From an uncultured Prochlorococcus sp. (lineage in GTDB: Bacteria > Cyanobacteriota > Cyanobacteriia > PCC-6307 > Cyanobiaceae): a stretch of DNA of 64,000 nucleotides. The stretch lies in NCBI GenBank assembly GCA_902618335.1, contig CACNAI010000001.1:1-64000 (forward strand), in the 5' to 3' direction. This document shows positions 1-64,000 of this stretch, piece by piece (the stretch's first letter is position 1; each line of letters begins with the position of its first letter). A program made the position numbers and the translations under genes. The notes below the pieces were generated by a model that was given only the letters and a program-made list of their open reading frames with translations, had not been told where the DNA came from and ran no database searches.

Positions 1-1541
1 ATTGTGTCAAGCAACTTATTAGGAATTGGATCATCAATACTTAAAACCATAACAGCTTCTCCTCTAACAATTTTGCGCCCGACTTGCATTGAGGCAATAT
101 TTACATTGTTGCTGCCCAATAAAGAACCAAGTTTGCCTATAATGCCAGGCATATCTCTGTGCCTAGTAACCAACATGTATCTACTTGGCGATACATTAAC
201 AGGATATTGATCAATACTAATAATTCTTAATTCCCCATCAGCAAAAATGCTTCCTGCTACGCTATGGTCGCCATTATCTCCATAAGTGGTTAATTGAAGC
301 GATCCACTAGCAAATTCAGGTCTTGCCTCATCTTTACTCTCAACTACTGAAATACCTCTTGAATCTGCTTCTAGAGAAGCATTTACATAATTGATCCTAT
401 CACCCAAAGCTTTACTTAGGAGACCTTTTAGACTAGCTATTATTAATGGCTGGGAAGGATGTTGAACGAATTCACCTTGAAGCTTTACTTCCAGTTTCTG
501 TATCTGTCCACCTGAGAGCTGGCTTATAAGCAGACCCATTGTTTCAGCTAACTGCAAATGAGGTTTTAGACTATCCATAATATCAGGGCTCAACCCTGGT
601 ATATTCACTGCAGTTCTAGCAGATAAACCAAGCAAGACATCTCTGATTTGTTCCGCAACATCAACAGCTACATTTTCTTGAGCTTCCCGAGTAGATGCTC
701 CTAAGTGAGGGGTAAGAATAAGATTTTTTTCAACTTTCAAAAGTGGTGAATTAGATTCCAAAGGTTCTTTAGAAAATACATCTATTGCAGCCCCTCCAAT
801 CAGTGATTTATTTAAAGCTTCCACTAATGCTTCTTCATCAATTAATCCTCCTCGAGCACAATTAATTAATTTTGCGCTACTTTTCATACTTTTAAGCACC
901 TCCATATTTACTAAATTCTCTGTCTCTGGCGTGCGAGGCAAATGCAAAGTTACATAATCTGATTGTTGGAATAAATCTTCTAGTTCAGAAAGTTTAACTT
1001 GTATTTGTTGAGCTCTTTCAGTTGAAACAAAGGGATCATATCCGTATACTTCCATTCCTAATGCATTAGCAACTTTCGCTACATGAGCACCAATCTTCCC
1101 TAAACCTACTACACCTAATTTTTTCTTATAAAGCTCATTCCCAACAAATTTCTTTCTTTCCCATTTACCAGACAAAGTACTACTATTGGCAATTGGAATA
1201 TGCCTAGATAAGGCCAACATCATAGCTATAGTATGTTCAGCAGCAGCTATTGTGTTACCCCCTGGAGAATTAACAACAAGAACTCCTTTTTGTGTGGCAG
1301 CCTTAACATCTACATTATCGACTCCAACTCCGGCTCTTCCAATAATTCTCAGTTTACTCGAAGAGTTAATAATCTCTTCAGTCACTTGAGTACCAGAACG
1401 AATCATTAAAGCATCATAATCTTTAATAATGGAAGCTAACTCAGATTCTGAGATTCCTATTTTCTGATCAACCTGAGCAACTTTTGAAAGAATATCGATT
1501 CCTGTTTGATCAATTGGATCTGTAATGAGAACTTTTGTCAT
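1..1541 (-). CDS. serA: D-3-phosphoglycerate dehydrogenase, C-terminus off window
   Basis: Reverse translation gives MTKVLITDPIDQTGIDILSKV...GRAGVGVDNVDVKAA...VVGLGKIGAHVAKVANALGMEVYGYDPF...HLGASTREAQENVA; no stop before the window edge. Confidence 0.95.
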   Translation of the reverse strand, partial: MTKVLITDPIDQTGIDILSKVAQVDQKIGISESELASIIKDYDALMIRSGTQVTEEIINSSSKLRIIGRAGVGVDNVDVKAATQKGVLVVNSPGGNTIAAAEHTIAMMLALSRHIPIANSSTLSGKWERKKFVGNELYKKKLGVVGLGKIGAHVAKVANALGMEVYGYDPFVSTERAQQIQVKLSELEDLFQQSDYVTLHLPRTPETENLVNMEVLKSMKSSAKLINCARGGLIDEEALVEALNKSLIGGAAIDVFSKEPLESNSPLLKVEKNLILTPHLGASTREAQENVAVDVAEQIRDVLLGLSARTAVNIPGLSPDIMDSLKPHLQLAETMGLLISQLSGGQIQKLEVKLQGEFVQHPSQPLIIASLKGLLSKALGDRINYVNASLEADSRGISVVESKDEARPEFASGSLQLTTYGDNGDHSVAGSIFADGELRIISIDQYPVNVSPSRYMLVTRHRDMPGIIGKLGSLLGSNNVNIASMQVGRKIVRGEAVMVLSIDDPIPNKLLDT

Positions 1542-1640
1542 TTAAGATTGGTTCTTTAATCTTTTACTTTAACTTAATCTATAGTGTATGTATCTTATTT
1601 TATTAATTTGAATAACACACAAACATTTGAGGATTGAAAT

Positions 1641-2207
1641 TTGACTAAAAGTATTGTGATATTTGAAGACATTCATAAATGTATCCAGCTATTTGATGTT
1701 TTCAAAGAAAAATCAGTAATGCTCTCTGAAGCTATTTTGATCCCACCAATAAGTGAGAAAATATCATCAGACGAAACAGAATTGCTCAATGCGAAAGCAA
1801 ATATCTTATTCAAATCTCAAAATTTTGAAGATATAAGAATCTTAAATCCTAAACTTGATAGAGAGATCAGACAAAAAGATATGAGTAGATGGCTAATGCC
1901 ATTTGGGTTTATAGCTGGAATAGCTTTTTCTAATATGACAAATTTATCTACCTTCAGCTTTCTTGGTTTAAATAACATAGGGGAATCATTAATTGGAGGT
2001 CTTTTAGGAGCGGGTTCAGGATATTTAGGAAGCATTGTTTCTTCTGCAAGTATCAACATTAATAGAAATAAAGAGTTAAGATCAATCATTAATTTTAATA
2101 AAGAGGGTAAATGGCTTGTTCTACTTGAAAATCAAATTGGAGCTGAATTACCATGGGCTTTGATAAAACAATCAGAAGCAAAAGATATAATTTTTTTAGA
2201 AGGCTAA
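1641..2207 (+). CDS. conserved hypothetical with Gly-rich hydrophobic segment
   Basis: 188 aa ORF, TTG start, directly abuts next CDS. Confidence 0.75.
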   Translation: MTKSIVIFEDIHKCIQLFDVFKEKSVMLSEAILIPPISEKISSDETELLNAKANILFKSQNFEDIRILNPKLDREIRQKDMSRWLMPFGFIAGIAFSNMTNLSTFSFLGLNNIGESLIGGLLGAGSGYLGSIVSSASININRNKELRSIINFNKEGKWLVLLENQIGAELPWALIKQSEAKDIIFLEG

Positions 2208-2999
2208 ATGATTGACTTAAAAGAGATCTTAATAAATTCAAACTACAAAAAAGAAACTGAGGAATTAATAAATATTGCTAACTTAGCTTACAAACACTGG
2301 GAAACTTACTGGACTGGATTTAATTCAACTTATGTTTGCGAAGAGATATTAAAAGATTTTGAAAATTTAAATGATTTCAAATTTTTTATTTATGGAGGAT
2401 TCTCCTCTTCTCAAAGATCTAGGATAGCTTGCTTTAGAGGAGATAATATTCCTGAAGAGGATGCGCTAAAAAGTAATTTTCCAGCTCAAGGAATAAAAAT
2501 TAATGGAAATTTTTTATTTGATAATGCTACACAAGACGACTTTAGATCCCTCTTAATTGAAAATGGGGTTAATCAAATAAAAGTTGGAGATATATGGACT
2601 ATTGGCGATAGAGGAGCACAAGGGATAATTGATAATTCAAATATTAAACATCTAGATGAAAAGATTTTTTATTTAAGAGACGTAAAAGTAAAAGTTAATA
2701 TAGTAGGTATAGATGAATTACAAATACCTTCTGGAAGATCAAAAAAACTTGTCAATACAGTAGAAGCTTCAACAAGATTAGATGCTATAGCTTCAGCTGG
2801 CTTTAGGGTATCACGAACCAAAATCATTGAAAGGATAGAAAATGGAATGCTCAGATTAAATGGAAGCAAAGTCAATAAGCCAACAATTAATCTAAAAATT
2901 GGCGACAAACTAGAACTTGAAAATAAAGGATTTATCGAAATTCTAAATTTAGAAATAACCAAAAGAGAACGATGGAAAGTTAAATTACTTAGAAAATGA
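2208..2999 (+). CDS. photosystem II S4 domain / YlmH-like RNA-binding protein
   Basis: C-terminal S4 motif RLDAIASAGFRVSRTKIIERIENGMLRLNGSKV. Confidence 0.85.
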   Translation: MIDLKEILINSNYKKETEELINIANLAYKHWETYWTGFNSTYVCEEILKDFENLNDFKFFIYGGFSSSQRSRIACFRGDNIPEEDALKSNFPAQGIKINGNFLFDNATQDDFRSLLIENGVNQIKVGDIWTIGDRGAQGIIDNSNIKHLDEKIFYLRDVKVKVNIVGIDELQIPSGRSKKLVNTVEASTRLDAIASAGFRVSRTKIIERIENGMLRLNGSKVNKPTINLKIGDKLELENKGFIEILNLEITKRERWKVKLLRK

Positions 3000-3048
3000 A
3001 ACGCAACCTGCTATTTTCTTATAAGGGGGATTAAAAATTCCTCAATTG

Positions 3049-3120
3049 GGGCGATTAGCTCAGTGGTAGAGCACTACCTCGACACGGTAGTGGCCACTGG
3101 TTCGAATCCAGTATCGCCCA
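3049..3120 (+). tRNA. tRNA-Val (GAC)
   Basis: Cloverleaf: acceptor GGGCGAT/ATCGCCC, anticodon stem ctacc-TCGACAC-ggtag (GAC), TΨC ggttcgaatcc; no encoded CCA. Confidence 0.95.
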
Positions 3121-3187
3121 TTAAAACTTTTGACGACCTAAGTTATATCCACAGAAAATAATTTCATTTTTTAGATTATTAAAAAAG

Positions 3188-3805
3188 ATGAAACTTAATC
3201 AAATAATTAATCTACATAAAGGGCTCACTGCATTTGTAGTGATAGGTCTTATGATTTTTTTTAATAATTTTACGATCGCTCCTTACGTTTATTTAGCTCT
3301 CCATGGTACTTATGGATTACTTTGGCTTCTAAAAGAAAAGATATTCCCAGATCCTTATTTTAAAGAAAAAATCAATTTTTTAACATCAGTTACCGGTTTT
3401 ATTTTCCTTGGAAGTTACTGGGTAGCTCCTTACATTCTTATCTCATCTCAGAAATCTGTTCCAAATATCGTAATAGCTGCATCTGTATCCATAAATATAA
3501 TTGGTGTGTTTCTACACTTTGCTAGTGATGCCCAAAAATATTTTTCTCTTAAATTAAAAAAAGATTTAATTAAAGAAGGATTTTTCAAAAATATAAGGAA
3601 TACAAATTATCTAGGAGAAATACTAATTTATCTATCATTCGCCATACTTTCAATGAGTTTCATACCATTAGTAATTCTTGCAATATTTTTCTCTATAGTT
3701 TTTCTACCAAGAATGATAAAAAAAGATAAATCGCTCTCAAAATATGATTCATTCGAAGAATACAAAAAGAAAAGTGGTCTTATATTGCCTAAATTAAATG
3801 CCTGA
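3188..3805 (+). CDS. membrane methyltransferase of the isoprenylcysteine/phospholipid methyltransferase type
   Basis: Multi-TM ORF with NTNYLGEILIYLSFA and C-terminal SFEEYKKKSGLILP. Confidence 0.6.
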   Translation: MKLNQIINLHKGLTAFVVIGLMIFFNNFTIAPYVYLALHGTYGLLWLLKEKIFPDPYFKEKINFLTSVTGFIFLGSYWVAPYILISSQKSVPNIVIAASVSINIIGVFLHFASDAQKYFSLKLKKDLIKEGFFKNIRNTNYLGEILIYLSFAILSMSFIPLVILAIFFSIVFLPRMIKKDKSLSKYDSFEEYKKKSGLILPKLNA

Positions 3806-4349
3806 TAACAACTTACCCAGTTGGAGGCAAGATTTAAAATCTTCTAGAAAAAAAGAGGGCAAATCACCCTCTAATAGATGGATACAGCTTGCAACAGTCA
3901 GCGAAGAAAATAAGCCAAGATTAAGAACAGTTGTTTTCAGAGGATGGCATAAAGATAGTTCAATGATTATTTTTACAGATAGAAGAAGTGAAAAAATTGG
4001 GCATTTAAAATCCAACCCTAATGCAGAAATATTATGGTTCTTTTTGAAAACCAAATCACAATATAGATTCAAAGGAAAAATACATGAATTAAGTAATAAC
4101 AAAAATTATTGGAATTTATTATCAGAAAAATCAAAATCTTCTTGGTTTTGGGGATCTCCTGGAGAGAAAGTAAACCCAAAAGTCCAATCAGCTTATGAAA
4201 TATTATCTAATCTTCCCAAATCAGAAAATTTTGTAGTTCTAAATTTTGAAATCGATTCCGTAGATCTTCTTAAATTAGAACAACCTGTTCATAAAAGATA
4301 TCTTTGGGAAAAGAGTAAGAAATGGGAAAAAGTTGAAATTAATCCTTAA
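3798..4349 (+). CDS. pyridoxamine 5'-phosphate oxidase-related FMN-binding protein
   Basis: PRLRTVVFRGW, IIFTDRRSEKIGHLKSNPNAEILWFF, FWGSPGEK; overlaps upstream CDS. Confidence 0.75.
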   Translation: MPDNNLPSWRQDLKSSRKKEGKSPSNRWIQLATVSEENKPRLRTVVFRGWHKDSSMIIFTDRRSEKIGHLKSNPNAEILWFFLKTKSQYRFKGKIHELSNNKNYWNLLSEKSKSSWFWGSPGEKVNPKVQSAYEILSNLPKSENFVVLNFEIDSVDLLKLEQPVHKRYLWEKSKKWEKVEINP

Positions 4350-4423
4350 ATATTTCTAAATTGTATATTTAGGTTGAAAAACATATAGTGATCAGTCAGT
4401 TTTAAAAAAGAAATATTATTCAT

Positions 4424-4597
4424 ATGAATTTCTCAGAAATTCCAGAAAACCCTTTTATTTTTTTATCTTGGGTGACTGCTTTAGGGCTGTTTATAAGTCT
4501 TTCTGAAGCAACAATTAAGATAAAACTAGAAAAGAGAAACAGTTATAGAAAAAGATTAGAACTAATCAATAACCTTTATCCTAAAAAGTTAGCTTGA
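4424..4597 (+). CDS. 57 aa small membrane protein
   Basis: ORF MNFSEIPENPFIFLSWVTALGLFISLSEATIKIKLEKRNSYRKRLELINNLYPKKLA; 3' end overlaps the convergent DoxX gene. Confidence 0.6.
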   Translation: MNFSEIPENPFIFLSWVTALGLFISLSEATIKIKLEKRNSYRKRLELINNLYPKKLA

Positions 4598-5140
4598 AGT
4601 ATCTGAAAGTATGTTCGCTTGCAGAAATTGAAATAAGCCACCTCTACTTGTTTCTTCTTTAACTTCTACTTCCTTAGAATTTTTTGATTTTGATGAAGAA
4701 ATGATTTCCTCTTCATCTTCGGATTTCAAAATTCTGATAATGACTTCATCTAAGGAAAAATTACCAGGCCCTGTTAATGCAATTGAAGTTGCTGAAGCGA
4801 AATACAAAAGTAAAAGCTCTAGTAAGAAGATATTAAAACCTGAAGTAACAAGTGCATGATATATGGCGACAGAAATTGTTCCCACAATTGCCAAAGCCCC
4901 AAATCTTGTAGCTAAGCCGATAATTAGTAGCCAACTACCACCTATTTCAGAGAATGCAGCTATGTATGATAAAAATATTGGGAAAGGAAGATGTAAAGGT
5001 CTGACAAAAGCATCAGCGAAATTTTCTATATTTGCTAATTTCTCATAACCGTGATGAATAAGAACAGTTCCAGTTATAACTCTAAGAATTAATAAAGCAG
5101 TATCTTTGCTAAACGACTTGGTAAGAATTGTTGAAAGCAC
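4589..5140 (-). CDS. DoxX family membrane protein with K/E-rich tail
   Basis: LRVITGTVLIHHGYEKLAN..., four TM pattern. Confidence 0.85.
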   Translation of the reverse strand: MLSTILTKSFSKDTALLILRVITGTVLIHHGYEKLANIENFADAFVRPLHLPFPIFLSYIAAFSEIGGSWLLIIGLATRFGALAIVGTISVAIYHALVTSGFNIFLLELLLLYFASATSIALTGPGNFSLDEVIIRILKSEDEEEIISSSKSKNSKEVEVKEETSRGGLFQFLQANILSDTSS

Positions 5141-5276
5141 AATAAAAAAATTATCCTTAAGTAAAAATAACTAGTCACAGTATCCATCGTGGATTAAACC
5201 GCAAAAGTCGTACCTAATTAAGTATTTATACTTAGTACTCTAATGAAATGTTTTTCTGATTAGGAATTCAACTAAG

Positions 5277-6431
5277 TTAAAAATTATTTTTTGAATAATT
5301 TTCTAATATTCTCTGATTGATTTTCGGAATATTTTCTTTAAATTTGAAAAATCCTTTTTTGGCGAATTTCCAAGCAAATAAATCTTCATCTCTAACAAGG
5401 TTAAAAATTTTTTTATGGTGTAAATTTTTAAACTTAGTTATGAAATCATAATTTTCTCCCACTCCAGGATAAATAATGTCTATTTCGTTGGTATTTTTAA
5501 AAGTATTTTCCAGTGAATTTGGAGAAATCTGTTCAACATTATCAAAATCCTCTACAAATTCAGAGACCAAATCTTGTTTAAATTTCAAAACAGATTCAGA
5601 CAATTTAATTTGTCTTTGTTCATTTTTTAAAAGGATAATAAATACTTTTTTATAGCTTGAAAGTAAATTTTTAAGGGTTGCAAGGTGCAGATCATTTTCA
5701 AACATAATCAGATTATCTGATTTAGGGTACATATCATTTTTATAAATCTCATCTTCTAATGGTATTTGATTAGATTCTTCAAGAAAAATTTGTTTATTAC
5801 TGATTTTTTCTGAATTAAATCTATTGTTTGAAAATTTCCTGAGGTTTGATGATGAAAAAAGATATTGTTTTCCCTTCGTTTGCAATCCTCCAACCCATCT
5901 CCAGCTAAGGAGATTAGATGCAGCATCACCATCAAAAAGATATTTAAAGAAAAACTTTGCTCCCAATTGCCATGGAAGGCCTAAATTAAATATCCAAGTA
6001 CTCGCAAACCACATTCTTGTATGGTTATGCAAATAGTTGTAGTGCTTTAATTCATGTACCCAAGAATTAAAAAAATCTAATTCTGTATTTCCATTTATTG
6101 CACGTTCATATAGCTCATAATCAAAATCGAGATTGTTTTCTGAAATAAAATTTCTCCAAACTTTAGGTCTATTTTCCATCCACCCTTTCCAGTAAACTCT
6201 CCAAAATATTTCTTCAACAAATTTAGTTGAATTTTTGATTTTGTACTTACTTTTAATATCATGAATCAGATCATATTCCGATAAAATTCTATGAGTAATG
6301 AAAGGCGATAATTTTGAAACTGAACTTTCGTTATTTGGCCCAAAATCAAAATTTCTTAATTTTGCATAATCATTAATTTTGTATTTCGCAAAATTTTCCC
6401 AGGTATTTTGAGCTTTTAATAAAAATGACAT
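5277..6431 (-). CDS. photolyase/cryptochrome-like FAD-binding protein with unusual domain order
   Basis: LSPFITHRILS, EEIFWRVYWKGW, YLHNHTRMWFASTWIF, YLFDGDAASNLLSWRWVGG; Rossmann-like segment C-terminal. Confidence 0.85.
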   Translation of the reverse strand: MSFLLKAQNTWENFAKYKINDYAKLRNFDFGPNNESSVSKLSPFITHRILSEYDLIHDIKSKYKIKNSTKFVEEIFWRVYWKGWMENRPKVWRNFISENNLDFDYELYERAINGNTELDFFNSWVHELKHYNYLHNHTRMWFASTWIFNLGLPWQLGAKFFFKYLFDGDAASNLLSWRWVGGLQTKGKQYLFSSSNLRKFSNNRFNSEKISNKQIFLEESNQIPLEDEIYKNDMYPKSDNLIMFENDLHLATLKNLLSSYKKVFIILLKNEQRQIKLSESVLKFKQDLVSEFVEDFDNVEQISPNSLENTFKNTNEIDIIYPGVGENYDFITKFKNLHHKKIFNLVRDEDLFAWKFAKKGFFKFKENIPKINQRILENYSKNNF

Positions 6432-6708
6432 TTTCTGATAACTTTAAAAAATTTTTTTTTGTATTGATGGAAATTTCAAAAATTTGCCTTCAAATTAATC
6501 CTTAAAATTTTCTATTTCACTTTTAAGTAAATATGTTTGATTGAAGTATTTAATTTAAACTCCTAATCGGAACATTTTATACTCTTAAATCACTCTCTGC
6601 GTAGGAGGATATTTAGTGGTCAATTACTTTTGAAATCTAATTTTAATTTTCAAACCTTTATTAAAATTATTTTTTCTAAGAGGTTTTTAAATATTTATCA
6701 AAATTATT

Positions 6709-7458
6709 ATGAATAATTTAATAGTGAGAGATGTTAAGTATCTTGATGAACAATACAGAATAGGTGAAGGCATAATTTCGGATGGCGCATTTAAGCAACT
6801 TGAAAAGCTCTTTATTCCTGTTAATTCAGAGCCTGACTACTTTAATCAAAAAAATAATAAACATTTGCCAAAATTAGCTAAAGAAAACTATAAAGAATTT
6901 TTGAAAAGTTTATTAACAAAAACAAGATTAAGCATTCAACCAAAAATTGATGGCTGTGCTATTGCAATTAAATATATAGATGGCAATTTTATTAAAGCTA
7001 TTACAAAAAAAGGATTAGATGTCTCAAGCAAAATTAAACAAATTAAAAATGTCCCCGATTCTATTCCTATCAAACGAGATTTTCAAATTAGAGGGGAACT
7101 ATACGCTACAAACCAAGTTGCCGGCATTTCCCAAAGAATTACAAGAAAATACCTCAATGATAAGAAAGGGATTGGAGAAAGTCTCCGCTTTTGCTGTTTC
7201 CAAATACTTAATGGAAGACTTAATCAATACGAAACCCTTAACTATCTTAAAAAATGTGGCTTCAGCACCCCTGAAAGTTACTTCACAAATCATACAAGCG
7301 AAATCCAAATATATAAAAAAAATTGGTTAAAGAGAAAAATATTTGCGAAATATCCAACTAATGGGATAGTTATAAAAATAAATAGTAGGAAATTACAGTT
7401 ACTTAGAGAGAAAAGTTTATTTCAAAATAACGAATGGCAATATGCAATTCAAAAATAA
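6709..7458 (+). CDS. truncated NAD+-dependent DNA ligase-like protein (domain Ia plus adenylation domain only)
   Basis: IISDGAFKQLEKL; motif I PKIDG; IRGELYA; NGIVIKIN; ends at EWQYAIQK. Confidence 0.8.
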   Translation: MNNLIVRDVKYLDEQYRIGEGIISDGAFKQLEKLFIPVNSEPDYFNQKNNKHLPKLAKENYKEFLKSLLTKTRLSIQPKIDGCAIAIKYIDGNFIKAITKKGLDVSSKIKQIKNVPDSIPIKRDFQIRGELYATNQVAGISQRITRKYLNDKKGIGESLRFCCFQILNGRLNQYETLNYLKKCGFSTPESYFTNHTSEIQIYKKNWLKRKIFAKYPTNGIVIKINSRKLQLLREKSLFQNNEWQYAIQK

Positions 7459-7566
7459 TATTAGATAGTACCTTCAAAAAGAGCTCACGATACTGACTTC
7501 CAGTATTTACAGTGGAAAAGTAATTAAATTTTGGTTAAATTCCAAAGCAATTTGCAGGATTACTAA

Positions 7567-8496
7567 ATGACTGCCACTATTTCAAGACCTAAAATCTCTA
7601 ACTGGGAAACATCTAATATTCCAAACCTCGCAGGCAAAACAGCGCTAATTACTGGTGCCAATAGTGGTCTTGGATACTACACTGCAAAGGCCTTAGCAGA
7701 AAAAAATGCCCATGTTGTTATAGCTTGTAGATCGCTTGAAAAAGCTAATCAAACTATCAAAAAAATTAAAAGTCTTAATCCTGAAGGATTATTTACACCT
7801 TTAGAGTTAGATTTGTCAGATTTAAAAAATATTGTTGAAGTTCAGTCCAAAATTTTTGATAATTTTGAAAATTTGGATTTATTAATCAATAATGCAGGCA
7901 TTATGCATCCGCCTAAAACTCTTAGTGCCCAGGGATATGAAATACAATTTGCAGTTAATCATTTAGCTCACATGCTTTTGACTATAAAGCTACTTCCAAT
8001 TATTGAAAAAAAAGAGGAATCTAGAATAGTAACGGTTACTTCCGGAGCACAATTTTTTGGCAAAGTTGGTTGGAAAAATCTGAAAGCCGAGAACTATTAC
8101 AACAAATGGGAATCTTACTCCAATAGCAAATTGGCAAATGTAATGTTTGCTTTGGAACTAAATGAGAACTTAAAGCACAAAAATATACTTTCTTTAGCTG
8201 CTCACCCAGGAATTGCAAAAACAAATCTCTTTACTGCTCAAAAACCTAACCCTGGTCCATTAGAAACATTCTCATTGGAATTATTTAGCCCTATTTTTCA
8301 AACTGCTGAGATGGGTGCTTTACCTCAACTTTTTGCAGCCACTTCACCAGACGCAAGAGGCGGTGATCATTATGGTCCTAGATTTAATTTCAGAGGTCAT
8401 CCAAAACTATCCCCTACTTCTCCTTTCGCCATGAATAAAAAAGAAAGAAAAAATTTATGGGAAAAAAGCCTCGAAATACTTAATAACTTCTTATAA
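7567..8496 (+). CDS. short-chain dehydrogenase/reductase, protochlorophyllide reductase-like
   Basis: GKTALITGANSGLGYYTAKALA, NNAGIM, YSNSKLANVMFALEL. Confidence 0.9.
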   Translation: MTATISRPKISNWETSNIPNLAGKTALITGANSGLGYYTAKALAEKNAHVVIACRSLEKANQTIKKIKSLNPEGLFTPLELDLSDLKNIVEVQSKIFDNFENLDLLINNAGIMHPPKTLSAQGYEIQFAVNHLAHMLLTIKLLPIIEKKEESRIVTVTSGAQFFGKVGWKNLKAENYYNKWESYSNSKLANVMFALELNENLKHKNILSLAAHPGIAKTNLFTAQKPNPGPLETFSLELFSPIFQTAEMGALPQLFAATSPDARGGDHYGPRFNFRGHPKLSPTSPFAMNKKERKNLWEKSLEILNNFL

Positions 8497-8757
8497 ATTT
8501 TTCATTTTTACTAACTTTAGAAAATACTTCAAGATATGTAATTCACTCTCTGAGAGTTTCATAAATTCTGTCAAGGCATCATAATTTTTTTCATCAATTT
8601 TTTTTGACAATTGAATAAAACTATCATGGTTTTCATTAACAAAGCGCTCAGCAATCTGAGACGGAGTTAAACCCTGTTCAATTAATTCACCTGGAGCATT
8701 TTTCTCCCACTTTTCATAAAACCAAGAGAACCAATATTTTGCAGTATTATCTTCCAT
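8491..8757 (-). CDS. hypothetical 88 aa, distant paralog of 19192..19518
   Basis: C-terminal LTEFMKLSESELHILKYFLKL. Confidence 0.75.
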   Translation of the reverse strand: MEDNTAKYWFSWFYEKWEKNAPGELIEQGLTPSQIAERFVNENHDSFIQLSKKIDEKNYDALTEFMKLSESELHILKYFLKLVKMKNL

Positions 8758-8809
8758 TAATTAACTTTTCTTGGGCGAATACTATAAATACTAAAGAAAA
8801 ATCTCATGA

Positions 8810-10288
8810 TTGAATTACCCTTTAAACACAATTAATATAAATGCAATTATAAATTTAATGATAGATACTCATTCAAGTAAAAGAAATATTAATCTTGTAA
8901 TTGGATTAGGTAAATCTGGATTTTGGGCTGCCAAGTATTTGAGAAGCATCAATAAGAGAGTAATTGTTTGGGAAAGTAAAGATGGGATAGAATTCCTAGA
9001 AAGAAAAACAGCATTAGAAGAGCTTAATATCATAGTTTCTCTAAATAAAGAATTTGTATTTGAAGAAATTAAACCTTTTTTGAAAGAGATCGAATTTGTT
9101 GTTGTAAGTCCATCAATACCTTATGACCATATAACTATTATTGAATTAAAAAAAAAGGGAATTAAAGTAATTGGAGAAATTAATGTTGCATGGGAAATTT
9201 TAAAAGACACAAATTGGATAGGTATTACTGGCACTAATGGCAAGACTACTGTTACACATCTACTAAGCCATATACTCTGTGATACTGGATTATATGCTCC
9301 TTTTGCTGGAAATATTGGTACACCTTTATGTAAGTATGCTCACTCCAAAAAACATGAAAAAATTGATTGGGTTGTAGCTGAATTAAGCAGTTATCAAATA
9401 GAAATATCTCCAGAAGTAAAACCTAATATTGGAATATGGACAACCTTCACAGAAGATCATCTTGAAAGACATAAAACACTTGAAAATTATTTCAACATAA
9501 AAAAAAGCTTGTTAGAAAAATCTGATTTTAGAATTTATAATTATGACGATAAAAACCTAAGAAATCACTACAGTTCGCTATCAAGAGGGGTTTGGATAAC
9601 AACTAGTTTCGATAAATCAAATTTTATTCATTGCGATTATTGGATAGATGAACAAGCGTACATTGTTGAGAGAGGGAAGAAATTATTCAAACTTGAAAAT
9701 TTTTCTTTAAAAGGAATGCATAATCTTCAAAATCTTTTATTGGTAATTGCAGCAGCAAGAAAAGTTGGATTATCTGGCAAGAAGATTAAAGATTCTTTAT
9801 CTAATTACAAACAATTACCCCATAGGATGGAAACAATTTATAAAAATAATAATCTGGAAATCATTAATGATAGTAAAGCTACAAATTTTGACTCATCTAT
9901 TGCGGGAATAAGTTCAATTGAAGGTCAAATAATAATCATTGCTGGGGGTAGATTAAAAGGTAGTGAATATAGTGAGTGGATAAAAGTTTTAAAGAAAAAA
10001 GTTAAATGTGTTTTCCTTTTTGGAGAAAGCTCAAAAGTCCTAAAAATGGCGCTTATTAATGAAGGATTTAAAAAAAATATTTTTGAATTTTCAGAACTAA
10101 AAGAGCTTTTAAATTTTGTTTTTCATTATTTACAAAATGATAGGGTCGGAACATTATTATTCTCACCTTCATGCTCTAGTTTTGATCAATTTAAAAATTA
10201 TGAAGAGCGTGGAGATTATTTCAAGAAACTAATAAGTGAAAAATTAAAGGTTAATAAATCCATTTTTTGTTCAAGTATCGTTTCGTAA
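8810..10288 (+). CDS. murD: UDP-N-acetylmuramoylalanine-D-glutamate ligase (true start likely the internal Met at ~8858)
   Basis: [64 protein letters not shown]. Confidence 0.95.
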
Positions 10289-10374
10289 TTTTCAGGTCGG
10301 TCATCACAACCGTTTACCCTCTAGCAAATATTCACTTAATTAGTTAGATTTTGATTATAAATTAACCACTAGCA

Positions 10375-10689
10375 ATGAGTGAATCTAACAATTTACCTCA
10401 AGCAATAAGTCATAAAAAATTAAGTTACTTGATGCTTAAGGCACAAAAAGATTCTCATTTTTCTGATGAATTAGCAGAAATAGAAAGCCCTGAAAAAAGA
10501 GAATTTGAAGAGTTAATCAATAATTGGGAAGCTTCAACTAAGAAGGTTGTTAATGAGTTATCAAAAAGAAAAGAGAATTTACTAAAAGATAAATCACCAA
10601 ATTCCTTAATTGCACTTGGTGCTATGGAAGTTCACCTTAATATGGCTTTGCAAGCCTTAAATGCATTTAATAAAGGAGTTGATGGGTAA
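10375..10689 (+). CDS. hypothetical 104 aa
   Basis: ORF with coding-like composition. Confidence 0.7.
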   Translation: MSESNNLPQAISHKKLSYLMLKAQKDSHFSDELAEIESPEKREFEELINNWEASTKKVVNELSKRKENLLKDKSPNSLIALGAMEVHLNMALQALNAFNKGVDG

Positions 10690-10702
10690 AATAAAAGATA
10701 AA

Positions 10703-11437
10703 TTATAAGGAAGGCATCGAAAATAAGAGAAAATCTAAGTTTTTTTCAGTATCTATAGAAACATCATCATAATAATTAACTTCAAAACCCAAGCCATCTC
10801 CAGATTCGAGAAATATATTTGAATTAGAGTCTTTACTTTTTAATAAAAGATTACCTTCTATTATTTGGATCCAATTATATTTATCGATTTTTAATGGCAA
10901 TTTTTTTTCTTTAATTGGCTTATATTTACAACGCCATAAAGAGATACTTTGATTTAAAGAAAGCTTATTATTTTTAGAATCTTTGTAATTAAAAATAAGA
11001 TTGTCCCACAACTTTTCATTTAATGAAATTTGATCATATCGAGGTTTGATATTTTCTTTTTGAGGGTATATCCAAATCTGGAACAACTTACAGGTCTCAT
11101 TTTCTTCATTCTTCTCGCTATGAGAGATTCCAGTACCTGCAGACATAACTTGTACTTCATCTTTGTGAATTTTTCCAAGATTGTTTAACGAGTCTCTATG
11201 AGTTATTGCTCCTTTTGTTACGACAGTAATAATTTCCATATTTGCATGAGAATGTGTATTAAATCCTGCATTAGGAGAAATAATATCTTCGTTTATAACT
11301 CTAATTTTCCCAAAATTATCCCATTTTGGATCTCTATGCTCTGCGAAAGAAAATGAATGCATTGAATGCAGCCAATCTCTTCTTGATAAAAATCTATCAT
11401 CGGATTTTCTTATTTTAATAATATTAAAAACCATCAA
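10703..11437 (-). CDS. pirin-like bicupin
   Basis: FGKIRVINEDIISPNAGFNTHSHANMEIITVVTKGAITHRDSLNN...GTGISHSEKNE. Confidence 0.92.
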   Translation of the reverse strand: MMVFNIIKIRKSDDRFLSRRDWLHSMHSFSFAEHRDPKWDNFGKIRVINEDIISPNAGFNTHSHANMEIITVVTKGAITHRDSLNNLGKIHKDEVQVMSAGTGISHSEKNEENETCKLFQIWIYPQKENIKPRYDQISLNEKLWDNLIFNYKDSKNNKLSLNQSISLWRCKYKPIKEKKLPLKIDKYNWIQIIEGNLLLKSKDSNSNIFLESGDGLGFEVNYYDDVSIDTEKNLDFLLFSMPSL

Positions 11438-11527
11438 AATTAAATAGATTAAAAAAATTCTAAATAATTAGAAAAATATTTGTAAAATTTTTTGATAAAT
11501 TATTCCTAAAAAAAGCAAATATTAAAT

Positions 11528-11656
11528 TTAAAAATTTATTTTACTCTGAGCCTTATTAGCCTTTATCAATATTTTTTGTGCTTCGTCTCTTGTAAGGCAT
11601 TTTTCTGCTTTTACATTTAAGTTTTTAAGTTTTTGCAGTTGCTTCGTGTTACTCAT
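11528..11656 (-). CDS. 42 aa small protein
   Basis: MSNTKQLQKLKNLNVKAEKCLTRDEAQKILIKANKAQSKINF. Confidence 0.55.
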   Translation of the reverse strand: MSNTKQLQKLKNLNVKAEKCLTRDEAQKILIKANKAQSKINF

Positions 11657-11721
11657 AATTTAACCCGTTCTTAATTCTATCTTAACATAAGTTTAATTTA
11701 ATCGCCTCTTAAACCTTGGCA

Positions 11722-12264
11722 TCAAATCGTTTTTACAGCTTTGAGAATGGAATTATCAGGACAGTATAGTGGATGTATTGGATTATCTTTGATTGTTTTC
11801 TTAATTAAAAGCGGTCCCAAAGGATTATCAAAATTATTTTTTCTGATTGAGTTATATTGCATTATTTTTTTTGATATTCTTTTATTTCTATTTAGAAATT
11901 TTCCTCTGTTACCCCAACCTAACCATAAATCACAATTTTTATTTTCAGACCAGTGTTTTAAGTTTTTATAAATATGATTATTGTTTCGATAACCCACAGG
12001 GTTTTTATGTTTAAAAAGTTTTTCTGGTTTGCTTGAAATAAGAGCAAATAGATTTATTAATTTTACTTTGCCGTAATTATTATTTTTCGAAATTTTGATT
12101 ATCTTTTTTGTTGTGTTGTCCAAGAAAACTTCATCCGATAATGAGGGATTTAAACCAATAAAGATAAGCTCTTTTCTAGATTTAGAAATTTTATAACTTA
12201 AACTCCATCTATATAGTTTGTTTGCACTTATTAAACAATTTCTTTCTAAAAATAAATTATTCAA
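11722..12264 (-). CDS. DUF1643-like protein
   Basis: FIGLNPSLSDEVFLDNTTKKI...LINLFALISSKP...LGWGNRG. Confidence 0.75.
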   Translation of the reverse strand: MNNLFLERNCLISANKLYRWSLSYKISKSRKELIFIGLNPSLSDEVFLDNTTKKIIKISKNNNYGKVKLINLFALISSKPEKLFKHKNPVGYRNNNHIYKNLKHWSENKNCDLWLGWGNRGKFLNRNKRISKKIMQYNSIRKNNFDNPLGPLLIKKTIKDNPIHPLYCPDNSILKAVKTI

Positions 12265-12746
12265 CCTAAACCTACACCTCTAGCCATGAGAGTGGCAAAC
12301 AAAGGTATTGTTGCAAAGCCCACTAATTCAGTAGTAATGATTAGTTTGAACCTCTTGACTAGATTTTCAGATATTTCAGGTAATTTATTCTTACTTAATG
12401 GAATGGCCCATAAGATATAGGTTGTTGTTGGGTATAAAGAAAGTAATCCCACAAGAATATAAAGAGAAACCTTTATCCAAAACACAGGATTACCTGTATA
12501 GAAATCACCTCCTTGACCAAAATACTTAACACGCAAAATCCCAGTAACTAATATCGCAACTCCTGCTAAACCATAAACCACATCTGCAATTATCATTGAA
12601 ATCGTCTCATTTCTATTAAGACCTACTTTGAGAGTCAATCTTTCAAACAAAAGAGAACCGAAACACAATATTATTCCTAAATAATGAACATATGCTACTA
12701 ATGCACTTTTAGCAATTTCACCTGTAAATAAAGTTCCTAATAACAT
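12261..12746 (-). CDS. DUF2214-like membrane protein
   Basis: KSALVAYVHYLGIILCFGSLLFERLTLK; 4-bp overlap with next gene. Confidence 0.75.
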   Translation of the reverse strand: MLLGTLFTGEIAKSALVAYVHYLGIILCFGSLLFERLTLKVGLNRNETISMIIADVVYGLAGVAILVTGILRVKYFGQGGDFYTGNPVFWIKVSLYILVGLLSLYPTTTYILWAIPLSKNKLPEISENLVKRFKLIITTELVGFATIPLFATLMARGVGLG

Positions 12747-12834
12747 TTTCTAGTCAAAATTTATACAATCCTAACCACCAAATAAAGAATTTGTTTAGAA
12801 AATAAATTAAACAATAAAAAGTCAGGTATTGAAT

Positions 12835-13584
12835 CTAGGACTCTAAAAACCTTTTTTGACCATCTTCAAAGAAATCCTTTTTATTCCATACTTCGATTAC
12901 ATCTGGAAAATGTTTTTCCATACAATTATCACAAACCCCATGACTGAATCTAATATCACTAATTTTCGAAAGATATTTCTCTAAATGCATCCAATCGCCC
13001 TCCTTATTTTTCACTTCTCTGCAATATGAACAGACAGATAAAATACCTTCCTGTTTGTGCAAGTTAGACAAAGCATCTAGCAAGTTCAATGACTTTTTTC
13101 TAAGCTCTAAAAATGAAACTATTTGCTTTGATAATAATTCCATAATATTGAATTGTTGTGTAGTTAGATTTCCTGGCTTTCTGTCTATTACACACAGAGT
13201 TCCAAGTTTATTTCCATCACTATTTCTAAGGGGAAAACCTGCATAAAAACGAATCTTGGGGTCCCCTGTTACCAATGGATTATTTATAAACCTTTCATCT
13301 TGGAAAGCATCATGAATAATTAACGGACTATTTTCTTTTATTGCATGGGTACAAAAAGACCAATCTCTTCTAGTTTCTGATATTTGAAGTCCTATTTTGG
13401 ATTTAAACCATTGTTTATCTTTGTCTACCAATGTCATTAAAGAAATAGGCACATTACAGGTTGTAGCAGCAATTTTTGTAATATCGTCATAACAAGATTC
13501 TGGCTTGGTTCCCAAAATCCTATATTCTGCTAAAGCTTTTAATCTTCTTTCCTCTTCTTCTTTTTTTGATACAAGATTCTGCAT
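12835..13584 (-). CDS. GAF-domain sensor-like protein with Cys-rich C-terminal segment
   Basis: ICNVPISLMTLVDKDKQWFKSKIGL-type GAF and FYAGFPLRNSDGNKLGTLCVID; CSYCREVKNKEGDWMHLEKYL. Confidence 0.85.
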   Translation of the reverse strand: MQNLVSKKEEEERRLKALAEYRILGTKPESCYDDITKIAATTCNVPISLMTLVDKDKQWFKSKIGLQISETRRDWSFCTHAIKENSPLIIHDAFQDERFINNPLVTGDPKIRFYAGFPLRNSDGNKLGTLCVIDRKPGNLTTQQFNIMELLSKQIVSFLELRKKSLNLLDALSNLHKQEGILSVCSYCREVKNKEGDWMHLEKYLSKISDIRFSHGVCDNCMEKHFPDVIEVWNKKDFFEDGQKRFLES

Positions 13585-13703
13585 TAATCTTCACCAATAA
13601 TTAAAACTTTAAAATTAAAGTTTCTCCAAAAAACTTTTTCTGTCTAATACTTAATAAAAAAAAGATAAACTTATTGAATTGTTACTTACTGATTTATTAC
13701 TTA

Positions 13704-15023
13704 TTAATTTGTTATTGATTGATTTAACTTTGAGACTGCCATCCCAGCGATCCATCCACTTGTCCAACAATGTTGAAAATTAAATCCACCAGTGATCCCA
13801 TCAACATCCAAAACTTCTCCAGAAAAAAATAATCCTGGACAAATTAAGCTTTCCATACTTTTAAAATTAACCTCATTAATTTTTACGCCTCCGGAAGTAA
13901 CAAATTCCTCTCCAAATGGACCTTTGCCTGAAATTATATATTTATCCCTCATTAGAGTATTTATCATTTTCTCTCTTTCATCCGCCAGTAAATCAGACCA
14001 CTTTTTTTCTTTATCAATACCTATTTTCTTTAATAAAAAAATCCATAATCTTTTTGTCAATAGTGGAACAGGTCTACTATTAATAAGGTTCACCTTGCCT
14101 TTATTTAATCTTAAATAATTAATTTTTTCTTTTAACTCCTCATAACTTAAAGAAGACCATTTAATGATTAAATTAAATTTATATTTTTGGCTATAAAGTT
14201 CCCTTGCTGCAATTGATGAAAGTTTTAATACTGCTGGCCCACTAAACCCCCAATGCGTTATTAGTAAATCGCCTCTATTTTGAAAATTCTTATTGTTTAA
14301 ATTAATTTCTATATCTATGCCCCTTATCGATACCCCACTACATTCATCCAAATTTGGTTCTTTTGTGGAAAAAGTAAAAAGCGATGGTACAGGTTTAACA
14401 ATGGTGTGTCCAAGATTTTGAGCTAATTTATATCCGCTTGGATTACCTCCAGTTGAAAGAATAATATTTTTTGCAGTTACCTTTGCTTGTTTAAGACTAA
14501 AAATATTGAATATATTTTCTGGAGTTTTTGCAATTTCTTTTACAAAAAATTTTGTTAGTATTTCTACGTTTTTTGATAAAGCACTTTTTCTCAAACAATC
14601 AATAACATCTGAAGAAGAATTAGACACTGGAAATACTCTTAGATCTTCCTCAATTTTTAATTTTAAACCTTTTTTCTCAAACCAATCGTATACATCTCCA
14701 GCAGCAAAACGATTAAATGATTCCAAGAGCTGAATTCCACCTCTGGGGTAATTCTCAATTAGTTCATTCGGTATCCATGTCGCATTAGTGACGTTACATC
14801 TACCCCCTCCACTAATCCTTACTTTCTCCATAAGTTTTGAAGTTCCTTCAAGAATTATTATTCTTTTTACTCCATTTTCAGCAGCGGTTATTGCTGTCAT
14901 AAAACCAGCTGCACCGCCTCCTACAACTGCTAAATCAAAAGGTTCCAAAAACTTATCATTCAATATGCTTCTATCTGATAATAGCAAGGAGTTATAAAGA
15001 AAAATTATTCCAAAAACTATCAA
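13704..15023 (-). CDS. HI0933-like NAD(P)/FAD-dependent oxidoreductase
   Basis: DLAVVGGGAAGFMTAITAAE, KVRISGGGRCNVTNA, DVDGITGGFNFQHCWTSGWIAGMA. Confidence 0.92.
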   Translation of the reverse strand: MIVFGIIFLYNSLLLSDRSILNDKFLEPFDLAVVGGGAAGFMTAITAAENGVKRIIILEGTSKLMEKVRISGGGRCNVTNATWIPNELIENYPRGGIQLLESFNRFAAGDVYDWFEKKGLKLKIEEDLRVFPVSNSSSDVIDCLRKSALSKNVEILTKFFVKEIAKTPENIFNIFSLKQAKVTAKNIILSTGGNPSGYKLAQNLGHTIVKPVPSLFTFSTKEPNLDECSGVSIRGIDIEINLNNKNFQNRGDLLITHWGFSGPAVLKLSSIAARELYSQKYKFNLIIKWSSLSYEELKEKINYLRLNKGKVNLINSRPVPLLTKRLWIFLLKKIGIDKEKKWSDLLADEREKMINTLMRDKYIISGKGPFGEEFVTSGGVKINEVNFKSMESLICPGLFFSGEVLDVDGITGGFNFQHCWTSGWIAGMAVSKLNQSITN

Positions 15024-15126
15024 AAAAATAAATAAAAAACTTCATAATAGATAGCTGCAATTCACTAATTTTTAAATATCAAAAAAAATTAACGCAGTCG
15101 TTATTTTTATGGTTTAACTTAATTAA

Positions 15127-15363
15127 ATGAGTCTAATATTTTCTTACGTCAAATATTCTGAGGCCAGTTTTCCTATGACTGGTCAATATACGGCTCTTCT
15201 TTTAATAACTTCTTTTATTTGGGTTTTACTTTGGTTTGGTTACAGACAAAACAAGATAAATGATGAGATCAAGAAAAAAGAAAAAGAAGAAAGAATTAAT
15301 GCGAAAGTTAAAAGAAGAAAGAAGTTAGAAAGTTTATATCCTAGTAATAAAAAAACGGTTTAG
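15127..15363 (+). CDS. small membrane protein
   Basis: 78 aa, one TM and charged tail. Confidence 0.65.
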   Translation: MSLIFSYVKYSEASFPMTGQYTALLLITSFIWVLLWFGYRQNKINDEIKKKEKEERINAKVKRRKKLESLYPSNKKTV

Positions 15364-15388
15364 AATTAACAAATTATTTTAAGTAAAT

Positions 15389-15487
15389 ATGAAAAAAAAT
15401 AATTTCAAATCACTTATTCAGTACTTACCAGGCATTTTGATTCTTATTTATGTATTCTTTTTAGCATTTACTCAATTTATAAAATAA
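15389..15487 (+). CDS. 32 aa single-TM protein
   Basis: MKKNNFKSLIQYLPGILILIYVFFLAFTQFIK. Confidence 0.45.
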   Translation: MKKNNFKSLIQYLPGILILIYVFFLAFTQFIK

Positions 15488-15508
15488 AATTTCTAAAAAT
15501 TACTCGTT

Positions 15509-16381
15509 TTGATTGGAATCCTATCTGCTTTTGGAGCTGCTGCATCTTGGACTTATGCGTGCTTTATTTGGCGCTCGCAAACTCAGAAATATAAAACAAT
15601 AGATATTAATTTAATTAAAAATATAATAGCTTTTTTAGTTTTTACACCTGCCTTTATCAATATTAGTTCTACAACTGAATTAAAAAACATATTTATCCTA
15701 TTAGTTAGTGGAATAATAGGTATTGGTTTAGGTGATACTTTCTACCTAAAGTCATTACAAACAATCGGCACAAGAAAAACTTTATCTGTAGAAACTCTTT
15801 CTCCATTAATGGCTGCTTTTTCAGGGGAAATTTTTATTAATGAAGACTTAGCAATTAAATCATGGGTTGGGGTAATCATAGTATCGATTTCGCTATTCAT
15901 AATTCTCAAAAATGAGAATGATTTTAAAGATGAAAACTCATCTTTCTCAGAAAAAATTAATTTTAAGATTTTTGCTTTTCCTTTTTTATCAGTTTTATGT
16001 GCTGTTCTTGGAGGTCTTTTTTCAAGGATGGTTTTCCTACAAAGCAATTTATCACCTTTCATTACAACTGAGATAAGATTATTAGGTGCAATAATTTTTT
16101 TAATAACTTTAAAAGGGTTTAAGATCAATTTTTTCTTAAAAAACATAGAAAAAAAAGAACAAAAAAGATTTTTGCTTTCAATACTTCTTGGAACGAATAT
16201 AGGAATATTGCTACAACAAATTGTATTTAAAACTCTTCCCATAGGAATAGGTTGGGCATTATTAAGCACATCTCCAGTAATTTCTTTACTTTTCGCTAAG
16301 AATGAGGAAAGAGAAATTACCAAAAAAATAATATTTTTTACTTGTTTTTTATTTTTTGGTTTAACATTAATAATTATTTAA
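15509..16381 (+). CDS. EamA/DMT-superfamily permease
   Basis: Multi-TM; GIIGIGLGDTFYLKSLQTIGTRKTLSVETLSPLMAA. Confidence 0.8.
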   Translation: MIGILSAFGAAASWTYACFIWRSQTQKYKTIDINLIKNIIAFLVFTPAFINISSTTELKNIFILLVSGIIGIGLGDTFYLKSLQTIGTRKTLSVETLSPLMAAFSGEIFINEDLAIKSWVGVIIVSISLFIILKNENDFKDENSSFSEKINFKIFAFPFLSVLCAVLGGLFSRMVFLQSNLSPFITTEIRLLGAIIFLITLKGFKINFFLKNIEKKEQKRFLLSILLGTNIGILLQQIVFKTLPIGIGWALLSTSPVISLLFAKNEEREITKKIIFFTCFLFFGLTLIII

Positions 16382-16458
16382 TCTAAGAGTTACTGTAATA
16401 AATACTCATGTTAATAGAAATCAGATTAAATAAAATTATCATATAAAAACTCAAAAAA

Positions 16459-16575
16459 ATGAAAATTTTAAAGAAAAAAAGGCTTGGAACAATGGAGGTT
16501 TATTTTATTTTTTTAAGCTGTATTTATGTAGGATTTATAGGTTATAAATCTCTATTAAATATTTTATTTACTTGA
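16459..16575 (+). CDS. 38 aa single-TM protein
   Basis: MKILKKKRLGTMEVYFIFLSCIYVGFIGYKSLLNILFT. Confidence 0.45.
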   Translation: MKILKKKRLGTMEVYFIFLSCIYVGFIGYKSLLNILFT

Positions 16576-16577
16576 GA

Positions 16578-16712
16578 TTAATTAATTCTTAGGAATGATT
16601 TAATCAACTTACCTCCATCTTGATCATCATCATCGTTTGACGCGAAAAAAAGAAAAAATATCCCGAGAGAAGCTATAGATAATGAAATTGACAGTACAGA
16701 AAGCTCGTCCAT
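16578..16712 (-). CDS. 44 aa single-TM protein with acidic DDDDQDGG tail
   Basis: MDELSVLSISLSIASLGIFFLFFASNDDDDQDGGKLIKSFLRIN. Confidence 0.65.
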   Translation of the reverse strand: MDELSVLSISLSIASLGIFFLFFASNDDDDQDGGKLIKSFLRIN

Positions 16713-16829
16713 AAATCTTAATTTTTTTTATGATAAACCAAAAAAAATAAAAGACAGTAAACAAATACACATTCTTGCAAATATAAATTTCCTTTATTTG
16801 TAAGACAAAGGAAATATCCGAACTATTTC

Positions 16830-17105
16830 GTGAAAGTTATAATCACAACCCCTTGTAGTGCGAGCACAATAATTCAGTATGGAATAAAACGTTGGCATAT
16901 TTGGGAATGTGAGCCAAGTAAATTTAAATGGAATTACGATGATAAAGAAATTTGCTTTATTATTGAAGGCCAAGCGAAAATTAGTACGAAAAACGGTGAC
17001 ATTTATTTCATTAAAGCTGGAGATCTTGTTGAGTTTCCTGCTGGACTTTACAGCGAATGGGAAATAACCAAAAGTATTAAAAAACATTATCGATTGGGCA
17101 GCTAG
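16830..17105 (+). CDS. DUF861-like cupin
   Basis: WECEPSKFKWNYDDKEICFIIEGQAKI...FIKAGDLVEFPAGLYSEWEI. Confidence 0.85.
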   Translation: MKVIITTPCSASTIIQYGIKRWHIWECEPSKFKWNYDDKEICFIIEGQAKISTKNGDIYFIKAGDLVEFPAGLYSEWEITKSIKKHYRLGS

Positions 17106-17197
17106 ATTTAAGAAATAAGATTTTTTCTTTCTTTACTGCTAAGTCAATGCAGATAAAATATGGTTAATAAATAATTTTCAAAAGGAGAACTAATATT

Positions 17198-17368
17198 ATG
17201 CCTTTTACTGATCAAGAATATTTTGAGGTTATTGAAAAAAACGAAATAGTAAAAAAAGCTTTTGAAAATATTAAGCAAATTTGCATTGATTTGCAAAAAC
17301 AAACAAATTGTCCTGAAGAGGACCTAAAAGATTTTCTTGAGTTTATTTCTCAACAATGGAATAAGTAA
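17198..17368 (+). CDS. 56 aa hypothetical
   Basis: MPFTDQEYFEVIEKNEIVKKAFENIKQICIDLQKQTNCPEEDLKDFLEFISQQWNK; upstream aaggag. Confidence 0.6.
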   Translation: MPFTDQEYFEVIEKNEIVKKAFENIKQICIDLQKQTNCPEEDLKDFLEFISQQWNK

Positions 17369-17434
17369 TAATTAACAAGCCTTTTAAGAATACTAGATTT
17401 AAAATCTGAATTTAGTTTTCTCGCAGAACAAGTT

Positions 17435-17617
17435 CTAATCTAATTCCTTTTTTGGTTTTGTATTGATACTGGAAGTTCCCTTAGAAGCAGAAACAAAGAA
17501 AAAGAAGCCTACAATTCCTGATATACCAAATATCGCAGCCAAAGGATCAAAAGTGAAAGAAAACATAGAATTTATAAAATCAAGATAAATAATAGTTTTT
17601 GAATCAAAATTGTACAA
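17435..17617 (-). CDS. small membrane protein
   Basis: MFSFTFDPLAAIFGISGIVGFFFFVSASKGTSS core; true start may be an internal Met. Confidence 0.5.
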   Translation of the reverse strand: MYNFDSKTIIYLDFINSMFSFTFDPLAAIFGISGIVGFFFFVSASKGTSSINTKPKKELD

Positions 17618-17847
17618 TTATTGTTAAGTATAAAAAATAACAATAACGCGATTCATTATGTCATTATTAGTTTCTTATAAGGTTCAACAAAATTTTTATT
17701 CAAATTCATATTGAAGAATAAAAATATCAAAAAATACTAAAGATTTATTCGTGAGACAGAGAAAAGTTTAAAAAATATTTACGGAAATATTGAATAATAC
17801 TTCCTGGAGGATCCACAATTGTTGTTTCTTTAGATTAATATCAATCC

Positions 17848-18027
17848 ATGACAGATTTTTACTCAGCCTCTTCAGCAGTAAGTCCTTTTACAGCAATATT
17901 ATGGTGTCTCTATCCGATAGCTGTACTTGTAATTATTGAGTTACTTCTAGGGGGTGGATTTGATGATGATAACGATGACCAAGATGGCGGAATGCTTATA
18001 CCTGCTTACTCTAGATCTGAAGTTTGA
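17848..18027 (+). CDS. 59 aa single-TM protein with acidic DDDNDDQDGG tail
   Basis: MTDFYSASSAVSPFTAILWCLYPIAVLVIIELLLGGGFDDDNDDQDGGMLIPAYSRSEV; upstream ggagg. Confidence 0.7.
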   Translation: MTDFYSASSAVSPFTAILWCLYPIAVLVIIELLLGGGFDDDNDDQDGGMLIPAYSRSEV

Positions 18028-18073
18028 AATTTTTTAGATTTTAAATTACAATCTCTGAAAAAATTTCAGTAAA

Positions 18074-18214
18074 TTGATTGACAATATTGATACAACTCAT
18101 ATCTCCCTAATTACACTTACAATTCTTATCATTTCCTCTCTGTCTTGGCTTGTCTTGAGAACCCTTAAAGAAGGTAGAAAAGCTTTAACAGATATAAAAA
18201 AGGATAAATCGTAA
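18074..18214 (+). CDS. 46 aa single-TM protein (TTG start)
   Basis: LIDNIDTTHISLITLTILIISSLSWLVLRTLKEGRKALTDIKKDKS. Confidence 0.5.
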   Translation: MIDNIDTTHISLITLTILIISSLSWLVLRTLKEGRKALTDIKKDKS

Positions 18215-18325
18215 AAAACTTTTATAAATACTAGAATTTGAAGGATTACTAAGTTAAACAACTTCAAATTCATAGTTTTCCTTTTTGTGACGGGTCTCTC
18301 CTACTAATTACTTTAATAAATAAAA

Positions 18326-18421
18326 ATGCATCTAGATTCTTTACTCTATATTTGTTCTATATCTTTATTCATTTATATAATGGCGCTATTTTGGAGAGAT
18401 TTGCCAAATCAAAAAAAGTAA
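18326..18421 (+). CDS. 31 aa single-TM protein
   Basis: MHLDSLLYICSISLFIYIMALFWRDLPNQKK. Confidence 0.45.
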   Translation: MHLDSLLYICSISLFIYIMALFWRDLPNQKK

Positions 18422-18499
18422 ATAATTAAGATTAATTTTGTTGCCTATCAAAATAAATTAAGTTATTAATTTAATATTGTCTTTAATTTTTCTACATAA

Positions 18500-18664
18500 A
18501 TGATACAAGAATCTACAAATAACCATGATGACAATAAATTCTCAGAAACTACAAATATTGCAAAAGAAAAGATGATTTGTAAAGACGGATTCTGCTCATT
18601 ACCAAATCAAAAAGAGATTCCGACACAAAACACAAATGATATAAATTTTTTTGATCCTATTTAG
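18500..18664 (+). CDS. 54 aa hypothetical
   Basis: MIQESTNNHDDNKFSETTNIAKEKMICKDGFCSLPNQKEIPTQNTNDINFFDPI. Confidence 0.5.
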   Translation: MIQESTNNHDDNKFSETTNIAKEKMICKDGFCSLPNQKEIPTQNTNDINFFDPI

Positions 18665-18730
18665 TAAATAAATTACATTTTAGAAAAATAAAGATTAAAT
18701 TGATAATATTCAACTCTTCAAATTTAATTT

Positions 18731-19057
18731 ATGCTTAAAAATATTTTAAATGCATATCAAGAGTTTTGGATTAAAGCGACAGACTTCAAAGGATTGACAT
18801 CTCGATCTGACTGGTGGTTTGTGCAATTAGCGAATCTAATAATCTCTTTTTTAACTTTTCCAATATTTTTAAAGACTTTTGGGTTCAATGTTTATGGAGT
18901 TGTTTGCATTGTTCCTCAAATAGCTATTGATATAAGAAGAATCAAAGATTTTGGTAAGGATTGGAAATGGATCTTTATAAATTTGATACCAATCTTTGGG
19001 TGGATTTTGTGGTTTATCTGGTTAGGATTTGGCAAGTCAAGCAATGGTAAAAATTAA
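18731..19057 (+). CDS. DUF805 membrane protein
   Basis: DFKGLTSRSDWWFVQLANLII...RRIKDFGKDWKWIFINLIPIFGWILWFIWL. Confidence 0.85.
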   Translation: MLKNILNAYQEFWIKATDFKGLTSRSDWWFVQLANLIISFLTFPIFLKTFGFNVYGVVCIVPQIAIDIRRIKDFGKDWKWIFINLIPIFGWILWFIWLGFGKSSNGKN

Positions 19058-19191
19058 TTTCTATAGAATTTAAACATTATAAAGGATATTAAATAATTTA
19101 TTAATATATGAGCTGAATTCAGATTATAGAAAATCTAAAATAAATTCAATTACCATTATTTGAAAATATTAATAGTCTGATTCAATGCAAC

Positions 19192-19518
19192 TCAAATATT
19201 AATTTTTTTTCTTTTCTTAAAATCTACAAATCTTATGTTTTCTCTTAAGGCTATTTGCTTTTCAAGAATTCTAAAAACATGCCATTCGCACTCAGTTAAT
19301 TTGAGAAATTGAGCTAGTGTATCTTTATCTTCTTCATCAAAATTTTCAAAAACTTCTGAAATAGCAATACTATTACTGGAGATAAAATCTTCAGCAACAT
19401 CTTCTGGATTTTTACCTGAGGCAAAGTCCTGAAATGCCTCATAAGAATTAAGTTCCCTAGTTAACCACTTAAACCATGGTTCATTTTTATCATATTTGCT
19501 TTTAATAATTTCCTTCAT
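19192..19518 (-). CDS. hypothetical 108 aa, distant paralog of 8491..8757
   Basis: LAQFLKLTECEWHVFRILEKQ. Confidence 0.75.
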   Translation of the reverse strand: MKEIIKSKYDKNEPWFKWLTRELNSYEAFQDFASGKNPEDVAEDFISSNSIAISEVFENFDEEDKDTLAQFLKLTECEWHVFRILEKQIALRENIRFVDFKKRKKINI

Positions 19519-19718
19519 AAAAGAATTTTTACTATTCTAATCATTATCAGTAATTGATTATCTGACAGCTGTAAAATTACCCATTTTTTGTAATTTTTAT
19601 TATATTAATTTTTCTATTTTCACAATAGATTAAATTAATGCATATAAGCTTATTACCCAAATAAGTATTAATTACTCATTGTTTAATGTAATAGATGGTT
19701 AGAATGAAGCTTTAGAAA

Positions 19719-19937
19719 TTGTCTATTCCATTTTATGACTTTCCTTCATCACCAATTTTAATTATTGGTGCTATCGGTATCCTAGTTGCCTTAGCAGTAT
19801 TTTTTGTCTCATACCAAAAATATTTCAATTCACCTTTAAACAAAGAGATTACAAAAAAGAAAAAAAGCTTAATTAAAGAGCAAAAAGAGTTAAACGAAAG
19901 ATTAGAAAAAATTAGCCAAGAATTGAAAAATTTATGA
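19719..19937 (+). CDS. small membrane protein with coiled-coil tail
   Basis: 72 aa; TM plus KKKSLIKEQKELNERLEKISQELKNL. Confidence 0.65.
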   Translation: MSIPFYDFPSSPILIIGAIGILVALAVFFVSYQKYFNSPLNKEITKKKKSLIKEQKELNERLEKISQELKNL

Positions 19938-20053
19938 ATTTATGAATAAAAGAAGTTATTGTTTCTTAAAGTAGCCTAATTAAAATAATAAATTAATGAT
20001 CTGGAATTCAAGATCTTAATTTTTTAAACAGGAATTATGGTCTATAAGGGGAT

Positions 20054-20209
20054 ATGGATAAAGATCATCTTATAGATTTAATCTCTAATAGTATTCTTTA
20101 CGATAGTAAAGATTACGATTCAACAAGGAATTTTAGTGATTTTAAGAATTATTTAAAAAATTTAAACTTAGATCAATTGAGAACAATGTCTAAAGAATTT
20201 ATTCTCTAG
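20054..20209 (+). CDS. 51 aa small protein, paralog of 38116..38271
   Basis: MDKDHLIDLISNSILYDSKDYDSTRNFSDFKNYLKNLNLDQLRTMSKEFIL. Confidence 0.8.
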   Translation: MDKDHLIDLISNSILYDSKDYDSTRNFSDFKNYLKNLNLDQLRTMSKEFIL

Positions 20210-20292
20210 TAAAATAAATTTATAGTTAATTTCTACTACTTAATAATCAATACTTTTTTCAATTTGTTATGTTCATATAAAAGGTTATTAAT

Positions 20293-21399
20293 ATGAGGCC
20301 AGTAAAAAGAAGTGATTTTTTAATCAAACCATTTCTCAAAAGAAACAACTATAGAGCTTTCTATCAAATAATTGCTACCATAATTCCAATAATTTTTATT
20401 TGGTTCATTATTTATCAAATAATAAATTTTCCTTTATCACTATTAGCAAAAGGTTTCTTATTAATACCCATTACTTGCATATTAACGCTGTTCTCTTCTA
20501 GAACATTTTCGTTAATGCATGATTGCGGTCATAATTCTCTGTTTACAAAACGAAAATTTAACCGGATTTTTGGATTTTTGCTTGGATTGGTAAATGGTAT
20601 TCCCCAGAAGTCATGGTCAATTGATCATGCATTTCATCATAGAAATAATGGGAATTGGGAAATTTACAAAGGGCCAATAGATGTATTAAGTCTTGAAGAC
20701 TATAATTCTTTGTCAAATAGAGAACAAATATTTTATAGATTAAGCCGTAATTGGATAATGTTGTTCCCAGGTGGATTTTATTACTTAGTTTTAAAACCAA
20801 GATTAGGACTGATTATCATTACTTTTAATTTCATTAAAGATATAGTGAAAGAGACACTTATAAAGATAAAAAACAGAAATCTTTTTGAACTACTTACTAT
20901 TAACTCAAGAGTCAAACCACCTTTTTCTGATTATGGAGATAACTTTAGTGAACTATTTGAATTAATTGTAAATAATATAGTAGTAATTATTGGGTGGATT
21001 TATATGTGCAAATGGTTTGGGTTGATTTTTTTCTTGTCATTTTATTCGTTAGTATTAACATTATCTGCCGCAATTTTAATATGCGTTTTTTTCGTCCAAC
21101 ATAACTATAAAAATGCATATGCTAAAAAAACAAAAAATTGGGACATCGTTGATGGAGCGATATTGGGTAGTAGCAATTTAGATATACCTAATTGGTTAAA
21201 CTGGTTTTTAGCGGACATATCCTTCCACAGTATTCATCATCTATCTGAGAGAATACCAAATTACAACTTAAGAGCTTGCCATAAAGCTAATATTCATCTC
21301 CTTCATCAAGCAAAGTTCTTAAATTTAAGAGATTTCCCAAACTGCTTCAAATATATTATTTGGGATAATAAAAATGAGAAATTAATACCAATAAGTTAA
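20293..21399 (+). CDS. fatty acid desaturase family protein
   Basis: His boxes HDCGH, HAFHH, HSIHH. Confidence 0.88.
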   Translation: MRPVKRSDFLIKPFLKRNNYRAFYQIIATIIPIIFIWFIIYQIINFPLSLLAKGFLLIPITCILTLFSSRTFSLMHDCGHNSLFTKRKFNRIFGFLLGLVNGIPQKSWSIDHAFHHRNNGNWEIYKGPIDVLSLEDYNSLSNREQIFYRLSRNWIMLFPGGFYYLVLKPRLGLIIITFNFIKDIVKETLIKIKNRNLFELLTINSRVKPPFSDYGDNFSELFELIVNNIVVIIGWIYMCKWFGLIFFLSFYSLVLTLSAAILICVFFVQHNYKNAYAKKTKNWDIVDGAILGSSNLDIPNWLNWFLADISFHSIHHLSERIPNYNLRACHKANIHLLHQAKFLNLRDFPNCFKYIIWDNKNEKLIPIS

Positions 21400-21402
21400 T
21401 AA

Positions 21403-21555
21403 TTAATTTAACCTCCTTCTTAATTTTCTTTTTAGAGGAATACTGCTATATGCATGGGTACCAATTGAAGGAGGCAAGTCATTTTTTAAAGGATGCATAA
21501 AAGCGTTTGCCATACTCTCTAACATTTTCGAAAGCCAATTAATCACTGATTTCAT
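21403..21555 (-). CDS. 50 aa small basic-tailed protein
   Basis: MKSVINWLSKMLESMANAFMHPLKNDLPPSIGTHAYSSIPLKRKLRRRLN. Confidence 0.5.
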   Translation of the reverse strand: MKSVINWLSKMLESMANAFMHPLKNDLPPSIGTHAYSSIPLKRKLRRRLN

Positions 21556-21884
21556 TTGAAAATCTAAATAGATTACTCTATTATCATCTAACTAAATTAT
21601 TTAAAAGTAAATCAGTCTTTATGCTGATTTTTTTGCAAGCTTCATTAAAAATTTATTTTACTTAATCAAAATTGATAAATTAATAAGTAAAAAAATTAAT
21701 TTCATGTCACCAGATTGTTATTTTTTCCCATCTTTTAAAAGAATATTAGTACTAACTTTTTTAGGCAAAATTAATAAAAACCTAATTTAGTAAATAATAC
21801 TTATTTTTTCTAATTTACTTAATAAAATAAATTACTGATCCTGATTTCATGCTATATCTCTATTCCAAGTAAAATTCGAATATT

Positions 21885-22043
21885 ATGAATGATTCAGTTT
21901 TTCCTAATAATCAGGATACAGAAATAGATCCTATTAATTCATATTTTGAGTGTATTACTGATTGCAGTATTGTAGATGGCCATCAAGAATGTGTTACTCG
22001 TTGTGTAGAAATTCATTTAAAGGGAGGGAATCAAAATGAATAA
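21885..22043 (+). CDS. 52 aa Cys-containing protein
   Basis: MNDSVFPNNQDTEIDPINSYFECITDCSIVDGHQECVTRCVEIHLKGGNQNE. Confidence 0.6.
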   Translation: MNDSVFPNNQDTEIDPINSYFECITDCSIVDGHQECVTRCVEIHLKGGNQNE

Positions 22044-22188
22044 AAGAAATACCCCACAAAGGAAAACAACCTTAAAGTGGAACTCTAATGGAGAGCTTTC
22101 AGAAATTGATATGTTAAGAATTCTAGAAAAGATAGCATCTAATGAACTTAATCAATGTGAATTAACTTGCGATTCTGATCAAGACTAA
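22036..22188 (+). CDS. 50 aa small protein, overlaps previous
   Basis: MNKRNTPQRKTTLKWNSNGELSEIDMLRILEKIASNELNQCELTCDSDQD; 8-bp overlap suggests translational coupling. Confidence 0.6.
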   Translation: MNKRNTPQRKTTLKWNSNGELSEIDMLRILEKIASNELNQCELTCDSDQD

Positions 22189-22452
22189 ATATTAAGTAAT
22201 AAAAACTTTTTTTATACAGTAAATTAGGCAAACTAATAATAAAAGTACAACTAAATGAAATTTTGGTTTTTTATTAAGCTTTTTTTTAACAAAATAAAGT
22301 TTAATGTAATCTAAAATTTCTTTTTCTAAAGGTTATAAATGCTGTTGATTAAAATCAACTAAAACGATTTTTGAATAAAATAGTAATTAAATATTAATAA
22401 TATTCAATTGAAATTTATAGTCTTTTCTCTATAGATTTAGGACATTAAAGAA

Positions 22453-22593
22453 TTAATTGTTAGTAGTTCTGACTTTTTTCAAAAAATTTTTACTAATATC
22501 TTTTTTTGTTATTTCGATTTTTTTTGCTACTCCTGAATCGCCATGAGTTGGACAATAATAGGTCATTAGCATCCATTTTTTTTCTTGATCCAT
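22453..22593 (-). CDS. 46 aa hypothetical
   Basis: MDQEKKWMLMTYYCPTHGDSGVAKKIEITKKDISKNFLKKVRTTNN. Confidence 0.55.
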   Translation of the reverse strand: MDQEKKWMLMTYYCPTHGDSGVAKKIEITKKDISKNFLKKVRTTNN

Positions 22594-22787
22594 TAGTAAA
22601 AAAACCACATCTAAAAATTATGATTATCTTTTTAGGATGAATTATATAAAAATCGATGTTTTTTAATCTTTTTTTTGCTTTTACTTAATACTTTAAAAAG
22701 TTTTCAAGCAATTCTCAATTAATAGATATAAATACGCATGACTATAAACAAAATTCTTGCTATTTTTTAAAAAAATTAAATTATCTC

Positions 22788-22919
22788 ATGTCTCTAGAGT
22801 CTATATTGATGGTAGTTGCTCCAATATGTCTTTTTACGGTAGGTGTAATTATTTTACCCATTATAGTTAAACCACGTAAACAATCAGGTCTCTCAAAGAA
22901 ATACATACGCGGTCTTTGA
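22788..22919 (+). CDS. 43 aa single-TM protein
   Basis: MSLESILMVVAPICLFTVGVIILPIIVKPRKQSGLSKKYIRGL. Confidence 0.5.
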   Translation: MSLESILMVVAPICLFTVGVIILPIIVKPRKQSGLSKKYIRGL

Positions 22920-23097
22920 ATTAAATTAATTTTTAAAGAATAAAATCCAATCTGTGCGACAAATAATCACATGGATAAAATCAAATGTTAAAAATTTAAA
23001 AATACAAACTATACATTTTTTTTAATAAAGGTGTTTAGATGGATAATAGAATATGTAAATACATTTTTATTTAACTTAATTCTTACCTAACAAAAAT

Positions 23098-24264
23098 TTG
23101 AGTAATATAAAATTTTCAGGTCTCAAAGGCCAAGCGCTTGCAATAAAGAATAAAGATATTCCAAGCCTAAAAGAATTTCAGGATGTTATCCCAGATTACT
23201 ATTTAAAGTGCGATACGAAGACTTCCTTGAAGTACCTTTTACAAACAACCTTAATTCAATCATTTGTAGTTGCGATAGGGTTATCAATTCCATTTACTGT
23301 GAAAATGATCCCAATTTGGATCATTTACTCAATACTCTCAGGCACCACAGCTATGGGTTTCTGGGTAATAGCCCATGAATGTGGACATGGGGCATTCTCT
23401 AAAAATAAGACATTAGAAATCTTAACTGGATATTCACTTCATTCATTACTACTAGTTCCTTATTTTTCTTGGCAGCGTTCTCATGCAGTACATCATCGAT
23501 TCACAAATAATGTAACCAATGGTGAAACTCACGTTCCTCTAGTAATTAAGGGGAATGGAGTTACAGAAAAGATTGGCGGAGAAAAAGAATTACATTTTTC
23601 AAATAAAATAGGTAAAAAAAATTACGGAATACTTCAACTTATTTTACATCTAATTTTTGGCTGGCCTGCTTATTTACTTACAGGTAGCACGGGAGGTATT
23701 AAATATGGAACTTCAAATCATTTTTGGCCTACAAAACCATTTTCCAAAGTATTATGGCCATCAATATGGGCTAAAAAAGTGTGGATATCAGACATTGGTG
23801 TAGCTTTAACATTATTGGGTATTTTTATTTGTATTTTTAAGTATGGATTCTTACCAGTCATTGCTATGTATATAGGACCATTAATAGTAGTAAATAGTTG
23901 GTTAGTAGTTTATACATGGCTTCATCATACAGACTCAGATGTGCCTCATCTCTCTAATGAGGAATTTTCATTTATGAGAGGAGCATTTCTATCTATTGAC
24001 AGACCTTACGGTAAAATCCTTAATTTTCTTCACCATAATATAGGTTCAAGCCATGTCGTTCATCATGTATGTCCAACTATTCCTCATTATCATGCCAAAA
24101 AGGCTACGTTAATAGTCAAGAAAGCTTTTAAAAAAGCATATCTTTTTAATCCTGATCCTATACCTAAAGCCCTCTGGAATATAGCTTGTAATTGCATTGC
24201 AGTTAAATCAGATATCAATGGGGAGAGATATATTTGGCAATCTTCATACAAAAAAAAGTATTGA
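23098..24264 (+). CDS. delta-12/omega-3 type fatty acid desaturase
   Basis: His boxes HECGHG, HAVHHRF, HVVHH; TTG start. Confidence 0.9.
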   Translation: MSNIKFSGLKGQALAIKNKDIPSLKEFQDVIPDYYLKCDTKTSLKYLLQTTLIQSFVVAIGLSIPFTVKMIPIWIIYSILSGTTAMGFWVIAHECGHGAFSKNKTLEILTGYSLHSLLLVPYFSWQRSHAVHHRFTNNVTNGETHVPLVIKGNGVTEKIGGEKELHFSNKIGKKNYGILQLILHLIFGWPAYLLTGSTGGIKYGTSNHFWPTKPFSKVLWPSIWAKKVWISDIGVALTLLGIFICIFKYGFLPVIAMYIGPLIVVNSWLVVYTWLHHTDSDVPHLSNEEFSFMRGAFLSIDRPYGKILNFLHHNIGSSHVVHHVCPTIPHYHAKKATLIVKKAFKKAYLFNPDPIPKALWNIACNCIAVKSDINGERYIWQSSYKKKY

Positions 24265-24381
24265 AAACTTAAAGAACATTAATTTTTTTATCACATTAAT
24301 TTACGTAAATCTGAAAAGAATATAAAAGAATTAGTTAAAACCTAATTTTCATCTTAAAAATGATAAAAATAATTAAATTTT

Positions 24382-24543
24382 ATGAGTGGTGACAATTTGC
24401 ATGGTAGGCAACCTATCAAATTTTATTCAGAAAAAATTACGCTCACAAAAGTTGAATTGTTAGAAAAGCAGTTAAGCTTAGGTGATAAAGTTTCAGATTT
24501 AGATGAGAAACATAAAGAATGGAGTAGAAAGCTATCAGGTTGA
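24382..24543 (+). CDS. 53 aa small protein, paralog of 48875..49048
   Basis: MSGDNLHGRQPIKFYSEKITLTKVELLEKQLSLGDKVSDLDEKHKEWSRKLSG. Confidence 0.75.
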   Translation: MSGDNLHGRQPIKFYSEKITLTKVELLEKQLSLGDKVSDLDEKHKEWSRKLSG

Positions 24544-24592
24544 TAAGTTAATAAAACTTTTTATGACTCATTAATATTGAAATTAAATTTAA

Positions 24593-25216
24593 TTAGTTAA
24601 CTTTTCTGTAAATTATTGAAAAATTGTTTGCAGGCATACTAATAATATCTTCTTGAAAAAAACCATTTTTCTTACTCTCTTCACAAACTTCCTCAAGATT
24701 TTTAATACCCCAAAGATCATTTTGCATTTTTAATGAATTATCGAAAAAATAATTACTTTCACTTGTATGTTTATTACAAACTTTAAATGGCCCATACAAA
24801 AACAAAAATTGTCCCTTATCGAGTAATTTTCCTGACTCTCTAAAGAGTGCTACAGTACAGGACCACTGTGCCACATGAATCGTATTTATAGAGACTATTC
24901 CTTGCAAAGAATTAGCTATTCTCAATGGAATTATCCAAGGAATTTTTTCTACATCAATCTCAAGAGGCTGAGGCATTTTCTTAGTTAAGTCTTCATACTC
25001 AATCCAAGAACTTATACTTTTTCTATACACCAATTCTGGATCACTTGTTTGCCATATTATTCCAGGAAAACGTTTTTGAAAAAACACTCCATGTTCGCCA
25101 CTGCCACTCCCGATTTCCAATACTGAACCTTCTTTTATAATTCTGGATAGTACATCACCAATGCAGTCTCTATTTCTTTGAGTTGCAGAAAAAAAAAGTC
25201 TATTATCCAAAATCAA
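24593..25216 (-). CDS. DUF938-like SAM methyltransferase
   Basis: FFSATQRNRDCIGDVL...SVLEIGSGSGEHGVFFQKRFPGIIWQTSDP. Confidence 0.88.
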   Translation of the reverse strand: MILDNRLFFSATQRNRDCIGDVLSRIIKEGSVLEIGSGSGEHGVFFQKRFPGIIWQTSDPELVYRKSISSWIEYEDLTKKMPQPLEIDVEKIPWIIPLRIANSLQGIVSINTIHVAQWSCTVALFRESGKLLDKGQFLFLYGPFKVCNKHTSESNYFFDNSLKMQNDLWGIKNLEEVCEESKKNGFFQEDIISMPANNFSIIYRKVN

Positions 25217-25261
25217 AAAAATTGGGCGCTTAAGTAAAAAGAATGATTCTAAAATCCTTGA

Positions 25262-25372
25262 TTATCTAACCTTTCTCAATTTAGGACTCTTGAAAAACAT
25301 TATTTTAAGGCTAAATAATAATATTGAAATTGTAAGAGCAGGCAAAATATAAAGTATTAAATCAGAACTCAT
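25262..25372 (-). CDS. 36 aa single-TM protein
   Basis: MSSDLILYILPALTISILLFSLKIMFFKSPKLRKVR. Confidence 0.4.
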   Translation of the reverse strand: MSSDLILYILPALTISILLFSLKIMFFKSPKLRKVR

Positions 25373-25787
25373 TAGTGAAGGAATCCTTCCAAAAATTAAA
25401 TGCATGTAGTAGGTCGCGAATGACATAAATCCATATATATCTAATTAATTAATAGCAATTATTTGAACTCTAAAAACTACTTTTAGTTCAAAACTAAAAA
25501 TTTAAAAAAAAAAGAGTCAGCCTGTATCCCTACTAGCTGACTCTGTTGTCATATTAATTTAAATTACCTCTAAATGAGGATAAACCTCTAAAAACAACGT
25601 GAAAAGCTTATTTTTTTTTTTCAAATTTAAAAAATTACAACAAAAATAAAAAACCTATAAAGTATATTTAGATACATATATGTAACAGTTTTAAAATTTT
25701 CCTGCCAAAAATAAAGGATGATTGCTTAATTTCTTTACATATTTAAATAATTATGTTATATTTGTTAACAAATTAAACATAAAAAAA

Positions 25788-25895
25788 ATGACTCCAGAAG
25801 CAGAACGTTTTAATGGTTTAGCAGCAATGTTAGGTTTTGTTGCAGCAGTTGGTGCCTATGTCACAACAGGGCAAATCATACCAGGCTGGTTCTAA
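25788..25895 (+). CDS. hli: high-light-inducible protein
   Basis: MTPEAERFNGLAAMLGFVAAVGAYVTTGQIIPGWF. Confidence 0.92.
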   Translation: MTPEAERFNGLAAMLGFVAAVGAYVTTGQIIPGWF

Positions 25896-26035
25896 TGAAA
25901 AATAACGAACCAAAAATAGTTGAAAAAGAAAAAATCGTTGCTGAAAAGCTAAACGGCAGATTTGCAATGTTAGGTTTTGTTGCTCTAGTTGGAGCATATT
26001 TAACTACAGGTCAAATCATTCCTGGTTTTATTTAA
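25895..26035 (+). CDS. hli: high-light-inducible protein
   Basis: MKNNEPKIVEKEKIVAEKLNGRFAMLGFVALVGAYLTTGQIIPGFI; start overlaps previous stop by 1 nt. Confidence 0.93.
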   Translation: MKNNEPKIVEKEKIVAEKLNGRFAMLGFVALVGAYLTTGQIIPGFI

Positions 26036-26429
26036 AATTTTTTTATTTATTTTAAAAGCCTAATTTAAAGTTAAATTAGGTTTTTTATGGAATTTTTATA
26101 AAGAATAAATAGTATTTACTAATTGTGATTCGAATAATTTTATTTCGAACAAAAAAATACTCTGAAATTCAGTATAAAAACACCATTCCATTTCCAAAAA
26201 TTAAAATAAAAGTTTTAAGGTTTTTCACTTATTTAACATTAGTTTGGATAAATTTTTTATCTAATTTTATAATCTACGTTTTCGTGAAACAACTCGAGTT
26301 GAGGAAGTAAAATAATTAAAACTAAAGCAAAATTTTAAAAAGAAACATTAATTTGATTATTCTTATTTTTTAAAACTTAAATTTATTTGTTAATTGATGC
26401 TATTTTTATCGAGATAATTTGAAGATTTA

Positions 26430-26558
26430 ATGAGAGTAAAACTTGAACCTGAGACAGCATTTATTGGCAAGAAGTTTGCTTATATATTTCTAGGAATAAT
26501 ATTTAGCTTAAATGCCATAACTTTTATTTGGTTTTTCTTTTTCTCAAATTTGAAATAA
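26430..26558 (+). CDS. 42 aa single-TM protein
   Basis: MRVKLEPETAFIGKKFAYIFLGIIFSLNAITFIWFFFFSNLK. Confidence 0.5.
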   Translation: MRVKLEPETAFIGKKFAYIFLGIIFSLNAITFIWFFFFSNLK

Positions 26559-26672
26559 ATTATTTATGTGAGTAGTGAAATCATTCATTTCAATAAAATC
26601 AAAAAGAACTATCTATAAAAATTTCAATAAGTTATTTTAAACAAAAAGTTTATAAAAACTGTAATTTAAATA

Positions 26673-26879
26673 CTAAAAAATTCCTGGTATGATTTCCCCA
26701 GTTGTTACATAAGCCCCTAGTAGAGCAACGAAACCAATCATAGCCCATCTACCATTTACTTTTTCAGCATTTTGTGGATATCCATCATAAGATACAGACT
26801 CATCTATATAAGGTCTGGTTTCTGAGGGGAACATATTTTGTCTTCCACCTGATTCAGTTGTAACTCCTGATTTTGTCAT
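26673..26879 (-). CDS. hli: high-light-inducible protein (long N-terminus)
   Basis: ...NAEKVNGRWAMIGFVALLGAYVTTGEIIPGIF. Confidence 0.95.
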   Translation of the reverse strand: MTKSGVTTESGGRQNMFPSETRPYIDESVSYDGYPQNAEKVNGRWAMIGFVALLGAYVTTGEIIPGIF

Positions 26880-27167
26880 TTAAAAATTATTAATTGTTAA
26901 CTAAAGTAACATATATATTAACTTATGTAAACAAAAGGAGGCTTTTAATCAGAGAAATAGCTTCCTATATGTGGTGATTACTTCAAAATTCTAATTAAAT
27001 AAAAAAATTTAATTGAATCAAAACTTTTGAGTTACATCACGTTTAAATTACTAATAATGAGCATTTATACTCACAGTAAGTAATTTTACTTAGTAATATA
27101 TAAATAGCATTTAGGAAGTGCTTAGCTGGTTAAAATCAAAAGAATCTGAATTTAACTAGGTCGTCAT

Positions 27168-27203
27168 GAGCTTGCCAGTGGGATACTTGCAAGCTCTTTT
27201 TAT
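27168..27203 (+). terminator. intrinsic terminator, possibly end of a small RNA
   Basis: GAGCTTGC...GCAAGCTC followed by TTTTTATTTTT, with no + strand CDS directly upstream. Confidence 0.65.
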
Positions 27204-27326
27204 TTTTAAAGAAGAAAATCAACTACTAATTAAGATAATTTTTTTCCAGTCCAAAAAATTGTTTAGTGAAAAAATTCTGTCAAAATTTTATTTTTTTGCT
27301 AAATAGAAATTAGATTAAATTATTGA

Positions 27327-27425
27327 ATGTCGTTAGATTTTATCTTGATTCCTTCTTGTATTTTTATTATACTTTTACTCTTAAATAGGGAAAATAAGAT
27401 CTACAAAAAAAATCAAAAAAATTAA
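27327..27425 (+). CDS. 32 aa single-TM protein
   Basis: MSLDFILIPSCIFIILLLLNRENKIYKKNQKN. Confidence 0.35.
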   Translation: MSLDFILIPSCIFIILLLLNRENKIYKKNQKN

Positions 27426-27513
27426 GTAACTTAAAAAGTTTTCAGAGTGAACAAATACTAGCTGAAATAATTTTATTTTTTGCTCATCAATTTATATTTC
27501 AAAATTTATTTGT

Positions 27514-27633
27514 TTAAAAATAATTTTTGCTTAAAATTAATTTATCCCAATATAGTCTTGAACTATTAATTTGTTCTAATTTTTGTTTACAATGAATGCA
27601 CTTACATTCTTTTAAAAAAGTTTTATTTTTCAT
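27514..27633 (-). CDS. 39 aa Cys-containing protein
   Basis: MKNKTFLKECKCIHCKQKLEQINSSRLYWDKLILSKNYF. Confidence 0.45.
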   Translation of the reverse strand: MKNKTFLKECKCIHCKQKLEQINSSRLYWDKLILSKNYF

Positions 27634-27817
27634 AAGCACCCTTTTTTTTTAAGAAAACAAATTTTTTATATTGCTGCAAGTATTAAAGATACTTTTTTCT
27701 CTACTTTTGAAATTTCTCACAAAAACTATTTTTCCTAAACAGGAATTTTATATTGGTCTCTAATTCATTGATATTTTATAATGCAAAAAAAGAAAGCTCA
27801 AATTAAATAAATTCCTT

Positions 27818-29023
27818 TTGAAAATCTCAAATCAATCAATTATTAAGAGAACCATTAATAAAATAATTATTCCGTGGTATTCAATACCTTTATTAGATAG
27901 ATGGTTATTAGGACAAATAATACCTCCAATGATATTTGCCATCTCTGCTTTTACTGTTATTTCATTATCTGTTGGGGTAATGTTTGATCTTATAAGGAAA
28001 ATAGTTGAATTTGGTTTACCTGTCTTTTTAGCATTAAAAGTTCTGTTTTTTAGTTTACCCAGCTTTTTGGTTTTATCGTTTCCAATGGCAGTTTTACTTT
28101 CTACGTTATTAGCCTATGGAAAACTATCAAGTAATTCTGAGTTATTGGCATTGAAATCTTTGGGTATAAAAACTTCAAGAATCATCTCTCCAGCTATTGC
28201 TCTTTCAATATTTATGACAGGATTAACTTTTTACTTTAATGATAATTTAGTTCCTGCGAGTAATAAATTAGCTGAAGCAACATTAAGAGCAGGCATAGGG
28301 AGTTCGTTTAGTAGTGAGACAGGGAAAGGTAATATTATGTTTTCAAGGTACGGTTCAAGGATAGATCAATCAACTAAAAAACCAACATTAGTCAATACTT
28401 ACCTTACTCACATATTTTATGCTTCATGGTATGAAAACAACATTATGAATGGCGTTACAGTATTGGATTTTTCTAGAGAAGATTTTCAGCAAATTCTGAA
28501 AGCAAACACTGCTAGATTTGACAAAAAAAACTCATCATGGATATTTTCTGAAGGAAGTATTGTATCAATTGCTCCAAGCGGAGAAACTACCAACATTCAA
28601 TTTAAGGAATATACATATCCATTTATTGAGGGACCCATGGAATTAGCTCAAGTGCCTAAAGATGCTAGTGAAATGACTTTAAAGCAGGCATTAAAAGCAG
28701 AACAAATATACAAAAAAACTGGCAACCTTAAAGAGATAAGAAGAATTCAAGTCCGTATTCAAGAAAAATTTACTCTTCCTTGCGCATGCTTAGTATTTGG
28801 TTTAATAGGTAGCAGCTTGGGATCAAAATCTAATTTAAGATCTTCTCGCAGTCAGGGATTTGGGTTGAGCGTGATTCTTATATTGATTTATTATTTAATG
28901 TCATTTGTTTTCAGTTCATTTGGAGTAAAAGGTTTATTAAGTCCAATTTTTGCTGCTTGGCTACCTGTCTTAATTTCTATGGGAAGTGGAATTTATTATC
29001 TAAGAAAATCAAGTTCTATGTAA
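27818..29023 (+). CDS. LptF/LptG-family permease
   Basis: DRWLLGQIIPPMIFAISAFTVISLSVGVMFDLIRKI...LPSFLVLSFPMAVLLSTLLAYGKLSSNSELLALKSLGI; TTG start. Confidence 0.88.
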   Translation: MKISNQSIIKRTINKIIIPWYSIPLLDRWLLGQIIPPMIFAISAFTVISLSVGVMFDLIRKIVEFGLPVFLALKVLFFSLPSFLVLSFPMAVLLSTLLAYGKLSSNSELLALKSLGIKTSRIISPAIALSIFMTGLTFYFNDNLVPASNKLAEATLRAGIGSSFSSETGKGNIMFSRYGSRIDQSTKKPTLVNTYLTHIFYASWYENNIMNGVTVLDFSREDFQQILKANTARFDKKNSSWIFSEGSIVSIAPSGETTNIQFKEYTYPFIEGPMELAQVPKDASEMTLKQALKAEQIYKKTGNLKEIRRIQVRIQEKFTLPCACLVFGLIGSSLGSKSNLRSSRSQGFGLSVILILIYYLMSFVFSSFGVKGLLSPIFAAWLPVLISMGSGIYYLRKSSSM

Positions 29024-29080
29024 TTTATATTTAGAGAAAAAGATTGCACATAATAAATAAAATCCAAAATCAATAGTAAA

Positions 29081-29680
29081 TTAAAATTTAGTTTTTTTTA
29101 TCTTATCTATTCTTTTATACCCATACCAATCAGGACAATTATTTTCTTCAAAAAAATTATTTTCGCGAATTAATTCTATTTCCCAATTCCCAAATTCTTT
29201 TATGATATTAAGATTATCCAAAATAATAGAATTTTTTAGAGAAGCAATGTCATCTTTATGTTTTTTTTTATGACCATTTAACCACTTAGATTTAGCTTTA
29301 TTTTTTGCCTCTAACGAACTTTTCGCAACAACTAGACCAAATTCATGTTTTTCTTGCATAGAACTTGGATCATACCCTCCAATATTAACAAACCATAAAT
29401 TCACTTGTTGATGATTTACGTCATGAAATTTATTATTTTTTAATTTCTCATTTTCAATATTTTTTAAATTTATCTTATAACCGTCTACATAATTTATCTT
29501 TTTATAGCTATCAATATGTAATCCTTCAAACGAACCAAACCAATCCTTTCTAAGTACATCATATGTATCCTCAATTTTTGAACCAACAACCCATCTAACA
29601 TCGTGTAATTCTATATTAGCTTTATTTGCCTTTCCTCCAAGGACAACTAAAAAAAGATATTTTTTTTCCTTATTTAGCAT
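29081..29680 (-). CDS. DUF1543-like protein (duplicated module)
   Basis: LVVLGGKANKANIELHDVRWVVG and VNIGGYDPSSMQEKHEFGLVVA. Confidence 0.75.
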   Translation of the reverse strand: MLNKEKKYLFLVVLGGKANKANIELHDVRWVVGSKIEDTYDVLRKDWFGSFEGLHIDSYKKINYVDGYKINLKNIENEKLKNNKFHDVNHQQVNLWFVNIGGYDPSSMQEKHEFGLVVAKSSLEAKNKAKSKWLNGHKKKHKDDIASLKNSIILDNLNIIKEFGNWEIELIRENNFFEENNCPDWYGYKRIDKIKKTKF

Positions 29681-29810
29681 TATTAATAAGAGAGACCATA
29701 ATATTCTAAATTCGTAATTTAATTTACGTAAAATCTAAAAAAGAGTTTTTTGTTATTTTTAAAACTAAGGATATATCCTTCAACAATATATTTAGAGGTC
29801 AATTAAAACT

Positions 29811-29954
29811 CTAATTAAACCATCCTTTTTTCTTCGATTTAACATCTGGCTCTGTTTTAATTTTAGTTGAATCGTCAGTTCTTCCCTTTATAATCATGAG
29901 TGGAACAATCGCCCAAAGAGCTAAAAATAATATCCAGAATAAATAAACGTTCAT
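29811..29954 (-). CDS. 47 aa single-TM protein
   Basis: MNVYLFWILFLALWAIVPLMIIKGRTDDSTKIKTEPDVKSKKKGWFN. Confidence 0.5.
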   Translation of the reverse strand: MNVYLFWILFLALWAIVPLMIIKGRTDDSTKIKTEPDVKSKKKGWFN

Positions 29955-30296
29955 AACAGTAAATAATGTTTGGTTAATACTAAAGTGGATTAAATAATAT
30001 CTGTGGTTTTCTTTTTAAAGTTCAAATTTAAATGTATAATCAAATATTTTTCTTAATTAAACCCAAGAAATGATTCCAGCAATTTTAAAAAGATAATATA
30101 AATACAACTAAAAAATAAATAATATGAAAATTAATTTATTCCTAATTAATTTAAATACTTGCACTCAACATGACCACTGCTTTGCTTCAGTATATGTGGA
30201 GTGCAACTTTATAATGACATGGTAAAAAATTAATCGTGAATTTTTAGCAACCCAAATAAATTATTATTTTAAATATCATAATCAAAGTTAGAAATT

Positions 30297-30452
30297 ATGA
30301 AAAAATGTGATTTATGTCATAAACCAGATAAAATTCACTACAGGGTTAAATCCATAATTCATAAAGATTGGATTTTTTGTTGTAAACAATGCTGGTATAT
30401 TATTTCTAAACATAGTAATTACTCTTATGGTGGTACAAGAAAGTCAAAATGA
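30297..30452 (+). CDS. 51 aa CxxC...CxxC putative zinc protein
   Basis: MKKCDLCHKPDKIHYRVKSIIHKDWIFCCKQCWYIISKHSNYSYGGTRKSK. Confidence 0.65.
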   Translation: MKKCDLCHKPDKIHYRVKSIIHKDWIFCCKQCWYIISKHSNYSYGGTRKSK

Positions 30453-30483
30453 TAAATAATCGAAAAACTAATTTGCAAAAATT

Positions 30484-30864
30484 ATGAAAAATTCTTTTTA
30501 TAAAAATAAAAGTATCAAATCCTTTTTAGATTTTTTTTCTAGAGTATCAATTTCGGCAATATTCATCGCAGCTATACCAAAACATTTATATGGTTTTGAA
30601 GGATCAGTTGAATATATTTCTTCAAAAGGTATTCCCGATCCAATTTCATCTATTCTTCTAATAGGGGCAATTATATGTCTTATCTTAGGTTCGGGATTTT
30701 TTATATTTGGAGAAAATCAAAAAATTGGTTCGGTTTTTTTATTACTTTTTCTTATTCCAACAACAATAATTTTCCATGTATTCCCTTTCCATCAAAGAGC
30801 ATTTCTTATGAATCTCGGATTGATAGGTGGATTAATTATTTCTGCATTAAGGGATCCAACATAA
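30484..30864 (+). CDS. DoxX-like membrane protein
   Basis: RVSISAIFIAAIPKHLYGFEGSVEYISSKGIPDPISSILLIGAIICLILGSGFFIFGENQKIGSV. Confidence 0.8.
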   Translation: MKNSFYKNKSIKSFLDFFSRVSISAIFIAAIPKHLYGFEGSVEYISSKGIPDPISSILLIGAIICLILGSGFFIFGENQKIGSVFLLLFLIPTTIIFHVFPFHQRAFLMNLGLIGGLIISALRDPT

Positions 30865-30894
30865 ATTGTTTATTAAATTACCACCAAATATTTT

Positions 30895-31089
30895 TTATTT
30901 CTTATCTCTTAATTCTGAGAAGCAATTTGCAATATGAATCAATTCATAAATCTCTTTATTATCATATTTTTTATTAGTAATTCCACTACCTACTTCTATT
31001 CCTTTCTCTTTCATCTTCTTTAAGATTAGTTCTTGCCTTTCTCTACTAGACAAAGATTTTAATCGTTTTATTCGTTCTTGTTTATTCAC
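30895..31089 (-). CDS. 64 aa hypothetical; tail resembles the ~43.1 kb remnant
   Basis: MNKQERIKRLKSLSSRERQELILKKMKEKGIEVGSGITNKKYDNKEIYELIHIANCFSELRDKK. Confidence 0.65.
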   Translation of the reverse strand: MNKQERIKRLKSLSSRERQELILKKMKEKGIEVGSGITNKKYDNKEIYELIHIANCFSELRDKK

Positions 31090-31373
31090 TAAATATTTAT
31101 TTAATAAGGTTTTTGAGAAAGTAATAACATTTAGCGGTTCATTATATAAGTAAGAAAGCCCGTAAATGTAAGTAATTTAAATCCAATAAAAAAAGGCAAA
31201 TATCTTTTGACCTTTTTGCCAACAGGTAATAATTTGTTGAATGAATTCAATATAGTTTGCATTAGAAATTTTTCTTTTTATATATATTAACGAATTTTTT
31301 TTTAAATTTTCATAACTACTAATTTTATATTTGAAATAATCGAACTATTATTGAAATAATAATTCCACTTTTT

Positions 31374-31760
31374 ATGAATGATAAAGAAAAAATAATTTCA
31401 TTATTAAATAAGTTTGCTAATCCCAAAAAAATGGCTTCATTTTTTGTTGACAATGCAACTCCAGATTTTTTATTCATAAGACCGAGTGGGAATCCTATAG
31501 ATGCAAAAGAATTCGAACAAATGATTTCTGGCGATATAGTTCAAGAAAAGGCAGAAATAACCAAAATTCACAGATTCGAATTTTTAAGCGACAGTATAGT
31601 AATGTGCATTTTTACACTAGGTTCAAAATTTACTTATAAAGGGACACCTAATGATGACTTACCAACAGTTACTTCAATTTTTAAAAAAGTAAATAATGTT
31701 TGGAAAATTCACTGGATGCAAAGATCTACAGGTAATTCGGATTTATCTTTATGGGATTAG
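31374..31760 (+). CDS. SnoaL/NTF2-like (DUF3804-type) protein
   Basis: FIRPSGNPIDAKEFEQMISGDI...VTSIFKKVNNVWKIHWMQRSTG. Confidence 0.8.
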   Translation: MNDKEKIISLLNKFANPKKMASFFVDNATPDFLFIRPSGNPIDAKEFEQMISGDIVQEKAEITKIHRFEFLSDSIVMCIFTLGSKFTYKGTPNDDLPTVTSIFKKVNNVWKIHWMQRSTGNSDLSLWD

Positions 31761-31840
31761 CAAAGTTAATTGCCCTTTTATTGGTCTTACTACTCGTAGG
31801 TAGCTCCTTTGTTGGATTAATTATTTACTTTATAAAATAA
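31751..31840 (+). CDS. 29 aa hydrophobic peptide overlapping the preceding gene
   Basis: MGLAKLIALLLVLLLVGSSFVGLIIYFIK. Confidence 0.4.
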   Translation: MGLAKLIALLLVLLLVGSSFVGLIIYFIK

Positions 31841-32344
31841 AATTGAAAAAAATAACTTATTCATAATATTTATTTCCTTTTTTTGAAATCATTTTCTTCT
31901 ATATTGCTAAGTAATTTGATTTTCAGGTAAAAATATAAACTTTAGAAAGATTAACACCTATATCTAAAGCTAATAAAGCAATTAGTAACTTACTCATTTT
32001 TTAGAACTCTCAACTATTTTTTTATAAAGTTCTTCAGAAATAGGTTGCATAACCTTTAAAAATCTGATTTCAAAATAGTTATTTGTAGATTAATTTCTCG
32101 TTACAAAATATACGGATATATGAATTTTTAAATAGTTAAAAAATATATTTACAATAAGTTTTTCTTATAAGGTATTAATAAATACTTAGTTAAAAAAACT
32201 AAAATCAATATACAAATTCTTTTAAAAAGAAATTAGAAAACATTATTTTAAATAACTAGATCCTCTATAAGTAAGCTTTATCACCTTTTCTTCTTGTTTT
32301 CTACAATATACGAATGACTTTCCATTGAAATACATGTTTACCAT

Positions 32345-32460
32345 GATGCAGCTCCTAAAGTTGCTCAAGTCCCCGTCCTATGGCTTGAGTCTTACTGCGG
32401 TCTATCAGATGGTAGATCGGACGATTTTGTAGTAGTTACTACAACCTATTTATAAAGTAT
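32345..32460 (+). ncRNA. candidate structured RNA (strand uncertain)
   Basis: Locally G/C-richer; hairpins CTCAAG..CTTGAG (32364-32389) and perfect TTGTAGTA-GT-TACTACAA (32427-32444); no ORF. Confidence 0.35.
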
Positions 32461-33025
32461 TTATACTTATATGTCAACAATTAATAGAAACTAAACTTCA
32501 ATTTAAAATTAAATTCTGCTCTCAAGAACTCCTTAAAAAGGATAAAGAACATATAACTACGAGTAACTCCAATAAAAAATGAAACAAATGCTAGAAACAT
32601 ACAAATGGGGCAATGTGGGAATCCCATTATTCATTTTCCAATATAAATTTTAATTCAGCCTCTGCATTGAGAATATCGATTCTCATTTTAAATAATTTAA
32701 AAAATTTAACTATTTTTTTCAAAATTAAACCACCATTAGGTATCGGTAATACTATTATCAAAAGAATAAAAATATCAATAAGCAAAAGTACTGAATCTAT
32801 TGATATAACTAAATTTTTGTAGCATAGTTATACAAAAAATAACTCCAACATTTGCTCAGATACTCTTGATTTTTAAATTTTTTTTATTTGAAAGTTTTAA
32901 TATTTAAATTAATAGCTTTCTGAATTATTGAATAACTTATTTGAGTGAAGTTGGTTAATTATCTCTATTGCAAAAAAAGATAAGGTTGTTAACCTTGCAC
33001 TTAAAGAAGATAATTAATTTCTTAA

Positions 33026-33238
33026 TTGATGCAATTTGATCATTTTAATTTCAAAGAATATGATGGCCTCATGTCAATAGAAGAATTAAGGGCTTTACGT
33101 CTTCGAAAAAAGAAAATTGAAAGTGATAAGAAAGCCAGAAAATATATCCTGGAGATAAATCAAAGATATAGAAAAATGAGTGCCCGCAAAAGTAGTAACT
33201 TTTTAAGGAATATGAACCCTTTTAAAAAGGCCGCATAA
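33026..33238 (+). CDS. 70 aa basic hypothetical
   Basis: MSIEELRALRLRKKKIESDKKARKYILEINQRYRKMSARKSSNFLRNMNPFKKAA. Confidence 0.65.
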   Translation: MMQFDHFNFKEYDGLMSIEELRALRLRKKKIESDKKARKYILEINQRYRKMSARKSSNFLRNMNPFKKAA

Positions 33239-33333
33239 ATTGTTAATCTTTATTTTATTAATTTGCATGACTTTGCATCCTTCAGAGTAAGATTTTAATG
33301 GTGTTTCTTTGGAAGAGTTTCACCAAGAGGGGT

Positions 33334-33353
33334 CAATTTTTGGCCCCTTCTTT
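33334..33353 (+). terminator. GC-rich hairpin after 33026..33238
   Basis: AGGGGTCaatttttGGCCCCTT. Confidence 0.5.
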
Positions 33354-33435
33354 CCGGAGATATTTTTAATTGAAACTCGTTCTAAAATAATACTTTTCTA
33401 TAAGGTAATAGAATCTAAAAAGCCAAAATAGACAC

Positions 33436-33482
33436 TGATTGAAAGTCGATCTAAACTTAGAGGGATAAACCCCTCTTTTTTT
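33436..33482 (+). ncRNA. repeated terminator/sRNA 3'-end element (copy 1)
   Basis: TGATTGAAAGTCGATCTAAACTT + AGAGGG-ataaac-CCCTCT + T-run. Confidence 0.5.
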
Positions 33483-33542
33483 AATGTTTAATCTAGTTAT
33501 TGCTGAAAAGATAACGACTCTTTTTATTTCTATTATCAGCTG

Positions 33543-33659
33543 ATGAGTATCTCCCCACACCTATTAATTGATGCTGTGATAATAAGTGCTGCCCTTACAA
33601 TAACTTTGGTATTAAGAGCAAAAGGTAATGCTGCCAAAAAAGAAAAAGGAAATAAATGA
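33543..33659 (+). CDS. 38 aa single-TM protein
   Basis: MSISPHLLIDAVIISAALTITLVLRAKGNAAKKEKGNK. Confidence 0.55.
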   Translation: MSISPHLLIDAVIISAALTITLVLRAKGNAAKKEKGNK

Positions 33660-33796
33660 TTACTAAAGAAGAAAAAAAAGAATTTAAAAAACCTAAATTA
33701 TATAAAATTTGGAACTTACTTATTTATGGAAGTTACATTGCTATTGGAGTTTTTTTAGTTTATTTATATTCTGCTTATGTCTTTATAAATAAATGA
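33656..33796 (+). CDS. 46 aa single-TM protein, overlapping start/stop
   Basis: MITKEEKKEFKKPKLYKIWNLLIYGSYIAIGVFLVYLYSAYVFINK. Confidence 0.6.
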   Translation: MITKEEKKEFKKPKLYKIWNLLIYGSYIAIGVFLVYLYSAYVFINK

Positions 33797-33888
33797 CTCA
33801 CATGTACGGCATAGCTGTCACTTATGGGGTTCTGAGTATTTTATTGCTTGGTGGGTTTGCATACTTTACTTTTAAAATAAAACGCTAA
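33793..33888 (+). CDS. 31 aa single-TM protein, overlapping start/stop
   Basis: MTHMYGIAVTYGVLSILLLGGFAYFTFKIKR. Confidence 0.55.
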   Translation: MTHMYGIAVTYGVLSILLLGGFAYFTFKIKR

Positions 33889-34255
33889 TTTTTATGTCCT
33901 CTTAAATGAAGCATTTCTTGGATAATTTTTTGATTTATATAAGAGAATATAAATGAGAAATTCCACCTAAGAAGATGGCTAAGGTTTAAAGAGAATGTGC
34001 ATATAAATTAGATAAATGATGAATACTGGCGGATCTGTGAAAGTATTAAGTGAATATAATTGCTAAGTTAAATTTATACAAATTTTTTTTAAAATGGAAT
34101 AATTTTTTTTTAGATATTTTACTTATAGTTATTTTTAATTTGAGAATTTTTTGATCCTTAATCCGTACAACTTTGTTCATCTAACCGTACAAATAAAGCT
34201 TGAAATTAATTATTCAAATGAATTAGAACAAATATGTAGTCAAGAGTAAATTCTT

Positions 34256-34408
34256 ATGGCACTAAATAAAACATTTACTATCCAGAAAATTAATTTGGAT
34301 AAAAAAGACCTCTCATATGATATTGAGCTAAAAGAGCTTCAAGCTTATTGGAATAACGAATGTGCAGAGCATCCAAGTAATAACCATTGTAAAATTTTTT
34401 GTGATTAA
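34256..34408 (+). CDS. 50 aa protein with Cys-tail motif
   Basis: MALNKTFTIQKINLDKKDLSYDIELKELQAYWNNECAEHPSNNHCKIFCD. Confidence 0.7.
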   Translation: MALNKTFTIQKINLDKKDLSYDIELKELQAYWNNECAEHPSNNHCKIFCD

Positions 34409-34493
34409 TATCTTAACTTTTAGGTATTCTTACGCTTGATTTTTGCATAATACCTGTACTAAAGAATAATCAGATAGAAAGGAGGCCAAGCAA

Positions 34494-34595
34494 ATGACTA
34501 ATTTAGGTATAGAGATTTTATTTTGGACAATTTTAATTTCTTATCTGGGATTGAGGTTTTCTCAAACTTGGAATGGATATAAAAAACAGTATTAA
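34494..34595 (+). CDS. 33 aa single-TM protein
   Basis: MTNLGIEILFWTILISYLGLRFSQTWNGYKKQY; upstream aaaggagg. Confidence 0.5.
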   Translation: MTNLGIEILFWTILISYLGLRFSQTWNGYKKQY

Positions 34596-34610
34596 TTAGG
34601 AGAACAGCAA

Positions 34611-34757
34611 ATGAAACTACAAACACAATTCACGGTTCCAAAAAAAGAACTAAAAGATCTTAATTATTTTAAGAAAGTGGATTTTCTAGAAGAAAATTTT
34701 GATAAAGAATGTATAGATTATCCAAATCAAGAAGATTGCTTAGTTTGTTGCAATTAA
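34611..34757 (+). CDS. 48 aa protein with Cys-tail motif
   Basis: MKLQTQFTVPKKELKDLNYFKKVDFLEENFDKECIDYPNQEDCLVCCN; upstream aggag. Confidence 0.7.
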   Translation: MKLQTQFTVPKKELKDLNYFKKVDFLEENFDKECIDYPNQEDCLVCCN

Positions 34758-34836
34758 AAATCAAAAAATAGTTGATTTTTAAAATTAAATATTTTATTAA
34801 TCATATTTATATATTTTATAAAAGGGAGCTAGCACT

Positions 34837-35355
34837 ATGGATTTAAGATTCTTCCCAATAAATATTTTTAGAGAGACTCCAAAAGTTACATTCTTCGATG
34901 CAGGTATAGGTCCCTCTAATGGTTCTGATGTTGTGATCCATTCTGGAGAAGCTATATCTCCTCCAGATGATTTTAAAAATGAGCAATATTACGTCCACAA
35001 TCATCAAATTGACCACAACTTAGTTATCACTGGAGAAAGAACATTTATTTTAATAAATCCTTCATGGGATGAACCCCATCATGTGATCTATTTAAATAGA
35101 TCTATGGGGGCACTAGAGATACCTATTGGAACTTATCACAGATCAATCTCAGGAAAAGAAGGTAGTATTGTTTTAAATCAACCCAAAAGAGATAAACTTT
35201 TCGATCCGGCTAAAGAATTTATTCCACAAAAATTAAATAAAAAAAGTTTAATTAATGCAAGAAAGAGTCCTCCTGTTTATTGGATTTATGAAAATAATCA
35301 AATTAAGAGAGTCAGCTTTAACCCCTTAGAACAAAAAATTAAGACCCTTGTTTGA
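34837..35355 (+). CDS. cupin-like hypothetical
   Basis: 172 aa; YVHNHQIDHNLVITGERTFILINPSWDEPHHVIYLNRSMGALEIPIGTYHRSISG. Confidence 0.7.
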   Translation: MDLRFFPINIFRETPKVTFFDAGIGPSNGSDVVIHSGEAISPPDDFKNEQYYVHNHQIDHNLVITGERTFILINPSWDEPHHVIYLNRSMGALEIPIGTYHRSISGKEGSIVLNQPKRDKLFDPAKEFIPQKLNKKSLINARKSPPVYWIYENNQIKRVSFNPLEQKIKTLV

Positions 35356-36277
35356 TATGAACAAAACAAAAAAAGGTCTTTCAACCAAAATTAATAATCC
35401 AAAAAATCTGAATTTAATTATTAATTCAGATACATATAAATTGGCTTATGAAGATATTAGTTTGCTCAACAGAAACGAAATGCGCGGAGTAAGAATGCTG
35501 CTTGAAATTACTAAACCAGATTTAATCCTTGAAGAAAATAACATTATTTCAACCATAATAATTTTTGGAGGGGCAAGTATTGCAGAAGAATCAAAAACAA
35601 AAGAAAAAATTGAAGATATAAAAAAGTTAATTAAAAAAAATCCTTCATCGGTTTTGCTTAAACGAAATATAAATAGATTAGAAAATTTGCTATCAATGAG
35701 TCACTATTATCAATCCGCAAGGGAGTTTTCTAAACTTGCTTCAATTAATAATCAAAATAAAGCCTGTCATTCTAATGTAATTGTTACTGGTGGGGGGCCA
35801 GGAATTATGGAAGCTGCTAATAGAGGAGCGTTTGAAGCAAATTGTAAATCTATAGGGCTAAATATCAGTCTCCCCAATGAACAAATTCCCAATTCTTTTA
35901 TAACTCCAGGCCTATGCTTTAAATTTAATTATTTTGCATTAAGAAAGATCCATTTCGTCATGCGATCAGTAGGAGCAGTATTTTTCCCTGGAGGTTTTGG
36001 AACATTAGATGAATTATTTGAACTATTAACACTCCGTCAAACAGGAATGAAAGACCAAATCCCAATAATACTTTTTGGAAGAGAATATTGGAATAAGATA
36101 ATTAACTTCGAATATCTAGCTGATCTTGGATTAATTTCAGATGAACACCTAAATCTTTTTGAATATGCCGACACTGCGTCCGAAGCATGGGAAATTATCA
36201 AATTATCAAATACCTCAAATAATGATAGGAATACAAAAAATAATAAAGCTTCCCATAACACATCAGACTTACCTTAA
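35348..36277 (+). CDS. LOG-family (TIGR00730-type) putative nucleotide phosphoribohydrolase
   Basis: VTGGGPGIMEAANRGAFEA, FFPGGFGTLDELFELLTLRQTG. Confidence 0.9.
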   Translation: MFDMNKTKKGLSTKINNPKNLNLIINSDTYKLAYEDISLLNRNEMRGVRMLLEITKPDLILEENNIISTIIIFGGASIAEESKTKEKIEDIKKLIKKNPSSVLLKRNINRLENLLSMSHYYQSAREFSKLASINNQNKACHSNVIVTGGGPGIMEAANRGAFEANCKSIGLNISLPNEQIPNSFITPGLCFKFNYFALRKIHFVMRSVGAVFFPGGFGTLDELFELLTLRQTGMKDQIPIILFGREYWNKIINFEYLADLGLISDEHLNLFEYADTASEAWEIIKLSNTSNNDRNTKNNKASHNTSDLP

Positions 36278-36365
36278 AAGGAAATTTAATGGATGATAAA
36301 TTTACATCAAATAATGTTTAGCTGATTTCTAACTCTAAAAATTCGCCGAGATACCCCTTATTAAA

Positions 36366-36384
36366 AAAGTAGCCTGGCTACTTT
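36366..36384 (+). terminator. hairpin downstream of LOG gene
   Basis: AAAGTAGCC-t-GGCTACTTT. Confidence 0.55.
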
Positions 36385-36435
36385 ATAATGAAGAATGAGA
36401 TTGGATGATTGCAATACCAAACCAACCTTTAAAAT

Positions 36436-36543
36436 TTAATAGTAAGGAGTATAAGGAACCTCAGTTTTCAATGAATCCCCATAGTAACTTTCTGCTGACT
36501 TCACTAAGATCCAATAAAAGAAATTTAGGAATGATTTTTCCAT
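36436..36543 (-). CDS. 35 aa small protein, paralog of 43211..43330
   Basis: MEKSFLNFFYWILVKSAESYYGDSLKTEVPYTPYY. Confidence 0.7.
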   Translation of the reverse strand: MEKSFLNFFYWILVKSAESYYGDSLKTEVPYTPYY

Positions 36544-36766
36544 AGGAATATCTGTAGCTTTTATTATTCAAATCAAAATTTCAAATAAAAACAATGAAGA
36601 AAATACTTATTTACAAGAGGATTAGATTCCCTTCGTTATTTCATTATGAATAGCTATGTATGAAATGCTACTAATACTTGTTTTATCAATGAATTTAGTA
36701 TTATTGCTTATTGATTCCAGTAATTACTGGAGATATATTAAATAGAATATTTATACAGTAAAATTT

Positions 36767-36883
36767 ATGAGCACTCAAAATAGTCAAAACCATAAAAAAC
36801 AAGCACAAAATAATACTGAATGGTTAGATGAATTAATCAACAAGATTGAAAATATGAAAAACAAAATATCAAGCACTTTTTAA
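36767..36883 (+). CDS. 38 aa small protein, paralog of 39923..40060
   Basis: MSTQNSQNHKKQAQNNTEWLDELINKIENMKNKISSTF. Confidence 0.7.
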   Translation: MSTQNSQNHKKQAQNNTEWLDELINKIENMKNKISSTF

Positions 36884-37040
36884 TGAATAGAATCTTCTAA
36901 TATTTATCTCTCGACTCACTACAATTTACAGATACAAAAAAATATCTTTTCTTGGCATTTACTTTCACAATAGTTTTTAAAATAGTACCTTTTTTAGGTT
37001 TTTGGATAAAAATCCATTCTAACCTTATTCGAACTTTTTA

Positions 37041-37082
37041 TTGATTAAGAGTTGATCTAATGCAGAGGGGGTCTCTTTTTTT
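37041..37082 (+). ncRNA. repeated terminator/sRNA 3'-end element (copy 2)
   Basis: TTGATTAAGAGTTGATCTAATGC + AGAGGGGGTCTCT + T-run. Confidence 0.4.
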
Positions 37083-37097
37083 AACTTTTTCTTCCCG

Positions 37098-37316
37098 TTA
37101 TTCTGCTTCTTCTTTAACTTCAATTGTGTTTACCTCTTTCGATTTTACTTCCTCTTCTTTTACTTCAACCTTTTTTAACTTTTGCTCTTCCGTTTTAACT
37201 TCAACTACTTTTGATGATATGGATTCAAACTTTCCCTTAATAAAATTTACTATGAAGATTAATATTGGAACATGGGCTAGTCCACCCATTATCACTTTAG
37301 TTTCCGAATAATACAT
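37098..37316 (-). CDS. single-TM protein with Lys/Glu/Val-rich tail
   Basis: MYYSETKVIMGGLAHVPILIFIVNFIKGKFESISSKVVEVKTEEQKLKKVEVKEEEVKSKEVNTIEVKEEAE; preferred over the antisense ORF. Confidence 0.65.
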   Translation of the reverse strand: MYYSETKVIMGGLAHVPILIFIVNFIKGKFESISSKVVEVKTEEQKLKKVEVKEEEVKSKEVNTIEVKEEAE

Positions 37317-37460
37317 TTGTAAGTTAATGAGAACTAGAATATTTAAGCATAAATTTAATTTTTAAATTGCTTTTATTAAGCCAATCAACATTAATAATCA
37401 TTGCCTTGATTCGTAGATCAATAATCTTGCTATTAATTGAATAGAGACTTTTTTTATTAA

Positions 37461-37550
37461 ATGTCATTACACGTATTTCTAATGAACATGTGTGTTGTAG
37501 TTATAGCCTTGCTTATCAGAAGAGAAATTAAACTTAAAAAAGCGAGATAG
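37461..37550 (+). CDS. 29 aa single-TM protein
   Basis: MSLHVFLMNMCVVVIALLIRREIKLKKAR. Confidence 0.45.
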   Translation: MSLHVFLMNMCVVVIALLIRREIKLKKAR

Positions 37551-37553
37551 ATT

Positions 37554-37673
37554 ATGAAGACACAAATTTTCAAAGAGCATTACATTCCAAATGTCCATGC
37601 TATTACTCTTTTACTAATGCTGCTTCTATGTCTTTGGTTACCTCTAGCCCTAAGATTCTTATTAATAATTTAG
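37554..37673 (+). CDS. 39 aa single-TM protein
   Basis: [39 protein letters not shown]. Confidence 0.5.
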   Translation: MKTQIFKEHYIPNVHAITLLLMLLLCLWLPLALRFLLII

Positions 37674-37819
37674 TCGAACAAATTAGTTAATATTATTACC
37701 AACAAACTCAGCCATATCAAAATTTTATCCAAACTTTTACATACTAAATAACAAACCGAGATTGAGTTCGGTTGAAAATAAGGAAGCACTTAAATATTAA
37801 ACTCTGTGATAAATAGTCT

Positions 37820-37990
37820 TAAATGACAAAGACACAAAACATGAGAGCGAAGTTCAGCAGCAAGCTAAGAGTCTTGGAAGTAATCTTCATTAATTAAAAA
37901 GGTTTTTGTACTCGTGTGTAAGAGTACGGAGTTAACCTTGAAACCGCTAGCCTCAAGTCCTTAGACCACTTATACCGATAAAATATATTC
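37820..37990 (+). ncRNA. candidate structured RNA (strand uncertain)
   Basis: No ORF, G/C-richer; nested hairpin AAGGTT...GTACTC-gtgtgtaa-GAGTAC...AACCTT (37899-37939). Confidence 0.35.
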
Positions 37991-38115
37991 ATGACAAGTT
38001 TAGGCAAATCAATTTAGCAAACTAATAGGTTTGCTATTCATCTAAGTATTTTCACTTATATGTTGAGTTGAAGACTTTAAATAATAAATTTTTGTTTTTG
38101 ATTTATATATTAATT

Positions 38116-38271
38116 ATGGACAAAGAACATTTAATTGATTTAATATCTTCCAGCATTATTTCTGAGATTAAAGATCTCGAAATTAATGAGGAAAAATTTA
38201 TTGAAAATAATTATTTAAATAATCTGAATTTAAATCAGCTTAGGATAATTTCTAAAGAATTTATTTTGTAA
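38116..38271 (+). CDS. 51 aa small protein, paralog of 20054..20209
   Basis: MDKEHLIDLISSSIISEIKDLEINEEKFIENNYLNNLNLNQLRIISKEFIL; internal Met of the 38068..38271 ORF. Confidence 0.8.
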   Translation: MDKEHLIDLISSSIISEIKDLEINEEKFIENNYLNNLNLNQLRIISKEFIL

Positions 38272-38349
38272 TTTTAATTGAATATTGATTTAAATAAATG
38301 AGATTATCTTTACTATCATTTAATTTTACTAAGTTAATACCTTTTTTAT

Positions 38350-38529
38350 ATGAATGATTCAGAAGAATTTAAACCTAGCCTTAAACAAATAAATGAGGAT
38401 ATCAGACCTACATGGGAAGATATCAAAAAACAATCAGAAGTTTTAGTTAACAAACTTGGTTGTCCTAGATCATTTGTTGGAGGGATGCTTCATGCAATAG
38501 CAAGTGACTTCTCTGAAATGAAAAATTAA
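38350..38529 (+). CDS. 59 aa hypothetical
   Basis: MNDSEEFKPSLKQINEDIRPTWEDIKKQSEVLVNKLGCPRSFVGGMLHAIASDFSEMKN. Confidence 0.65.
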   Translation: MNDSEEFKPSLKQINEDIRPTWEDIKKQSEVLVNKLGCPRSFVGGMLHAIASDFSEMKN

Positions 38530-38535
38530 GAATAA

Positions 38536-38685
38536 ATGAAAAACTTATTACTTGCACCACTTTTCAAACTATTCAACAAAAGCACTTTCCTCTCATCACT
38601 AAATCAAAACTCTTGCCCTGTTTTAGATGCGGAGGAAATAAAAAAGCAAGAACAAAAAGATGCTATTAGGAAGTTATATCCATAA
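38536..38685 (+). CDS. 49 aa hypothetical
   Basis: MKNLLLAPLFKLFNKSTFLSSLNQNSCPVLDAEEIKKQEQKDAIRKLYP. Confidence 0.55.
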   Translation: MKNLLLAPLFKLFNKSTFLSSLNQNSCPVLDAEEIKKQEQKDAIRKLYP

Positions 38686-38758
38686 TTTTATAGCTTTCCA
38701 AATCCCTTAATTCTTTTTTCTGATTTATATCCTGCCTTTTTACATTCTTCTGGCTTTA

Positions 38759-38953
38759 TTGTTTGGATTACTATCTGTTCTATATTGGTATTTTGTTAGT
38801 CTCCATGTACCACTTTCAATAGAAAGATATTTAACTCCATTGAATAACAATATTGCTTTTACTACTTTCTTTGGTTGGCTTTATATTCTTTGTAAAACAA
38901 AAATAATAAAATTCTTACTGAGAGATGATGTGGTCCGAGCATTAAAGATTTAA
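38759..38953 (+). CDS. hydrophobic hypothetical
   Basis: 64 aa ORF, TM-like. Confidence 0.35.
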   Translation: MFGLLSVLYWYFVSLHVPLSIERYLTPLNNNIAFTTFFGWLYILCKTKIIKFLLRDDVVRALKI

Positions 38954-39296
38954 TTAATCATGATTAAATCAATCTTAAGGATTCATGCAAAATATTTGAA
39001 ACCGATTAATTTAATTGTACGACAGTTCTGGTGATCGACTCGACCAAGGTTGACCAACTAGATCTTCACTAATCCATGGTCTGCAATACCAAGGTAAATT
39101 AACTTATCTAACCTTTACGGAAAGAAAGTTAAGTGATCAGAAATTAAACTTTCGGGATTAATTCTGAACTATCTTAAAAATAAAGTCGTTTGTAAAGCAT
39201 GAAGAAGTGAGTAATCACTTTTACTTTCAAAACTAATTTATTAAGAAATTTCTTAATCTGATTATTAAATAGATCTCCTTTCTGTCGTCACCATTT

Positions 39297-39327
39297 AAAA
39301 AAGACCTGTAAAAAGGTCTTTTTTTAT
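39297..39327 (+). terminator. strong intrinsic terminator without an upstream + strand ORF
   Basis: AAAAAAGACCT-gtaaaa-AGGTCTTTTTTT. Confidence 0.7.
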
Positions 39328-39512
39328 GTCTTAAATTTTATTTATTGACTGTTAATCCACAAATAACTAAATATTTTTATCTCGCTCTTTCGCGATCAGT
39401 TAATGCTTTTTCAAAAGTAAAAAAGAAAGTACAAATGCTATTCAATGCAACCAACAAAAGAACTACTGATCTTCCATGTTGATTTAATTGAAGTGATCTT
39501 TGATTCATACTC

Positions 39513-39695
39513 TTAATAATCATCGTTGTAATCGGATGGACTACCAGTTAAAGAACAAACAACTGATTCCTCTTTTTTCATTTCTTTTATTTCCATTATT
39601 GGCCTGCCCATTTTCTTAAGAACATCTATATCTTCTTTAGTCTGACAGCGAGCAATTATGTTTCCTTTTTGATCAAAGCAACTGTAGTAAGTCAT
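39513..39695 (-). CDS. 60 aa hypothetical
   Basis: MTYYSCFDQKGNIIARCQTKEDIDVLKKMGRPIMEIKEMKKEESVVCSLTGSPSDYNDDY. Confidence 0.7.
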   Translation of the reverse strand: MTYYSCFDQKGNIIARCQTKEDIDVLKKMGRPIMEIKEMKKEESVVCSLTGSPSDYNDDY

Positions 39696-39718
39696 TTTAT
39701 TAAAGCAATTTAAAGTTT

Positions 39719-39764
39719 ATGGTTGATTTCAGTTGCAGCAACGCAACCGACTCATGACAACCAT
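39719..39764 (-). repeat. 46-nt structured repeat (copy 1)
   Basis: ATGGTTG...CAACCAT ends with inner stem; inverted homolog of 42488-42533. Confidence 0.7.
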
Positions 39765-39922
39765 ATTTCTAATTTAGGTCAGACAAAGATTTAAATGGCT
39801 AAAAAAACCATACCTCTTTCCGTACCTAAATGTTCCTCAAACCGCACATATTAGATACGCAGTGTTTAAGTCAAATCAATTAGAACAAAGAGGTAATTAA
39901 ACGAATATACAAAGGAGAATTT

Positions 39923-40060
39923 ATGAGTGGAGATTTTGAGACTCTTGAAATTAATCAACCAAAAATTAAATATTTAAAACCAGCAGACCATAAAGAATGG
40001 TTAGACAAATTAATTAATAATATTGAGGACATGAAGAACAAGATATTAAAAGATTCTTAG
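39923..40060 (+). CDS. 45 aa small protein, paralog of 36767..36883
   Basis: MSGDFETLEINQPKIKYLKPADHKEWLDKLINNIEDMKNKILKDS; upstream aaaggag. Confidence 0.75.
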   Translation: MSGDFETLEINQPKIKYLKPADHKEWLDKLINNIEDMKNKILKDS

Positions 40061-40195
40061 AAATTTAAGAAAGAAACTTTTTCTTTGGATCTTTAGTTTG
40101 AATGAGAAGCAATTTAAAAAAGAATTTAAATTTTGTATTTAAGGTAACCGCTTTTTTATGAGCATTATTCAGAATAAGAGTCCGACTATTTTTTT

Positions 40196-40339
40196 ATGGA
40201 AAAAAATTTAGATGAAAATTCTTATGAAAAAAGAATTGAAAATATAGAAAAAGGAAAATCATATTTAAAAAGTAATGGATTTTTTAAATCAAAATATAAT
40301 CTTTTCGAAGACATACAAAGATTTATCTATAAAAGGTAA
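40196..40339 (+). CDS. 47 aa hypothetical
   Basis: MEKNLDENSYEKRIENIEKGKSYLKSNGFFKSKYNLFEDIQRFIYKR. Confidence 0.55.
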   Translation: MEKNLDENSYEKRIENIEKGKSYLKSNGFFKSKYNLFEDIQRFIYKR

Positions 40340-40457
40340 TTTAAAAAATATTTTTTACTTTTGATTAATTAAATCTCTCCACAAGCAAGCCATCACATAA
40401 AAGAAAGAAAGACTTGAAAAGGTTAGGAGAAAAAAAGAATGGGTCAATTTTCTATAA

Positions 40458-40562
40458 CTAAATTAGACCAAATAATCCTGCAGTAAAACCAACAGCTGAA
40501 AAGGATATGAACTCAATCAAATCTCTAGGTGCAGAGTTCATAAATAAACCGATTTGAGTCAT
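40458..40562 (-). CDS. 34 aa hydrophobic peptide
   Basis: MTQIGLFMNSAPRDLIEFISFSAVGFTAGLFGLI. Confidence 0.45.
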   Translation of the reverse strand: MTQIGLFMNSAPRDLIEFISFSAVGFTAGLFGLI

Positions 40563-40566
40563 GATT

Positions 40567-40761
40567 TTATGATTTGAGAGAATCTTTTAAATCAAACTTT
40601 TCAGCTTTTTCAGTTTGACATTCAGTATCATCTTCAGCGCATTTGATTTCAGCTTTTTTGTTCATGTGGCTACTACAACCGCCGGCTATAACTGGTAAAG
40701 ACGTTGTAGCCGTAAAACCAGTTAAACATGCAAAGGCGATATAAGGAAAAAATCTTTTCAT
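40567..40761 (-). CDS. secreted/periplasmic Cys-containing small protein
   Basis: N-terminal signal-like MKRFFPYIAFACLTGFTATTSLPVIAGG then CSSHMNKKAEIKCAEDDTECQTEKAEK. Confidence 0.6.
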   Translation of the reverse strand: MKRFFPYIAFACLTGFTATTSLPVIAGGCSSHMNKKAEIKCAEDDTECQTEKAEKFDLKDSLKS

Positions 40762-40842
40762 TTAATTGTTACTTTATGTAAACTTATTATGTTACATAAA
40801 AAGCTCAAGTGTGAGTAGCTGATAATTCGCGATCAGCTCAAA

Positions 40843-41019
40843 CCAACCATCACTTCCCTAAATAGAAACTTTGATAGATAATAAACATATAAAAAAATCC
40901 TGATTCTAGCAAAATTCTAGCAGATAAATTACTCCCAATCCATTGATATGACTGAAGAAAATTTTTGGTTAATGAACTATGTGCCAATAGTCATAGCAAT
41001 GGATTTCAAAAACCTATAA
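40843..41019 (+). repeat. island repeat copy D: hairpin core plus truncated EVE-gene start
   Basis: accatcacttccctaaatagaaactttgatagataataaa, then ATGACTGAAGAAAATTTTTGGTTAATGAAC (MTEENFWLMNYVPIVIAMDFKNL*). Confidence 0.75.
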
Positions 41020-41047
41020 AAAATATTCACGATATGTTCACGATTTA

Positions 41048-41251
41048 ATGGCTTCACCTTCGAGTTGGGAATTCTATAAAGAAGAACAAACTAAAATTTT
41101 ATGGGTCCATATTTGTACCCAAGATTTAACAGGTATAGCTATATCAATTAATAAATGGTGGAAGACAAGATATCCAGAGTTCAAAATGAGAATAGTTTTT
41201 AAAAAAGAATTCGACCATATAAAAATGCAAGAGCAGCAACAGCAGCAATAA
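41048..41251 (+). CDS. DUF1651-like small protein with poly-Gln tail
   Basis: MASPSSWEFYKEEQTKILWVHICTQDLTG...WWKTRYPEFKMRIVFKKEFDHIKMQEQQQQQ. Confidence 0.65.
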   Translation: MASPSSWEFYKEEQTKILWVHICTQDLTGIAISINKWWKTRYPEFKMRIVFKKEFDHIKMQEQQQQQ

Positions 41252-41327
41252 AATTAATCTTTGGTAAATTTTGATGCTGAATATTTTAACTATTCAGCTA
41301 ATATCTATTTAGTAAATTAATGAACAA

Positions 41328-41483
41328 ATGAATTCCGCATTTGCAAAAGTCTCAAATTTAAAAGTTAACAGGTCTTCAAAAATAGCTATTACGCTAGCAT
41401 CATCAACTTTCTTTTTATACGCATTAGGTCAAGCACCTATTTTCAAAAATATTCTTGCAAGTGCTTTCTCTTGTTCTGGCTAA
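41328..41483 (+). CDS. 51 aa hypothetical
   Basis: MNSAFAKVSNLKVNRSSKIAITLASSTFFLYALGQAPIFKNILASAFSCSG. Confidence 0.5.
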   Translation: MNSAFAKVSNLKVNRSSKIAITLASSTFFLYALGQAPIFKNILASAFSCSG

Positions 41484-41526
41484 AAAAATACTTATTTACA
41501 AGAGATGCTGAGAATCAAGAACATAC

Positions 41527-41573
41527 TGATTGACAGTCGATCTAAAATAATGGGAAACTAGCTTCTCTTTTAG
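41527..41573 (+). ncRNA. repeated terminator/sRNA 3'-end element (copy 3)
   Basis: TGATTGACAGTCGATCTAAAATAATGGGAAACTAGCTTCTCTTTT. Confidence 0.4.
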
Positions 41574-41574
41574 T

Positions 41575-41970
41575 ATGAAGTTAAAGAATATTTTAAAAAC
41601 TACTGGGAGTCTTCATATCCTATTGGGATTTTTAATTATTTTCCTACTAATTTTTTCTGTGGAAACTATCGCAGGCAACGCTTCAAGTGAAACATTGCTT
41701 CTTGTAAGAGGGACTGCAGATGTTGTAGCAGCTAGTAATTTAGGGATAGGATTCTTATTGATTATTTGCAGCTCTATTAAAGATAACAAATCTTTAAAAA
41801 AAGTTTTATCAGGTGAACTAGCTTTAATGGCTTGTTTATTAGCAGTAGCCTTATTCAATACTTTTAATGCTGGAACAATTGTTGATGGAGGTCCTCCACC
41901 TCCTTTTTGGGTTGTTTTAATAGTGAACCCCATATTATGTACTTATGGATTAGTTAAAAGGAAAAAATGA
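41575..41970 (+). CDS. four-TM membrane protein
   Basis: 131 aa hydrophobic ORF. Confidence 0.7.
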   Translation: MKLKNILKTTGSLHILLGFLIIFLLIFSVETIAGNASSETLLLVRGTADVVAASNLGIGFLLIICSSIKDNKSLKKVLSGELALMACLLAVALFNTFNAGTIVDGGPPPPFWVVLIVNPILCTYGLVKRKK

Positions 41971-42209
41971 AACGCTTAATTTTATTTATCCCCTCTATAG
42001 CTTTGATGTGGGGTTGTACCAATACATCAAATAAATTAGATACTCTTGAGATTTCTAACACCCAAAGACAGAGAGAAGTTTGTCTGGATTGGTATGGCTA
42101 CAGAATTGATACCAAGAAGGCAATTAATGATTTAAATCTCAAAATTAAAACCGAATCAGAATTGATGACTTATTGTGATTTCTTTAAGAATGTAGCTGAT
42201 ACAAAATAG
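41967..42209 (+). CDS. putative lipoprotein
   Basis: MKRLILFIPSIALMWGC lipobox; 4-bp overlap with previous CDS. Confidence 0.7.
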   Translation: MKRLILFIPSIALMWGCTNTSNKLDTLEISNTQRQREVCLDWYGYRIDTKKAINDLNLKIKTESELMTYCDFFKNVADTK

Positions 42210-42241
42210 TAAAGATTCGATATCTGCAATATATTTTTGAT

Positions 42242-42436
42242 CTATTTAATTTCTAACTTCTCCGCCTTCCTCAATATTTGACTCTTCAAAAAAACAAGCG
42301 CGTCTAATTTTTCTTCTTTTTCTTCAATATTTGCAAATTTCATCTCTGCAATTTCAACAATTGCTTTATTAACATTTTTAAGCTGTTTCTTAATAATTCT
42401 TTTTGGGGTTTTAATTGATTCCATTGGAATTATCAT
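42242..42436 (-). CDS. hypothetical
   Basis: 64 aa Lys/Glu-rich helical ORF. Confidence 0.6.
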   Translation of the reverse strand: MIIPMESIKTPKRIIKKQLKNVNKAIVEIAEMKFANIEEKEEKLDALVFLKSQILRKAEKLEIK

Positions 42437-42487
42437 TTTCTTTATATTCCCTTTATTTTCTTAAAATTCAAGTCCTAGGATTAATTC

Positions 42488-42533
42488 ATGGTTGTCATGA
42501 GGCAGTTGCAGGGATACAACTGAAGCCAACCAT
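42488..42533 (+). repeat. 46-nt structured repeat (copy 2)
   Basis: ATGGTTGTCATGAGGCAGTTGCAGGGATACAACTGAAGCCAACCAT, double stem. Confidence 0.7.
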
Positions 42534-42653
42534 AAATTATTAGAGATCAATTCAAGATATAAAACAAACTCATATAACTAAAGAGATAGTGATGTATTTA
42601 AGAACCACGAATATCTATTAGTAACACTTCTAATACCAATTAATAAACAAAAT

Positions 42654-42726
42654 AAAGGGGCATGTGTTTGCCCCTTTCGAGTCTTATGCACTCATTATCT
42701 AAAAAGTCGGTGAGTGCTTTTGACTC
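42654..42726 (+). promoter_or_regulatory. tandem hairpins upstream of 42752 ORF
   Basis: GGGGCA-tgtgtt-TGCCCC; then GAGTC..GCACTCA...TGAGTGC..GACTC nested stem. Confidence 0.5.
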
Positions 42727-42751
42727 CTGAATTATTTCTACTCCTGTTGAA

Positions 42752-43042
42752 TTGGAAAAGATAGTCGTGACAACCACAAAGCACTTCTACTCGGGTAAAA
42801 ATACTCTATTAATTTCAGGTCAATTAGAGGAAAATATAGGTATAGATCTAGGAGGTCTTATGAAGCTATTCAATCAATTTAATATTCTTCCAAAATATCT
42901 AACGGCATTTAACTATGCAGGTTTAAATTTGAATGAAACCCCAAAAGAACTTGAGCAATGCCCTGTAGAGTTTCAAACCTACTGGGACAAAGAATGTAAA
43001 GACAATCCAACTAATCAAAATTGTTTAATCTATTGTGACTGA
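42752..43042 (+). CDS. 96 aa protein with Cys-tail motif
   Basis: C-terminus FQTYWDKECKDNPTNQNCLIYCD. Confidence 0.75.
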   Translation: MEKIVVTTTKHFYSGKNTLLISGQLEENIGIDLGGLMKLFNQFNILPKYLTAFNYAGLNLNETPKELEQCPVEFQTYWDKECKDNPTNQNCLIYCD

Positions 43043-43089
43043 GTTTAAATTATTCATCCTTGGTCAATCAAAGTGTTATGCCACCATTC

Positions 43090-43185
43090 CATTAATCCTC
43101 TTTTTCTCTTAATTCAGGAAAGCAATTAGCTACTTTTAATGACACTCCTCTAAAAGCATAGGACGCCAAGAAATAGCTATTTAAT
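43090..43185 (-). pseudogene. gene remnant sharing ANCFxELR tail with 30895..31089
   Basis: Frame reads ELNSYFLASYAFRGVSLKVANCFPELREKED* without a clear start. Confidence 0.45.
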
Positions 43186-43210
43186 TCTTACCTTAAAGAA
43201 CCTATAAAAT

Positions 43211-43330
43211 TTAATAAAAACGTTTGATCGTATTAGAAGGAACTTTTACTGGAACCAAAGATTCACCGTAGTGTGATTCGGCTGATCTCATCAGCAGCCA
43301 GTAAAAGAAATTAACTAAAGCAGTCTCCAC
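43211..43330 (-). CDS. 39 aa small protein (GTG start), paralog of 36436..36543
   Basis: METALVNFFYWLLMRSAESHYGESLVPVKVPSNTIKRFY. Confidence 0.65.
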   Translation of the reverse strand: METALVNFFYWLLMRSAESHYGESLVPVKVPSNTIKRFY

Positions 43331-43573
43331 GAAGATTTAGTAACTGACCTAAATAACCTCAATCGAAGTGTATTAGCAATATACAAAACTCTTATGTCAA
43401 CCTTTTAAAACATTTGTATCAGTACGAACTATTTAAAAACCCTAGAATTTGTTCTAAAAACTGTTCTACATTAAACAAATTTCATGCGATAAACCTATTT
43501 TTCAGTATCAATGGCGGGGTTTATACAGAAATTTATGAGGTCGAATATATACGTACATGCAAGGATAATTGAC

Positions 43574-43753
43574 CCCATACCACCCATCACTTTCCTAAAT
43601 AGAAGCTTTACTGGATAATGATTTTATAAAGGCAAATCTTATATTTCATTCACGATTCATTCACGATTTGCAATATTCTCTTAATCCCTTGATATGACTG
43701 ATATTAATTACTGGCTAATGAAGAGCGAACTGGATGCTAAAAAGTCTTCTTAA
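43574..43753 (+). repeat. island repeat copy C: hairpin core plus truncated EVE-gene start
   Basis: ccccataccacccatcactttcctaaatagaagctttactggataatga, then MTDINYWLMKSELDAKKSS*. Confidence 0.85.
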
Positions 43754-43788
43754 ATCTAAAATAATCCGCAAGTTCTTTTTTAAACTCT

Positions 43789-44112
43789 TTAGTTATTTAA
43801 TTTATAGTTCGTCTTAATAGTTTTTATTATTGAATCTTGTGGTTCTTCACTTGGATAACAATTAATAATTCTATATTTTCCGCCTTTCTTATCAGTCTCT
43901 ACAACTGTAAATTCCACATACTTACCTATTCCATCTATTAAATCTTTAACTTCTGTATTAATTATCTCTTCATTTTCATTTTCGATAATACGAGATTTCC
44001 CACCGCAACTAATTAATGCATTTTCTTTGGTAACAAAAAAATCTTTATCATTACTGCATGAGGACAGAAAAGATAAAGAAAATACTACTAAAAGAAGTTT
44101 TTTCATAGTCAA
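43789..44112 (-). CDS. putative lipoprotein
   Basis: MTMKKLLLVVFSLSFLSSCSNDK lipobox. Confidence 0.75.
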   Translation of the reverse strand: MTMKKLLLVVFSLSFLSSCSNDKDFFVTKENALISCGGKSRIIENENEEIINTEVKDLIDGIGKYVEFTVVETDKKGGKYRIINCYPSEEPQDSIIKTIKTNYKLNN

Positions 44113-44329
44113 AAGTTTTTATACATAATTAACTTATAAGGCAATTTTATTAAGTAGAAGTTAAACCTTTTTTTGATTAAAATAATTAAAAAAATTTGAA
44201 TGTCAATTAATTATTAAAAAAATTTTAGCTACGTATCTTTATTTACTAATGCTATTCAAAATTTATACATTATTTAAATTCAATTTAACCCTAGAGAACA
44301 ATTTTTAAATTAGTTATCACTTTTATGTT

Positions 44330-46138
44330 GTGGCTGATTTTAATGATGTTGTTTCAAGAAGAAAATTTTTGCAAGGTTCTTTTGCTTTAGGCTCTGGAGC
44401 ATTTATAGCTGCGACAATTGGTCCTGCTAAAGCAACTAGTTTCTTAAGTGGTTTTAATGGTATAAGTTTTAATCCTGTGCCAGCTAATGGTAAAGATACA
44501 ATTACTCTTCCAAAAGGATTTAGTTGGCATAAAGTTGCATCATGGGGTGATCCATTATGGAGCGGAGTTGATGATTTTGATCAAATAACACGAGGAACAG
44601 GAGAATCTCAGGAAGGGTCTTTTGGGGATAATAATGATGGCATGAGCCTCTTTGATATTGAGGGGAAATCAATTCTTGCAGTCAATAATGAATATTGCAA
44701 TAGGAAAATAATTTATGGAAATAGAGCTAGCGGATTACCAGAAACATCTGATGACGTACGCAAAGGAATTGCTTCGCATGGAGTTTCTATTTTTGAAATA
44801 GAAAAGAAATTAGGAAAATGGAAAATAAAAAAAGATTCACTTTACAACAGAAAAATTACAGGTGATACCAAAATAGCTTTAGATGGACCAGCAGCTGGGT
44901 TCTATTTAATGAAAACTGATGAGGATCTAACCGGAAAAGTTGCAAAAGGTACTTTCAATAATTGTGGTAACGGCAGAACTCCATGGGGGACTTATCTAGC
45001 TTGCGAGGAAAATTTTCATGGTTACTTTTCTTCACCTTCCAATCCATCCGCCTCTATTTCCCCAGAACAAGCAAGATATGGTCTAAAGACAAAAGACAAA
45101 GGTTATAACTGGGTTATGAATCAAGATAGATTTGATTTAGTTAAGAATCCAAACGAAGTTAATAGGCACGGATACATAACTGAAATTGACCCTTCAAAGC
45201 CACAATCAATGCCAAGAAAACATACTGCAATGGGTAGGTTTAAGCATGAGAATTGTGAAGTATCTATTTCTAAAAATGGACAAGTTGTTGCTTATATGGG
45301 AGATGATGAACGAGGTGAGCATCTATATAAGTTCGTATCCAAAGGAAAATATAAAAAAGGTGCTTCTTCTAACTACGATTTATTAACTGAGGGAGAGTTA
45401 TTTGTTGCTGTTTTTAATGATGATGGAACAGGTAAATGGATAAATTTAAAAGAATCTGGAATGAGTGAGCCTGAAATCGCAATTTTCACAAGACTCGCAG
45501 CTACTAAAGTTGGAGCTACAACTATGGATAGACCTGAGTGGGTCGCTGTTAATCCCAAAAAAGTAGAAGCATACTGTGCCTTAACCAATAACAAAAATAG
45601 AGGAGTTAAAGATAATCAACCAATTAACGCAGTAAATCCAAGAGAAAATAATCCTTACGGACAGATAGTTAGATGGACACCTAGCAATTCAGATCATGCA
45701 TCAGTAGATTTCAAATGGGATCTTTTTGTAATGGCTGGAAATCCTGAAACAGCAGAAGGATTATACAAAGGTTCAGAAAATATAAACAAAGATAATATGT
45801 TTAATTCGCCTGATGGGATCGCCTTTGACTCTAAAGGCAATTTGTGGATTCAGACAGATGGTAAATATAGTAATTCTGGAAAATTTGCAGGAATGGGAAA
45901 TAATCAAATGCTTTGTGCAAATCCAAGGACAGGAGAAATTAGTAGATTTCTTGTTGGTCCTAAGGAATGTGAAATTACTGGCATAACTTGGAGTTCTGAT
46001 AAGAAGACAATGTTTGTAGGTGTACAACATCCTGGAGAAAAAAATCCAGATAGTTGTCATTTCCCTGATGGAGGTAATAGCGTTCCAAGGTCTACAGTTA
46101 TTGCCATCACAAGAAATAATGGAAGAGCAATTGGATAA
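44330..46138 (+). CDS. PhoX/DUF839 family protein, Tat-exported
   Basis: Tat motif SRRKFLQGSFALGSGAFIAA; GTWGTYLACEENFHGYF-type and CHFPDGG; GTG start. Confidence 0.88.
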   Translation: MADFNDVVSRRKFLQGSFALGSGAFIAATIGPAKATSFLSGFNGISFNPVPANGKDTITLPKGFSWHKVASWGDPLWSGVDDFDQITRGTGESQEGSFGDNNDGMSLFDIEGKSILAVNNEYCNRKIIYGNRASGLPETSDDVRKGIASHGVSIFEIEKKLGKWKIKKDSLYNRKITGDTKIALDGPAAGFYLMKTDEDLTGKVAKGTFNNCGNGRTPWGTYLACEENFHGYFSSPSNPSASISPEQARYGLKTKDKGYNWVMNQDRFDLVKNPNEVNRHGYITEIDPSKPQSMPRKHTAMGRFKHENCEVSISKNGQVVAYMGDDERGEHLYKFVSKGKYKKGASSNYDLLTEGELFVAVFNDDGTGKWINLKESGMSEPEIAIFTRLAATKVGATTMDRPEWVAVNPKKVEAYCALTNNKNRGVKDNQPINAVNPRENNPYGQIVRWTPSNSDHASVDFKWDLFVMAGNPETAEGLYKGSENINKDNMFNSPDGIAFDSKGNLWIQTDGKYSNSGKFAGMGNNQMLCANPRTGEISRFLVGPKECEITGITWSSDKKTMFVGVQHPGEKNPDSCHFPDGGNSVPRSTVIAITRNNGRAIG

Positions 46139-46168
46139 TGTATAAAACAAAAAAATTAGGCTGATAAC

Positions 46169-46438
46169 ATGAATATATTTGGTGTTGGAATTCCAGAAAT
46201 TGCTGTAATTTTTGTTTTAGCTCTTTTAATATTTGGACCTAAAAAGCTACCAGAACTAGGACGTTCAATTGGAAAAACATTGAAAAGCTTGCAACAAGCT
46301 TCTGGAGAGTTTCAAAAAGAAATTAAGAAGGCAGTTAAAGAAACTGACGAAGAAGTAATAAATGATGGTTCTGAAGTTTTTTCAGACAATAGTTTAATAA
46401 CTGCCAATATTGATGAGGATGAAAATGATGACGATTAA
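46169..46438 (+). CDS. tatA: Sec-independent translocase TatA/E-like
   Basis: MNIFGVGIPEIAVIFVLALLIFGPKKLPELGRSIGKTLKSLQQAS. Confidence 0.93.
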   Translation: MNIFGVGIPEIAVIFVLALLIFGPKKLPELGRSIGKTLKSLQQASGEFQKEIKKAVKETDEEVINDGSEVFSDNSLITANIDEDENDDD

Positions 46439-46475
46439 AGTCAATTAAATCGTTTTTTTAAGATACATTAGCCAT

Positions 46476-46631
46476 CTAAACAAAATAGTTTTCATCATTT
46501 TCCTCAATACTTGTTTCGACCCATTCAGGCGGATAGTCGCCAAGTTTGACATATTGATAAAGCTTATCTAGATCTGGATCGTAATAAGTGTCATTGATTT
46601 TTGGATCTTTGATTACTTTACTTGGATGCAT
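46476..46631 (-). CDS. 51 aa acidic protein
   Basis: MHPSKVIKDPKINDTYYDPDLDKLYQYVKLGDYPPEWVETSIEENDENYFV. Confidence 0.65.
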   Translation of the reverse strand: MHPSKVIKDPKINDTYYDPDLDKLYQYVKLGDYPPEWVETSIEENDENYFV

Positions 46632-46819
46632 AAATAAAATCTGATTTATAAAAGTGAATTTTTAAAATCATTTATTGCTTTAAATGGTTTGTCTTCAATA
46701 TTTAAGGCGTGAAAATAAAGAAGACTTTTAAAAGTTAAGATGCCAAGATTAAGGAAAAATTAATTAAGAAATAAATTTGTTTAAAACAATTTCACTCATA
46801 ATTGTTTAGCAAGTAATCC

Positions 46820-47074
46820 CTAAATAGAAATTTTATCTAAAGACAAAATATCTTGTACTTTAACCGTATTTAGCTGATCATTATTTTCTAGATTTTTATA
46901 CAATCTTCTTGATTGGGGTGATTTAAGTGCGTTATTGTAATTTTCAATAAATTCCGAATCATCCAAAATAGATTTATCTTTACTTTTGAATCTTTCTTTC
47001 TGGATATTTTTTAAATTTCCAATCTCTTTTGTTTGAGCATCACGATTGCGTGGAGGAAAATTTTCTAATTTCAT
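46820..47074 (-). CDS. hypothetical
   Basis: 84 aa charged ORF. Confidence 0.6.
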   Translation of the reverse strand: MKLENFPPRNRDAQTKEIGNLKNIQKERFKSKDKSILDDSEFIENYNNALKSPQSRRLYKNLENNDQLNTVKVQDILSLDKISI

Positions 47075-47219
47075 TATTAAATTTTGTTTTTTATATCTCC
47101 AAACCTTAAAGCGTTAAAGTAATGCAGATTCCTCAATTTTAATTTCCACTGTTTAAGAGAGATTTAAGTTGGCAATAAATTTTTTTTAAACAACTTTAAT
47201 TGATCAAAACTGTTTTAAC

Positions 47220-47387
47220 CCCCCTTACCCATTATCACTTTCCTAAAAAGGAAATTTGATGGATAATAAACCTAGAATTGAATATTTTTAAATTCTGTTC
47301 TCACACCGTTAACACATTGTAGTTTTCTGCTAACCCCTTGATATGAGTGAAATAAATTACTGGCTAATGAAAAGTGAGCCAGTCTGA
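47220..47387 (+). repeat. island repeat copy B: hairpin core plus truncated EVE-gene start
   Basis: cccattatcactttcctaaaaaggaaatttgatggataataaa, then MSEINYWLMKSEPV*. Confidence 0.9.
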
Positions 47388-47436
47388 TTTCAGAGTGGAT
47401 CTCAAGGATTTGTGATTTTTTACCCAAACTTTACCC

Positions 47437-47476
47437 AAACTTTTAAACTTTTAAACTTTTAAACTTTTAAACTTTT
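47437..47476. repeat. 8-nt tandem repeat AAACTTTT x5
   Basis: aaactttt five perfect units, preceded by tttacccaaac x2. Confidence 0.95.
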
Positions 47477-47653
47477 AAAAATTATCCGAATTCCCTAATC
47501 ATTTTTTGATTTTAAAATAATATTTTATTTTTTCTTATTCGTATCTTATTTAATTCTTAAAGAAGAGTTCATTAAATCTTTTAAGCTGAAATTAGCTTCT
47601 ATATTCTCCTCACACGAAATAGAGAAGCTTTTTCTTTTTGAAATAAATTTGAT

Positions 47654-47854
47654 ATGACTTATTTTGCAGAGCCAAATTACATAGAATATGACCTTTGGTT
47701 TGATTCAAATATTAATGCAGTTGATTTAATTAACTATTCAGATGAAAATGAATTTTGTAATTTTACGCATAAAAAATTCCATAAGATATCAAGTTTAAAT
47801 TTAGTTATTGGTTCCTCAAAATATAAACAAATGATGATTTTTTCTTTTTTCTAA
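47654..47854 (+). CDS. hypothetical
   Basis: 66 aa ORF. Confidence 0.4.
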   Translation: MTYFAEPNYIEYDLWFDSNINAVDLINYSDENEFCNFTHKKFHKISSLNLVIGSSKYKQMMIFSFF

Positions 47855-47859
47855 TTTCT

Positions 47860-48840
47860 ATGAAAAAATTATTATACATTTTTCTAGTGTTGATGTTTTT
47901 TTCCACTGGAAATTTATACTCATGGGAAAAAGTACTTGTTCCAGACTATGTAGATAAAAAAACAAAATCTCCTTGGAATTTTTCTGAGGACTTTGAAAAT
48001 CAAGAAGAAGGAAAATTAAAACTCAACAAATTTACAATCAACGATAAGGGAGCAGGTTTAAAACCATTTAGAATTAAAAAAGATCCTGATGGCAATAAGT
48101 ATCTTGAAGTTACAGTGAAACATGGATGGAATATTGATAAAAAAGGAGGAGGAAAGGAAAAAACTGAAAGAGCAGAATTTCAGACAAGGCAAAAAAAAAC
48201 TTTAAATAAAGAAATATGGATTAGTTTTAAAACAAGACTACCTAAAGATTTTACCCATATAGACGACAGGGTATTATTTTTTCAATTCAAAAACCAGCAT
48301 GATCCTATGAAAAGGAGTCCTCTTTTAGGAATCAGGTTTTATAAAAATGGAAATAGTTTAAAAATAGGGGGAGATACCGGAGGAAATGCAAGTAAATCTA
48401 GGAGTAAGGAGGAAAATTATATTCACGCCATCGGATCACAGTATAAAAACACAGGGGGAGATTGGTTTGTCAGATGGGAAAAAGATAGAGAGGAAGATAA
48501 AATCAGGGATGAAGATGATTTCAAACTCACACCAAACAAACCATTTAGTGTGACTCCATTAGGTGAATGGAGCACATATAAGATTGGAATCTTTAATACA
48601 AAGGATGATGATGGTTTTGTCCAAGTTTATAAAGATAACGAATTAATATTCGATTATGAAGGTGTCACCTATGATTGGAGTGGTGGACGTTATACAGGAA
48701 GTTATATCAGAATCGGTATCTATCGAGATAAAAAATTTGGAATTGAATACCCCGATCAATCTATCCATTTTGATGATTTTATTGTCGTCTCAGATGAAAA
48801 AACTTTAGACCAATTGATCAGAAAAAATAAAAAAACCTAG
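47860..48840 (+). CDS. secreted polysaccharide lyase-like (heparin lyase I family fold) protein
   Basis: Signal peptide; KTERAEFQTRQKK, RVLFFQFKNQHD, GEWSTYKIGIFNTKDDDGFVQVYKDNELIFDYEG, YIRIGIYRD. Confidence 0.75.
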   Translation: MKKLLYIFLVLMFFSTGNLYSWEKVLVPDYVDKKTKSPWNFSEDFENQEEGKLKLNKFTINDKGAGLKPFRIKKDPDGNKYLEVTVKHGWNIDKKGGGKEKTERAEFQTRQKKTLNKEIWISFKTRLPKDFTHIDDRVLFFQFKNQHDPMKRSPLLGIRFYKNGNSLKIGGDTGGNASKSRSKEENYIHAIGSQYKNTGGDWFVRWEKDREEDKIRDEDDFKLTPNKPFSVTPLGEWSTYKIGIFNTKDDDGFVQVYKDNELIFDYEGVTYDWSGGRYTGSYIRIGIYRDKKFGIEYPDQSIHFDDFIVVSDEKTLDQLIRKNKKT

Positions 48841-48874
48841 GGGACCAGAAAATTTGATCTCTCACAACAAGTGA

Positions 48875-49048
48875 TTAAGTTGCAGCATCTTTTTTCGCCC
48901 ATGTTTTATGTTTTCGGTCTAGATCAGAAACTAAATTTCTTTGATATGTCAACTTCAAGTGATTTTGAGCTAGCTGATCTTTAGCGACTTTCATATCATT
49001 TGAATAAAAATTTAATCGATCTAATTTTATCTCTTTTTTATTTTCCAT
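48875..49048 (-). CDS. 57 aa small protein, paralog of 24382..24543
   Basis: MENKKEIKLDRLNFYSNDMKVAKDQLAQNHLKLTYQRNLVSDLDRKHKTWAKKDAAT. Confidence 0.75.
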   Translation of the reverse strand: MENKKEIKLDRLNFYSNDMKVAKDQLAQNHLKLTYQRNLVSDLDRKHKTWAKKDAAT

Positions 49049-49288
49049 AAATCTTTTTTCGAATGTTAAATTTCGATTAATTTATAAAATGCTTTTACAA
49101 AAACCCCCAGAAATTTAACTTTTTATTTGGCTTTGCTTAATTCATTCAAACAATTAAAGACATTTCTAAGGGATCTGCTGTCCAGCTATAGAAGCCCGCA
49201 TCCAACCCCTATCTATTAAATTAATCAGCTCTTAATTTTTAACATAAATTTGTGAGTTGTCATATTGACGTATGAACAAAGTCTACTT

Positions 49289-49473
49289 ACCCCATACCAC
49301 CCATGACTTTCCTAAATAGGAACTTTGATGGATAATAAATTTATAGTTATTCATTGCTTAAATCAATCTATAAACTGTCATAGTGACTAGCAAGTGACTA
49401 GCAACTAGCTTTTTCTCAAACTTATTGATATGACTGAAATAAATTACTGGCTAATGAAAAGTGAGCCAGAAGC
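49289..49473 (+). repeat. island repeat copy A: hairpin core plus start of the intact EVE gene
   Basis: ccccataccacccatgactttcctaaataggaactttgatggataataaa, then MTEINYWLMKSEPEAYS... Confidence 0.9.
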
Positions 49474-49888
49474 ATACAGCATAGATACCTTAAAAAATGA
49501 TGGTGTAACCTTATGGGATGGGATAAGAAATTATCAAGCTCGAAATTTCATGAGAAACATGAATATCGGAGATAAAGTTTTTTTCTATCATTCAAACTGC
49601 AAACCCCCAGGCATTGTTGGGCTTATGGAGGTGATAGATCAAAATATTACTGATCCTACTCAATTTGATAAAGATTCAAAATATTTTGATCCAAAATCCA
49701 AACCTGAAAATCCGAGATGGGATTGTGTGAAAGTAAAATATTTATCTAAGTCACATAAGATTCTAAGTTTATCTGAATTAAGGATTTTATTTAGTGAGGA
49801 TGAGTTATTAGTAGTGAAGAAAGGGAATAGGTTATCTATAATACCTGTCCGAAATGATATAGCCAAAATACTACTTGAAAAAATTTAA
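49430..49888 (+). CDS. EVE domain protein (intact)
   Basis: NYWLMKSEPEAYSIDTLKNDGVTLWDGIRNYQARNFMRNMNIGDKVFFYHSNCKPPGIVGLMEV. Confidence 0.95.
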   Translation: MTEINYWLMKSEPEAYSIDTLKNDGVTLWDGIRNYQARNFMRNMNIGDKVFFYHSNCKPPGIVGLMEVIDQNITDPTQFDKDSKYFDPKSKPENPRWDCVKVKYLSKSHKILSLSELRILFSEDELLVVKKGNRLSIIPVRNDIAKILLEKI

Positions 49889-49896
49889 AAATAATC

Positions 49897-50148
49897 TTAG
49901 TCATTAAAATTCATTGAAAACATATTTCCAATATAAAGTCTCGTTAAATCTCTATTTTGGAATCCTTTTTGCATCAAAAAACCTGCGATTGCAGCTTGTA
50001 AAATCCTATATTGATCCCAATTAGGATGATCCTCTACAAATTCATTCATTGCTTTTTGAAGATTTTCTTGAAGCTCACATTTAAAACTTATTACTTCATC
50101 TTTTTGCTCCAAAACATGTGGATATGAATCATAATTTGGCTTCTGCAT
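49897..50148 (-). CDS. DUF2811-like protein
   Basis: FKCELQENLQKAMNEFVEDHPNWDQYRILQAAIAGFLMQKG. Confidence 0.75.
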   Translation of the reverse strand: MQKPNYDSYPHVLEQKDEVISFKCELQENLQKAMNEFVEDHPNWDQYRILQAAIAGFLMQKGFQNRDLTRLYIGNMFSMNFND

Positions 50149-50459
50149 ATAAAAATTTATTGAAAAATTTGAAACTACAAGATCCAGTTTTCTTCAAAAT
50201 TCATTAATAGTCAACTTACTTAAATTAAGGACAGTCTCAGTTAAGAGAATAATGAGAATATAGTCATCACAATGCAATTCATAAAAAATAATTTTTGAAA
50301 ATTAATTTTTTTTGAAATATAAAGAATTTTAAAAAAATAAAAGTTTTCCACACACCTTAGATCAGAAGATATTTTTTTAAAAAAAGTTGTGGAAAAGTTG
50401 TTAAAAATTTTTTAAAGCACGGGGAAATATTTGTCAAAATTTCCAAATTTATTTATCTT

Positions 50460-50837
50460 TTAATCCATTGATTCCCACATGTTTTTTATTTCATAAAATA
50501 AATTTTTTGCTATTGGTATTGGCCAATACATTTCAAAAGATCTTGTTTGATCTTGACTTTCAAAAACAAATCTTAAGCTCCATTCGTTTTTCTTTCCTTC
50601 TAACTCTACATACCAAGGTAGTTGCTCTAGCTCTAAAGAAATAGATTCTTCATCCATCAATTCACTATAAATGGTATTTAGTTGACTCTTTATTTTTATG
50701 ATTAAAAAATAAAGAGAATCAAATTCACATTTTTGTAACTCAATTGACCAATTATCAACACCAATCAAAAAACAAAATTTGCCTTTTTTAAAATCTCTTA
50801 GTAATCTCCATTGTTTTTGATCTTTTAACAAAATCAA
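50460..50837 (-). CDS. DUF1818-like protein
   Basis: [21 protein letters not shown]...[29 protein letters not shown]; overlaps rpoZ by 4 bp. Confidence 0.75.
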
Positions 50838-51070
50838 CCAGGCAGCAAATCAGGTTGGTCTTGTTCATCGCTTAGTTCAATTATTGACCTTTGGACTGGT
50901 TTAATGGTTGACTCCTCTAGAAGTCCATCAAAGTCATCAAAACGTCTTTGTTTAGCTCTGAAAGCAATCTTGACGGTAGTTAAGTATCTATTCGTTGATT
51001 TTCTTATTAAACTTTCTCCTCTTTTAGCAAGATCATTAGCATCAATTCCAGCATTATTTGATATGTTCAT
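50834..51070 (-). CDS. rpoZ: RNA polymerase omega subunit
   Basis: [36 protein letters not shown]. Confidence 0.88.
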
Positions 51071-51169
51071 TAAAAAAAAATATTAATATAGTTATATTTT
51101 ACAATTTAATGGGGCGATTCAAAACATAAATTGCAAAAAGCACTTATTTGATTTATAAAAAAATTTCAT

Positions 51170-52738
51170 ATGGAAAAAAAATTATCTGGAACGCTTGCTA
51201 TTGATTTAGGAAATACTAATACTGTATTAGCTTTTCAAGGTCAGAATGATATAAATTCTGTTTTAGTTGAGATACCAAATATTACATCTTGTCCAGGAGT
51301 TATTCCCACAGCAGTTTGGTATGAAGAACCGTCAAGAATTCTGAAAATTGGTATGAGTGCTCTCAAGATGAAAGATAACTCAAATTCGGATTTGTTTTTT
51401 CATTCTAATTTTAAAAGATTAATAGGGAATCCTTTTGAGAAGCTAAACCAAAAAAATATTTTGAAACCAGCTGAATGTGGTAATAAATTTTTTAAATATT
51501 TGTGGGAAAATATCCCTCAAAAATATGAGGTCAAAAGACTTGTTTTAACTGCTCCGATTGACACATATAAAGGTTACAGAGAATGGTTGATTAACCTTTG
51601 CGAGGAAATATCTGTAGATGAGATAGCTCTTGCAGATGAGCCTACTGCAGCAAGCTTAGGGATTAAGCTACCATTTGGCTCCAAGATCATGACATTAGAT
51701 ATTGGAGGAAGTACGATCGATATGAATATAGTAAAAATAGAAGGAGGCGAGGGGAAATCTAGCCCAATAGCTGAACTATTAAAATTTAAAGGTAAGGATG
51801 TTAGTTCAATCTCAAAGCAAAAAATAAAATGTGCTGAAATAATAAGTAAAACAGGCTCCAAAATTGGGGGTAAAGATATTGATCAATGGATCGTAGATTA
51901 TTTTGTGCCAGATAACGAATATTCAATTAATCTTATGAAGGCAGAAGAAATAAAGTGTAAACTCAGCTCATCTCTAATAAAAAATGAAAATAAATATCCA
52001 ATAAAATTTTTAATTGAAAAAAACCAAGAAAAAGAGGTCTACCTAAGTAAAGAAATATTAGAAGAAATTATTATTGAAAATAATCTTCTTAATCACCTGA
52101 ACTCGTTACTTAAAGATTTATTAAATGAAGCAAGAGGCAAATTTTGCACAATCGAGGATTTAGATGCAATTATTTTGGTTGGAGGGGGTACTCAAATACC
52201 ATTAATTAAAGAATGGATAGAAAAAAAGATTTCAAAAGTTGAAATAAAATCGCCACCTCCTGTTGAAGCAATAGCTTTAGGCGCTTTAGCAATGACTCCA
52301 GGTGTAAAAATTAAAGACATATTGAACAAAGGATTATCTATCAGACTATTTAACAGAAGGGAACAAAAACACTTTTGGTATCCAATTTTTTGTAAAGGCC
52401 AAACATGGCCAACTGAAAACCCATTTAAACTAATTCTTCAAGCAAGTAAAAATAATCAGAAAATATTTGAAATTATAATTGGAGAAACGAAAAAAGAAAG
52501 AGAATATGATGTGATCTTTGAAAATGGATTACCAAAATTATCAGAGGTTCAAAGTGTTGAAGAGACTATAAAATGGAATCAAAAACCTCTCAAGATCGAA
52601 CTAAACAATAAATCTAATCTAGGAAAAGATAACTTAACACTTTTCTTCAAAATCAATAAAAAAGCTGATTTATTAGTTAAGTGTTTTGATATTAAAAATG
52701 ATTTATTAGGAGAATATAATTTAGGAAATATTTTTTGA
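51170..52738 (+). CDS. Hsp70/DnaK-like protein
   Basis: LAIDLGNTNTVLAF, LADEPTAASLG, MTLDIGGSTIDM, ILVGGGTQIPLIKEWI. Confidence 0.92.
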   Translation: MEKKLSGTLAIDLGNTNTVLAFQGQNDINSVLVEIPNITSCPGVIPTAVWYEEPSRILKIGMSALKMKDNSNSDLFFHSNFKRLIGNPFEKLNQKNILKPAECGNKFFKYLWENIPQKYEVKRLVLTAPIDTYKGYREWLINLCEEISVDEIALADEPTAASLGIKLPFGSKIMTLDIGGSTIDMNIVKIEGGEGKSSPIAELLKFKGKDVSSISKQKIKCAEIISKTGSKIGGKDIDQWIVDYFVPDNEYSINLMKAEEIKCKLSSSLIKNENKYPIKFLIEKNQEKEVYLSKEILEEIIIENNLLNHLNSLLKDLLNEARGKFCTIEDLDAIILVGGGTQIPLIKEWIEKKISKVEIKSPPPVEAIALGALAMTPGVKIKDILNKGLSIRLFNRREQKHFWYPIFCKGQTWPTENPFKLILQASKNNQKIFEIIIGETKKEREYDVIFENGLPKLSEVQSVEETIKWNQKPLKIELNNKSNLGKDNLTLFFKINKKADLLVKCFDIKNDLLGEYNLGNIF

Positions 52739-52745
52739 ATTAAAG

Positions 52746-53282
52746 CTATTCAAGAAAAACACCTTCTTCTTCATCAACATTATTTAATCGTAAATTAATA
52801 CTTTGATTTTTACTAGTTGGAACTTTTTTTCCGCAAAAATCAGGTTGAATAGGTAATTCTCTATGCCCTCTATCCACCATTACAAGTAACATAATTCTTT
52901 GAGGTCTTCCCCATGAATATAAAGCATCAATTGCAGCCCTGATTGTTCTACCTGTATAAATTACATCGTCTATCAAGAGAATTTCTTGGTTCTCAATAGG
53001 AGTTGGAATGTCAGTTGCTTTTATTATTCTAGTTCCAACTCTATTTTGATCATCTCGATAAAAAGTTGGATCAATTATTCCTTTTTTAATTTTTAAACCT
53101 GTTTTAGAGAATAATTCTTTTTCTAAAACTTCTGCTAGATCAATTCCTCTGGTAGGAATACCTACCAAAAGAAGATTTTCAAGATTTTTTACTTTTTCAA
53201 TAATTTCGGAAGTTAAACGAGAAAGGGTTTTTCTAAGCTCAACTTCTGTAAGTATTACAATCCTTTTTGTTTGATTCGCCAT
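52746..53282 (-). CDS. pyrR: bifunctional pyr operon regulator/uracil phosphoribosyltransferase
   Basis: LVGIPTRGIDLAEVL, ILLIDDVIYTGRTIRAAIDAL. Confidence 0.93.
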   Translation of the reverse strand: MANQTKRIVILTEVELRKTLSRLTSEIIEKVKNLENLLLVGIPTRGIDLAEVLEKELFSKTGLKIKKGIIDPTFYRDDQNRVGTRIIKATDIPTPIENQEILLIDDVIYTGRTIRAAIDALYSWGRPQRIMLLVMVDRGHRELPIQPDFCGKKVPTSKNQSINLRLNNVDEEEGVFLE

Positions 53283-53419
53283 GATTTATGAAGAAGGAAA
53301 ATTCGATCAATATTTTCATAAATTAGCAAAAGCTAACTATATTAAATATAAATTGTTAAAGAGTAGCTTTTAAAGCTAAATTGAAGATTGGATCACTTAA
53401 TTAGGAATATGATCTGAAT

Positions 53420-55042
53420 ATGTCAAACAATAGCAGCAAAAATATAAATAGATTAAGTGTTCCTCAGAGCCCTGTAGTTCTCGCAATATTAGATGGATGG
53501 GGATATCGTGAAGATACATCCGACAATGCCATAAAAAATGCCAGTACTCCTATTATGGATTCATTATGGCATGCTTATCCTCACACTCTTATAAGCGCTA
53601 GTGGATCTGATGTGGGCCTCCCAGATGGGCAAATGGGTAATTCTGAGGTAGGGCATCTTACCATCGGTTCGGGAAGAATAATTCAACAAGAACTTGTAAG
53701 GATTTCAGATGTTGTAAAAAATAATCAGCTGGGCTTGATAGATGAATTTAAAGAAATACCTGACTTATTAAAGAAGAACAATTCTACTTTGCATATTACG
53801 GGATTATGTTCTGATGGAGGCGTGCATAGTCATATTGATCATTTATTAGGATTAATAAAATGGGCTTCTGATAATAACATTAAGAAAGTTGCAATTCATA
53901 TTATTACAGATGGAAGAGATACTCCCGCAAAAAGTGCCACAAAATATTTGAATCAAATAGAGGCATGTATAAAAAAATTCAACACAGGTGAAATAGCCTC
54001 AATATGTGGGAGATACTGGATTATGGATAGAAATCTTTTATGGGACAGAACAGAAAAAGCATATACAAATTTAACAGATCCAGAGATTGAAATAACAAAT
54101 ATTTCTCCGCAAGATTATATAAAAAAAAGTTATCAAAATGACATAACGGATGAATTCATAGAGCCCATACGAATGTCTGAAAATTATCTCAAAGATGGGG
54201 ACTGTTTGATTTGCTTTAACTTCCGTCCAGATAGAGCAAGACAAATAATCAAATCTCTTGCAGATAAAGAATTCTCAGAATTTGAGAGAAAATCTTTTCC
54301 AAAACTAGATTTAGTTACTTTTACCCAATATGACCAAAACTACTCTGTTAAAGTTGCATTCCCTCCTGAATCTCTCAATAATTTTATCGGTCAAATAGTC
54401 TCAGAAAATGGACTCAAGCAATACAGAACAGCAGAAACAGAAAAATACCCTCACGTAACATATTTTTTTAATGGAGGTGTAGAAATTCCTTTACCTGGAG
54501 AAGAAAGACATTTAATTCCATCTCCAAGAGTCGCAACTTATGATTTGGAACCTGCAATGTCTGCAGAAGAGTTGACAATAAGTTGCTCTAAAGCAATCAA
54601 AAGTGGAAAATATGCTTTTATTGTAATTAATTTTGCAAATCCCGATATGGTGGGTCACACTGGCAACATGGATGCAACGATTCAGGCTATTGAAACAGTT
54701 GATAAATGTATAGGTCAAATAGTTAATGCTACTGGAGAAATGGGTGGAAGTATTCTCATAACAGCCGATCATGGCAATGCAGAGGTAATGAAAGGTCCTA
54801 CGGGAGAAGCATGGACAGCACACACTACAAATAAAGTACCATTAATTTTTATTGAAGGTGAAAAAAGAAAAATTCCGAATATGGGCAATGAAATTTTCTT
54901 AAGGGATAATGCTGGCTTAGCAGATATTGCTCCAACTTTATTGCAATTATTAAATCTCCCAATTCCAAAAGAAATGACAGGTAAATCTCTGATTAAAGAA
55001 ATCGAATTAAAAGGTTATAATAAAGTCGTTCAACATGTCTAA
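53420..55042 (+). CDS. gpmI: 2,3-bisphosphoglycerate-independent phosphoglycerate mutase
   Basis: [42 protein letters not shown]. Confidence 0.97.
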
Positions 55043-55064
55043 ATTTAATCCGACTCTTTAAAAA

Positions 55065-55292
55065 ATGATTCAAATTTTAAGTTGGATATGGGTATTTTCT
55101 GGAGTTCTTTTGATACTTTTAGTTTTACTCCATAGTCCCAAGGGTGATGGAATGGGAGGAATAGCTGCTAGTGGAAGCTCGATGTTTAATAGCGCTAGTA
55201 GTGCAGAAGCATCTCTGAACAAAATCACTTGGACCTTTTTAATTATATTTTTGTCCCTTGCCATTATTCTTAGCGCTGGCTGGATTTCATAA
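55065..55292 (+). CDS. secG: preprotein translocase SecG
   Basis: LVLLHSPKGDGMGGIAASGSSMFNSASSAEASLNKITWTF. Confidence 0.92.
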   Translation: MIQILSWIWVFSGVLLILLVLLHSPKGDGMGGIAASGSSMFNSASSAEASLNKITWTFLIIFLSLAIILSAGWIS

Positions 55293-55322
55293 AAAAGGGA
55301 TCATTGTTGATGACCCCCTTTA
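55293..55322 (+). terminator. terminator between convergent secG and groEL
   Basis: AAAAAGGGATCATtgttgATGACCCCCTTT. Confidence 0.6.
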
Positions 55323-55356
55323 AACTAAATTGATAATCTATAGAATTAGATTTTAG

Positions 55357-57021
<1,665 letters not shown>

Positions 57022-57045
57022 TTAATAATTTTTGAAACAAACATT

Positions 57046-57357
57046 TTAGCCTACTACAGCTAAAATATCTTTTTCAGAGAGCAAGACATATTCATCTCCT
57101 CCCAATTTAATGTCTGTTCCAGCATATTTGCTGTACAAGACTTTATCGCCAATACTCACTTCTGGAGTTTGTCGAGAACCATCGTCATTGAGTTTCCCAG
57201 GACCTACCTGAGCAACTTCTCCTACCTGTGGTTTTTCTTTGGCTGAATCAGGCAAAAGAATGCCCCCAGCAGTTTTTTCCTCAGATGCGGAAACTTTAAT
57301 AAATATTCTATCTCCCAGTGGTTTTACTGTAGAGACTGTAAGTGAAACAGCTGCCAT
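57046..57357 (-). CDS. groS: co-chaperonin GroES
   Basis: [38 protein letters not shown]. Confidence 0.98.
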
Positions 57358-57575
57358 AGATTAATGGAGGATCATAATTGAGACGCTTCGCGTCATAAAT
57401 AAGTGGAAAGAGGAAAACTCGATCCGTATCATCAACAACATAATCCGCAAAGAGGCAATTAAACCATACTTTAACTGTGCGGGTGGCCGAACCCATTTAA
57501 CGAATCTACCCATGAGGTGGTAGTATTTTCGGATTATAAGCTGTTAAAAATCAGCTATTCATCACCTAACAATAA

Positions 57576-59039
<1,464 letters not shown>

Positions 59040-59083
59040 ATATCCAAATCAATTTATATTAATCACTAAATAATTTTAAATTA

Positions 59084-59488
59084 ATGGCAATTTCTCTTAA
59101 AGTTTTAGCTCCTAATAAAAATGTTTATCAAGGTGAAGCTGAAGAAGTAATCCTTCCCAGCACTACTGGTCAACTTGGTATACTTCCAGGACATATTTCT
59201 TTAGTCACGGCTATAGATATTGGCGTTTTAAGGCTAAGGATGAATTCTCAGTGGAAATCAATAGCTTTAATGGGTGGCTTCGCTGAAATCGAATCAGATG
59301 AAGTCATAGTTTTGGTAAACAATGCTGAAATAGGATCTGAAATTAATGTTCAAAATGCTGAACAAGATCTCAAAGAAGCAAAATTAGCAATTAGTAAATT
59401 CCCTGAAAACGATAAAAATTCAGAGAAAATAAAAGCCTTGAAAGAGATTTCGAAGGCTGAGGCTAGAATTCAAGCTGCAAAGAACTAA
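59084..59488 (+). CDS. atpC: ATP synthase F1 epsilon subunit
   Basis: [43 protein letters not shown]. Confidence 0.97.
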
Positions 59489-59490
59489 TT

Positions 59491-59958
59491 TTAAGCAGTA
59501 CCACAAAAAGTAACTTCAGGAAACTTTAACTTGGCTTCTTCTAGTTTTTTTGTTTTACCTTCTTCTTGCCAATAATTTATTACTTCTGTAGCTTTATTCA
59601 ATATTTCTACTCTTTCATTATCGGTAATCCAACTTTTATTCTCAAGTTCACTTTTTAATTTTTCCCAAGCATCATCTCTTGGCCAAAAATAATAAGCAGT
59701 TAGAGGACTTGGGCCTCCCCCGACTATTTGATCAACTGCTAATGCAACATTATCAGGTAACCACAACACTTTAATGATGAACCTTCCTTCATCAGGTTTC
59801 GGGGTATAACCAGTTGGTACTCCATCTTCATCAATTGTGGCAGCTGCTAAAACAGCTGAAGCACCCATCATTCCTGAATTAGGAGAAGAATTTTTAGATT
59901 TTGGGTCATCACTGTTTTTTTCTTTTGGATTTTGATTTAACTTATCTGATGATGTCAT
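59491..59958 (-). CDS. PSRP-3/Ycf65 family ribosomal protein with N-terminal extension
   Basis: [52 protein letters not shown]. Confidence 0.88.
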
Positions 59959-60064
59959 TCAATATGTTTATGTTCATTAAATAATTTATCAGTTTATGGT
60001 CACATTTTGATTGATTTTTCAAAATTTTTTGATTTTAGTTGTGGACCCTTTCAAAAAAGCATTT

Positions 60065-60223
60065 TTATCTATCATGAGTAACTTGATAAAAGTCATATAT
60101 TGTAGCTTCCAATGAATCCCAAAGATCTTTAGGGATATCGTTTTCTTCTGCAAACATTCCAAGCTGACTAACCAAGCCTCTGGCTTGTGAAAGTTTCGAA
60201 TCATATGAATCTGACTTATTCAT
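60065..60223 (-). CDS. 52 aa small protein
   Basis: MNKSDSYDSKLSQARGLVSQLGMFAEENDIPKDLWDSLEATIYDFYQVTHDR; preferred over the listed 60019..60204 frame. Confidence 0.7.
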   Translation of the reverse strand: MNKSDSYDSKLSQARGLVSQLGMFAEENDIPKDLWDSLEATIYDFYQVTHDR

Positions 60224-60276
60224 TTTTGAACTTTAAACTTTATAAAAATAAATCTATTAACTGGATTAGTCAAATT

Positions 60277-61341
60277 TTAAAATTCTAAATCAGAAATTTC
60301 TTTTAATGCGGCAGTACTTAAAACCTCTGGGTTTGCATCTTGGACCAGAACATCATCTTCTATTCTTATCCCAATGCCTTTCCATTTCTCGTCAATAAGA
60401 GGTTGTCCCTCTGGGACTGGGATCCTATCACTTATATAGATTCCAGGTTCTACCGTCAGAATCATTCCATTCTGTAATGGAACTTCATAATCCCCCATTC
60501 TATATGCACCAACATCATGAACATCTAATCCAAGCCAATGTCCAGTTCTGTGCATGTAAAGATGTTTATAAGATTGATTTTCAATTATCTCTTCAGTACT
60601 ACCCGCCAATAAACCAATTTCTCTTAATCCCTCTATCAGAATTTTTAAAGCAACATTATGAACTGTACTAGAATTAGATCCAGTTACAGCACTTTTAATT
60701 GCATTTTTCTGGGCACTCAATACAATTTCGTAAATAACTTTTTGCTCTTTAGTAAATTTTCCACCTATTGGAATAGTTCTTGTTATGTCTCCATTGTAAT
60801 AATCAGTTAGTGAGCAGCCAGCATCTACCAACAATAAATCTTCTTTATTTAATGGTGAGTTATTCAATGTGTAATGCAAAATACATGCATTATCTCCCGA
60901 AGCAACAATTGAGTTATAAGCAGGACCTCTAGCACCTTTTTCCAAAAAGAATCCCTCTAGAAGGCCCTGAATTTGTCTTTCATTTCTTTTGGTTGAAATA
61001 GATGCTCTAACTAGTTCATGAGCCTTATCAGCCTTAAACTCTTTTTCAGCTCCTTCTAAACCCCATCTAAAGCCCTGCCAGACTTCACTGATGACATCTT
61101 TAGGAGCAACAAACATAATGAATCTCTCTCCTTTTGGCTTATGCGATAAGAAAAGAGCAATTGCATCTGGCTCATCGAAACCAGTTAAATACCAGAAATT
61201 ACTATCTTGTCTGAAAGGATATTCACAATCAGCATGATGCTTTACAAGATTGGCCCCAGGAATGATAGCAGCTTTTCCATCTAATTTATTAAGGAAAATT
61301 TCTCGTCTCTCTTCAAAAACTTTATTGTCTTGTTTAAACAT
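60277..61341 (-). CDS. pepP: Xaa-Pro aminopeptidase P, apparently internally deleted
   Basis: PGANLVKHHADCEYPFRQDSNFWYLTGFDEPDA; LLVDAG, NGDITRT, TGHWLGLDVHDVG, TVEPGIY, IRIEDD. Confidence 0.93.
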   Translation of the reverse strand: MFKQDNKVFEERREIFLNKLDGKAAIIPGANLVKHHADCEYPFRQDSNFWYLTGFDEPDAIALFLSHKPKGERFIMFVAPKDVISEVWQGFRWGLEGAEKEFKADKAHELVRASISTKRNERQIQGLLEGFFLEKGARGPAYNSIVASGDNACILHYTLNNSPLNKEDLLLVDAGCSLTDYYNGDITRTIPIGGKFTKEQKVIYEIVLSAQKNAIKSAVTGSNSSTVHNVALKILIEGLREIGLLAGSTEEIIENQSYKHLYMHRTGHWLGLDVHDVGAYRMGDYEVPLQNGMILTVEPGIYISDRIPVPEGQPLIDEKWKGIGIRIEDDVLVQDANPEVLSTAALKEISDLEF

Positions 61342-61413
61342 AAATTGTATGTTGGCGTGTTTAAAAAAAAATGGAAGAATGAGTTAAACAGATTTAGTAC
61401 CTAAATTATTTTA

Positions 61414-62391
61414 ATGGAACCAAGTGTTTACGTTTTAATTTTGCTTATTATTATAATTTTAATTGGGTCAGCATGTTGTTCGGGAGTTGAAGCAGCTTTT
61501 TTAGCTGTAAATTCAATTAGAATTCTAGAAATAGCCTCAAAACAAAAACCAAAAAGTTCGGCTAATCAACTCCTAAAACTTAGAAAACATCTTGGAAGAA
61601 CATTAACTGTAATTACTATTACTAATAATGGATTTAACATAATTGGAAGTCTTATTTTAGGCGTATATGGAGCATTAGTAATTAATAGTAGTTATGGCTT
61701 AACACTGTTTTCTATTTCCTTTTATATACTTGTTGTTTTGGTAGGAGAAGTATTACCTAAGGCTCTTGGTACAAGATTTTCAGTTCAAATAGCATTATTA
61801 TCCGTACCTATCTTGAGAATATTAAATACTTTAATGAGACCATTTTTAATATTAATAGAACAAATCTTTCCAGTAATTACCGCTGAAAATGAAATTTCAA
61901 CTGATGAAGAAGAAATTAGACAAATGGCAAAAATTGGAAGTCAGAAAGGATTGATAGAAGCTGATGAAGCAGCAATGATATTTAAGGTTTTTCAACTAAA
62001 TGATTTAAAAGCAAAAGATTTAATGATCCCTAGAGTATCAGCACCTTGCCTTGATGGGTCTTCTAAGCTTGGTGAAATCTCAAAACTCATAATGTCTGAC
62101 AACTCTCCATGGTGGGTTATTTTGGGAGATAAAGTTGACAAAATACAAGGTGTAGTTAAGCGGGAAAACATATTAGCAGAATTGATTAACGGCGAAAATA
62201 AGAAATTATTATCAGAAATTTGCGAACCTGTGGACTACATTCCAGAAATGATTAAAGCAGATCAATTATTAACAAGATTTGACAAGAATAATAAAGGAGT
62301 GAAAGTAGTAGTAGATGAATTTGGTGGATTCGTGGGGATTATTGGTGCAGAAGCCGTTTTAGCTGTTTTAGCTGGTTGGTGGAAAAAATAA
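61414..62391 (+). CDS. CNNM/DUF21-CBS membrane protein
   Basis: SACCSGVEAAFLAVNSIRI...VITITNNGFNIIGSLILG...GEVLPKALGTRFS. Confidence 0.9.
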   Translation: MEPSVYVLILLIIIILIGSACCSGVEAAFLAVNSIRILEIASKQKPKSSANQLLKLRKHLGRTLTVITITNNGFNIIGSLILGVYGALVINSSYGLTLFSISFYILVVLVGEVLPKALGTRFSVQIALLSVPILRILNTLMRPFLILIEQIFPVITAENEISTDEEEIRQMAKIGSQKGLIEADEAAMIFKVFQLNDLKAKDLMIPRVSAPCLDGSSKLGEISKLIMSDNSPWWVILGDKVDKIQGVVKRENILAELINGENKKLLSEICEPVDYIPEMIKADQLLTRFDKNNKGVKVVVDEFGGFVGIIGAEAVLAVLAGWWKK

Positions 62392-62394
62392 ATC

Positions 62395-63636
62395 ATGAAA
62401 CATTTGAAAGTTGATAAAAATTATATACTTTTAAAAAATTGGTGGGAGACTATTGATCTTACCAACTATGAAAAAAGTTTTTTTAATAGAGAAATAATCT
62501 CTTTTAATCAACAACTCTTTAGGCTCAAAGAAAAAAAAATAAGAATTGGTACATATGGTAAATCAGGTGTAGGAAAATCCTCAGTTTTAAATTCTTTATT
62601 AAAAAAAGATATATTCAAAACAGATATTATCAATGGAACCACAAGAGAGATACAAGCAAAAACTTGGACAATTAAACATCAAAATATCAATATTGTAGAG
62701 TTGCTAGATTCTCCAGGATATGATTTCTGTAATATTAAATTTCCAGAAAAAGTTTACTCTCGTGTAAATCATTCAGATCTTATTTTATTCATAGTTTCGG
62801 GGGATTTAAATAGAAATGAATTAAGCGAAATCCAATCCATGATTAAAGATGGAAAAAAAATTATTGTAATTTTAAATAAAATCGATCTTTTTAAAAAAAA
62901 TGAATTAAATGAAATAATAGAAAATATTAAGTTTAAACTCCCAAAAGATTTAAATATTCCAATAATTATTAATCATGAAAATAATCTTAAAAATTACTTA
63001 ACAAAAATAATTAATAAATATGGTGAGATATTATTGATCCTAAATTCTTTGCAATTGGCTGACAAATTGTTTCTGCGAATAAAAGAACAAAGATTGAAAA
63101 GGAGACAGAAATTAGCGCAGTCAACTATTGGTAAATTTTCGACTATAAAGGCGTCAGCAGTAGCTCTCAATCCTTTTATTTTATTTGATGTTGCTGGTAG
63201 TTTCGCGCTAGATACTGCATTGATTAGCGAGTTAAGTAAAATTTACGGCCTCAAATTGAAAAGTGAATCTACAAGAAAAATATTTAAAAATATATCCATT
63301 AATAATTTATTTTTAGGAGTCACTCAAGTTGGTGTAAATTCATCATTCAACTTTGTTAAGAAGGTAATTCTATTAACAGCACCTTTTACTAATGGGCTTT
63401 CATTATTACCCTATGGACCTATAGCAATTATTCAAGCAGCAATCGCAGTGCGGTCTACAAAAAACTTGGGGAAATTAGCAGCAAAAGAAATATTTATAAG
63501 AAGCAAAGCTTCTTTTATAGAACCAGCTATTATGATTCAAAATATGACTTTTAATGACCCAGAAATTTTTAACCACATAAATATTTATTTTTCAAATAGA
63601 AATTTAAATAATAATTTTATTAGTTTTCTACCTTAA
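62395..63636 (+). CDS. Era-like GTPase with C-terminal DUF697-like hydrophobic region
   Basis: GTYGKSGVGKSSVLNSLL (P-loop), DSPG, ILNKIDL. Confidence 0.9.
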   Translation: MKHLKVDKNYILLKNWWETIDLTNYEKSFFNREIISFNQQLFRLKEKKIRIGTYGKSGVGKSSVLNSLLKKDIFKTDIINGTTREIQAKTWTIKHQNINIVELLDSPGYDFCNIKFPEKVYSRVNHSDLILFIVSGDLNRNELSEIQSMIKDGKKIIVILNKIDLFKKNELNEIIENIKFKLPKDLNIPIIINHENNLKNYLTKIINKYGEILLILNSLQLADKLFLRIKEQRLKRRQKLAQSTIGKFSTIKASAVALNPFILFDVAGSFALDTALISELSKIYGLKLKSESTRKIFKNISINNLFLGVTQVGVNSSFNFVKKVILLTAPFTNGLSLLPYGPIAIIQAAIAVRSTKNLGKLAAKEIFIRSKASFIEPAIMIQNMTFNDPEIFNHINIYFSNRNLNNNFISFLP

Positions 63637-63643
63637 AACTTAA

Positions 63644-64000
63644 ATGGAAAAAAGCATTGCAATATTTGGCACTAGTGCAGATCCACCTACAATTGGGCAT
63701 AAAAAAATACTTGAGGAATTGTCCAAAATATATGCTTGTACGATCAGTTATGTGAGCAACAACCCCAACAAAATTCACAAAGAGGACATCTCAATTCGTA
63801 GCCATTTATTAAAAACTCTTATTGAAGATTTAGAAAATCCTAAAATTTTATTTAACCAAAGTGTTAGTAGCCAATGGGCAGTTGAGTCAATTAAAAAATG
63901 TAAAAAAATTTATGAATTTGACAATTTAGATTTTGTTATTGGCAGTGATTTAATTAAAGATATTTTCTACTGGAAAAATTTTGATAAAATTATGGAGGAG
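63644..64000 (+). CDS. nadD: nicotinate-nucleotide adenylyltransferase, C-terminus off window
   Basis: MEKSIAIFGTSADPPTIGHKKILEEL...FVIGSDLIKDIFYW. Confidence 0.85.
   Translation, partial: MEKSIAIFGTSADPPTIGHKKILEELSKIYACTISYVSNNPNKIHKEDISIRSHLLKTLIEDLENPKILFNQSVSSQWAVESIKKCKKIYEFDNLDFVIGSDLIKDIFYWKNFDKIMEE

Follow-up and report, generated by a model that had tools for sequence, protein, structure and literature searches.

The minus strand of the analysed stretch of DNA (64,000 nucleotides, in the following called the window) encodes a protein of the photolyase family in which the FAD domain comes first and an alpha/beta domain last. We identify the gene with high confidence as Prochlorococcus phr7, which belongs to the reverse-topology photolyases (NewPHL) and whose product probably repairs cyclobutane pyrimidine dimers (CPDs) by means of FAD, preferentially in single-stranded DNA (ssDNA), with the C-terminal domain (Z-domain) likely acting as a lid. 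Both the reverse-order class and the Prochlorococcus gene are already known, having been described between 2020 and 2022.

Among the eight photolyase-family proteins of marine picocyanobacteria described by Haney et al. 2022 (PMC9426592), the gene is named phr7, its reversed order is given, and it is equated with the ssDNA CPD photolyases (NewPHL) of Emmerich et al. 2020 (NAR gkaa1147); the illustrated Phr7 comes from strain MIT9302. Repair of CPDs in ssDNA is reported, as cited in the same study, for the homologues from Dinoroseobacter and Methylobacterium, whereas no biochemistry on the Prochlorococcus protein itself was found in the literature. The window protein agrees with the published Phr7 in genus, domain order and content, distribution among high-light (HL) and LLI strains, and lack of Fe-S cysteines. 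There is no difference of substance, and the window gene constitutes another allele; the protein of the MIT9302 locus is 86% identical to it over 384 aa. The original prediction of a permuted photolyase was right about the reversed order; architecture and gene are already published. For the same reason, a new permuted variant of the short photolyase-like (SPL) proteins, as SePhrC of S. elongatus has been called (PMC9178010), was dropped as a candidate. The FAD-domain gene PMM1360 of MED4, for which no partner gene was found and whose diel pattern follows that of phrA (PMC3441193), is most likely phr7 as well.

Domain order, distribution and gene neighbourhood

The reading frame and all peptides quoted in the original prediction are present in the minus-strand translation (Table 1). 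The sole Pfam domain of the protein is FAD_binding_7 (PF03441; residues 71-197, E 1.7e-14, above the cut-off), and the Pfam search yielded no match to the antenna domain PF00875 anywhere in it. Residues ~13 to ~201 align with the C-terminal catalytic half only of the solved photolyase and cryptochrome structures, and the family profile gives the same alignment. The N-terminal ~205 residues correspond to the photolyase FAD/substrate domain, with nothing upstream of it within the protein, as had been predicted; the last ~150 residues are conserved along with the rest of the gene. The reversed order is confirmed as real: a chance reading frame or a frameshift artefact is ruled out by the open frame kept across dozens of genomes, and a truncated class I gene by the domain order and C-terminal domain being kept across phyla. 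Two further photolyase-family genes exist in the same genome, both of the usual order.

Table 1. Positions of phr7, its parts and the adjoining ligase-like gene in the window
Feature	Position	Strand	Description	Basis
phr7	5277..6431	minus	Reverse-order photolyase, NewPHL class; 384 aa (384 codons), ATG at 6431	
Catalytic part	5814..6392	minus	Residues ~14-206; FAD and CPD binding (predicted)	PF03441, photolyase alignment
Linker	5727..5813	minus	Residues ~207-235; variable	Alignment of relatives
Z-domain	5280..5726	minus	Residues 236-384; HUP/Rossmann-like alpha/beta	AlphaFold2, Foldseek, end motif
Short ligase-like gene	6709-7458	plus	249-aa protein; NAD-dependent DNA ligase adenylation domain only	Pfam

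The window belongs to the high-light Prochlorococcus, its nearest named relatives being Prochlorococcus single-cell genomes and strains. The genus is represented by 58 other genomes in the search: 54 possess a phr7 homologue of 69-97% identity, one has a homologue of 56% identity, and three contain distant matches only. Within the same family, 8 of 11 genomes of a second genus (g3) possess a homologue of 40-43% identity, and several genera searched gave no match. According to PMC9426592, phr7 is present in HL and LLI strains and absent in LLII-LLV strains; presence and absence among the genomes searched here match this pattern, which counts for the identification as phr7.

Outside the cyanobacteria, full-length homologues of the same domain order are situated on plasmids of Ruegeria, Peteryoungia, Niveispirillum, Novosphingobium, and Asticcacaulis, and their annotation, if any, is just "FAD-binding domain-containing protein". 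With the NewPHL proteins of Dinoroseobacter shibae and Methylobacterium mesophilicum (Emmerich et al. 2020), the window protein shares the N-terminal FAD domain and the C-terminal Z-domain; its identity to the alphaproteobacterial homologues examined is about 30%, the full-length alignment containing rows from Ruegeria, Peteryoungia, Novosphingobium, and Asticcacaulis, with neither D. shibae nor M. mesophilicum among them. Invariant within the Z region among these proteins are D247, G325, R347, D350, W354, G360, and F361, and the motif R..D...W..A..GFF.FK..IP at the C-terminal end is common to the Prochlorococcus and alphaproteobacterial homologues. In a maximum-likelihood tree of the FAD domain they form one group of 13 rows (support 100/99), separate from a cyanobacterial-Deinococcus group containing Phr4 and SPL proteins (98/95); according to a warning of the tool, a long-branch join with the canonical outgroup is possible in this tree. 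Apart from a single Prochlorococcus-like fragment in the record of a viral contig, no viral relatives of phr7 were found, matches in phages being ordinary distant photolyase matches. The alphaproteobacterial homologues recurrently adjoin genes for DUF3429 proteins (L264 579-3156, L265 549-3124, L262 930-2655), and in Asticcacaulis a gene for an NAD(P)/FAD-dependent oxidoreductase is also situated nearby.

In Prochlorococcus, the neighbourhood of phr7 is kept in 53-56 of 56 loci and comprises, by Pfam names, DUF1295, a pyridoxamine-oxidase-like gene, DoxX, phr7, the short NAD-ligase-like gene, and an SDR. The ligase-like gene adjoins phr7 divergently in 53 of the 56 HL loci. LigA is the near-universal replicative ligase of bacteria. 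The HL genomes checked (G000, G007, G015, G050) contain two or three short ligase-like frames but no full-length LigA; in three of the genomes checked, ATP-dependent ligases (~550 and 444 aa) are present in its place. A survey of 120 genomes for the OB domain of LigA (PF03120) detected it in each of the 83 that belong to 21 other picocyanobacterial genera, there in frames mostly of 680-740 aa, but in none of the 37 from the window's genus, most of which are nearly complete. Judged from these gene contents, this looks like a clade-wide loss of LigA in high-light Prochlorococcus; one paper assumes a replicative NAD-dependent ligase in P. marinus.

Fold and affinities of the C-terminal domain

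Concerning the C-terminal domain, the original prediction of an alpha/beta, Rossmann-like segment agrees with the AlphaFold2 model of residues 232-384, which was computed from close relatives only and exhibits five strands alternating with helices, followed by a helical tail (pLDDT 71, pTM 0.65). The best Foldseek matches of this model in the PDB are phosphopantetheine adenylyltransferases (CoaD/PPAT; E from 1.1e-3, TM about 0.45), the others being further Rossmann-like folds. Photolyases are absent from the top 50 matches; the search with the full-length model returned a single one, 3fy4, at rank 43 (E 0.14). CoaD and the photolyase antenna domain both belong to the HUP fold class, so the Foldseek result is evidence for the fold class but does not single out the family.

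Profiles of the C-terminal domains of Prochlorococcus and of the alphaproteobacteria, of the canonical N-terminal domain, and of an "A" family (the stand-alone or fused Phr5-type alpha/beta domains of other cyanobacteria) were compared with hhalign, with column-shuffled profiles as controls. The Prochlorococcus domain does not rise above the shuffles, 89 of 100 of which score as high against the canonical antenna and 13 of 100 against the Phr5-type profile. In contrast, the alphaproteobacterial Z-domain matches the Phr5-type profile with a probability of 54-59 and E ~1e-4, and the latter matches the canonical antenna over the whole domain with a probability of 96 and E ~1e-9 (2.8e-9), no shuffle out of 100 scoring as high in either case. 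PF00875 is matched individually by 18 of the 21 Phr5-type members (best E 2.7e-5; the match of the member shown does not reach the curated Pfam cut-off). The homology of the Z-domain to antenna domains would thus be an indirect chain by way of the alphaproteobacterial Z-domain and the Phr5-type domains, and a distant common origin is possible.

This chain is also what speaks for the stronger claim of a circular permutation in which the C-terminal domain functions as an antenna and binds a light-harvesting chromophore: the domain is alpha/beta with HUP-like topology, the sister group (Phr6, Phr4+Phr5) has an antenna-type domain in that very position, and the significant matches link the alphaproteobacterial Z-domain to the Phr5-type and the Phr5-type to the antenna. 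We nevertheless consider a working antenna improbable, as the Prochlorococcus domain itself matches neither profile above shuffles and the antenna start motif is not recognisable in it; the likeness to the pattern WFRxDLRxxDN...PFxK that had been suggested, and with it an antenna with a new cofactor arrangement, did not find support.

Active site and function

The residues by which CPD photolyases contact FAD and the CPD are present in the N-terminal domain, with the separate alpha/beta domain following it. In the alignment with canonical photolyases, among them the one from the same genome, E74, W77, N136, M140, W154, D167, D169, N173, W177, and W179 are kept; the aligned columns are presumably those of CPD contact, FAD contact, and electron relay, to which they were assigned by what is known of class I photolyases. 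The class I CPD photolyase of this genome (C26:9608-10174, L001) has a homologous catalytic domain and active-site residues in common with the window protein, but differs in the N-terminal PF00875, the longer FAD domain, and the opposite order. The outermost (third) Trp of the canonical electron-relay triad is Ala111 in the window protein, such that photoreduction must take another route. In the alignment, none of the four positions of the Fe-S cysteine set is Cys in the window protein; Phr6-type relatives possess the invariant cysteines C167, C252, C255, and C262, and in Phr4/SPL relatives three of the four conserved cysteines are situated in the region matching the linker of the window protein.

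By analogy with the family, reduced FAD would absorb blue/UV-A light directly and pass an electron to a CPD in the pocket, preferentially in ssDNA, whereupon the dimer would split and the electron return; the repair activity of the Prochlorococcus protein is likewise derived from the family. The Z-domain most likely lies against the FAD domain, shutting off the flavin pocket, and would thereby take the structural place of the antenna domain, without necessarily possessing a light-harvesting cofactor. Emmerich et al. (2020) reportedly found the FAD site to be sealed by the Z-domain. The full-length AlphaFold2 model of the window protein is poor (mean pLDDT 46.7; its 20 closely related Prochlorococcus rows are too shallow), so that the packing is not seen in it and its inter-domain geometry was not used.

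A cryptochrome-like photoreceptor instead of a repair enzyme is very improbable indeed, since, although the catalytic residues alone do not tell the two apart and the canonical Trp triad is incomplete, the CPD-contacting residues are kept, the characterised relatives repair CPDs (PMC9426592), the strictly low-light clades lack phr7 together with all other photolyases (PMC9426592), as repair predicts, and several genera searched lack a phr7 match.

Split and fused relatives and the origin of the Z-domain

Reverse-order photolyases exist in both split and fused form in Cyanobium/Synechococcus, namely phr4+phr5 and phr6 (PMC9426592). In these and in SPL proteins the FAD domain stands first or alone, and the alpha/beta domain either follows in the same chain or has a gene of its own. 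They differ from the window protein in four cysteines, situated in the FAD domain and just downstream of it and proposed for an Fe-S cluster, and the alpha/beta domain of Phr6 and Phr5 is a clear antenna homologue, whereas that of the window protein is not.

A phylum-wide search with the fused Phr6-type protein yielded a strong SPL/Phr4-type match in 58 of 292 genomes. An antenna-type domain was matched in 56 of these 58, and one more contains a diverged copy directly downstream (57 of 58 in total, counted by hand from the table, the related genomes not being independent); among the genomes listed, none lacking the FAD gene possesses such a domain. Descriptions of SPL proteins state that they have no alpha/beta domain. 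In many filamentous cyanobacteria, the Phr5-like domain is a free gene of ~140 aa (loci L235-L244, L249-L251, L254), situated far from the SPL/Phr4 partner or on another contig (e.g., G378, G300, G364, G271, G444). A programmed frameshift fusing phr4 and phr5, one of the ideas put forward by Haney et al. 2022 (PMC9426592), cannot apply where the genes lie so far apart or on different contigs. The unlinked but co-occurring genes argue for a two-chain photolyase in filamentous cyanobacteria, as far as gene content can indicate it.

Fused reverse-order photolyases of 456 and 472 aa are also found on Deinococcus plasmids (AJ005, wulumuqiensis), whereas in strain QL22 the enzyme is divided between two overlapping plasmid genes (257 + 173 aa); the loci (L255 2917-4287, L256 2914-4332, L257 2908-4199) are annotated as "FAD-binding domain-containing protein" and "hypothetical protein". 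Plasmids of Persicobacter (Bacteroidota) encode an SPL-type protein that is extended at its C-terminus by a segment of alpha/beta appearance (L258 2848-4059, L266 1252-2592), the end of which (FFAFWKK) resembles by eye that of the antenna domain; directly after it comes a photolyase-like gene with its domains in the usual order.

It is a tentative proposal, somewhat less likely than not, that the NewPHL Z-domain, the Phr5/Phr6 domain, and the canonical antenna are one homologous domain, which was once a separate chain and became fused in opposite orders, the Z-domain being an antenna that lost its chromophore and turned into a lid. Fusion would have occurred one way in ordinary photolyases and the other way in Phr6 and Phr7, and the separate-chain state would persist, unlinked from the FAD gene, in many filamentous cyanobacteria.

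A published oddity, the reversed-order photolyases, was thus recovered from raw sequence alone. Whether an antenna was converted into the lid-like Z-domain is an evolutionary question that may be approached by way of the intermediate Phr5/Phr6-type domains and the unlinked split versions.
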